A stretch of 36,820 nucleotides of DNA from Hippea sp. (GTDB taxonomy: Bacteria > Campylobacterota_A > Desulfurellia > Desulfurellales > Hippeaceae). The position numbers and the translations under genes were made by a program. A model generated the notes under the pieces. It was not told the DNA's origin and ran no database searches. It worked only from the letters and a program-made list of their open reading frames with translations. This document shows positions 1-36,820 of the stretch, one piece after another. The stretch covers positions 1-36,820 of the forward strand of contig WFQR01000026.1 in NCBI GenBank assembly GCA_015486955.1. Reading direction: 5' to 3'. Numbering within the stretch: position 1 is the stretch's first letter; each line of letters starts with the position of its first letter.

Positions 1-1026
1 ATTTTCATACATGTATTCAAGCAAATTTTTATAATAGTCGCGCAAACCCTTAATCCACGCCCTTATATCTTCAAAACTTTCATCGTACAACGCCTCTGCA
101 ATGTGCATATCTATAATGGAAGGACAGAGGTAGGTTGTATTGGCAGCCGATGCCTTCTCAATAAAATCCTCATTGTCCGTAACAAGCGCACCCATCCTCA
201 AACCACAGGCGTTAAACGTTTTAGACAGGCTCTCTATACTTATCCTAATCTTAGCCTCCTCTATACCCGGAACATCTTTATTTGTTACGCGCCAGATGCT
301 CGGTGGCTCACCATCCACATAGTACAAACCTCTATAAGCCTCATCGCTGATGATAAACATGTTGTTCTCAAGACAAATGCGAGCATATTCATTTATGGTC
401 TTTTGCCTCATCAATTTTCCTGACGGATTATCGTAAGGAATGATTAATAAAGCGCCGGGCTTGTACCTTTTAACCGCACGTTCTATCTCTTCAACGGCAA
501 CATCGTTAAAATTACCCTCTCTATCAAGTGCCCTCTCAACGGCAACGATCTTCCTCCCAAGTTCATCTGCAACAGCCTTGTAGTTCGTATACGTAGGATT
601 CATAACAAGTAAGGGCCTTTCGTCTTTGCCTGCATCACCACACAGGCCCAAAACAGCTGTGCGCATAGCACCTGAACCGCCATCCTGAATAATAGAATAA
701 AGCTCAGGATCAACACCTTTAGGCAAGAAAGCTTTAATGATCTTAATAAAAACGGCATTTGCCTTGTCCGTTCCTGGTGTCTCTGCGTATCTCCAGATAC
801 CGTTTCTTAAATCATCATCCAAAGGATTTAAATACCTCTCCAAAAGCTTTGGATGGGTTTTTAAAGAAACACTGCCTATTGCCACATTTATCGCCTCTAT
901 GGGCTCCCTGCCCTTCTTTTGATCCGCCTTTACCCTTTTTTCAAACACAGTTTGAGCCATTCTCAAACCTGATGGTTTTAAGTTATTGAAAAAATTGGAA
1001 AACTTGCCATTGGGCTTGCCAAACAT
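1..1026 (-). CDS. Pyridoxal-phosphate-dependent aminotransferase class I/II (C-terminus beyond window)
   Basis: Manual reverse-strand reading: MFGKPNGKFSNFFNNLKPSGLRMAQTVFEKRV...GDAGKDERPLLVMNPTYTNYKAVADELGRKIVAVE...IIPYDNPSGKLMRQKTINEYARICLENNMFIISDEAYRGLYY...RISIESLSKTFNACGLRMGALVTDNEDFIEKAS. Fold-type I motifs NPSG, SDEAY and SLSKTF. SD GGGAGGAGCTTGTA before the ATG at 1026. Confidence 0.85.
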   Translation of the reverse strand, partial: MFGKPNGKFSNFFNNLKPSGLRMAQTVFEKRVKADQKKGREPIEAINVAIGSVSLKTHPKLLERYLNPLDDDLRNGIWRYAETPGTDKANAVFIKIIKAFLPKGVDPELYSIIQDGGSGAMRTAVLGLCGDAGKDERPLLVMNPTYTNYKAVADELGRKIVAVERALDREGNFNDVAVEEIERAVKRYKPGALLIIPYDNPSGKLMRQKTINEYARICLENNMFIISDEAYRGLYYVDGEPPSIWRVTNKDVPGIEEAKIRISIESLSKTFNACGLRMGALVTDNEDFIEKASAANTTYLCPSIIDMHIAEALYDESFEDIRAWIKGLRDYYKNLLEYMYEN

Positions 1027-1062
1027 TACAAGCTCCTCCCCCTTATGGATTTAAGTAGAGCG

Positions 1063-1090
1063 ATTTTATACAAAAAGGAGAGCCTGTCAA
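1063..1090 (-). promoter_or_regulatory. Putative sigma70 promoter for the aminotransferase gene
   Basis: Minus strand TTGACA (1085-1090), 16 nt spacer, TAAAAT (1063-1068). Confidence 0.5.
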
Positions 1091-1117
1091 GAATTTATTC
1101 AATTAACTGAGAGCTTT

Positions 1118-1324
1118 TCAGCTCTTTGTCTTATTTCTTAATTCCATAGCTTTTTTACTAATTTCTTCGACAGTACCTTCTTCTTTTAAATAACCCTGTC
1201 TCCAATTAGTATAATCAAAGGAATCTCTTTGAATTAAAGCAATGAAACGCTCCGCTTCCACTTTTCCTAAATGTTTAACCAAAATATCGAAACCCATTAC
1301 TTTAATCTCAGAATCAGTAATCAT
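1118..1324 (-). CDS. Small protein, probable antitoxin/partner of the adjacent PIN-domain protein
   Basis: 68 aa ORF MITDSEIKVMGFDILVKHLGKVEAERFIALIQRDSFDYTNWRQGYL...; start overlaps the PIN gene stop (ATGA at 1321-1324). Confidence 0.7.
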   Translation of the reverse strand: MITDSEIKVMGFDILVKHLGKVEAERFIALIQRDSFDYTNWRQGYLKEEGTVEEISKKAMELRNKTKS

Positions 1325-1752
1325 AGAACCTCCATAACAAAACCTATAGGATCAATTACATTGATCTCCTTAATTTTACTTTTCTTCCTTAAAATGCCAT
1401 TATCAGTTGTTATAAAAAATCTACACTGAGCATATATTGCACATGCCAGATGCAATGCATCCATTTTCTTCAGACCTATTTTAAAAAGTTTCTGTGCCAT
1501 TTCTAATACAAAATTATTCTCTTCAACGTCAACGATAGCCACATCTCTCCATTTTGCTATAAGTATCTTTCTTTCAACAAAAGGGTTTTTACTATTCTCA
1601 AAATCCAAAATATAAGACCAAACCAAATCAAGTTTTCCATCTAAGATTAATCTTTGGATGTAAAGTTTAGCTTCAGACTCCAACTTTATCTTCACCTTAC
1701 TTTGATCGTCAAATGGACGATTAAAGCTACAATTATCTAAGTAAACCCTCAT
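1321..1752 (-). CDS. PIN-domain protein (VapC-like putative toxin)
   Basis: MRVYLDNCSFNRPFDDQ...; acidic residues in LDN, ESEAKLY, KKMDALHLA and FITTDNGIL match the PIN active-site pattern. The ORF opens at 1788, but M13 (1752) gives the canonical N-terminus. Confidence 0.8.
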   Translation of the reverse strand: MRVYLDNCSFNRPFDDQSKVKIKLESEAKLYIQRLILDGKLDLVWSYILDFENSKNPFVERKILIAKWRDVAIVDVEENNFVLEMAQKLFKIGLKKMDALHLACAIYAQCRFFITTDNGILRKKSKIKEINVIDPIGFVMEVL

Positions 1753-1815
1753 GATTTTATAATAACACCAAACTGCAAAATAATCCACAATAAGTTAACA
1801 AAGCCTAAAAAAGTG

Positions 1816-1844
1816 TTGACTTATTTATTTTTTTTATATAGAAT
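1816..1844 (+). promoter_or_regulatory. Possible distal promoter upstream of porin 1
   Basis: TTGACT (1816-1821), 17 nt, TAGAAT (1839-1844). Confidence 0.35.
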
Positions 1845-1903
1845 TTAGCATGCAAAATAACGCTTTAAGGGGGTGAGAGGAGAAAAAATTGTTTAAAAAG
1901 GAC

Positions 1904-1932
1904 TTGACAAAGAATGGAAGCGGGCTTATTAT
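1904..1932 (+). promoter_or_regulatory. Sigma70-type promoter for porin 1
   Basis: TTGACA (1904-1909), 17 nt spacer, TATTAT (1927-1932). Confidence 0.75.
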
Positions 1933-1977
1933 GTGTGGCGATGAAATTAGAAAAAACTTTGTAAGGAGGTTTTAAGC

Positions 1978-3183
1978 ATGAAAAAAAGGTTGATTTCATT
2001 GGTAGCAGCAGCGGCATTGGTAGGTGGTGTAGCTGTAGCAGGTGCTCCACAGGTTGCAAAGGCCGGCACGGTTACAGTAAAGGGCGATACACAGGCAACG
2101 TTGTATGGTTTTGTATGGGCTCAGTATGATTGGATAAATCAAGCTACTGGCGATGCAGATCACAGCAATATGCCTATTCCGGACAATGATGGCTATCTTT
2201 ATGACAAAACACAAGCAGAAACAAGCGTCGGTGTTACAAGGATAGGTTTTGCATTCAAAAACGAGGATGCAAATCTAAATGGAAGAATCGAAGGTGGTTT
2301 TTTCCATGCCGGGAACAACTTTAGACTAAGAAGAGCTTATGTGCAACACAACTTTGATGGTTTCTATGTACTCATAGGTCAAGAGTGGATTATTGAAGAG
2401 AACTTTGCATCCATTTCTGCAGGATTTACAGCGCCAGCCGGATTTGATGAGGGTATTTTAAGGGTCCCACAGGTAAGAATTGGTACAAACTTAGATTTGG
2501 GTAGCGCAAATCTTGATCTCGCTTTGGCGTTTGAGTGGGGTAATAAATCAGCTGTTAGCAGTTCAGCAGGAGTAAACGGTTACGATGGAGCTGCTGTTGA
2601 CAGATACACATTCCCAACGACTGCTGCAAGGGCTGTTTTACATTTAGACACAGGTTTCGGTGCTCCGGCTAAAATTTATGCGTGGGGATCAATTATCCCT
2701 GTATATGTAACAGGTGGAAGCAAACAAGATGAATCCGAAACATCTTACGCATTCGGTGCTGGTGTAAATGTTCCCATTTCTATGTTTACAGTAGGAGGTA
2801 ACTTCCAGTATTCAGATGGTGCTACAAACTACGCAGGATTATCAGATTATCAGCCAGCAAGTTATTATATAAATAACAACGGAGATGACGAAGACACAGA
2901 AATGTACGCATTCAACGTAAACGCTACAGTTACACCAATTCCATGTGTAACATTAGGAGCTGAGTACGACTATGTAGAATTTAAGAACGATGACGTATTC
3001 GATGGAACAAAGCCAAAGGTACATACATTTGTAGGTAATGCCAAAATCAAGACAACAAAATACACAACATTGACACTCGAGTGGAGACATATGAAAGCTA
3101 AAGACTTTGACGCTACAGGTTTAGTAGACGATGATGACTTCTCCGGAGACCAGATTTACGCACTTTACATGTACAAATTCTAA
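1978..3183 (+). CDS. Outer-membrane beta-barrel porin, paralog 1
   Basis: SD AAGGAGG; signal peptide MKKRLISLVAAAALVGGVAVAGAPQVAKA; alternating barrel strands; C-terminal ...YALYMYKF (terminal Phe typical of OMPs). Confidence 0.85.
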   Translation: MKKRLISLVAAAALVGGVAVAGAPQVAKAGTVTVKGDTQATLYGFVWAQYDWINQATGDADHSNMPIPDNDGYLYDKTQAETSVGVTRIGFAFKNEDANLNGRIEGGFFHAGNNFRLRRAYVQHNFDGFYVLIGQEWIIEENFASISAGFTAPAGFDEGILRVPQVRIGTNLDLGSANLDLALAFEWGNKSAVSSSAGVNGYDGAAVDRYTFPTTAARAVLHLDTGFGAPAKIYAWGSIIPVYVTGGSKQDESETSYAFGAGVNVPISMFTVGGNFQYSDGATNYAGLSDYQPASYYINNNGDDEDTEMYAFNVNATVTPIPCVTLGAEYDYVEFKNDDVFDGTKPKVHTFVGNAKIKTTKYTTLTLEWRHMKAKDFDATGLVDDDDFSGDQIYALYMYKF

Positions 3184-3208
3184 AAAATCACTTCTTTAGA
3201 ACCTTATT

Positions 3209-3240
3209 AAGCCCGTGGATTTAAATCCGCGGGCTTTTTT
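3209..3240 (+). terminator. Rho-independent terminator after porin 1
   Basis: AAGCCCGTGGATTTAAATCCGCGGGCTTTTTT. Confidence 0.85.
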
Positions 3241-3289
3241 ATTTTTCCTTAACCGCATTTTAAAATAAAATTTACAAACAACTGCTATA

Positions 3290-3318
3290 ACCTCCCCAGA
3301 AATTTACGAAGGGGAGGT
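3290..3318 (+). promoter_or_regulatory. Putative SD-sequestering hairpin in the porin 2 leader
   Basis: ACCTCCCC-agaaatttacgaa-GGGGAGGT, 8-bp perfect stem; the 3' arm is the Shine-Dalgarno of the ATG at 3324. Confidence 0.5.
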
Positions 3319-3323
3319 AAAGT

Positions 3324-4553
3324 ATGAAGAAAAAACTACTTTCAACTGCTGCAATAGCAGTAGCATTGGGTATGGCGTCCTTTCAATCCCACGCCTCAAC
3401 AGTCACACTCAAAGGCTCAACGCAGGCAACGCTATATGGTTTTGCATATGCAGAGTTTGCATGGGATAATCAGATGACAAACATACCGGATTTATCAAAC
3501 ATGCCAAAACCAAATCCGAATTCTCTTTCTAAGTACAGTACACCTCTGTACAAAAGCACATATGATAAAACCAGTGCAAATGCTGAATCCTTCATGACAC
3601 GTCTTGGTTTGAAGTTCACAAACAGTGATGCAAATATAAAAGGAAAGCTGGAAGGAGACTTTAAAGGTGGTTCAGGGAGCAACAAGGGTAATTTCAGAAT
3701 GAGACAGGCTTGGGTGGAGCATGAGTTAGGAAGTTTTAATGTGCTTATAGGCCAGGCATACATCTTGGAAGAGATGCACTCATCCATCAGTATAGGTGAT
3801 GATGCGCCCGGCGGATTCAATATACCTTTCCACAGAGTACCTATGGTGGAACTGAGTTCATCCATAGACTTAGGCAGCGCAGACTTAGACCTTGCTTTAG
3901 CTTTTGAATGGAGCAACAGCAAAGCTGCAGCATCAGGGAAAGACGCAAAGAGCACAGTGCTATCTGTAGATAGGTATGTGTTTCCCACAACAGCAGCAAG
4001 GGCAGTTTTACATATTGCAACAGGCTTTGGTTCACCTGCCACCCTTTATGCCTGGGGCTCTGTAATTCCTGTATATGTTAGTGATAAAAATGGAGCAAAT
4101 GTGAGTGATGATTTTGAAACAGGTTATGGATTTGGCGCAGGAATAAGGGTTCCAATATCTATGTTCAAGATAGGAGCAAACTTCCAGTATTCTGACGGTG
4201 CAACGGGTTATGCAGGATTGACCGATTATGAACCTGCAAGCTACTACTTGAGCACGTCTGGAGATGTTGAAAAAACGCAGATGTATGCATGGAATGTCAA
4301 CGCCACAGTATCACCCACATCTTACATAACTGTTGGGGCTGAGTATGACTATGCAAAATTTGACAATGATGTTTTGCCTTCTGATCCTAAAGTAGAAACA
4401 GTAGTGGGCAACATAAAAATCAAAACCACAAAGGTTACATCCCTTGGTATAGAGTGGAGACATGTAAAGGCAAAAGATTTTGATGCTGTTGGTGCTGGCG
4501 ACGATGACTTCTCAGGTGATCAGGTGTATGCGATTTATAAGTATAAGTTTTGA
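3324..4553 (+). CDS. Outer-membrane beta-barrel porin, paralog 2
   Basis: Signal peptide MKKKLLSTAAIAVALGMASFQSHA; strong similarity to the flanking porins (e.g. PTTAARAVLH, GATGYAGLTDYEPASYYL); C-terminal YKYKF. Confidence 0.85.
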   Translation: MKKKLLSTAAIAVALGMASFQSHASTVTLKGSTQATLYGFAYAEFAWDNQMTNIPDLSNMPKPNPNSLSKYSTPLYKSTYDKTSANAESFMTRLGLKFTNSDANIKGKLEGDFKGGSGSNKGNFRMRQAWVEHELGSFNVLIGQAYILEEMHSSISIGDDAPGGFNIPFHRVPMVELSSSIDLGSADLDLALAFEWSNSKAAASGKDAKSTVLSVDRYVFPTTAARAVLHIATGFGSPATLYAWGSVIPVYVSDKNGANVSDDFETGYGFGAGIRVPISMFKIGANFQYSDGATGYAGLTDYEPASYYLSTSGDVEKTQMYAWNVNATVSPTSYITVGAEYDYAKFDNDVLPSDPKVETVVGNIKIKTTKVTSLGIEWRHVKAKDFDAVGAGDDDFSGDQVYAIYKYKF

Positions 4554-4574
4554 TCTATCTTAACATAAACTCAC

Positions 4575-4605
4575 CCTCCAGAGGCTTTCTCTCTGGAGGT
4601 TTTTT
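4575..4605 (+). terminator. Rho-independent terminator after porin 2
   Basis: CCTCCAGAG gctttct-containing loop CTCTGGAGG followed by TTTTTT. Confidence 0.8.
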
Positions 4606-4625
4606 ATCTTCCCTCTCAAAAAAAC

Positions 4626-4654
4626 TTAACAAATCAAATCTGAAATTATATTAT
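4626..4654 (+). promoter_or_regulatory. Sigma70-type promoter for porin 3
   Basis: TTAACA (4626-4631), 17 nt spacer, TATTAT (4649-4654). Confidence 0.55.
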
Positions 4655-4684
4655 TCTTCAACAAAAAAGTGTGGGGGCTTTGCT

Positions 4685-5914
4685 ATGAAAAAGCTTGTAT
4701 CCGCAGTTGTATCTTTATCATTGGGCATTATTTCTTTAACTGCAAATGCCGCTTCTCTAACCACCAAAGGCTCAACACAAGCCACAATCCACGGTTTTAC
4801 CTATGCTGAGTTTGCATGGGACAAGCAGACAACAGGCCTGCCAGACCTATCAAATATGCCCGAGCCCGATCCAAACTCATCTGCCAAGTACAACACGCCC
4901 TTATACAAAAGCACATACGACGAAGTAAACTCACAGGCCGAATCTTGGCTAACAAGACTCTACTTCGGGTTTAAAAACTCAGATGCAGGAGTTAAAGGCT
5001 TAATCGTGGGGGATTTTAAGGGAAAATCCGACGATGGAAACAGGGGCAGCTTCAGAATGAGACAGGCATGGGTTGAGCATGATTTGAGTAATTTTAAAAT
5101 CAGAATAGGCAAAACATATATATTGGAGGAGATGTTCTCATCCATTAGTCTGGCTTCAGTCAAACCTGCAGGATTTCAGGATATAAAGATGAAAAGGGTA
5201 TCGCTTGTCAGGGTCAGTAAAGCCATAAATCTGGAAAAAGCCAGCATCAACTTTGCACTTGCCTTTCAATCAGGAAACAAATTAGCAGTCAGTTCGGGAA
5301 AAGACACAAAAAACAACGCTCTATTTGTTGATAGGTACACAATCCCATATCCCGCAGCAAGAATAATCACAACGTTTGACACAGGTTTTGGTGCACCAGC
5401 AGAAGTTTACGCATGGGGAGCGGTTATACCTGTGTATGTTAGCGATAAAAACGGTGCTAATGTTGCCGATAAATCGGAAACAAGCTACGCATTCGGTGCA
5501 GGACTGAGATTGCCTGTTTACACATTTAAATTCGGCTTTAACTTTCATCACACAGATGGTGCAACGGGCTATTCAGGTTTAACAGACTTCGAACCTGCAA
5601 GCTATTACCTAAGCAAAAACGGCGGAATAGAGAAAACTTCAACAAATACATTTAACATAAATGTCGTTTTCAGGCCCACAAGGTCAATCTCTTTTGGCGG
5701 CGAATACGATCAGGTGAAATTCGACAACAACATCTTTCCATCTGATCCAAAAGTCGAAACCCTAATTGGCAACATTAAAATCAAAACAACAAAGGTTACC
5801 ATGCTCGGTATTGAGTGGAGACACATAAAGGCAAAGAACTTTGATGTTGTGGGTGCGGGAGACGATGAGTTTTCAGGTGATCAAATATACGCGGTTTACA
5901 AATACCTCTTCTAA
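4685..5914 (+). CDS. Outer-membrane beta-barrel porin, paralog 3
   Basis: The track ORF opens at 4550, but the signal peptide MKKLVSAVVSLSLGIISLTANA starts at 4685; homologous to porins 1 and 2; C-terminal YKYLF. Confidence 0.85.
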   Translation: MKKLVSAVVSLSLGIISLTANAASLTTKGSTQATIHGFTYAEFAWDKQTTGLPDLSNMPEPDPNSSAKYNTPLYKSTYDEVNSQAESWLTRLYFGFKNSDAGVKGLIVGDFKGKSDDGNRGSFRMRQAWVEHDLSNFKIRIGKTYILEEMFSSISLASVKPAGFQDIKMKRVSLVRVSKAINLEKASINFALAFQSGNKLAVSSGKDTKNNALFVDRYTIPYPAARIITTFDTGFGAPAEVYAWGAVIPVYVSDKNGANVADKSETSYAFGAGLRLPVYTFKFGFNFHHTDGATGYSGLTDFEPASYYLSKNGGIEKTSTNTFNINVVFRPTRSISFGGEYDQVKFDNNIFPSDPKVETLIGNIKIKTTKVTMLGIEWRHIKAKNFDVVGAGDDEFSGDQIYAVYKYLF

Positions 5915-5924
5915 AAAAGAAAAA

Positions 5925-5949
5925 GCCCCTCAAAAACTACAAGAGGGGC
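5925..5949 (-). terminator. Terminator of speE (minus orientation)
   Basis: GCCCCTC-aaaaactacaa-GAGGGGC; minus strand followed by a T-rich run (TTTTCTTTTTT). Confidence 0.7.
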
Positions 5950-5955
5950 CTATAT

Positions 5956-6819
5956 TTAGTCATTCTCTAAAATTTCTTTAACATAGTTTGGCAAAACAAA
6001 TGCTGCTTTGTGGATCTCGGGGTTGTAGTATTTAAGCTTTAAATTCAGTTCTTCAAATCTTTCTTTATCAAAGCTTTCCATCGGATGTCTATCCCCCTTC
6101 CAGGCAATTGAAAACGCCCAGCTACCAGAGGGATATGTGGGAATTGCTGCTTGATAAATGGTAACCTTATCCCTACCAAACGCCTTTCTCATGTTGTTAA
6201 CAGATCTCATCATCCACTTGGCATCGTAATAGGCGTTTTCAGCCTGTGCCACAACTATGCCACCATCACGCAAGATGTTTTTCACATTAGAATAAAACTC
6301 GGTATTGAACAAGCCCTCGGCTGGCCCAAACGGATCTGTAGAATCGACTATAACAACATCATACAAATCCTTTTTATCCTTCACATACTCAATGCCATCG
6401 CCAATAATCAAATTAACATTGTCCTGTTTGAAACCATTACCAACAAAAGGCGTGTATTCCATTGAATTTTTAGGCACAATTTCGTCTATCTCAACATCAT
6501 CGATTCTTTCAAGGTAGGCGTGCTTTGACACCTCTCTTGCACTGCCGCCATCTCCACCGCCGATGATCAAAACGCTCTTCGGATTTTCGTGGGCAAACAG
6601 AGGCACGTGGGTAATCATTTCATGGTAAACAAACTCGTCCCTTTCTGTAAACATAATTAAGCCGTCGAGTAGCATAACTCTGCCAAATTCGTAAGTATCC
6701 AAAATATCAAGTCTCTGAAGCTTGCTGTACTCTGTATGTAAAACCTCTTTAACTTTAAACGTAAAACCACAGTAATCTGAGTATTTTTCCGTAAACCACA
6801 GTTCTGGATTAAATGGCAT
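5956..6819 (-). CDS. speE: Spermidine synthase (polyamine aminopropyltransferase)
   Basis: MLLDGLIMFTERDEFVYHEMITHVPLFAHENPKSVLIIGGGDGGSAREV; VDSTDPFGPAEGLF. Confidence 0.95.
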   Translation of the reverse strand: MPFNPELWFTEKYSDYCGFTFKVKEVLHTEYSKLQRLDILDTYEFGRVMLLDGLIMFTERDEFVYHEMITHVPLFAHENPKSVLIIGGGDGGSAREVSKHAYLERIDDVEIDEIVPKNSMEYTPFVGNGFKQDNVNLIIGDGIEYVKDKKDLYDVVIVDSTDPFGPAEGLFNTEFYSNVKNILRDGGIVVAQAENAYYDAKWMMRSVNNMRKAFGRDKVTIYQAAIPTYPSGSWAFSIAWKGDRHPMESFDKERFEELNLKLKYYNPEIHKAAFVLPNYVKEILEND

Positions 6820-6837
6820 CTTTTACCTCCATACAAA

Positions 6838-6876
6838 AAAATAGGGGCTATGAGCTTTTAACCCATAGCCCCTTTT
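6838..6876 (-). terminator. Terminator/attenuator hairpin between oorC and speE (bidirectional)
   Basis: GGGGCTATG...CATAGCCCC perfect 9-bp stem, T-runs on both sides. Confidence 0.75.
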
Positions 6877-6895
6877 TTGAAAAGATCAAAGCTAA

Positions 6896-7468
6896 TTACT
6901 TCTTTGTTGGGCCTTCCCTTCTGAATTTCTCTCCAACCTCTAAGCCCATATCAAACGCCTTCAGGTTCATGTCCAAGAATCTCTCAGGAACTTCTTCCTT
7001 AACCGTCTCCCTCACTGCCTCAACGTCCAAAACCTGTGTTAAACCTACGCAGATCCCTACAGCCAAAACGTTCATTGTTACAACGTTGCCAATCTCATAC
7101 TTTGCTGTCCTAACGAGTGGATACTCATAAACCTTGTAAATCTTGGCATCTTCATCAGGAACAGTAACAAGTCCCGAATCCACCAAAACATCGGCGCCTT
7201 GTTTCAAATCGCCTTTATAGGCGTTGTAAGCCTTCTGGTGCGTTGCCAAGAAGAAGTCAACATTTGTGGACTCAGCGAAGATAATAGGCGTGTCCGAAAT
7301 GATGATGTCAGCCTTTGCAGCACCTCCCCTAACCTGAGAGGTGTATGTTGGCACCTGTGTAGCATAGTAATTTGTATGGAAAACGGCTGCATGGGCAAGA
7401 ATGGTTCCTGCAGTCAAAGAACCTTGTCCACCAACTCCCGCAAATCTCAATTCATAATGAAATCCCAT
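6896..7468 (-). CDS. oorC: 2-oxoacid:ferredoxin oxidoreductase gamma subunit (probably 2-oxoglutarate)
   Basis: ELRFAGVGGQGSLTAGTILAHAAV...PTYTSQVRGGAAKADIIIS; part of a D-A-B-C operon. Confidence 0.85.
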   Translation of the reverse strand: MGFHYELRFAGVGGQGSLTAGTILAHAAVFHTNYYATQVPTYTSQVRGGAAKADIIISDTPIIFAESTNVDFFLATHQKAYNAYKGDLKQGADVLVDSGLVTVPDEDAKIYKVYEYPLVRTAKYEIGNVVTMNVLAVGICVGLTQVLDVEAVRETVKEEVPERFLDMNLKAFDMGLEVGEKFRREGPTKK

Positions 7469-7480
7469 TTTCTTACCTCT

Positions 7481-8428
7481 CTATAGTTTTTTCCACTCTT
7501 TTAATGGTGTTTCAACATCATAAGGATACAGTTTCTTTAGCTCTTCCCTTGTAATCTTGTATTTATCGGCATCCGTTAATGTACCTTTTGCGTATTTTGC
7601 CCAGTATTCATCGCTCGCCTGAGCCTTCTCAACAAGTCCTTTGTAAGCCTCTGTGAGTTCAGGTTTGCTCTCATCTTTGTGCAAAACGCCTGTTATGAAC
7701 TTACCCTTCAATTCTTCCTCACTCATTCTCTTGGCTTTTGCTGAACTTACAAGGAAGCTCTTCATGTGCTCAAGCAACTTTGCAGGATCACCCAACTTAT
7801 TCCTTCTTCCGAAGTTAATTGGGCAAGGACTGAAAACGTCTATCAATGCAAAGCCTTTATACTCAAGGCCCTCTTTTATCAGCTTCTTTAACCTTACAGG
7901 ATCACCGGCAAATCCCCTTGCAACATAACCAGCACCAGCTCCAATTGCCATCTTACAAACGTCAATCGTCGGCTCGTAGCTTCCCCTTGGAGCCGTTGAG
8001 GCCTTTGCACCAGGCGGTGTTGTACAGGAGTGCTGACCACCAGTCATTCCGTAGATCCAGTTGTTGATCAGGACAACTGTAATATCGATATTCCTTCTGC
8101 AAGCATGAAGTAGGTGGTTTCCACCGATATGCACAAGGTCACCATCACCACCGAAAACAAACACATGCTTATCCGGATGTGCCATCTTTATTCCAACGGC
8201 AACGGCGATTGCCCTTCCATGAATCGTGTGAAGGGTGTGGAAATCAACGTAACCCGTAACCCTCGCTGCGCATCCAATGCCTGAGACCATTGCGCAGTCA
8301 TCTTTACTCCAGCCCAACTCATCAATGGCCTCTAAGTAACATTTTAAAACTATACCATCGCCACAGCCTGGACACCAGTACAGTGGCATTTTGTCCATTC
8401 TTAAGTATTTTGCATAATCTACAGCCAT
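7481..8428 (-). CDS. oorB: 2-oxoacid:ferredoxin oxidoreductase beta subunit (TPP-binding)
   Basis: WCPGCGDGIVLKCYLEA...TIHGRAIAVAVGIKMAHPDKHVFVFGGDGDLVHIGGNHLLHACRRNIDITVVLINNWIYGMTGGQ. Confidence 0.9.
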   Translation of the reverse strand: MAVDYAKYLRMDKMPLYWCPGCGDGIVLKCYLEAIDELGWSKDDCAMVSGIGCAARVTGYVDFHTLHTIHGRAIAVAVGIKMAHPDKHVFVFGGDGDLVHIGGNHLLHACRRNIDITVVLINNWIYGMTGGQHSCTTPPGAKASTAPRGSYEPTIDVCKMAIGAGAGYVARGFAGDPVRLKKLIKEGLEYKGFALIDVFSPCPINFGRRNKLGDPAKLLEHMKSFLVSSAKAKRMSEEELKGKFITGVLHKDESKPELTEAYKGLVEKAQASDEYWAKYAKGTLTDADKYKITREELKKLYPYDVETPLKEWKKL

Positions 8429-9624
8429 TATTCGCCTCCTCCAAACCTCTTTAACTCTTCCTCAGTCAAGCAAATTTCTACACTCTTTGATGGATCTTTT
8501 ATTTTCTCATAAATCTGGGATGGTCTAATGAGAACACCCGCTGCCTGACCTACACCGTACACAGGCACTCTACCAGCAACGATCCTCTCAACCTCCAACT
8601 TATACTGGCCCAAGTTCATCTCTGCCACTATTATATGTTTAACCTTCGATGCAATGTCACTGATTTGTTTCTCCGGAGATGGCCATATGGTCAAGGGTCT
8701 GAATAGACCCACCTTAATTCCTTCTTCCCTTGCCTGATCAATTGCAACCCTTGCTGCCTCAGCTGTAGAACCGTATGCTATGATGCAAACCTCGGCATCG
8801 TCCATTTTGTAGTATTCATTCTTTGTAATCTCGTCCACGTGGTTGAGAATCTTGTTGTGCAACCTCTTTAACAACCACTGTGTATATTTAGGATCAACTG
8901 TTGGGAAACCGGTTTTATCGTGTATTAAGCTGGACAGGTGGTATCTATAGCTTTTTCCGTCCTCTGTCCACCACTTTGCCAAAGGCGGAATCTCGTAATT
9001 ATAATCGTATGGATAATAGTTATCTGGATCAACATCGGGTTGAGCCCTATCGATAATCTCCACCTCTTCAGGATCAGGTATATAAACCTTTGTGTGCAAG
9101 TGAGAAAGTGCACCGTCAGTCAACAATACTACAGGCTGTCTGAACTTCTCAGCCAAATTGAAAGCCCTAATGGTCTCAAAAATGGCTTCCTGGGCGTTGC
9201 ATGGGGCAAGTGCGATGATTGGATGGTCACCGTGCGTACCCCATCTTGCCTGCATAATATCCTGTTGTGACGGCCTTGTAGGCAATCCCGTCGATGGTCC
9301 GCCCCTCATAACATCGACGACCACAAGCGGAACCTCGAATATGCAGGCCATACCCAAAGCTTCCTGTTTCAAAGAGAAACCAGGTCCGCTCGTACATGTC
9401 ATTGCCTTTACACCACTTGCTGATGCACCTACGCAGGCGTTTATACTTGCAATCTCATCCTCCATCATCATAAACGGCAAGCCCTTCTCGGGCATAATCT
9501 TTGAAAGTCTTTCAGGCACTTCACTGGATGGGGTTATTGGGTATCCAGCATAAAACCCCAAGCCAGCAACTAAAGCAGCCTCAGCAACAGCCGCATTTGC
9601 GTTTAGAAATGCAATCCTTCCCAT
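8428..9624 (-). CDS. oorA: 2-oxoacid:ferredoxin oxidoreductase alpha subunit
   Basis: GNAAVAEAAL-type N-terminus, GYPITPSSEVPERLS, CTSGPGFSLKQEALGMA, RGGPSTGLPTRPSQQDIMQARWGTHGDHPIIALAP. Confidence 0.9.
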   Translation of the reverse strand: MGRIAFLNANAAVAEAALVAGLGFYAGYPITPSSEVPERLSKIMPEKGLPFMMMEDEIASINACVGASASGVKAMTCTSGPGFSLKQEALGMACIFEVPLVVVDVMRGGPSTGLPTRPSQQDIMQARWGTHGDHPIIALAPCNAQEAIFETIRAFNLAEKFRQPVVLLTDGALSHLHTKVYIPDPEEVEIIDRAQPDVDPDNYYPYDYNYEIPPLAKWWTEDGKSYRYHLSSLIHDKTGFPTVDPKYTQWLLKRLHNKILNHVDEITKNEYYKMDDAEVCIIAYGSTAEAARVAIDQAREEGIKVGLFRPLTIWPSPEKQISDIASKVKHIIVAEMNLGQYKLEVERIVAGRVPVYGVGQAAGVLIRPSQIYEKIKDPSKSVEICLTEEELKRFGGGE

Positions 9625-9633
9625 CGAATCCTC

Positions 9634-9906
9634 CTATTTACTTCTTGTAATCAAGTTACCTTTACTATCTTCAAACGTCAACTCAACACCTATGTCCGCA
9701 ACCGTTATAGCAAAATCTGGACAAATATCCTCACACATCTTACACCTAATACAATCTTCAGGGCGCACTACCTTTGCAGTTGTACCCATCCAAACGTGCA
9801 AATCCTCTACCATCTCCAAAACGTTCTTTGGACAAATGTGGACGCATAAACCGCATCCTTTACATAGGTCGTAGTTGATCTCAACAGGCATGCGTTTCTC
9901 AGCCAT
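9634..9906 (-). CDS. oorD: 2-oxoacid:ferredoxin oxidoreductase delta subunit, 2x[4Fe-4S] ferredoxin
   Basis: CKGCGLCVHICPKNVLE...CIRCKMCEDICPDFAI; SD GGAGAGGTGAG before the ATG at 9906 (the track ORF start at 9969 overlaps the icd stop). Confidence 0.88.
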   Translation of the reverse strand: MAEKRMPVEINYDLCKGCGLCVHICPKNVLEMVEDLHVWMGTTAKVVRPEDCIRCKMCEDICPDFAITVADIGVELTFEDSKGNLITRSK

Positions 9907-9925
9907 TCTCACCTCTCCTTTTCTC

Positions 9926-9948
9926 AAAAATTGGGGGCCGAAGCCCCT
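9926..9948 (-). terminator. Intercistronic hairpin with UUCG tetraloop between icd and oorD
   Basis: Minus strand GGGGC-TTCG-GCCCC followed by CAATTTTTGAG. Confidence 0.6.
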
Positions 9949-9955
9949 ATTGTTC

Positions 9956-12190
9956 TCAAATTTCCGCAACTATTTGGTTTAATGTTTCACTCGGCCTCAT
10001 AACCTTTTCAACAATGCTCTCGTCGGGCCAGTAGTAACCCTTCAAATCGTAAGACTTACCCTGCGCATCATCGAAATCTTTTATAATCTTTTCCTCGTTT
10101 TCTGCAAGTTTTTTAGCTATAGGCTCGAAGATCTTCTTCAATTCCTCATCCTCATTTTGATTTGCCAAAGCCTCAGCCCAATATTTTGCAAAGTAGTAAT
10201 GTTCACCCCTTGTGTCAAGCTGATGAACCTTTCTTCCTGGCCATTTCTGATTGGCAAGGATCTGTGCCATTGCATCGTCAACGGCCTTTGCCATGATTTC
10301 TGCTTTTTTGTTACCGTACTTTTCTCCAATGAACTCAAGGGAAGCAAATATAGCACCGAATTCACCCATCGAATCCCATCTCAAGTGACCCTCATCAATG
10401 AGCTGCTGTGCATGTTTCGGGGCAGAACCACCAGCACCCGTCTCAAACAAACCGCCACCGGCAAGCAGAGGCACGATGGAAAGCATCTTAGCGGATGTTC
10501 CAACCTCTAAAATTGGGAACAGGTCTGTCAGATAATCCCTCATAACATTTCCTGTGACAGAAATCGTGTTCAGACCCTTCCTAATCCTCTCAAGCGAGAA
10601 CCTCATAGCCTCAACGGGCTTCATTATCCTTATGTCAAGTCCCTCTGTATCGTACTCTTTCAAGTATTCCTTAACCTTCTTGATCAGCTCAGCATCGTGA
10701 GCCCTATTCTCATCAAGCCAGAAGATTGCCGGATCACCTGTAGCTTTAGCCCTCCTAACAGCCAAACCTACCCAGTCCTTAATTGCCGCATCCTTTGCCT
10801 GGCAGCCCCTCCAGATGTCACCCTTTTCTACTTTATGCTCTATCAAAACATTGCCGTTTTCATCAACAACCCTGAACGTACCATTAGCAGGTGCTATGAA
10901 TGTCTTATCATGGGAACCGTATTCCTCAGCCTTCATGGCCATCAATCCAACGTTGGATACGTCACCCATTGTTGTTCTATCGAATTGGCCATTCTTTTTG
11001 CAATCCTCTACAACCTCTTTATAAATCGTTGCATAGCACCTGTCTGGTATAATGGCTTTTGTGTCGTGCAACTTATCATCTTTGCCCCACATTCTACCGC
11101 CATCCCTGATCATTGGAGGCATTGAAGCATCAATTATAATCAGGTTTGGTGCGTGCAGGTTTGTTATACCTTTTCTTGTATCCACCATAGCAAGTTCTGG
11201 GTTCTTTTCATAAACCTTCTCTATATCAGCCTCTATTTGTTTCCTCTTATCCTCAGGGAGTTTCTGAATTCTCGCGTATAGATCACCCAAACCGTTGTTT
11301 GGATTGACGCCTAATTCCTCAAACTCCTTTTTATACTTCTCAAACACATCCTTGAAGTAAACCTCTACCATGTGTCCAAACATTACTGGATCTGATACCT
11401 TCATCATGGTAGCCTTCAAGTGGAGAGAAAGAAGGACATCCTTCTCTTTCGCATCCTTTATCTGCTCTTCGTAGAACTTCCTCAGTTTGCTAACGCTCAT
11501 GTACGTGCCATCAAATACCTCTCCTTTAAGCAGATGGAGTTCTTTCATTACCTGTTTGTTGCCATTTTCATCAATAAACTCAATCTTTATGTCCATATCC
11601 CTGTCTGTTGTGAAGGACTTCTCATGTTCATAGAAATCCCCACTATCCATATGAGCTACATGGGTTTTAGAATCCTTTGGCCACTCCTGAAGTGGCAAAC
11701 CCATTGAATCTGGATACTTCTTGGCAAACTCTTTAACTGCCTTTGGAAGTCTTCTATCTGCGTTACCCTGCCTCAAAACAGGGTTAACGGCACTTCCCAA
11801 AACCTTTGCATACCTGTCATGAATTTCTTTTTCTTTTTCATTTTTTGGCTCTTCTGGATAATCCGGAACGTTGTAGCCCTTTTCCTGAAGCTCTTTAATC
11901 GCAGCTTTCAGCTGAACAACGGAAGCAGAAATATTAGGTAATTTGATAACATTCGCTTCGGGTTTGTTCACGAGCTCGCCTAAATATGCAAGGTCGTCGT
12001 TAACCTTTTGGTCCTCTTTCAAATACTCTGGAAACGTTGCAAGTATCCTGCTTGCTAAAGAAATATCCCTAACCTCAACATCAACATCAGCATGCTTCAA
12101 AAACGCCTTAACGATGGGCAACAACGAAAACGTGGCAAGATACGGGGCCTCATCCGTTTTCGTCCATACAATTTTTGCCTTCTCTGCCAT
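9956..12190 (-). CDS. icd: Isocitrate dehydrogenase, monomeric type
   Basis: 744 aa: [52 protein letters not shown]...[26 protein letters not shown]...[20 protein letters not shown]. Confidence 0.95.
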
Positions 12191-12274
12191 CGCCCTTCTC
12201 CTTTCTCAACATTTTATTTTTAACTTTTATTAAGTTTTCCTTAACCCAACAAGCATTTCCAACTTTCCGCTTTT

Positions 12275-12303
12275 GGTATACACCAATCGTGAACAACTGT
12301 CAA
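12275..12303 (-). promoter_or_regulatory. Putative promoter of the icd-oorDABC operon
   Basis: Minus strand TTGACA (12298-12303), 17 nt, TATACC (12275-12280). Confidence 0.55.
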
Positions 12304-12377
12304 GCATATTACTTCTTAAAACTTGACTTTTTAAGCCTTATAATGCATTCTTTTTAGGGGTATATAGGAGGTGGTTT

Positions 12378-13004
12378 TTGATTAGTCCAAATATTTTTTT
12401 GATGGTTGTGCCATTTTTAGTTGCTGTTGTTTTCCATGAATTGGCGCACGGATATGCAGCATATAAATTAGGTGATCACACGGCCAAAGTGGCTGGCAGA
12501 TTAACACTTAATCCAATCGCCCACATAGACCCCATAGGCACGGTAATTTTACCCGCTATATTGATCATCTTCCACTCACCTGTACTCTTTGGCTGGGCAA
12601 AACCCGTACCAGTGAATTTCTTTAATCTAAAAAACCCAAAAAGGGACTCTGCGATCGTTGCCGCCGCAGGTCCTTTAACCAACATTATTTTTGCGGCACT
12701 TTTTGGTCTAACCTACAAACTATTTACAATTTTACCATTACCCGTTTCAATACTTAAACCCATGCTAATCACCTGCATTTACGGCGTTCAGTTGAACCTA
12801 ATATTTGCATTCTTTAATCTCATACCCATTTTGCCTTTGGACGGTGGAAGGATTTTGGCAGCGTTTTTACCGCCACGCTGGGCGTATAGTTTCTCTAAAA
12901 TTGAACCATACGGCATATGGATAGTGATGGGGCTTTTATTTATCGGAGCATTTAATTTCATTTACTATGTATTTGTTTTACCTTTAACAAATCTGTTTTT
13001 ATAG
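12378..13004 (+). CDS. Site-2 protease (M50) family membrane metalloprotease
   Basis: VVFHELAHGYAAYKLGD (HExxH), NLIPILPLDGGRIL, multiple TM segments; TTG start with GGAGGTGG upstream. Confidence 0.88.
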   Translation: MISPNIFLMVVPFLVAVVFHELAHGYAAYKLGDHTAKVAGRLTLNPIAHIDPIGTVILPAILIIFHSPVLFGWAKPVPVNFFNLKNPKRDSAIVAAAGPLTNIIFAALFGLTYKLFTILPLPVSILKPMLITCIYGVQLNLIFAFFNLIPILPLDGGRILAAFLPPRWAYSFSKIEPYGIWIVMGLLFIGAFNFIYYVFVLPLTNLFL

Positions 13005-13015
13005 GGGTACGTGCA

Positions 13016-14029
13016 ATGAAAGAGGCTTATCTATACGAAAAATTGGATAATAATCGCGTCCAATGTAACCTATGTGCCTTTAGATGCAAGCTATCAGACG
13101 GCTACAAGGGTATATGTGAAGTGAGGGAAAACAAAGGTGGAACCCTATACACGCTCGTTTATCCAAAAACCGTTGCCAAAGCCGTTGACCCAATAGAGAA
13201 AAAGCCGTTGTTTCATTTCTTACCTGGAACAAAGTCATTTAGCATAGCAACGGTAGGTTGTAACTTTAACTGTCTCTATTGCCAAAATTATGAGATAAGT
13301 CAATATCCAAGGGAATACGGTAAGGTAGTTGGAGAGTATTATCCGCCAGAAAAGGTCGTTGAGGACGCCATAGCAACGGGTTGCAAAAGCATTGCATACA
13401 CCTACACGGAACCAACAATATTCTTTGAATATGCAATAGACACGGCAAGAATAGCCAAAGAAAAGGGTCTAAAAAACATATTTGTAACGAACGGCTATAT
13501 GACAAAGGAAGCAATAGACATGATGTCAGGCTTAATAGATGCGGCAAACGTGGACCTAAAATCCTTTTCCGATGCATACTACTTGCAGATATGCGGCAGG
13601 GCGAGGCTTAAACCCGTTTTGGAAGCTATTGAGTACATGAAAGAAAAGGGCATTTGGGTCGAACTCACAACACTTATAATACCAGAGGTAAACGACGACC
13701 CTGCAGAAATCATGCAGATTGCTGAGTTTATATACCACTTAGACCCAGCAATTCCATGGCACATAAGCAGGTTCCATCCTGCATACAAATTCGACAACGT
13801 TCCACCAACACCTATACAGGTGATAAAGAACTTTAGGCAAATAGGTCTTTCAATGGGCTTGAAATACGTTTACACAGGCAACATCCCAGGAGATGATGGA
13901 GAACACACATATTGTCCAAAATGCGGAGAACTGTTGATTGCGCGTTACGGGTTTGAGATTATGGCAAACACTATTAAAGACGGAAAATGTCCAAAATGCG
14001 GAGAAAAAATAGATATTGTATGGAGCTAA
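13016..14029 (+). CDS. amrS: AmmeMemoRadiSam system radical SAM enzyme
   Basis: CNLCAFRCKLSDGYKGICEVREN, TVGCNFNCLYCQNYEISQ (CxxxCxxC), C-terminal CPKCG...CPKCG zinc-ribbon-like. Confidence 0.88.
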   Translation: MKEAYLYEKLDNNRVQCNLCAFRCKLSDGYKGICEVRENKGGTLYTLVYPKTVAKAVDPIEKKPLFHFLPGTKSFSIATVGCNFNCLYCQNYEISQYPREYGKVVGEYYPPEKVVEDAIATGCKSIAYTYTEPTIFFEYAIDTARIAKEKGLKNIFVTNGYMTKEAIDMMSGLIDAANVDLKSFSDAYYLQICGRARLKPVLEAIEYMKEKGIWVELTTLIIPEVNDDPAEIMQIAEFIYHLDPAIPWHISRFHPAYKFDNVPPTPIQVIKNFRQIGLSMGLKYVYTGNIPGDDGEHTYCPKCGELLIARYGFEIMANTIKDGKCPKCGEKIDIVWS

Positions 14030-14032
14030 AAA

Positions 14033-14548
14033 GTGAGGCTTTTGTTTGAACAGGAAGAGATTGAGAAAAGAACTAAAGAACTTGCCCAATTACTTGATAA
14101 CATCATAAAGGGCAAGGAAAACGAAACTGTCATACTGTATATCGAAAAGGGCGGAAAGCCGTTCTTTGAAAAACTTTTATCCTCAATGAAAACAAAGCCT
14201 ATAACAGACGCAATCAGGGTAAAAAGCTATGTGGGTGATAAAAGTTCAGGTGATATTCAGTGGCTTAAGAAACCATCGGTAGACCTAAACGGCAAAACGT
14301 GCATAATTGTCGATGATATTTTAGATACGGGAAAAACCATTAAAAAGGTAAAAGAGTATATTTTAAAACAAGGTGCAAAAGACTGTAAAATCTGTGTCGC
14401 TGTAAACAAACATGAAAGAAGGGAAGAGGATATAGAGCCAGATTACTACCTCTTTGACTTGGACAAGGGCTTCATCGTCGGCTTCGGCATGGATTACAAC
14501 GAGCAATACAGGGAGCTTCCTTCGATCTACATCATGGGTGAACAGTAG
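14033..14548 (+). CDS. Phosphoribosyltransferase (hypoxanthine-phosphoribosyltransferase-like)
   Basis: CIIVDDILDTGKTIKKV PRPP loop; C-terminal region typical of hpt; GTG start. Confidence 0.75.
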   Translation: MRLLFEQEEIEKRTKELAQLLDNIIKGKENETVILYIEKGGKPFFEKLLSSMKTKPITDAIRVKSYVGDKSSGDIQWLKKPSVDLNGKTCIIVDDILDTGKTIKKVKEYILKQGAKDCKICVAVNKHERREEDIEPDYYLFDLDKGFIVGFGMDYNEQYRELPSIYIMGEQ

Positions 14549-14562
14549 CCCTTTTAAAAAAT

Positions 14563-15555
14563 ATGAAAAAATTCAACAAAAGATGCGTTCTTTTATATTC
14601 GGGTGGCTTGGATAGTATGCTCTCTTTGGTGATTATGAAAAACTTGGGTTTCGAAGTGCTACCACTGTTTGTAAAAACACCATTTTACACAAAAAACGAG
14701 GTGGTTCTAAAAAAACAATTGGAACCCTACGGTGTGACGCTCCATATAAAAGAAGACTTTGAGGAATACATGAGACTATTGGAAAACCCGAGATTTGGCT
14801 ATGGAAAAAACCTAAACCCCTGCATAGACTGTAAGATTTTCTTCTACAAAAAAGCAAAGGAGTTAATGGAAGAGGTAGGGGCAAGTTTTGTTGTAACGGG
14901 AGAGGTTTTGGGTCAAAGACCCATGAGCCAACGCTCATACACAGTCTTGAGAACTATTGAAAAACACGCAGAGCTAACGGATCTTGTCTTAAGACCCCTA
15001 TCAGCCCAATGCCTGCCTGAAACACAAATGGAAAGAGAAGGATTAATCGATAGAGAAAGGCTTTACTGCATACAGGGAAGGACAAGGAAAAAGCAGCTTG
15101 AATTGGCTCAAAGCTTCGGAATAGAGAACTTTGAAAGTCCTGCAGGGGGATGTTTGCTAACGGATCCACAGTTTAGCCAAAGACTAAAGGAAATGCTGAA
15201 CAGAAAAGACGAATTAAACAATCCAAAAGCCATTGAACTGCTAAAAATCGGCAGGCATTTTAGAATTGATGGATACAAGTTAGTTGTTTCAAGAAATGAA
15301 GCAGAAACAAGGGAGATACTTGAAAATTTTGGTGATCTACCCCTAATCAGGTGTTTGGACAGTCCTTGTGCCGTGGGTGTGTTTTTGAAAGAACCACACA
15401 TGGATACAATCCTAAAGGCAGCAGCAATCGTTAAGCGTTACTCAAAAAAGGCACAAAACCTCTTATTTAAAGGCTCGAGGGAGTTTATAATAGACACAAA
15501 ACCGATAAAAGACGAAGAGATAGAAAATTACAGAATCGGAGGAACGAATGCTTAA
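14563..15555 (+). CDS. PP-loop ATPase, ThiI/MnmA-like tRNA thiolation family protein
   Basis: [14 protein letters not shown] (PP-loop SGGxDS), [27 protein letters not shown]. Confidence 0.75.
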
Positions 15556-16612
15556 GGAAAAGCTAAAGGAAATCGAGGAAAGGTACAACGACATAGAAAA
15601 ACAGTTATCCGATCCAAATGTTGTCAACGACTTGGAAAAATACAAGGAGCTAAGCTCAGAACTAAAGCGTTTGACGCCTATTGTAGAAAAGGCAAAAGAA
15701 TATGAAAATGTCTTAAAGCAAATAGAAGAAAACGAAGAGTTATTGGACGACGATGAACTAAAGGATTTGGCAAAGGAAGAGCTAAAGGAACTAAAAGAAA
15801 AACTACCCCAATTGGAAAAGGAGATAAAGATACTTCTATTGCCCAAAGACGAAGCGGATGACAATAACGTGATTTTAGAGATCAGAGCCGGAACGGGCGG
15901 TGAAGAGGCGGCGCTGTTCGCTGCTGATCTTTTCAGAATGTACTCACGTTTCGCCGAAAGGAAGGGCTTTAAGGTTGAGGTTTTAAGCAAGAGTTTATCA
16001 GACACGGGCGGATTTAAAGAGGTCATTGCAGAGATAAAGGGCAAAGGTGCATATTCGCTGTTTAAATACGAAAGCGGCACACACAGGGTCCAGAGGATAC
16101 CTGTAACCGAATCTCAAGGTAGAATTCACACATCTGCCGCAACTGTGGCTGTATTGCCAGAGGCAGAGGACATCGATGTTGAGATCAACCCCGATGACTT
16201 GAGAATAGATGTATTCAGGGCAAGCGGACACGGTGGTCAGCACGTAAATACAACAGATTCTGCCGTTAGAATCACGCATTTACCCACAGGGATTGTCGTG
16301 AGTTGTCAAGATGAGAAATCCCAGTACAAAAACAAAGAAAAGGCTATGAAGATCTTAAAATCGAGACTTTACGACTTCTATAGAAAACAAAAGGAACAGG
16401 AAAGGGCACAGCAGAGGAGATCACAGATCGGATCAGGGGATAGATCTGAGCGCATTAGAACATACAACTTCCCTCAAGGCAGGGTTACAGATCACAGAAT
16501 AAACTTGACATTGTACAAGCTTGACAGCATTATGGAAGGCGAGTTGGATGAGCTAATAGAGGCTTTGATTGTCGATGATCAGGCAAGAAAACTAAAGGAA
16601 AGTGGGCTTTAA
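15548..16612 (+). CDS. prfA: Peptide chain release factor 1
   Basis: [51 protein letters not shown] (PxT anticodon motif). Confidence 0.96.
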
Positions 16613-16616
16613 TAAA

Positions 16617-17708
16617 ATGGGGTTTAAATGTGGTATTGTTGGTCTTCCAAATGTGGGAAAATCCACAACCTTTAATGCATTGAGCAATGCAAATGCAGAA
16701 AGCTCCAATTTCCCCTTTTGCACCATAGACCCAAATGTGGGTATAGCAACGGTTAAAGACGAAAGGCTTTACAAGTTGGCAGAATTGGTTAAACCCAAGA
16801 AGGTTACACCGCCAACGGTGGAGTTTGTGGACATTGCTGGTCTTGTTAAGGGTGCAAGTAAGGGTGCAGGTTTGGGAAACAAGTTCTTATCACATATCAG
16901 GGATGTTCAAGTCATAGTGCATGTCGTTCGGTGCTTTGAGGATGAAGACATAGTCCATACGATGGGCAGCGTTGACCCAAAAAGGGACATAGAGGTTATA
17001 GATCTGGAATTGATGCTTGCCGATCTTCAAACAATAGAGAACAGGACGAACAAGCTCATAAAACAGGCGAAAACGGGGGATAAAAAGGCCAAAGAGGAAC
17101 TTGAAATATTGGAGAGGTTTAAAAAGTTTTTGGAAGAGGGAAAACCACTGAGGCAACAAATGTTAGATGAAAGGGAAAAAGATGTGATTAAAGAACTCAG
17201 ACTGCTCAGCGCGAAGCCTGTAATTTATGTGGCAAATGTGTCCGAAGATGATATATCGGGAAACGAATACTCTAAAATAGTTGAGGAAATAGCAAAGAAA
17301 GAAAATGCACCGGTCATCGTTTTATCAAGCAAAGTAGAGGAGCAGATCAGCAAATTGGACGATGAGGAAAAACAAGAGTTCATGGAGATGCTGGGTATAA
17401 AAGAGTCGGGTCTCGATAGGTTAGCGAAGATTGGATACAAGATGCTTGGGCTTATAACGTTCTTCACGGCAGGTCCTAAGGAAGTTAGGGGATGGACCAT
17501 AAAACAGGGCACAACAGCAAAGGAAGCAGCTGGCGTCATACACAGCGATATCGAAAGGGGTTTCATACGGGCAGAGATCATAAAGTATGAGGACTACATA
17601 GCCTGCGGTGGTGAAAAAGAGGCAAAAGAAAAGGGCTTGATGCACTTGGAAGGCAAAGACTACATAATGCAAGATGGCGATGTAGTGTACTTCAGGTTCA
17701 ACGTATGA
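16617..17708 (+). CDS. ychF: Redox-regulated ATPase/GTPase YchF
   Basis: [46 protein letters not shown]. Confidence 0.96.
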
Positions 17709-18619
17709 GGATAATAAGGGACGTATACAATCCGTGCGATATAAAAGACCCTGTTGTTGCTTTGGGAAACTTTGACGGTATTCACTTAGGACATCAAGCG
17801 CTAATTAAAGAAACCGTGAGACGTGCCAATGAGATAAATGGGACACCCGTGCTTTTTACTTTCTACCCTCACCCAATTAAAGTTATAAAGAATTTCAACG
17901 AGCCATTTTTAATACAAACGTTTAAGGAAAAAGCCAAAATAGTCGAAAGCTTGGGTATAGAAACAATAATCTGCGCTCGATTTACAAAGGAATTTGCAAG
18001 TTTGGAACCCGAATACTTCATAAAGCACATACTCGTGGATAACCTGAATGTAAAGGTGGTCTGTGTAGGCCATGACTACACATTCGGCAAAATGGGTGCA
18101 GGAACGACAAAAACGCTTAAGGAATTTTCCATAAAGTACGACTTCGATGTGGTCGTTATACCGCCCGTTAAAATCGAAGGTGTTATAGTCAGCTCAACAA
18201 AGATCCGAGAGTTTTTAAAAAACGGTATTATTTCAAAGGCAAACGAGTTTTTGGGCAGAAGATACACAATCTCTGGAATTGTTAAAGAGGGAGACAGGCG
18301 CGGTGCATCACTGGGCTTTCCAACGGCAAACATATATCCAAAGAACGACATAATCCTTTTGAATGGCGTTTATGCCGCTTATGCATATGTGGATTCAAAA
18401 AAGTACAAAGCCGCCGTGAATGTGGGAACAAACCCAACATTTAAAGGAACAGTCAAGCATATAGAAGCCCATCTTTTGGGATTTGCAGGCGATATCTACG
18501 GAAAAAAGATAACAATTGAGTTTGTGGACTTCATAAGGGAAGAAAGGGCTTTTAAAAGGATTGATGATCTAATTAAACAAATAAAATCTGATATAAGAAA
18601 AATAGACAAGATGTTGTAG
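17705..18619 (+). CDS. ribF: Bifunctional riboflavin kinase/FAD synthetase
   Basis: VALGNFDGIHLGHQALI; GDRRGASLGFPTANIYP; GTNPTFKG...EAHLLGFAGDIYGKKI. Confidence 0.95.
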   Translation: MRIIRDVYNPCDIKDPVVALGNFDGIHLGHQALIKETVRRANEINGTPVLFTFYPHPIKVIKNFNEPFLIQTFKEKAKIVESLGIETIICARFTKEFASLEPEYFIKHILVDNLNVKVVCVGHDYTFGKMGAGTTKTLKEFSIKYDFDVVVIPPVKIEGVIVSSTKIREFLKNGIISKANEFLGRRYTISGIVKEGDRRGASLGFPTANIYPKNDIILLNGVYAAYAYVDSKKYKAAVNVGTNPTFKGTVKHIEAHLLGFAGDIYGKKITIEFVDFIREERAFKRIDDLIKQIKSDIRKIDKML

Positions 18620-18627
18620 GTGACTGT

Positions 18628-20082
18628 ATGGTTTTTGAAAACTTGCACGAGTACTTGGATGCGCTAAAAAAGAGAAGCGAACTCATCGTAATAAAAGACG
18701 AAGTAGACCCCGTATACGAAATGGGGCACATCGCAGACAGGCTTATTAAGGGCAAAGGTCCCGCAGTTTTGTTTAAAAACCCAAAGGGTAGCAACATACC
18801 CGTCGCAATGAATTTATTTGGAACTAAAGAGCGCACAGAATTCGCACTAAACGTTGAAAGCTTGGATGACCTCGGTAAACGTGTGGAAGAGTTGGTCAAC
18901 GCCGAAGTTCCATATAACTTTTGGGATAAGTTGAGAAACATAGTTAAACTCAAAGAGTTCGGCAAGTTTATACCGAAAATCGTAAAGGAAGCACCGTGTC
19001 AAGAGGTAATAATTGACGACGTTGACCTGTTCAAACTTCCCATTTTGAAGACATGGCCAAAGGACGGTGGTAGATTTATAACACTACCCCTTGTGTTTAC
19101 AAAAAACCCTTTAACGGGCAAACAAAACTGCGGCATGTACAGAATGCAGGTCTTTGACAAAAACACAACGGGTATGCATTGGCACATACACAAAGATGGA
19201 GCACACCACTTCAGGTGGTACAATGAAAGGAACGAAATAATGCCCGTATGCGTGGCAATAGGCGCAGACCCCACCACGATATACACTGCCACAGCACCGC
19301 TTCCTGAAGACATTGACGAGATGCTCTTTGCATCGTTTTTGAGAAGGAAACCGGTAAAGCTTGTTAAAGCAACACTTTCAGATATATTAATTCCCGCTGA
19401 AGCGGAGATCGTCTTAGAGGGCTATGTAGATCCAAAGGAACCGTTGCACTTAGAAGGCCCCTTCGGGGATCACACGGGCTACTATTCACTTGAAGACTAC
19501 TACCCTGTATTCCACGTAAAGCGTATAACAATGAGAAAAGACGCCATATATCCGGCAACGATCGTCGGAAAACCACCGATGGAAGACTGCTTTTTGGGCA
19601 AAGCCACAGAGAGGTTATTTCTTCCGATCATAAAAAAGATACTGCCAGAGATTGTCGACATAAATCTGCCCATAGAGGGCATCTTCCACAACTTTGCCTT
19701 CGTCTCCATTGACAAGCAGTATCCGGGTCATGCTTTTAAGGTCATAAACGCCCTGTGGGGATTGGGTATGATGAGTTTAACAAAAATCATAGTCGTGCTT
19801 GATAAAAACGTAAACGTGCAGGATATAAGCGAGGTGATCTGGCGGTTAGGTAATAACATCGATCCCCAGAGGGACATAATATTTACAAAAGGCCCTTTGG
19901 ACGTTTTGGAGCATGCATCCGATCTGCCATTCTTTGGCTCAAAAATGGGTATTGATGCAACAAAGAAGTGGAAAAGCGAAGGGTTCAAAAGGGAGTGGCC
20001 CGATGATATCGAGATGAACGAAGATGTTAAGCTAAAAATGGACAAATTACTTAAAAAATACTGGAAGGGGGAGTCAAAATGA
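18628..20082 (+). CDS. UbiD-family (prenyl-FMN) decarboxylase, possibly menaquinone biosynthesis
   Basis: GKGPAVLFKNPKGSNIPVAMNLFGTKER; NCGMYRMQVFDKNTTGMHWHIHKDGA; GPFGDHTGYYSLEDYYPVFHVKRITMRKDAIYPATIVGKPPMED. Confidence 0.9.
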   Translation: MVFENLHEYLDALKKRSELIVIKDEVDPVYEMGHIADRLIKGKGPAVLFKNPKGSNIPVAMNLFGTKERTEFALNVESLDDLGKRVEELVNAEVPYNFWDKLRNIVKLKEFGKFIPKIVKEAPCQEVIIDDVDLFKLPILKTWPKDGGRFITLPLVFTKNPLTGKQNCGMYRMQVFDKNTTGMHWHIHKDGAHHFRWYNERNEIMPVCVAIGADPTTIYTATAPLPEDIDEMLFASFLRRKPVKLVKATLSDILIPAEAEIVLEGYVDPKEPLHLEGPFGDHTGYYSLEDYYPVFHVKRITMRKDAIYPATIVGKPPMEDCFLGKATERLFLPIIKKILPEIVDINLPIEGIFHNFAFVSIDKQYPGHAFKVINALWGLGMMSLTKIIVVLDKNVNVQDISEVIWRLGNNIDPQRDIIFTKGPLDVLEHASDLPFFGSKMGIDATKKWKSEGFKREWPDDIEMNEDVKLKMDKLLKKYWKGESK

Positions 20083-20747
20083 ACGTAATTGATGCCGTAA
20101 AAACGAGATTTTCAGTGAGAAAATTCTTGGACAAACCTGTAGATAAAGAATTGGTTTACAAAATTCTTGATATTGCAAGGTGGTCACCGTCGGGTCACAA
20201 CATGCAACCATGGGAAGTAGCCGTAGTAATGGGGAAAAAGAAGGATGAACTATCGGCAAAACTTGTTGAGGCAGTAAAAAACAGGGCTGAAAGAAAATAC
20301 GACTACTACTATGGACCAAAGGAGTTGCCCGAACATATAAAGGCAAGAAGGAATCAGTGCAACGCACTTGTCTTTGAACACAAGGGCATTGATCCAAAAA
20401 AGGACAGGGATAAGCTCATGGATCACATACTCGAAAACTTCAGGTTCTTTGGGGCTCCCGTTGTTTTGATAATCATGAGAGAAAAGGAATTAGGGGAGCC
20501 ATCCTTTGTTGATTTGGGTTTATTTGGACAAACAATTATGCTCACCGCATTAGAATTTGGCCTTGCAACATGCCCACAGACATCCGTTGCAGCATATCCA
20601 TATATAATCAGAGAAGTGCTGGGAATCCCAGAAAACAAGATGATTGTTTATACAATTGTTCTTGGCTATCCAGATATGGATGCCCACATCAACAAACTGA
20701 GAATGCCGAGGGACGAGGTAGAAAAATTCGCAACATTCTACGAATAA
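20079..20747 (+). CDS. Nitroreductase family protein
   Basis: VIDAVKTRFSVRKFLDKPVDKELVYKILDIARWSPSGHNMQPWEVAVV (FMN-binding nitroreductase N-terminus). Confidence 0.9.
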   Translation: MNVIDAVKTRFSVRKFLDKPVDKELVYKILDIARWSPSGHNMQPWEVAVVMGKKKDELSAKLVEAVKNRAERKYDYYYGPKELPEHIKARRNQCNALVFEHKGIDPKKDRDKLMDHILENFRFFGAPVVLIIMREKELGEPSFVDLGLFGQTIMLTALEFGLATCPQTSVAAYPYIIREVLGIPENKMIVYTIVLGYPDMDAHINKLRMPRDEVEKFATFYE

Positions 20748-22901
20748 ATGAATACAGATGTAGCCCGAAAAACACTAAACAAATTGGAAAGCTCCCTATT
20801 TAGGGAGCTTTTTTTAAAGAATTACGACAAAGCTCGAAAAACCGTAAGAAAACAGGAATCTATCCTAAAATTTAACCGTGTCGCCGACTGGCTTCTCAAA
20901 GACATTGACGCATTGGACATTTCAAAAAACATAAAGGAAAAGCTAAAAGCAAAGAACATCACAAAATTTATTGATCTTGTTTACACGTTACCCCTGAGAA
21001 TCGAAGATTACACGTTCAAAAATCCCAAAAACCTAAAAGACGGTGAATACACAGCCATAAAAGGAACGGTTCTGTCTAAAAATAAGGGAAATAGGATTTT
21101 GAGTCTTATTATTGATGCCCAAGGAACGCATATAAGGTGCAACTGGTTCAACATCACGCCTTACATAAAGAAATTATTGGATTCCATAAAATTAGGTGAT
21201 GAACTTGTGTTCTTAGGGAAAATCAGTGTTGATGGATTTATAAAGCAAATCAACCATCCAAAGATAGAAAGGGTAGATAGTTTTAAAGAACACAAGAAAA
21301 TCGTATACCCTTCCATTGGTAGCTTGCGCAATGCAACGGTGCAAAAATCGATAGAAAAGTGTTTTGAAGTGGCACCAAAAGAGCCCTACGAATGGTTACC
21401 GTACTCTTCAATTGTAAGAAACAAACTTGATTTCTTCAGTGACTTCTTAAAAAAGATACACGTATTGGGGGAAACAAAGGGTATCGATAAAAGACTAAAA
21501 TACGAAGAACTATTCATGCTGATTCTTGCGTTGAAACTTCAAGAAAAGAACTTAAAGAGCCAAAATGCACCCACAATAAGCATTAATGATAGTTTATTAG
21601 AAGACGTCAAAAGTGTGCTGCCCTTTGAACTAACTACAGATCAGAAAAAGGCGCTAAAAGAGATACTGAGCGATCTAAAAAAGGACAGGCCCATGTTGAG
21701 ATTATTGCAAGGTGATGTGGGATGCGGAAAAACGATCGTTAGCCTAATAGCTGCCCTGTTCGTTGTAAGAGATGGATATCAAGTGGCAATAATGACACCT
21801 ACTCAACCACTTGCCGTACAATTCTTCGGTCAGGCAAGGTTGTTACTTGAAAAATTTGGCTATGCCGTTGAACTCCTTATCAGCTCAACCAAAGACAAGG
21901 AAAGAATATACGACCAGCTAAAAAATGGGAAAATAGACTGTGTGGTTGGTACGCATGCACTTTTGCAGGAAAACGTCGAATTTAAAAATTTGGGCTTTAT
22001 TGTCATAGATGAGCAACACAGATTCGGCGTTGAACAGAGAAAAACACTATCGAAAAAGGGAAAATTTCCACATGTTTTGATTATGAGTGCAACACCCATA
22101 CCAAGAAGTTTATCAATGGTTTTATACTCAAAAACATCATTGAGCACCATAAAAGAAAAACCCAAAAACAGAGGCAAGATTACGACACTGCACTTCTATA
22201 AAAAGGATTCTGATAAAGCATACAAAATAGCGATTGAAGAGATAAAAAAGAACCATCAGGTATACGTAATTGCACCTCTAATTGAGGAATCAGATCATTT
22301 TGAGGATGTAAAAGCGGCAAAGGAATTGTTTGATTTCTTAAAAAAATCGTATTTTAAGAATTACAAAATAGAACTCATGCATGGAAAGCTAAAAAGTGAG
22401 GAAAAGGAAAGGATCATCAGCGAATTCCGTGAAGGCAAAATAGACTGTCTTGTAAGTACAACTGTGATAGAAGTAGGCATAGATTCACCTAACGCAACGG
22501 TTATCATTGTAGAAAACGCGGAAAGATTTGGACTATCCCAGCTACATCAATTGCGGGGCCGCGTGGGAAGGGGAAATTTGGATAGCTTCGCAATCCTCAT
22601 AACTGGCAACGAACTAACAGAAAACGCACAAAAGAGGATAGAAGCCTTATTAAAAACAAATGACGGATTTGAGATTGCTGAGATGGACTTTAAACTCAGG
22701 GGATCAGGCGAGATATTGGGAACCAGACAGCACGGCAAAGACCTCGTTTACACAGATCTCATAAGCGACAAGGAATTGATAAAGAGCGTTAAAAACGATG
22801 TTGAAATGCTAATAGAAAAGGGCTATCCTTTTAATGAGGGATTGTTAAGGATTATGCAGTACAAATGGGAAAAGAGGCTAAGTTACATAAATGTGGGGTG
22901 A
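20748..22901 (+). CDS. recG: ATP-dependent DNA helicase RecG
   Basis: LLQGDVGCGKTIV (Walker A), VIDEQHRFGVEQR, ATPIPRSL, STTVIEVGIDSPNATVIIVENAERFGLSQLHQLRGRVGRG. Start uncertain (see finding). Confidence 0.93.
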   Translation: MNTDVARKTLNKLESSLFRELFLKNYDKARKTVRKQESILKFNRVADWLLKDIDALDISKNIKEKLKAKNITKFIDLVYTLPLRIEDYTFKNPKNLKDGEYTAIKGTVLSKNKGNRILSLIIDAQGTHIRCNWFNITPYIKKLLDSIKLGDELVFLGKISVDGFIKQINHPKIERVDSFKEHKKIVYPSIGSLRNATVQKSIEKCFEVAPKEPYEWLPYSSIVRNKLDFFSDFLKKIHVLGETKGIDKRLKYEELFMLILALKLQEKNLKSQNAPTISINDSLLEDVKSVLPFELTTDQKKALKEILSDLKKDRPMLRLLQGDVGCGKTIVSLIAALFVVRDGYQVAIMTPTQPLAVQFFGQARLLLEKFGYAVELLISSTKDKERIYDQLKNGKIDCVVGTHALLQENVEFKNLGFIVIDEQHRFGVEQRKTLSKKGKFPHVLIMSATPIPRSLSMVLYSKTSLSTIKEKPKNRGKITTLHFYKKDSDKAYKIAIEEIKKNHQVYVIAPLIEESDHFEDVKAAKELFDFLKKSYFKNYKIELMHGKLKSEEKERIISEFREGKIDCLVSTTVIEVGIDSPNATVIIVENAERFGLSQLHQLRGRVGRGNLDSFAILITGNELTENAQKRIEALLKTNDGFEIAEMDFKLRGSGEILGTRQHGKDLVYTDLISDKELIKSVKNDVEMLIEKGYPFNEGLLRIMQYKWEKRLSYINVG
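20788..20815 (+). terminator. Intrinsic-terminator-like hairpin within the 5' part of the recG ORF
   Basis: AAAGCTCCCTA-TT-TAGGGAGCTTT perfect inverted repeat followed by TTTT (7 consecutive T after GGGAGC). Confidence 0.75.
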
Positions 22902-22904
22902 GCT

Positions 22905-23693
22905 ATGAAGGTTGCAGTTGGACAGTTTCAAATAGTACCCGGCGACGTTGAGAAAAACTTTAAAAAAGGAACAGAGTTGATAAAGGAAGCAATAGATGAA
23001 GACTGCGATTTGGTACTCTTACCCGAAGTGTGGACTACAGGTTTTCTATTCAAAAAACTGAAAGATCTATCAAAAACAACACCGCCTATCTTAGATGAGA
23101 TTAAAAAGCTATCCAAAGACATTATGATTTGTGGAACGTATGTTGTGGACAACCCTACATCCGATAAGGTCTTCAATATATTTTACACAATATTAGATGG
23201 GAAAATCGTGTTTTCCTATAAAAAAACAATGCTTTTCGGCTTGACGGGAGAAGATAAATACTTTGAAAGAGGAGATTTAGATCAAAATTACACCTTCAAT
23301 GCACTCGGTACAACATTTGGAGTTAGCGTATGCTATGAATTGAGGTTCCCTGAGTTCTTCAGAAGAGCAAGCTTTAAGGGAGCTTTAATACATCTACATC
23401 CAGCAATATGGCCAGAAAATAGGCTTGACCACTGGCTGACACTGACGAGGGCAAGAGCCATAGAAAACCAGTTCTTCCTGTTAACGTCAAATGGGGTGAG
23501 ATTAAGTGGTAAGTGGGAACTCTGCGGACACTCTACCATTTATGACCCTTGGGGTGAAGTAGAAAATCGAATAGAAACCAACGAAGGATTGGCAATTAAA
23601 AAAATAAACTTAGAAAAAACAAACGAGGTCAGAAAAAAACTTACTTCTCTAAAAGATTCTGTAGAATTTCTGGGAGACCTTTATATTAGGTAA
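22905..23693 (+). CDS. Carbon-nitrogen hydrolase (nitrilase superfamily, omega-amidase-like)
   Basis: Glu in LVLLPEVWTTGF, Lys in YKKTMLFG, Cys in VSVCYELRFPEFFR. Confidence 0.88.
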   Translation: MKVAVGQFQIVPGDVEKNFKKGTELIKEAIDEDCDLVLLPEVWTTGFLFKKLKDLSKTTPPILDEIKKLSKDIMICGTYVVDNPTSDKVFNIFYTILDGKIVFSYKKTMLFGLTGEDKYFERGDLDQNYTFNALGTTFGVSVCYELRFPEFFRRASFKGALIHLHPAIWPENRLDHWLTLTRARAIENQFFLLTSNGVRLSGKWELCGHSTIYDPWGEVENRIETNEGLAIKKINLEKTNEVRKKLTSLKDSVEFLGDLYIR

Positions 23694-24015
23694 ACACCTT
23701 CAAAGGAGCATCCGGTTTCTTCTTTATCTTGCCTTCCCTAATCTCCTCCTCAAAAGCCTTCATCCTCTTTTCAACCATCTCTTTCAGGTGTGCCTTTATA
23801 TCGCTAATCCTGCCCCTCTCTTTTGCAACTTCTAATAACCTCTCGCCTGTTTTCCTGCCTATAAACTTCGCCGTCTCATGTGGTATCAATAGTGCTCCAC
23901 ATGACGGACAAAAATACACCTCAATATCCTTTATCTCCAGCATCTCACCCTTAACGGGCCTCTTAAAAGGCATAACAATCCTTTTCATCTGCCTTCCACA
24001 ATACTTGCAAACCAT
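23686..24015 (-). CDS. YgiT-type zinc-finger domain protein
   Basis: MVCKYCGRQMKRIVMPFKRPVKGEMLEIKDIEVYFCPSCGALLIP (two CxxC); SD AGGAGG upstream of the internal ATG. Confidence 0.7.
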   Translation of the reverse strand: MVCKYCGRQMKRIVMPFKRPVKGEMLEIKDIEVYFCPSCGALLIPHETAKFIGRKTGERLLEVAKERGRISDIKAHLKEMVEKRMKAFEEEIREGKIKKKPDAPLKVFT

Positions 24016-24045
24016 TACCCTTCGCACCTCCTTTTACAAAATAAA

Positions 24046-24068
24046 AACGAGGGGCTAAATGCCCCCCT
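24046..24068 (-). terminator. Terminator after the CoA-transferase subunit B gene
   Basis: Minus strand GGGGC-ATTTA-GCCCC then TCGTTTTTATTTTG. Confidence 0.65.
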
Positions 24069-24074
24069 GAAATT

Positions 24075-25151
24075 TTAGCCTTTAACCTTAACCCTCCAAG
24101 GCTTGCCCGTCTCTTTCTCGTACTCAATCTCCCTCAATGTCTTCCTACTCAAGTAGATCCTCGTTGGGTCAACGATCATTCTCAATACTTTTAACTGCTC
24201 AATTGTAGGAGTTGGTGTTTCAGGAACATCGTCGGTTGGTTTCAATACCTTACCGCTTTTGTCCTTCAACTCCCAACCCACGTTCTCAATTACGTCCTTC
24301 AAGCTCACGCCTGGGTGGACACTTCTCAACCTCATGTCATAGATACCGTCATTAGGATAACTCTCCATGACGCATATATCTGAGGTCATAACGCCTTTTC
24401 CGCCTCTCGGCACACCGTAATCCCACCTTGTCTCGCCTTCTGGACCCCTTGATCCTGCAATCGTTGTCAAATAGCATACATGCGGTGGGAATCTCCTCTT
24501 TTCCTGAACCATGATAGCGAGCGTGAAGTCAGACTGCTGACCTATTGGGTTAGAACCACCTGATCCTGTAAACCTTACCGCTGGGCCCAATTTATGATCG
24601 TCCATTCTCTCATCCTGGCTTCTTTCGCCTTTCTTTATAATGGATGGGAAGTATCCCATTCTCCCTTCTTTTTCTTTATCCCATATTGCCGTAGCGTTGA
24701 TGTTTCCATACTGATCATACTCAGCACCGCCTAAAACACCGCCTGTGACGTAACCCCTCTGCTCATAAGTTCCAAATGCGTCGATCATGGATAGAGCTGT
24801 TGATGCCATGTATGCACCGCGGATGTCCGCAACGGAGATTGGAATGTGCTCGAACTTTGGATCGAGCATTCCAGCTTCCATAACAATTGTTGCACCTGGG
24901 TTGATCGTATGCTGGGCTTCAGCCATTGTCAAAACGGGCAATCCCGTTCCTACGAACATGGAAGCGCCGTTTGGAATCATAGTGGAACCAGCGATAGCAA
25001 GGAGCTCAATCGTTGTAAACTCATCCGGTGGAAGATCGTACTCCTTGCAGTATGCTTCATACTCAGCATCACTGATACCAGATTTAAAATCTTTAACTAA
25101 CTCAATAATTTCATCAACAGTCGATATCTCTACCGGTACATATACACCCAT
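24075..25151 (-). CDS. CoA-transferase family I, beta-like subunit (glutaconate CoA-transferase B-like)
   Basis: IAGSTMIPNGASMFVGTGLPVLTMAEAQHTINPGATIVMEAGMLDPK (candidate catalytic Glu). SD AAGGAGG before the ATG at 25151; the track start at 25211 is too far upstream. Confidence 0.75.
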   Translation of the reverse strand: MGVYVPVEISTVDEIIELVKDFKSGISDAEYEAYCKEYDLPPDEFTTIELLAIAGSTMIPNGASMFVGTGLPVLTMAEAQHTINPGATIVMEAGMLDPKFEHIPISVADIRGAYMASTALSMIDAFGTYEQRGYVTGGVLGGAEYDQYGNINATAIWDKEKEGRMGYFPSIIKKGERSQDERMDDHKLGPAVRFTGSGGSNPIGQQSDFTLAIMVQEKRRFPPHVCYLTTIAGSRGPEGETRWDYGVPRGGKGVMTSDICVMESYPNDGIYDMRLRSVHPGVSLKDVIENVGWELKDKSGKVLKPTDDVPETPTPTIEQLKVLRMIVDPTRIYLSRKTLREIEYEKETGKPWRVKVKG

Positions 25152-25161
25152 TTTTACCTCC

Positions 25162-26400
25162 TTACTTACCAATAGGTCTGTAGAGATCTGGTTTATATCC
25201 GTATTTTGCATCAGCCCTTAATTCAAAGAGCCTTGCAAAACCGGTCTTTCCATTCGGAGACTCATATTTTGCTTCAATGTTTCCAAACTTGAAGTAGTCT
25301 GTTCCAACCTTGTTCTCCAAGTAATCCCACTCGTCTTTGCCAACTATATTATGCCAGTAATCGGCTAATGCTTTCTTTCCGTCATTTGTTGCTGCAGCCC
25401 TGTTAGCCTTGATGTAGAACATCCACCACATCCAGTCGTAGTCATAGTAATATGTAGAACCTGTTGGATAGCATCCAAATGGTGTTTCAACAATGGCATC
25501 CACATGTGTATATGGAATCTGATTCTCAGAAGCCCTGAGCCTCAACTCCTCTTCAGGAACAATCTTCTCAGCAGAAATTACAAGGTACTTTGCAGAAATG
25601 GACTGCTCAACATCTGGAACAAGCAATCCTTCAATCCTTGCCGTTCCCATCTCACCAACTCTCTGAACATGCGTTGTTGTTACATAAGGAATGTCAGGTG
25701 GGAACAGAATTGCAATTATACCCTTCTCACCTGTATACTTGTTTGTTCTTCTCCTTAAAGCCTCATAGAAAATACCATCTTCAATAGCTGCCGTCTTGTT
25801 CATCGTTGTATCAGGCTCATCGCCTTTGGAGTACTTGTTATTCGGATCATATTGGTGAGGTCTCAAGCCCCAACCATCGAATGGATCCTTAATGATTGCA
25901 TGTCTCTTTGGAGGAATATCTGGATGGATCCAATAACCATTCTCATCCTTACCTCTCAAACCAGCCTCGCCAAACGTATCGTACTCTATTAAATCTGCAC
26001 CTAAATCTGACATACCAGAAGCAAACTGCATTCCGAACCTACCGGCAATAGTTCTCAAAGCCCAGGAATAGTTCGTGTAATCCATAACAGCTTCAATCTG
26101 ACCATCCTCAAGACCTTTCCTAACCTCGTAGGAAACAGGCTGGATTGTCTCAAGACCCAAGTAGGTCATCTCAACCCATGCAAGCTGCAATGCACCACCC
26201 ATCATCATGATAGGTGTAGCACCAGCGTTCGTCTGAACGTACAAATCTTTAATGTTCTGCCTAATAACCTCTCTTGGGATAGCAACATTTGTCCTTGTAT
26301 AACCGAAACCACCTACGCACCAAGCTCTCTTCGGTTTGATGAACTTTTTAACGACTTCTTGTACTGACATTATCTTGTTCTCGCCTTTTGGCACTGCCAT
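25162..26400 (-). CDS. CoA-transferase family I, alpha-like subunit (glutaconate CoA-transferase A-like)
   Basis: MAVPKGENKIMSVQEVVKKFIKPKRAWCVGGFGYTRTNVAIPREVIRQNIKDLYVQTNAGATPIMMMGGALQLAWVEMTYLG; GIIAILFPPDIPYVTTTHVQRVGEMGTARIEGL. SD GGAGGTAGGT before the ATG at 26400. Confidence 0.75.
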   Translation of the reverse strand: MAVPKGENKIMSVQEVVKKFIKPKRAWCVGGFGYTRTNVAIPREVIRQNIKDLYVQTNAGATPIMMMGGALQLAWVEMTYLGLETIQPVSYEVRKGLEDGQIEAVMDYTNYSWALRTIAGRFGMQFASGMSDLGADLIEYDTFGEAGLRGKDENGYWIHPDIPPKRHAIIKDPFDGWGLRPHQYDPNNKYSKGDEPDTTMNKTAAIEDGIFYEALRRRTNKYTGEKGIIAILFPPDIPYVTTTHVQRVGEMGTARIEGLLVPDVEQSISAKYLVISAEKIVPEEELRLRASENQIPYTHVDAIVETPFGCYPTGSTYYYDYDWMWWMFYIKANRAAATNDGKKALADYWHNIVGKDEWDYLENKVGTDYFKFGNIEAKYESPNGKTGFARLFELRADAKYGYKPDLYRPIGK

Positions 26401-26785
26401 ACCTACCTCCAAACTCCTCTAAAAATTTTTCTAATTGTTTTAGTTCTTCCTCCGGATCCGGTGCCTCATTACCAATCTCCGCATATTCAATGGGCACGCC
26501 CAAAACATCCGAGAGTTTTTCGATAAATTCCACAACCCTTTCATATTTCAGACCCGTGATGTAAAAGTCCACAGAGTAATCTGTGTTAAAGTAAACCGTC
26601 GGATACATATCATCGAAATCCAGAATATCCTCGCCACTTATGTTGTAAGGAATAAGCCTAAAACTTGAACCACCAGTTTTAACGATTTTACCGAGACTTT
26701 TGACTTTTTCTAAAATCTCCTCAAATGTTATAAGCTCACCGCCACCTATAATCTTACCCGGTAAAACCGTGAAATCTCCAGACAT
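26348..26785 (-). CDS. Uncharacterized protein, 145 aa, overlapping the CoA-transferase alpha gene
   Basis: ORF MSGDFTVLPGKIIGGGELITFEEILEKVKSLGKIVKTGGSSFRLIPYNISGEDILDFDD...; abuts the upstream ORF stop and overlaps the downstream start by 53 nt. Confidence 0.7.
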   Translation of the reverse strand: MSGDFTVLPGKIIGGGELITFEEILEKVKSLGKIVKTGGSSFRLIPYNISGEDILDFDDMYPTVYFNTDYSVDFYITGLKYERVVEFIEKLSDVLGVPIEYAEIGNEAPDPEEELKQLEKFLEEFGGRYGSAKRREQDNVSTRSR

Positions 26786-27175
26786 TTACTCTAACTCCCT
26801 CTTCTTCGCCCAGAGTGTCCTCAAAACGTCCTCAATCTTACCCTCTGTGTACTCAAGCATCTCTTTTGCGTTCTTGATGTAGTCAAGTTTGAGCCTCAAC
26901 TCATTCTCCATAATCTCTGCAGTCTCTTTTTGCTTTAGCTCATCTACCAACTTGCCTAATCTTGTAATGGCTGCAGGAACCTTCTTGAACTGCCACATCC
27001 ACGTTTCAAAGTAATAATTGGACATGGCGAGTTCCCATACCTGCGCTGTCAAAGATTTCCACGTCTCTAACTTCTCTTTAGACTCTTTCTGAGGCTGTTC
27101 TTGAACCTCTACCTTAGGTGCAGTTCGCCTCATCTTTTCTCGAAAGGCTTTTGGATAAGCTATCACTCTTCTCAC
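26786..27175 (-). CDS. Uncharacterized helical protein, 129 aa, first gene of the CoA-transferase operon
   Basis: MRRVIAYPKAFREKMRRTAPKVEVQEQPQKESKEKLETWKSLTAQVWELAMSNYYFETWMWQFKKVPAAITRLGKLVDEL...; SD AAGGAGGTGAG upstream. Confidence 0.75.
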   Translation of the reverse strand: MRRVIAYPKAFREKMRRTAPKVEVQEQPQKESKEKLETWKSLTAQVWELAMSNYYFETWMWQFKKVPAAITRLGKLVDELKQKETAEIMENELRLKLDYIKNAKEMLEYTEGKIEDVLRTLWAKKRELE

Positions 27176-27210
27176 CTCCTTCTACTATGATATTTTTAAT
27201 TGTCAATTGA

Positions 27211-27239
27211 ATTCTAATATAAGAGACATTAATTGTCAA
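27211..27239 (-). promoter_or_regulatory. Sigma70-type promoter for the orf129-orf145-CoA-transferase operon
   Basis: Minus strand TTGACA (27234-27239), 17 nt, TAGAAT (27211-27216). Confidence 0.75.
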
Positions 27240-27517
27240 GATTTTTTTAATTTATTAAATAACTTAAACGGAAATAAACAGATAGAAAAACTTTATTTAA
27301 AGCTGCTTTTTGCCCTATTATGGAATTATTTAATTAACTTAATGATTTAAAAATAAAACAAAAAATGCCTTGTTGGATAACTTTAAAAAATGAAATAAAT
27401 TTAAATTAATTTTAAAATACAACACAGAGCGATATATACTTACCTATTCAACCTTACTACACGTTTTTTCTTCAAATTAAGTATTTATTACTCTATTTTA
27501 AAGATGTATACTGTGTA

Positions 27518-27531
27518 TAACCTAAACGTTA
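27518..27531. promoter_or_regulatory. Imperfect palindrome TAACCTAAACGTTA, putative operator
   Basis: 13 bp upstream of the -35 of the fused CoA-transferase promoter; near-identical motif at 36311-36324. Confidence 0.45.
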
Positions 27532-27544
27532 GATAAATATTAAA

Positions 27545-27573
27545 TTGACATTTCAATAAAATTTTTTTATATT
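27545..27573 (+). promoter_or_regulatory. Sigma70-type promoter for the fused CoA-transferase gene
   Basis: TTGACA (27545-27550), 17 nt, TATATT (27568-27573). Confidence 0.75.
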
Positions 27574-27616
27574 ATCGTCGTTAGCTAAATTTTTAAAGAT
27601 CTATAGGAGGTACTTT

Positions 27617-29281
27617 ATGGTACAAAACAAAATTGTTGGTGTAAGGGATGCGTTAAGTATCATTAAAGATGGGGATGTAGTGGCAATTTCAGGTTTTAAC
27701 CTTTCCACATCCCCAGAGTACCTAATCTTAGAACTTTTCAAGATGTACAAAGAAACGGGACATCCAAACAACCTGTTCATCATCTCCGACACATTACCTG
27801 CAGTGCCAGATAGGGGTCTTGATAAGGTATTCTCAGAGCTTTATGAAATGAAAGATCAAAACTTCATAAGGGGCGTTCTAATGCCGTTTATAGGATGGTC
27901 GCCAGCCCTTATGAAAATGACCTTAGAAAATAGGATAGAAGTTTACTCCTATGCTATAGGCACAACATCTTATTGGTTTAGGGAAGTGGCAAGCGGAAGG
28001 CCAGGTTTGATCACAAAGGTTGGAATTGGAACGTTCTTAGACCCAAGAATAGACGGCGGAGCATCCAACGAACTGGCTAAAGAGAGAAAAACGTGCAAGG
28101 TCTCAACTATAGAAATTGATGGCGAAGAATGGTTGTTGTATCAAGCTCCAACACCAGATGTAGCCCTCGTTAGAGGAACAACAGCAGACGAAGATGGAAA
28201 CATTTCTATGGAAGAAGAAGGCATATATGGAACGGTATTAAACATTTGTCAAGCTGCTAAAGCCTTGCCAAACCCAGGAAAAACAATAGTTCAGGTAAAA
28301 TACGTTGCAAGGAAGGACACCATACCGACAAGGGACGTTGTAGTTCCAGCTCCTCTTGTAGATTACGTCGTTGTCGCTCCGGATGCTGAGAAATACCACA
28401 AAATATCTGGCAGTTACGTATATGACCCAAGACTCGCTGGACATGTAAAAGCTAAGAAGACAAAGGAAATGGAAGATCTTCTGCCAACACCAAGCAAAAT
28501 CAGGGATCGAATTGTTGCAGGAAGGGTTCTAATTGAGGCAATGCGACTCGCTGCCAAGCTGAAGAAACCTCTTTTTGGAAACTTAGGTATAGGAATACCC
28601 GTTTATGTTTCTTGGCTTGCAGGAGAATTTGGATACAGCGACCTGTTAGCATTAACAGTGGAACCAGGTCCTGTCGGTGGCATAGCCTTAGTTGGTGCAG
28701 ATTTTGGAGTAGCAATATCACCACAGGCTTTAATACCTATGCCAGATATGTTCACAAACTACGAGGGTGGAATAATAGACTTTGCTTCGTTGGGCTTTAT
28801 GGAGATAGATCCAAAGGGTAATGTTAACCCATCTTACAGCTCTGTCAGGGTTTCTGGACCGGGTGGTTTCCCTGTAATCAGCGCAGGATCCCCAAGAACG
28901 TTCTTTGCCGGTGGATTCACAGCTGGAAAATTCGACATAGACGCCGATAATGGAAAATTAATAATCAAATCAGACGGCAATATCTTGAAATTCAATGAAC
29001 AAATTGTAAAGATCGTTTTCAGTGGTCCACAGGCAGTTAAAAGCGGAAAAGAAATACTTTATGTAACCGAAAGGGCAGTATTTGGATTGAACGAGAATGG
29101 ATTAGTTCTAAAAGAGGTTGCACCCGGCGTAGACATAGAAAAGGACATCTTGGCAAAGATGAACTTCAAACCACAAATACCAGACAAGGTGGAAACAATG
29201 CCAGAATGCCTGTTCTACAAAGAATTAGACCCGCTTAAGGAATTTATCGATTCTATATTAAACGAGGCGGGACTGCTTTAA
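27617..29281 (+). CDS. Fused alpha-beta acyl-CoA:acetate/3-ketoacid CoA-transferase (YdiF-like)
   Basis: 554 aa with both domains; catalytic-Glu motif LALTVEPGPVGGI; GNLGIGIPVYV; SD AGGAGG. Confidence 0.88.
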   Translation: MVQNKIVGVRDALSIIKDGDVVAISGFNLSTSPEYLILELFKMYKETGHPNNLFIISDTLPAVPDRGLDKVFSELYEMKDQNFIRGVLMPFIGWSPALMKMTLENRIEVYSYAIGTTSYWFREVASGRPGLITKVGIGTFLDPRIDGGASNELAKERKTCKVSTIEIDGEEWLLYQAPTPDVALVRGTTADEDGNISMEEEGIYGTVLNICQAAKALPNPGKTIVQVKYVARKDTIPTRDVVVPAPLVDYVVVAPDAEKYHKISGSYVYDPRLAGHVKAKKTKEMEDLLPTPSKIRDRIVAGRVLIEAMRLAAKLKKPLFGNLGIGIPVYVSWLAGEFGYSDLLALTVEPGPVGGIALVGADFGVAISPQALIPMPDMFTNYEGGIIDFASLGFMEIDPKGNVNPSYSSVRVSGPGGFPVISAGSPRTFFAGGFTAGKFDIDADNGKLIIKSDGNILKFNEQIVKIVFSGPQAVKSGKEILYVTERAVFGLNENGLVLKEVAPGVDIEKDILAKMNFKPQIPDKVETMPECLFYKELDPLKEFIDSILNEAGLL

Positions 29282-29288
29282 AAGATAC

Positions 29289-29313
29289 GGGGGTTAACCC
29301 CCCCTTTTTTTTT
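29289..29313 (+). terminator. Terminator after the fused CoA-transferase gene
   Basis: GGGGGTTAACCCCC CC TTTTTTTTT. Confidence 0.8.
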
Positions 29314-29316
29314 AAA

Positions 29317-29649
29317 TCAATACCCAGAGATCTTTGTGTTCAACCTTGCCTCGTAAACCTCTGCACCTTTGTCTGTTGCGTACATCAAAAACACATCAAC
29401 CTCTGGCGAAGAGCTACCAAGTCTTTTTGATTCAGAGACCACCAAGACATCGCCTTCCTTTAATTTTGGCAAGATTTCTTTACCTAACCTCCTGTTTTTC
29501 CAACTTATGTACGGCTTAACATTCTCTATTAAATACTCAACATCTTCTGATTTGAGACCAAACTTATCCTTGACAAATTTATCGATCGCTGCCTTTTGTA
29601 AAATCTTTTCAGCCTCATTGTCATACTGGATATAGCCATAAACCTTCAT
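29317..29649 (-). CDS. Serine-recombinase (resolvase N-terminal) fold protein, 110 aa, apparently lacking catalytic residues and a DNA-binding domain
   Basis: MKVYGYIQYDNEAEK...YISWKNRRLGKEILPKLKEGDVLVVSESKRLGSS...GAEVYEARLNTKI resembles resolvase N-domains (MKVYGYIRVSTxxQ...WKxRxLGxLLxxLKxGDVLxVSExSRLGRS...GxxVYxxK), but IRVST is IQYDN and LGRS is LGSS. SD GGAGG. Confidence 0.65.
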   Translation of the reverse strand: MKVYGYIQYDNEAEKILQKAAIDKFVKDKFGLKSEDVEYLIENVKPYISWKNRRLGKEILPKLKEGDVLVVSESKRLGSSSPEVDVFLMYATDKGAEVYEARLNTKISGY

Positions 29650-29661
29650 TTCCTACCTCCG

Positions 29662-29856
29662 TTAAACTAACTGTACTATATCTACTTCTTCGTTTATTAT
29701 AACCTCACATGCGTTCGGCAATCTTAAATACCTTTTTTCTATCTTCTTCTTTGCCTCTTCCTTATTCTTTGCCCTTACTATATTCGTAGTTACAAGCTTT
29801 CTCTCGTCTCTGTATATAACCAAAGCCAAAACCTTATATGTGTGCATACCCTCCAT
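29662..29856 (-). CDS. Uncharacterized small protein (64 aa or 61 aa)
   Basis: MEGMHTYKVLALVIYRDERKLVTTNIVRAKNKEEAKKKIEKRYLRLPNACEVIINEEVDIVQLV; 12 nt upstream of the 110 aa gene; SD GGAGGGT for M4. Confidence 0.6.
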   Translation of the reverse strand: MEGMHTYKVLALVIYRDERKLVTTNIVRAKNKEEAKKKIEKRYLRLPNACEVIINEEVDIVQLV

Positions 29857-29993
29857 CCCTTCTCACCTCGATTGTTAATCTAAGGCTTAAAATATATATA
29901 AAAAAAACTAACCTCTTTCAACAAAAACATGTTTTACCCTTGATTTTAAAAATCTCGTGTAATATCCTTTGCAAGTAATTTTTGGAGGTTCTT

Positions 29994-30911
29994 ATGACTA
30001 ACGAAGAGTTAAAAAAGGAAATCTTGAAGCTAAAAAAAGAAAAAAACGCGGTAATACTTGCGCATTACTATCAGATCGATGATATACAGGAAATAGCTGA
30101 TGTAAGGGGTGATTCATTGGCTTTGGCAATTGAAGCAACAAAGCTTAACTCAGATATAATCGTGTTTTGCGGTGTTAGGTTTATGGCTGAAACGGCAAAG
30201 GTGCTGTGTCCTGATAGGAAGGTTTTAATTCCGGAGATTAATTCCGTTTGTCCACTTGCCGATATGGCAACAAAAGAGGAAGTTCTAAAGAAAAAGGAGG
30301 AACTGGGCAACCCTACCGTTGTATCCTACGTAAACACCAATGTAGACGTCAAAACCGTGTCTGATATATGTTGTACGTCTGCAAACGCTGTAAACGTTGT
30401 GAAGAGTTTAGACGAAAATCGCGTGTTGTTTGTTCCTGACAGAAATTTGGGAAGTTACGTTAAGGAACAGGTTCAAGAGAAAGAGGTTATACTGTGGGAT
30501 GGCTACTGTCCTGTTCATGAAGAGTACTCAACTAAAGATTTAAAAAAGCTAAAAGAAGAGCACCCCGATGCAAAAGTGGCTGTTCATCCAGAATCTCCTA
30601 AGGCAATACGTGATATGGCCGATTTTATAGGCTCAACAAGTGGAATTATAAACTACGTGAGCAAGACAGATGCAAATGAGTTTATTATTGGAACAGAGGA
30701 AGGCATCCTTTATGAACTCAAATTAAATAACCCGGGCAAGGAGTTTTACATAATAGGTAGTAAATCGGTTTGCACGAACATGAAAAAGATAACACTCGAA
30801 TCGCTGTACAGGGCATTGAAGGACGAAATCTACGAAATAGAGCTTGATGAAGAGACTATAGAGCTTGCAAAGAAACCCATCGAGAGGATGATTTCAATAA
30901 AGAGAACGTGA
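29994..30911 (+). CDS. nadA: Quinolinate synthase
   Basis: NAVILAHYYQIDDIQEIADVRGDSLALA; SDICCTSANAVNVV; FVPDRNLGSYV; WDGYCPVHEEY; GTEEGILYELK. SD GGAGG before the ATG at 29994. Confidence 0.96.
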   Translation: MTNEELKKEILKLKKEKNAVILAHYYQIDDIQEIADVRGDSLALAIEATKLNSDIIVFCGVRFMAETAKVLCPDRKVLIPEINSVCPLADMATKEEVLKKKEELGNPTVVSYVNTNVDVKTVSDICCTSANAVNVVKSLDENRVLFVPDRNLGSYVKEQVQEKEVILWDGYCPVHEEYSTKDLKKLKEEHPDAKVAVHPESPKAIRDMADFIGSTSGIINYVSKTDANEFIIGTEEGILYELKLNNPGKEFYIIGSKSVCTNMKKITLESLYRALKDEIYEIELDEETIELAKKPIERMISIKRT

Positions 30912-31738
30912 TGAACCCGATATTCTTGAAAAAGGTCTTAGAACTATACATTTTAGAGGATTCTTACTTTTCCGATATAACAACAGAAGCCATAGGAAGC
31001 AACAGAAAGGTAACAGGTACAATTAGGGCCAAGGAAGACTTTATGCTCGCAGGTTCTATCTTCATTGAGCCCCTGTTTCAAATCTTTGGCAGGCCATACT
31101 CTGTAGAAATCTTCAAAAACGAAGGCGAATGGATAAAAAAGGGTGAGACAATAGCTAAAATCGAAGCGGAAGATAGGGTGGTCTTGACGGCTGAGAGGAT
31201 CTGTCTAAACATACTCCAAAGGCTCAGCGGCATTGCAACAAAAACAAGGAATTTGTCAAATCTGATAAAGGACTACAAAGCAGAAATCGTTGACACAAGA
31301 AAGACAACGCCGGGGTTTAGGTTCTTTGAAAAATACGCCGTTAAAGTGGGCGGTGGAGTAAATCACAGAATTGGTCTATTCGACGCTGCATTAATAAAGG
31401 ACAACCACATAAAGGCCGCAGGTTCGATAAAAAGGGCAATAGAAATGGTCAAAAGGAACTGCTCCTTCACAACAAAGATAGAGGTTGAATGTGAGAATGA
31501 AGAGATGGTGGCTGAAGCAATAGAAAACGGCGCAGATATTGTAATGTTGGACAATATGTCGGTTGAAGATATGAGCAAAGTGATCAAGAAATTCGAAGGA
31601 AAGGTGATTTTTGAGGCAAGTGGAAATATAGATGAAAACAACATAGTAGATGTGGCGAAAACAGGCGTTGATTTTATTTCACTGGGAAGCTTAACCCACC
31701 ATGCGTGTTGGGTGGACATAAACATGAAATTGGAGTGA
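30911..31738 (+). CDS. nadC: Nicotinate-nucleotide pyrophosphorylase (carboxylating)
   Basis: LEDSYFSDITTEAI; VLTAERICLNILQRLSGIATKTRNL; EIVDTRKTTPGFRFFEKYAVKVGGGVNHRIGLFDAALIKDNHI. ATG overlaps the nadA stop (TGATG). Confidence 0.96.
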   Translation: MNPIFLKKVLELYILEDSYFSDITTEAIGSNRKVTGTIRAKEDFMLAGSIFIEPLFQIFGRPYSVEIFKNEGEWIKKGETIAKIEAEDRVVLTAERICLNILQRLSGIATKTRNLSNLIKDYKAEIVDTRKTTPGFRFFEKYAVKVGGGVNHRIGLFDAALIKDNHIKAAGSIKRAIEMVKRNCSFTTKIEVECENEEMVAEAIENGADIVMLDNMSVEDMSKVIKKFEGKVIFEASGNIDENNIVDVAKTGVDFISLGSLTHHACWVDINMKLE

Positions 31739-31741
31739 GAT

Positions 31742-32542
31742 ATGAAGATTGCGATCGGACAAATTGACACGGTGTTAGGTGATGTAGAGAAAAACGTAAA
31801 AAAGCTTGAGCATTATACGGATAAGGCAATAGAGGAAAAGTGTGACCTAATTGTGTTTCCAGAGCTTGCTGCCTGCGGTTATAGTTTAAGAGACCTTGTA
31901 TACACATCATCAAAAGCACCGGACGATCCCGCGTTTTTAAGTTTAAAAGAAAAGAGCAACTATATTGATATAGTGTTTGGTTTTGCTCAGAAAGAAAGCG
32001 GCTATTTTTTCAACAGTTCAATGTATCTGTCAAACGGAGAGATTTTGAACATTCACAAAAAGAAGTTTTTACCTGATTACGGAATGTTTGAGGAGCAAAG
32101 GTACTTTTCACCAGGTCAAACGATAGATACCTTTAAAACAAAGTTCGGCAAAGTGACAACACTCATCTGCGAAGATGCATTCCACATTTCTTCGCATTAC
32201 GCAGCCTTCAAAAATGAAACGGAAATCTTGATTATACTTTCGGCAAGTCCTTTCTGGTCTGATCATAATAGTATGAAGTGGGAGTTATGGGAAAACGTAT
32301 GTAAAACTTCTGCGCAATTGAACGGTTACTTCGTTATTTTCTCAAACAGGGTGGGATTTGAAGATGGCGTGGGTTTTTTTGGCAAGTCATTCATTGTTAG
32401 CCCAAAGGGACATATAATAAAGGAAGCCTCTTTTTTGAAAGAGGAGCTGTTTACAGCAGAGATCGATTTGAGGGATATAGAACGTGCACGGCTATTTATG
32501 CCAATAAGAAAGAACGAGGTTTGCAATGAATCTGTTGGATAA
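31742..32542 (+). CDS. Nitrilase-superfamily amidase, probable glutaminase subunit for NAD synthetase
   Basis: MKIAIGQIDTVLGDVEKNVKKLEHYTDKAIEEKCDLIVFPELAACGYSLRDLVY; HKKKFLPDYGMFEEQRYFSPG; TTLICEDAFHISSHY: closest in style to the N-domain of glutamine-dependent NadE; overlaps nadE by 17 nt. Confidence 0.82.
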   Translation: MKIAIGQIDTVLGDVEKNVKKLEHYTDKAIEEKCDLIVFPELAACGYSLRDLVYTSSKAPDDPAFLSLKEKSNYIDIVFGFAQKESGYFFNSSMYLSNGEILNIHKKKFLPDYGMFEEQRYFSPGQTIDTFKTKFGKVTTLICEDAFHISSHYAAFKNETEILIILSASPFWSDHNSMKWELWENVCKTSAQLNGYFVIFSNRVGFEDGVGFFGKSFIVSPKGHIIKEASFLKEELFTAEIDLRDIERARLFMPIRKNEVCNESVG

Positions 32543-33356
32543 ATTAAAGATCGACTGTGAATTTGTATCGTCGTATTTAATAGAGTTTGTACGTCAAGAA
32601 ATAACAAAAACAGGGCTTACTAAAGCAGTTATAGGTCTATCAGGTGGCATTGACTCAAGCGTTGTGGCCTACATTGCTAAAGAAGCTTTAGGTAAAGAGA
32701 ATGTCTACGGCATACTGATGCCTTACAAATTATCGAGCAAAGAAAGTGTAGAAGATGCACTAAAGGTTGTTAAAGATACAGGTATAAACTATAAGATATT
32801 CGAAATAACTGACCCAGCGGATGCCTACATAAACAAATTCGACGAAATGGACAAGGTCAGAAAGGGAAACATCTTTGCAAGACTGAGAATGATAACGCTG
32901 TTTGACCATTCCCAACTGTACAAAGCTCTGGTGGTTGGTACAAGCAACAAAACAGAACTGCTTTTGGGATACGGAACGTGGTATGGCGACATGGCTTCAT
33001 GTCTAAACCCCATAGGAGACCTCTACAAAAACCAGATATACCAGTTAGCACGGTACCTTAGGGTGCCTGAAAGTATCATAAAAAAGAAACCATCGGCAGA
33101 CCTTTGGGTTGGGCAATCCGATGAAGAAGAGCTGGGCTTTAGCTATGATGAAGCGGATGTTATTCTCTATCACCTGTATGATCTGCATTACACCATTGAA
33201 GAAGTTGTAAATCTCGGGTTTAAAAGAGAGCTTGTTAGGGGAATAGCGGATAGGGTTAAGAGAAACCAGTTCAAGAGACTCCCGCCTATAATAGCCAAAA
33301 TCAGCAAAAGAACAATCAATATAGACTTCAGATACTTAAGAGATTGGGGCTTGTAA
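32526..33356 (+). CDS. nadE: NAD+ synthetase, synthetase domain
   Basis: AVIGLSGGIDSSVVAYIAKEAL; VVGTSNKTELLLGYGTWYGDMASCLNPIGDLYKNQIYQLARYL; KKPSADLWVGQSDEEELGFSYDEAD. Confidence 0.95.
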   Translation: MNLLDKLKIDCEFVSSYLIEFVRQEITKTGLTKAVIGLSGGIDSSVVAYIAKEALGKENVYGILMPYKLSSKESVEDALKVVKDTGINYKIFEITDPADAYINKFDEMDKVRKGNIFARLRMITLFDHSQLYKALVVGTSNKTELLLGYGTWYGDMASCLNPIGDLYKNQIYQLARYLRVPESIIKKKPSADLWVGQSDEEELGFSYDEADVILYHLYDLHYTIEEVVNLGFKRELVRGIADRVKRNQFKRLPPIIAKISKRTINIDFRYLRDWGL

Positions 33357-33404
33357 CCCAGATTAAAGGAAAATTTTTGTTGTTAGAAAATTAATAACTT
33401 TTCC

Positions 33405-33433
33405 TTGACAATATCATCTTTTAGCACTAATAT
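33405..33433 (+). promoter_or_regulatory. Sigma70-type promoter for cydAB
   Basis: TTGACA (33405-33410), 17 nt, TAATAT (33428-33433). Confidence 0.7.
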
Positions 33434-33471
33434 TATTTTTAAAGATTATTTCTTGAGAGAGGAGGAGATCT

Positions 33472-34803
33472 ATGGATACCGTACTACTCGCCCGTTGGCA
33501 ATTCGCTTTAACAGCCCTATTTCACTTCATCTTTGTGCCCTTAACCTTGGGCTTATCGTTCCTTGTTGCAATCATGGAAACGGCCTACGTTAGGACAGGC
33601 AACGAAACCTACCTGCGGATGACCAAGTTCTTTGGAAAACTTTTTCTAATCAACTTTGCCCTTGGATTGGTCACTGGAATTACGCTTGAATTTGAATTTG
33701 GTATGAACTGGGCAAGGTATTCAAAGTTCGTTGGAGACATCTTTGGATCCCCACTTGCCATTGAAGCCACTATGGCTTTCTTCTTGGAATCCACATTTTT
33801 GGGTGTTTGGATATTTGGTTGGAAAAAGGTATCAAAAACCGTTCACGCCTTGAGTGCATGGCTTGTGGCATTCGGTACTAACATCTCTGCGTTATGGATA
33901 CTTATAGCCAATGCCTGGATGCAGCATCCCGTTGGTTATGTCATTAGAAACGGCAGAGCAGAGTTTGTCAACTTCTGGGCGGCGGTTCTTCAACCATACG
34001 CAATATTGAAGTTTCTGCACACAGTTAGTGCAGGTTATGTTGTTGGTTCGTTCTTTGTAATGGGAATTTCAGCCTACCACTTATTGAAAAACCACGAAGT
34101 TGATCTATTCAAAAAGGCATTCAAGATCGGTGCATACTTTGGGTTATTCGCATCCCTTGTAGTGTTCATAGTTGGCGATATGCATGCTGGTGAAGTCGCA
34201 AAAACACAACCGACAAAATTAGCAGCAATGGAGTCTTTGTGGAACACACAGAAAGGTGCGCCCATGTACCTATTCTTAATACCCGACGAAAAGCATGAGA
34301 AAAATGCAGTTGAACTATTTGGTGTCCCAAAGATGCTCAGCATCCTTGCATATCACGACCCAAATGCAACTGTTAGGGGTTTAAAATCGTTCCCCAAAAA
34401 CGACAGGCCACCTGTAACGATTACATTCGTATCCTTTAGAACAATGGTAGCCTTAGGCACGTTATTTGTTCTTTTGACGCTCTTTGCATTTTATTTGATC
34501 AAACGGGATAAGCTACTTGACAATAAATGGTTCTTAAAACTCATGGTGTTAGCCATTCCGCTTCCCTACCTCGCCTGCGAGCTTGGTTGGATAGTTGCGG
34601 AGGTAGGCAGGCAGCCGTGGATTGTATATGGACTCTTAAGAACATCGCAAGCAACCTCAACAGCCGTAACTCCTGCTCAAATTATCATGACTATAGTGGG
34701 ATTTGTATTTCTATACAGTGTTCTCGGTTTTATAGACATATACCTGTTAATAAAATATGCAAGAAAAGTTCCTGAACCAGCAACAAAGGAAGGAGGTTAC
34801 TAA
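33472..34803 (+). CDS. cydA: Cytochrome bd-type ubiquinol/menaquinol oxidase subunit I
   Basis: LLARWQFALTALFHFIFVPLTLGLSFLVAIMET; GITLEFEFGMNWARYSKFVGDIFGSPLAIEATMAFFLESTFLGVWIFGW; GEVAKTQPTKLAAMESLWNT; ELGWIVAEVGRQPWIVYGLLRT. Confidence 0.96.
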   Translation: MDTVLLARWQFALTALFHFIFVPLTLGLSFLVAIMETAYVRTGNETYLRMTKFFGKLFLINFALGLVTGITLEFEFGMNWARYSKFVGDIFGSPLAIEATMAFFLESTFLGVWIFGWKKVSKTVHALSAWLVAFGTNISALWILIANAWMQHPVGYVIRNGRAEFVNFWAAVLQPYAILKFLHTVSAGYVVGSFFVMGISAYHLLKNHEVDLFKKAFKIGAYFGLFASLVVFIVGDMHAGEVAKTQPTKLAAMESLWNTQKGAPMYLFLIPDEKHEKNAVELFGVPKMLSILAYHDPNATVRGLKSFPKNDRPPVTITFVSFRTMVALGTLFVLLTLFAFYLIKRDKLLDNKWFLKLMVLAIPLPYLACELGWIVAEVGRQPWIVYGLLRTSQATSTAVTPAQIIMTIVGFVFLYSVLGFIDIYLLIKYARKVPEPATKEGGY

Positions 34804-34804
34804 G

Positions 34805-35830
34805 ATGTTGAATGTAATATGGTTTGCCCTTTGGGGTCTATTATGGGCCGTATATTTTATGCTCGACGGATTTGATTTTGGTGTGGGAATACTGCATCCG
34901 TTTATTGCAAAAGACGACATAGAAAGAAGGATGGTAATAAATACGATAGGTCCAGTTTGGGATGGCAATGAAGTCTGGCTCATTACAGCGGGCGGTGCAA
35001 CATTTGCCGCATTTCCTACAACTTATGCCTACATGTTTAGTTATCTCTATACACCATTGTTTCTGATATTGGCATCCCTAATCTTGAGGGGTGTTTCCTT
35101 TGAGTTTAGGGGAAAAATCGAATCTGAGGGATGGAAAAAATTCTGGGATTTTATAATTTTCCTATTCTCGCTAATACCGGCAATCCTCTTCGGAGTGGCT
35201 TTTGGCAACATCTTCGAAGGATTACCATTTGATGCAAACGGTTATCACGGCACACTATTTACACTTCTCAACCCATACGGCTTATTAACGGGCGTTTTCT
35301 TTATGTTACTATTCTTGGAACACGGAGCCCTCTGGCTATCCTTCAAAGCCTCGAACAGTGTGACAGAAAGGGCTCAATCAACGGCTCAGAAAACCTGGCC
35401 CTTACTCTTAATCGTTGCCGTTCTGTTCCTCATCTACACGAAATTTGCAACAAAGCTTTACGACAATTACATAAACCATCCTTTATGGTTCATAGTACCA
35501 GCCATAGCCGTAATAAGCTTACTCTTGATCAAAGCATTTATGAAAACGTCCTACGCAAAGGCATTCATAGCGTCATGTGTAACAATTGTAACCACAGTTT
35601 TTACCGGTATAATAGGCCTATATCCAAACCTAATCCCGTCAAACATAAACCCAGCATATAATTTAACAATATTCAACTCATCTTCCAGCCAATACACACT
35701 GAAAGTCATGCTCATAGTTGCTGTGATTTTTGTGCCCATTGTTATAGCGTACCAATTCTGGGCTCACATGCTCTTTAAAGAAGCAATCAAAAAGGAAGAT
35801 CTGGAAGATAAAGAAGTCGAAACGTATTAG
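34805..35830 (+). CDS. cydB: Cytochrome bd-type oxidase subunit II
   Basis: MLDGFDFGVGILHPF; IGPVWDGNEVWLITAGGATFAAFP; SD GGAGG before the ATG at 34805. Confidence 0.95.
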   Translation: MLNVIWFALWGLLWAVYFMLDGFDFGVGILHPFIAKDDIERRMVINTIGPVWDGNEVWLITAGGATFAAFPTTYAYMFSYLYTPLFLILASLILRGVSFEFRGKIESEGWKKFWDFIIFLFSLIPAILFGVAFGNIFEGLPFDANGYHGTLFTLLNPYGLLTGVFFMLLFLEHGALWLSFKASNSVTERAQSTAQKTWPLLLIVAVLFLIYTKFATKLYDNYINHPLWFIVPAIAVISLLLIKAFMKTSYAKAFIASCVTIVTTVFTGIIGLYPNLIPSNINPAYNLTIFNSSSSQYTLKVMLIVAVIFVPIVIAYQFWAHMLFKEAIKKEDLEDKEVETY

Positions 35831-35898
35831 CCATGTTGCCCCTTTAGAGGGGCTTCCCTCTTTACTAAAACCCAAATCATTGATATAAAATCAAAAAT

Positions 35899-35975
35899 GC
35901 GCCTGTAGCTTAATTGGATAGAGCAGCAGACTTCGGATCTGCCGGTTGGGGGTTCGAGTCCCTCCAGGCGCGCCA
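35899..35975 (+). tRNA. tRNA-Arg(TCG)
   Basis: Cloverleaf read by eye: acceptor GCGCCTG/CAGGCGC, anticodon stem GCAGA/TCTGC with loop CTTCGGA, T-loop TTCGAGT, encoded CCA. Confidence 0.95.
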
Positions 35976-36045
35976 TGTTTACTGAAAACAACCACACGAT
36001 AATTCTTGACTTTTAACAGTTAAAATATAAAATCGAAATGCGTGC

Positions 36046-36119
36046 TGGGATGTCGTCTAACGGTAGGACAGCGGACTCTGGATCCGCGAGTCGGGGTTCG
36101 AATCCCTGCATCCCAGCCA
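36046..36119 (+). tRNA. tRNA-Gln(CTG)
   Basis: Acceptor TGGGATG/CATCCCA, anticodon stem GCGGA/TCCGC with loop CTCTGGA, T-loop TTCGAAT, encoded CCA. Confidence 0.95.
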
Positions 36120-36310
36120 TTTTTATTTTACCCAATTTTCAACAATCTTAAAAAACAATCAGCTATAACCAGAAGTAGAAAGGAAACAATTGATATATAA
36201 TTTTCTCATGTTTTTAAACCTTTACGTAAATGTCATTTTTCATAAATTATTGATCCATTTCTTGAAAACCTAAATAAAGCAGAAATACTCACCGCTAAAT
36301 TTCAATCTAT

Positions 36311-36324
36311 TAACCTTTACGTTA
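36311..36324. promoter_or_regulatory. Imperfect palindrome TAACCTTTACGTTA, putative operator upstream of the FadL-family gene
   Basis: Matches 27518-27531 at 12/14; a third related site AAACCTTTACGTAA at about 36216-36229. Confidence 0.45.
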
Positions 36325-36390
36325 TATAAGAAAGTTTGATTCATTAAACAGATGCCTTTCTTCTCTATTGAACCAATTAAGTTGTTAAAA

Positions 36391-36406
36391 AATTCTACAG
36401 AGAATT
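36391..36406. repeat. Inverted repeat AATTCT-acag-AGAATT just upstream of a putative -35
   Basis: Perfect 6-bp arms, 4-nt spacer; TTGACT at 36417-36422 follows. Confidence 0.5.
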
Positions 36407-36474
36407 AATTTTTAATTTGACTTATAGATCAAAATAGTTTTAAAATTAAAGAAATTAATTTGGGGAGGTTGCTT

Positions 36475-36820
36475 ATGGGTAGGTTTAAAGTTTGGTTCTT
36501 AGCGTTCTTCATCTTCATGTGTTTCCCACTGTTAACGTTTGCTGGAAACGTTGACACCTTCGGAATAGGTTCAAAAGCAACAGCACTTGGTGGGGCCTAC
36601 GCTGCCTATGCCGACGGGCCATTCGCAGTTTACTATAACCCTGCAGGACTTGTTCAAATAAAAAGGCCAATGGTAAGCGTGGGTTCTGAGTTCATGGATC
36701 CAACATTAAAAATCTACGACTACAAAGCCAATGACTATCAAGGAAGACCCGTTCAGCCTTATGGAAAAACACTAACTGACACATCACCAACCCTTTGGAT
36801 ACCGTTTGCCGGTTTTGTAA
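36475..36820 (+). CDS. OmpP1/FadL/TodX-family outer-membrane transporter (3' end beyond window)
   Basis: Signal peptide MGRFKVWFLAFFIFMCFPLLTFA; NVDTFGIGSKATALGGAYAAYADGPFAVYYNPAGLVQIKRPMVSVGSEFM is the FadL-family N-terminus; SD GGGGAGG. Confidence 0.88.
   Translation, partial: MGRFKVWFLAFFIFMCFPLLTFAGNVDTFGIGSKATALGGAYAAYADGPFAVYYNPAGLVQIKRPMVSVGSEFMDPTLKIYDYKANDYQGRPVQPYGKTLTDTSPTLWIPFAGFV

Follow-up and report, generated by a model that had tools for sequence, protein, structure and literature searches.

A gene cluster in the stretch of Hippea sp. DNA analysed here (36,820 nucleotides, contig WFQR01000026.1; hereafter the window) raises the question of whether two small genes, orf129 and orf145, belong functionally to the glutaconate CoA-transferase (Gct)-like subunits, alpha and beta, with which they are linked. 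All four genes lie on the minus strand, in the order orf129, orf145, alpha, beta, behind one promoter. The original prediction had proposed a four-component acyl-CoA-transferase, or a related enzyme, with dedicated accessory subunits.

The promoter ahead of the four genes, which had been predicted, is of the sigma-70 type (TTGACA-17-TAGAAT, 27211..27239, minus strand, 11/12 consensus matches). It is the top minus-strand promoter match of a region in which promoter-like matches overall were not in excess (20, vs 16.4 in shuffles). Nine other Desulfurellia loci, from three families, keep it at this position ahead of orf129, with the pattern CTTGACA-about 17-TAnnnT. The orf129 reading frame is present as predicted (129 aa, 27175..26786), except that the GTG at 27175 on which it opens sits inside the Shine-Dalgarno sequence AGGAGGTGAG. 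The GTG at 27166 suits this ribosome-binding site and corresponds to the start used in families f2 and f3; it is therefore most likely the true start, giving a protein of 126 aa (26786..27166). The ATG of orf145 (26348..26785, 145 aa) directly abuts the orf129 stop codon (TAAATG), and its 3' end overlaps alpha by 53 nt; both junctions are as described before. Alpha starts at ATG 26400 and encodes 412 aa (25162..26400), the 413 aa previously given to this gene seeming to include the stop codon, and beta starts at ATG 25151, with TAAGGAGGTAAAAATG ahead of it, and has the expected 358 aa (24075..25151).

Directly 3' of beta, a terminator-like hairpin with a T-tract was found (24049..24067, minus strand). 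A GC-rich hairpin recurs at this position, with a different sequence, in nine other loci (that of locus L068 has no U-tract), and therefore transcription of the unit is likely to stop after beta. Beyond the hairpin lies a fifth linked gene, absent from the operon as first described, which encodes a YgiT-type zinc-finger protein of 113 aa (23686..24027, minus strand; TIGR03831 above cut-off). It follows beta in 13 of the 13 Desulfurellia loci long enough to show it, and is probably reached by read-through or from a promoter of its own. In Desulfurella acetivorans, an XRE-cupin regulator (L067:10652-11293) comes next after the zinc-finger gene.

Both large subunits carry the CoA_trans domain (PF01144; 31.5 bits in alpha and 37 bits in beta, cut-off 23). 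Among solved proteins they come closest to GctA and GctB from Acidaminococcus fermentans (1poi), which were matched with E values of 2e-25 (alpha, 1poi_A) and 8e-26 (beta, 1poi_B), far ahead of IpdAB and AibAB. In the beta alignment, VMEAGMLDP is placed on GctB VESGLMDC, with Glu aligned to Glu. This glutamate is invariant in an alignment of 13 Desulfurellia betas, as well as in a joint alignment of five Desulfurellia betas with seven from the second lineage described below. The residue that forms the covalent intermediate in GctB is Glu54 beta (PMC5380842), and the motif suggests that the aligned glutamate is its equivalent, chain numbering being offset. The resemblance to GctAB extends to the separate genes, alpha then beta, to the GSGG[AS]N and VGTGLP motifs in beta, and to the GGF motif in alpha (here GGFGYT).

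In contrast to GctAB, the cassette encodes subunits of 412 and 358 aa, compared with 317 and 260 aa in the solved GctA and GctB chains, which bears out the claim that they are longer than the classic ones. Insertions relative to the Gct relatives are present in both, as a central insertion in alpha and extra segments in beta. In addition, two small genes are linked to the pair, whereas a Gct enzyme is near 320/260 aa in size and has no further subunits. Size and subunit number are usual rather than strictly defining Gct traits, and the locus is therefore regarded as a variant. Judged by sequence, alpha and beta belong among the subunits of Gct-type (family I) CoA-transferases, with CoA transfer as their predicted activity. 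When alpha was placed in a tree with 14 ordinary Gct-like proteins, including paralogues from the same Desulfurellia genomes, the long alphas of both lineages formed one clade (support 100/100), well separated from the ordinary proteins by a branch of 1.25 changes per column. Read as unrooted, this tree shows the separation of the long clade and not its direction.

Other enzymes built on related folds fit the locus less well. OXCT1/YdiF-type transferases are fused single chains of about 520-550 aa, whereas alpha and beta are separate genes, and this type was rejected. IpdAB, the COCHEA-CoA ring hydrolase of Mycobacterium and Rhodococcus, for which we know of no small partner proteins, is a distant relative on the Gct scaffold (6con/6co6, E about 1e-3), as is the decarboxylase AibAB (5mzw). 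In IpdB the catalytic glutamate is replaced by glycine (Gly57 beta; PMC5380842) and the aligned AibB chains have another residue at this position, whereas the cassette beta keeps its glutamate and in this respect resembles neither the IpdAB-type ring hydrolase nor the AibAB-type decarboxylase.

For the small proteins, ratios of non-synonymous to synonymous change (dN/dS, Nei-Gojobori) of 0.05-0.08 for orf129 and 0.04-0.12 for orf145 (0.04-0.05 in the stretch outside the alpha overlap) were obtained. At about 0.04-0.12 these values rule out random reading frames, and orf129 and orf145 are real genes. Neither protein had been assigned to a recognised family, and searches of Pfam, NCBIfam, PADLOC, PHROGs, PDB sequences and PDB folds agreed with this, giving no match worth believing. 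AlphaFold2 models, built from alignments of eight sequences, predicted long helices for orf129 (pLDDT 78) and an alpha/beta protein for orf145 (pLDDT 75, core above 90); searched against PDB folds, neither model gave a match below E 0.001. A phage or defence origin was rejected, as PADLOC and PHROGs returned only weak scattered matches and a scan of viral contigs revealed no relative.

A CoA-transferase-fold subunit also works with a small dedicated protein in citrate lyase and malonate decarboxylase, where the small subunit is a carrier protein that bears its prosthetic group on a serine. The cassette proteins differ in this respect: in the orf129 alignment no serine is conserved above 60%, and in that of orf145 none above 80%, which rules out an ACP-like carrier role.

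The long alpha was found in 16 of 25 genomes of the sulfur-reducing Desulfurellia, among them that of D. acetivorans (CP007051), and orf129 and orf145 adjoin it in all 16. The cassette is flanked in Hippea-type genomes by recG-nitrilase on one side and an OXCT1/YdiF-like CoA-transferase gene on the other; in D. acetivorans and in family f3 it is at another location, intact. One genome (G013) has lost the cassette and kept both flanks, together with a 41-codon remnant of orf145 (L115 = G013:C30:9000-15500, 4101-4217). The same Desulfurellia genomes also encode ordinary Gct-like paralogues, and these have neither orf129 nor orf145 beside them. On plasmids, only ordinary Gct-like proteins were seen, 24-30% identical among the matches listed.

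Several neighbours in the window deserve mention in their own right. The divergent OXCT1/FadX-like single-chain CoA-transferase (27617..29281, plus strand) is 84-87% identical across the Hippea-type loci checked, and is probably the orthologue of AHF96498, the characterised succinyl-CoA:acetate CoA-transferase of D. acetivorans. The latter is a family I CoA-transferase from the same bacterial group, but is a fused chain of about 550 aa that belongs to the OXCT1 branch and lies outside the four-gene unit (PMC9768450). A further small gene, orf110 (29317..29649, minus strand; L068:1658-1996), encodes a protein that resembles the N-terminal domain of resolvases (PF00239, E 0.011, below cut-off) but lacks their usual catalytic serine motif. 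Among 98 genomes it is restricted to Desulfurellia, where it lies directly upstream of orf129 in family f3, one gene away in the genus of the window and about 25 kb off in D. acetivorans; it was not found in the loci of the second lineage. A quinolinate/NAD synthesis cluster (29982..33356, plus strand) comprises nadA-like and nadC-like genes, a nitrilase-family gene and NAD synthase, and a second nitrilase-family gene is located at 22905..23693.

A profile search of 386 genomes revealed one further group of carriers, f115, which the taxonomy used treats as a small phylum of its own (12 genomes, 8 genera). A contig scan with very narrow peptide patterns had matched the Desulfurellia type only and had missed f115, so that its silence elsewhere means little. 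The long alpha is present in 12 of 12 f115 genomes, in two of them as partial copies. The f115 alpha and beta share about 45% identity with those of the window and are shorter in locus L123 (384/309 aa). The Desulfurellia orf129 profile matched the reading frame directly upstream of the f115 alpha (E 1.4e-15 and 5.4e-12), and the orf145 profile matched those directly downstream of beta (E 8e-8, 6e-6 and 3e-4), the best decoy frame in the same loci having an E value above 3. The gene order in f115 is thus orf129-alpha-beta-orf145, and one genome (G279, L123:11706-12328) has two tandem, diverged orf145-like genes 3' of beta.

With combined profiles, orf129 was detected in 12 of 12 and an orf145-like gene in 11 of 12 f115 genomes; the one without a match (G398) has only a partial alpha. 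In G397 (L136, L166) orf145 lies 1.2 Mb from alpha; since the rest of the cluster adjoins orf145 there, and at the other place beta is broken, this is read as a split assembly and not as biological separation. The sample comprised 376 genomes, mostly from different families, and all three Desulfurellia genomes in it were matched. Outside the carriers, orf145 gave no match and orf129 two marginal ones (E 2.5e-4 and 5.6e-4), both in long reading frames, so that no convincing occurrence of the small proteins without the transferase was observed in these 376 genomes. The four genes are a genuine conserved unit. Their neighbourhood is kept in 16 of 16 Desulfurellia genomes and homologues stand beside the long pair in f115, so that the small genes, whose absence beside orthologous transferases elsewhere would have spoken against the original prediction, accompany them there too.

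The genes around the f115 cassette encode a crotonase, a corrinoid adenosyltransferase, a methylmalonyl-CoA-mutase B12-binding subunit, MeaB, an M24 peptidase, a PaaK-like ligase, a TPR protein, a YcaC-like hydrolase and IorAB, as well as two IclR-type regulators (assigned from sequences), and indicate organic-acid or amino-acid metabolism. These neighbours do not accompany the cassette in Desulfurellia, where the adjoining genes point to no pathway, and no homologue of the zinc-finger gene was found in the f115 loci.

Taken together, we consider, with a probability of about 0.6, that the cassette encodes a Gct-type CoA-transferase with enlarged subunits that works with two small dedicated proteins. 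Linkage in two lineages and the lack of any match to an unrelated family support the proposed enzyme with accessory subunits, and orf129 and orf145 are probably subunits or assembly/gating factors. For the co-occurrence, the number of independent events is small because only two independent lineages are involved, and the orf145 homology between them is weak for some members (E 3e-4). These few lineages, together with the zinc-finger gene and, in D. acetivorans, the XRE-cupin regulator that are also part of the cluster, would suit a view of the small proteins as regulators, or as unrelated passengers whose place in the operon is an accident of descent. Such passengers would hardly have been kept in two distant lineages despite a rearranged gene order, nor would one expect to find them only with the transferase, and we regard this explanation as very improbable.

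It is unlikely, but by a smaller measure, that orf129 and orf145 stand outside the finished enzyme and serve the enlarged subunits as dedicated factors for assembly (chaperones) or stability. Their small size, their strict linkage and the overlap of orf145 with the alpha start, as in translationally coupled pairs, suit this role, and the co-occurrence data fit it equally well; ordinary Gct-type enzymes, among them the paralogues of the same genomes, nevertheless manage without such factors. A change of function was also considered, in which the complex, in the manner of IpdAB or AibAB, would have given up CoA transfer to become a hydrolase, decarboxylase or lyase on the Gct scaffold, and the small proteins would build the new site. 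Gct relatives have switched function before (IpdAB, PMC5380842), and the long branch to the ordinary Gct-like proteins and the new insertions in both subunits could reflect such a switch. Since the beta glutamate, which IpdAB and the aligned AibB chains have lost, is invariant here, we hold this to be quite improbable.

For a CoA-transferase assisted by two small proteins, the following mechanism is proposed. Alpha and beta would form the usual enzyme, in which the carboxylate of the beta glutamate would attack the CoA thioester donor, leading by way of an acyl-glutamyl anhydride to a glutamyl-CoA thioester, from which CoA would then be passed to the acceptor carboxylate. The helical orf129 and the alpha/beta protein orf145 would attach to the large subunits as further subunits with a structural, assembly or gating role. 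The reaction is likely an organic-acid CoA exchange, as suggested by the f115 neighbours (PaaK-like ligase, IorAB, parts of a B12-dependent mutase) and by the adjoining OXCT1-like transferase in the genus of the window.

In a published inventory, four CoA-transferases were listed for D. acetivorans (AHF96498, AHF97294, AHF97575 and AHF96963), one of them Gct-type, and a homologue of AHF96498 was said to be the only CoA-transferase in H. maritima and H. jasoniae (PMC9768450). From the order of accessions, AHF96963 would correspond to the ordinary Gct-like gene, near 761 kb, rather than to the long pair, which lies near 1,726 kb. The long pair, for which conservation is strong in both D. acetivorans and the genus of the window, appears not to have been counted in this Desulfurellaceae inventory. 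Literature searches for Gct-type enzymes with extra subunits gave nothing relevant; to the extent that the literature was searched, a four-part version of the two-part Gct enzyme would be undescribed.

CoA-transferases determine organic-acid activation and exchange in anaerobes. More tentatively, the cassette might represent a family I CoA-transferase of a four-subunit class not described so far. The two small proteins, with new folds, would then belong to the active complex and would set its substrate range or couple it to a partner enzyme (in f115 perhaps the adjacent PaaK-like ligase or the 2-oxoacid oxidoreductase) in the organic-acid metabolism of Hippea, Desulfurella and one other bacterial lineage. 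Should the small proteins be true subunits, an enzyme known from textbooks as having two subunits would have a new quaternary design, and there would be a context in which to test two new protein families.

What the first reader, a model, noticed from the sequence alone, without database searches (positions are those of the whole stretch)
29317..29856. Catalytically dead serine-recombinase-like domain repurposed as a stand-alone protein, in a two-gene unit
The 110 aa product follows the resolvase N-terminal domain pattern closely over most of its length (MKVYGYI, SWKNRRLG, LKEGDVLVVSE, KRLG, GAEVYEA). The nucleophile segment RVST is replaced by QYDN, so both the catalytic Ser and the preceding Arg are lost, LGRS becomes LGSS, and no DNA-binding domain follows. 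It has a good SD and sits 12 nt behind an uncharacterized 61-64 aa gene. An intact ORF with eroded active site suggests a domesticated, non-recombinase role such as a multimerization, regulatory or decoy protein. The family assignment is by eye.
Basis: partly seen in the sequence, partly recalled or inferred. Interest (0 to 1): 0.72.

Follow-up and report, generated by a model that had tools for sequence, protein, structure and literature searches.

The report
Dead recombinase domain tied to metabolism
A small bacterial protein built on the cutting domain of a DNA-rearranging enzyme has lost the residues that do the cutting, yet it has been kept for a very long time together with a tiny partner and a set of metabolic genes, so it has most likely been given a new, non-cutting job there.

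Summary
The 110-aa protein (W31, 29317-29649, -) has the serine-recombinase catalytic fold (AlphaFold pLDDT 94; best Foldseek hits Sin and gamma-delta resolvase), ending just before the dimerisation helix and DNA-binding domain. It is not recent decay: orthologs occur in 17 of 25 held genomes of the phylum-level group (Hippea/Desulfurella relatives). All 17 lack Arg8 and Arg71, 15 lack Ser10; 11 full-length relatives keep all three. dN/dS in unsaturated pairs is mostly 0.03-0.08. The 64-aa neighbour (W32; eL20/LX- or RNAP-epsilon-like fold, weak match) is co-conserved just upstream. The new result is co-inheritance of the pair with a glutaconate-CoA-transferase-like operon (23686-27175): collinear in one family, elsewhere sometimes unlinked but present or absent together (24/25 genomes). 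In the one genome that lost the operon, a remnant remains, the 64-aa gene is frameshifted and the 110-aa gene has lost its ATG. A recombinase decoy is unlikely: several near-complete genomes have no other resolvase. Best reading: a domesticated pseudo-recombinase acting with its partner as an accessory or regulatory module of this CoA-transferase system. The link is supported; the biochemical mechanism is inferred.

The parts
29317..29649 (-). W31: 110-aa catalytically dead serine-recombinase core domain (no helix E, no DNA-binding domain)
29662..29856 (-). W32: 64-aa partner protein, beta-beta-alpha-beta fold resembling eL20/LX and RNAP epsilon (weak)
29650..29661 (-). 12-nt gap between W32 stop and W31 start, containing the W31 SD (GGAGG)
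29289..29305 (.). Terminator-like hairpin between the convergent W31 and W30 (6 overlapping pattern matches found in the region, 0.4 expected)
   Evidence: similar hairpins downstream of W31 in several relatives
26786..27175 (-). W29: 129-aa protein of unknown function, first gene of the linked operon
26348..26785 (-). W28: 145-aa protein of unknown function, second gene of the linked operon
25162..26412 (-). W27: glutaconate-CoA-transferase-alpha-like subunit (1poi_A, E=2.6e-19)
24075..25211 (-). W26: glutaconate-CoA-transferase-beta-like subunit (1poi_B, E=1.2e-22); E-x-G glutamate kept
23686..24027 (-). W25: 113-aa YgiT-type zinc-finger protein, last gene of the linked operon

Best explanation
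W31 is a domesticated serine recombinase reduced to its alpha/beta catalytic core. It has lost the catalytic residues, the dimerisation helix E and the DNA-binding domain, so it should not be able to recombine DNA (from sequence and predicted structure). It is encoded with W32, a small eL20/RNAP-epsilon-like protein, in one short unit (adjacency shown; co-transcription and physical binding inferred). The pair serves the glutaconate-CoA-transferase-like system W29-W28-W27-W26-W25 (link supported by collinearity, shared presence and absence, and shared decay). Most likely W31 and W32 bind each other and act as an accessory or regulatory module of that enzyme system, for example controlling its assembly, activity or expression in these sulfur-reducing anaerobes (inferred). 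W31 would be a protein-binding scaffold whose surface vacated by helix E, or whose former active-site cleft (acidic at position 10 in 15 of 17), contacts a partner (inferred).
For: Fold and dead site. Old family under purifying selection. Pair conserved together. Collinear W32-W31-W29-W28-W27-W26-W25 in family f3. W32 directly upstream of W29-W25 in G023. Shared phyletic pattern W27/W32 in 24 of 25 genomes, including genomes where the loci lie on different contigs or about 25 kb apart. G013: operon reduced to a 39-aa W28 remnant, W32 with two 1-nt deletions, W31 start codon ATA.
Against: The operon occurs outside the phylum without W31 or W32 (G130, G266), and G023 keeps operon and W32 without W31, so W31 is not strictly required. 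In Desulfurella and other relatives the pair is not adjacent to the operon. The phyletic correlation rests on few independent events (about three to four) and some genomes are incomplete. G013's two deletions are in A-runs of a draft assembly. No interaction, expression or activity data.
Confidence: 0.45

Rival explanations
1. W32 and W31 form a general gene-expression factor (RNA-polymerase- or ribosome-associated) of this lineage, and the co-occurrence with the CoA-transferase operon reflects shared chromosomal history rather than shared function.
For: W32 fold resembles eL20/LX (probability 1.00, TM 0.73, E=0.15) and RNAP epsilon YkzG (probability 0.91, E=0.51). The pair moves between neighbourhoods: next to citrate synthase/radical SAM, or acetate kinase.
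Against: A housekeeping factor should not be missing from near-complete relatives such as G003 (98% complete) and G020 (94%), which also lack the operon; decay of the pair with the operon in G013.
Confidence: 0.2
2. W31 has gained a new enzymatic or ligand-binding role in the old active-site cleft, using the retained Tyr6, Arg45, mostly Arg68, and the new acidic residue at position 10.
For: Tyr6 and Arg45 equivalents invariant, position 10 acidic in 15 of 17.
Against: Position 10 is Ser in f3, position 8 is Gln or Val, Arg68 is Lys in Desulfurella; no extra invariant set typical of an active site was identified.
Confidence: 0.12
3. Selfish or conflict module (toxin-antitoxin-like or phage-derived two-gene unit).
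For: Two small adjacent genes whose genomic position varies.
Against: Single copy per genome, mostly tree-like inheritance, no short homolog found in phage or plasmid collections. Viral contigs could not be searched.
Confidence: 0.06
4. Decoy or heterodimer partner that regulates a resident serine recombinase.
For: Recombinase fold; an active serine recombinase is present in G007, G016 and G018.
Against: G001, G004, G006, G008, G010, G011, G019 and G021 have no other PF00239 match; helix E, the dimer interface, is missing.
Confidence: 0.04
5. Recent pseudogene or sequencing artefact.
For: The active site is eroded.
Against: Orthologs in six genera with dN/dS mostly below 0.1 and the same truncation.
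Confidence: 0.01

Closest known systems
Mpi-type / small serine recombinases (NCBIfam PRK13413; plasmid 'recombinase family protein' of Sulfurospirillum and Megaera)
   Same: Same alpha/beta catalytic core, about 30-36% identity, shared SWK.RK and SE..RLG motifs
   Different: W31 lacks Arg8, Arg71 and (mostly) Ser10, lacks helix E and the DNA-binding domain, and is about half as long
Sin and gamma-delta resolvase catalytic domains (3pkz, 2rsl)
   Same: Best structural matches (TM about 0.73)
   Different: About 20% identity; catalytic and dimerisation features absent
Ribosomal protein eL20/LX and RNA polymerase epsilon YkzG (for W32)
   Same: Similar small beta-alpha fold by Foldseek
   Different: No sequence relationship detected; Foldseek E-values are not significant
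Glutaconate CoA-transferase GctA/GctB (for the linked W27/W26)
   Same: Both subunits match; a Glu aligns with the E-x-G motif
   Different: Longer subunits, extra small proteins W28/W29, substrate unknown
Exapted mobile-element recombinases (Hin-type inversion and others; PMC8987985)
   Same: Cellular use of a mobile-element recombinase gene
   Different: The serine-recombinase examples in that review still act on DNA; this one should not

Membership tests
Serine recombinase (PF00239), structural family | Resolvase catalytic-core fold | tested here: met
   AlphaFold and Foldseek; profile hits
Serine recombinase, as an active enzyme | Nucleophile Ser10 | tested here: not met
   Asp in the window; absent in 15 of 17 orthologs
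Serine recombinase, as an active enzyme | Catalytic Arg8 and Arg71 | tested here: not met
   Absent in 17 of 17; present in 11 of 11 full-length relatives
Serine recombinase, as an active enzyme | Long dimerisation helix E and C-terminal DNA-binding domain | tested here: not met
   ORF ends at 110 aa, before helix E; same in all orthologs
Recombinase decoy or regulator | A serine recombinase in the same genome to act on | tested here: not met
   No other PF00239 match in G001, G004, G006, G008, G010, G011, G019, G021
eL20/LX or RNAP epsilon (for W32) | Homologous sequence and significant fold match | tested here: inconclusive
   Foldseek probability 1.00 and 0.91 but E 0.15 and 0.51; no sequence match
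CoA-transferase accessory module | Genetic linkage, co-occurrence and co-decay with W25-W29 | tested here: met
CoA-transferase accessory module | Physical or regulatory interaction with W25-W29 | not testable with these tools
   Needs complex prediction or experiment
Glutaconate-type CoA-transferase (W26/W27) | Both subunit types present and the E-x-G glutamate kept in the beta subunit | tested here: met
   that this Glu is the catalytic one is from memory; activity and substrate not tested

The most novel reading that the evidence does not exclude
A serine recombinase core has been turned into a dedicated, non-DNA-acting subunit or regulator of a metabolic CoA-transferase system, together with a small ribosomal-protein/RNAP-epsilon-like partner. 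I found no described precedent for a serine recombinase converted into a metabolic accessory protein.
Probability: 0.35. Interest if true: 0.72.

Novelty: new variant of a known kind. Interest (0 to 1): 0.57.

Why it matters
Exaptation of mobile-element recombinases is known mainly where the DNA activity is kept. Here a catalytic core alone is conserved across several families without activity, dimer helix or DNA binding, and it comes with a specific testable partner and target operon. It would also give a role to two unannotated small proteins of acetate-oxidising sulfur reducers and point to an uncharacterised CoA-transferase system in them.

Tried and rejected
Decay or artefact: rejected. 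Recombinase decoy: rejected because several near-complete genomes have no other PF00239 protein. Multimerisation through the recombinase interface: rejected because helix E is absent. Viral or mobile module: the phage collection gives one hit and the plasmid collection 14; the four records I opened carry full-length proteins of about 200 aa with the catalytic residues. The viral-contig scans failed for technical reasons four times, so that collection was not searched. Operator search: the regions upstream of the 64-aa gene show no shared inverted repeat by eye beyond close relatives, and the promoter scan was negative. Family libraries gave nothing usable for the 64-aa protein. Literature: searches for inactive or domesticated serine recombinases found no precedent; only open-licence papers were searchable.

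Full report
CHECKING THE OBSERVATION. I call them W31 and W32. The sequence resemblance to resolvases is real but weak on a single sequence: PF00239 E=0.011, below its cut-off, and the Mpi invertase model of NCBIfam at E=3.5e-6 over residues 3-102. A profile of 17 orthologs (A1) reaches full-length active recombinases elsewhere at E=1e-15 and Sin recombinase in the PDB at E=3e-4. An AlphaFold model from that alignment has pLDDT 94 and pTM 0.86. Foldseek returns Sin and gamma-delta resolvase catalytic domains as the best matches (E=1.9e-5, probability 1.00, TM 0.73).

WHERE IT COMES FROM. The window lies in a 1.67-Mb draft genome (G000). The named relatives are 'Desulfurellales' and 'Desulfurellaceae' metagenome-assembled genomes. 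Surrounding genes fit an anaerobe that runs a TCA cycle: monomeric isocitrate dehydrogenase, a 2-oxoglutarate oxidoreductase delta-like subunit and a FadX-like CoA-transferase. The holding has 25 genomes of this phylum-level group.

DEAD BUT CONSERVED. 17 of 25 genomes carry the 110-aa gene, always about 105-115 aa and without a DNA-binding domain. Mapped on active relatives, Arg8 and Arg71 are gone in all 17 and Ser10 in 15; all 11 comparison recombinases keep every one of these residues. The two family-f3 orthologs (G019, G021) have Ser at position 10 within 'YIQIS', but Gln at 8 and Asn at 71. Tyr6 and the Arg45 equivalent are invariant; the Arg68 equivalent is Arg or Lys. The protein stops where active relatives begin the long helix E ('QSKI.AMAFS.ASEIERDLIS'), which forms the recombinase dimer (general knowledge of the family). 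dN/dS in unsaturated pairs is mostly 0.03-0.08 for both genes, and 0.17-0.24 for the f3 pair. A tree puts all 17 in one clade (100/99) apart from active recombinases. This is an old pseudoenzyme, not fresh decay.

THE PARTNER. The 64-aa gene lies within about 40 nt upstream in every genome where both are intact and has 71% mean column identity. It is absent where the 110-aa gene is absent, with one exception: G023 has the 64-aa gene only. In about 360 genomes sampled outside the phylum it has one marginal hit. Its model (pLDDT 95) resembles ribosomal protein eL20/LX (probability 1.00, TM 0.73, E=0.15) and the RNA polymerase epsilon subunit YkzG (probability 0.91, E=0.51). This is a lead about shape, not shown homology.

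THE FUNCTIONAL LINK. In family f3 the order is W32-W31-W29-W28-W27-W26-W25, all on one strand (L045, L046); G023 has the same operon without W31 (L051). In Hippea-type relatives, including the window, the same operon lies next to the pair across a convergent CoA-transferase gene (W30). W27 and W26 are glutaconate-CoA-transferase-like (1poi_A E=2.6e-19, 1poi_B E=1.2e-22). W26 has a Glu in 'MEAGMLD' aligned with 'VESGLMD' of the solved enzyme; that this is the catalytic Glu is from memory. Across the 25 genomes W27 and W32 agree in 24 (Fisher p=1.7e-5), and W27 and W31 in 23 (p=1.3e-4). This includes genomes where the two loci are on different contigs (G011, G012, G014) or about 25 kb apart (G016-G018). 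These p-values ignore phylogeny: on a YchF tree G003 and G005 are sisters, and G015 and the f4 genomes are further cases (G009 could not be placed), so there are about three to four independent events, and several of the 'absent' genomes are incomplete.

A NATURAL EXPERIMENT. G013 lacks the operon. Between W30 and W24 only a 39-aa remnant of W28 remains (56% identity, E=1e-8). In the same genome W32 carries two single-base deletions, and the start codon of W31 reads ATA. In the W31 tree the G013 branch is 0.18 against 0.053 for its sister G010, whereas in the YchF tree they are about equal (0.086 and 0.098). The two deletions sit in A-runs and could be assembly errors; the deleted operon and the changed start codon are less easily explained that way.

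WHAT IT IS NOT. It is not a decoy for a resident recombinase: G001, G004, G006, G008 and others have no other PF00239 match. It is not a phage or plasmid module by the searches that ran; the viral-contig collection could not be searched.

MECHANISM, WITH STATUS OF EACH STEP. Shown by computation: resolvase-core fold; active site, helix E and DNA-binding domain lost; purifying selection; pairing with W32; co-inheritance with W25-W29. Inferred: W31 and W32 form a complex; the complex acts on the CoA-transferase system at the protein level or on its expression. The core of the operon exists elsewhere without W31 (G130, G266), so the pair is a lineage-specific addition, which fits a regulator or assembly factor better than a catalytic subunit. 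The substrate of the CoA-transferase is unknown. [quoted passage not shown] maritima and H. jasoniae (PMC9768450), so W26/W27 appear uncharacterised there.

NOVELTY. Domesticated mobile-element recombinases are known. In the passages I read of one review (PMC8987985), serine recombinases appear only where they still act on DNA. Searches of open-licence literature found no inactive serine-recombinase core with a metabolic association. I therefore call it a new variant of a known kind (pseudoenzyme exaptation), with moderately high interest because the proposed target is now specific and testable.

Noticed in passing
window 23686-27175: Five-gene operon (W29-W25) with two glutaconate-CoA-transferase-like subunits and two unannotated small proteins; related clusters occur in two genomes outside the phylum next to a phenylacetate-CoA-ligase-like gene (by eye).
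   Followed up: partly
L045, L046, L051 (family f3): W27 is 74-76% identical between f3 and the window although YchF is only 43-44% identical; the operon may have moved horizontally, or f3's YchF is a different lineage.
   Followed up: no
L039, L041, L043, L044, L049: Where the pair is not next to the operon it tends to lie beside central acetate genes: citrate synthase plus a radical SAM gene, or acetate kinase.
   Followed up: partly
window 27617-29281: FadX-like CoA-transferase (W30) convergent with the pair; [quoted passage not shown] Identity not tested.
   Followed up: no
G002:C81:6488-6571: A second, cut-off copy of the 64-aa gene at a contig end in G002; probably strain variation in the metagenome assembly.
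   Followed up: no
L074, L084, L086-L088 (G018): Five near-identical full-length serine recombinases of about 210 aa in one Desulfurella-family genome; they look like copies of an IS607-type element (by eye).
   Followed up: no
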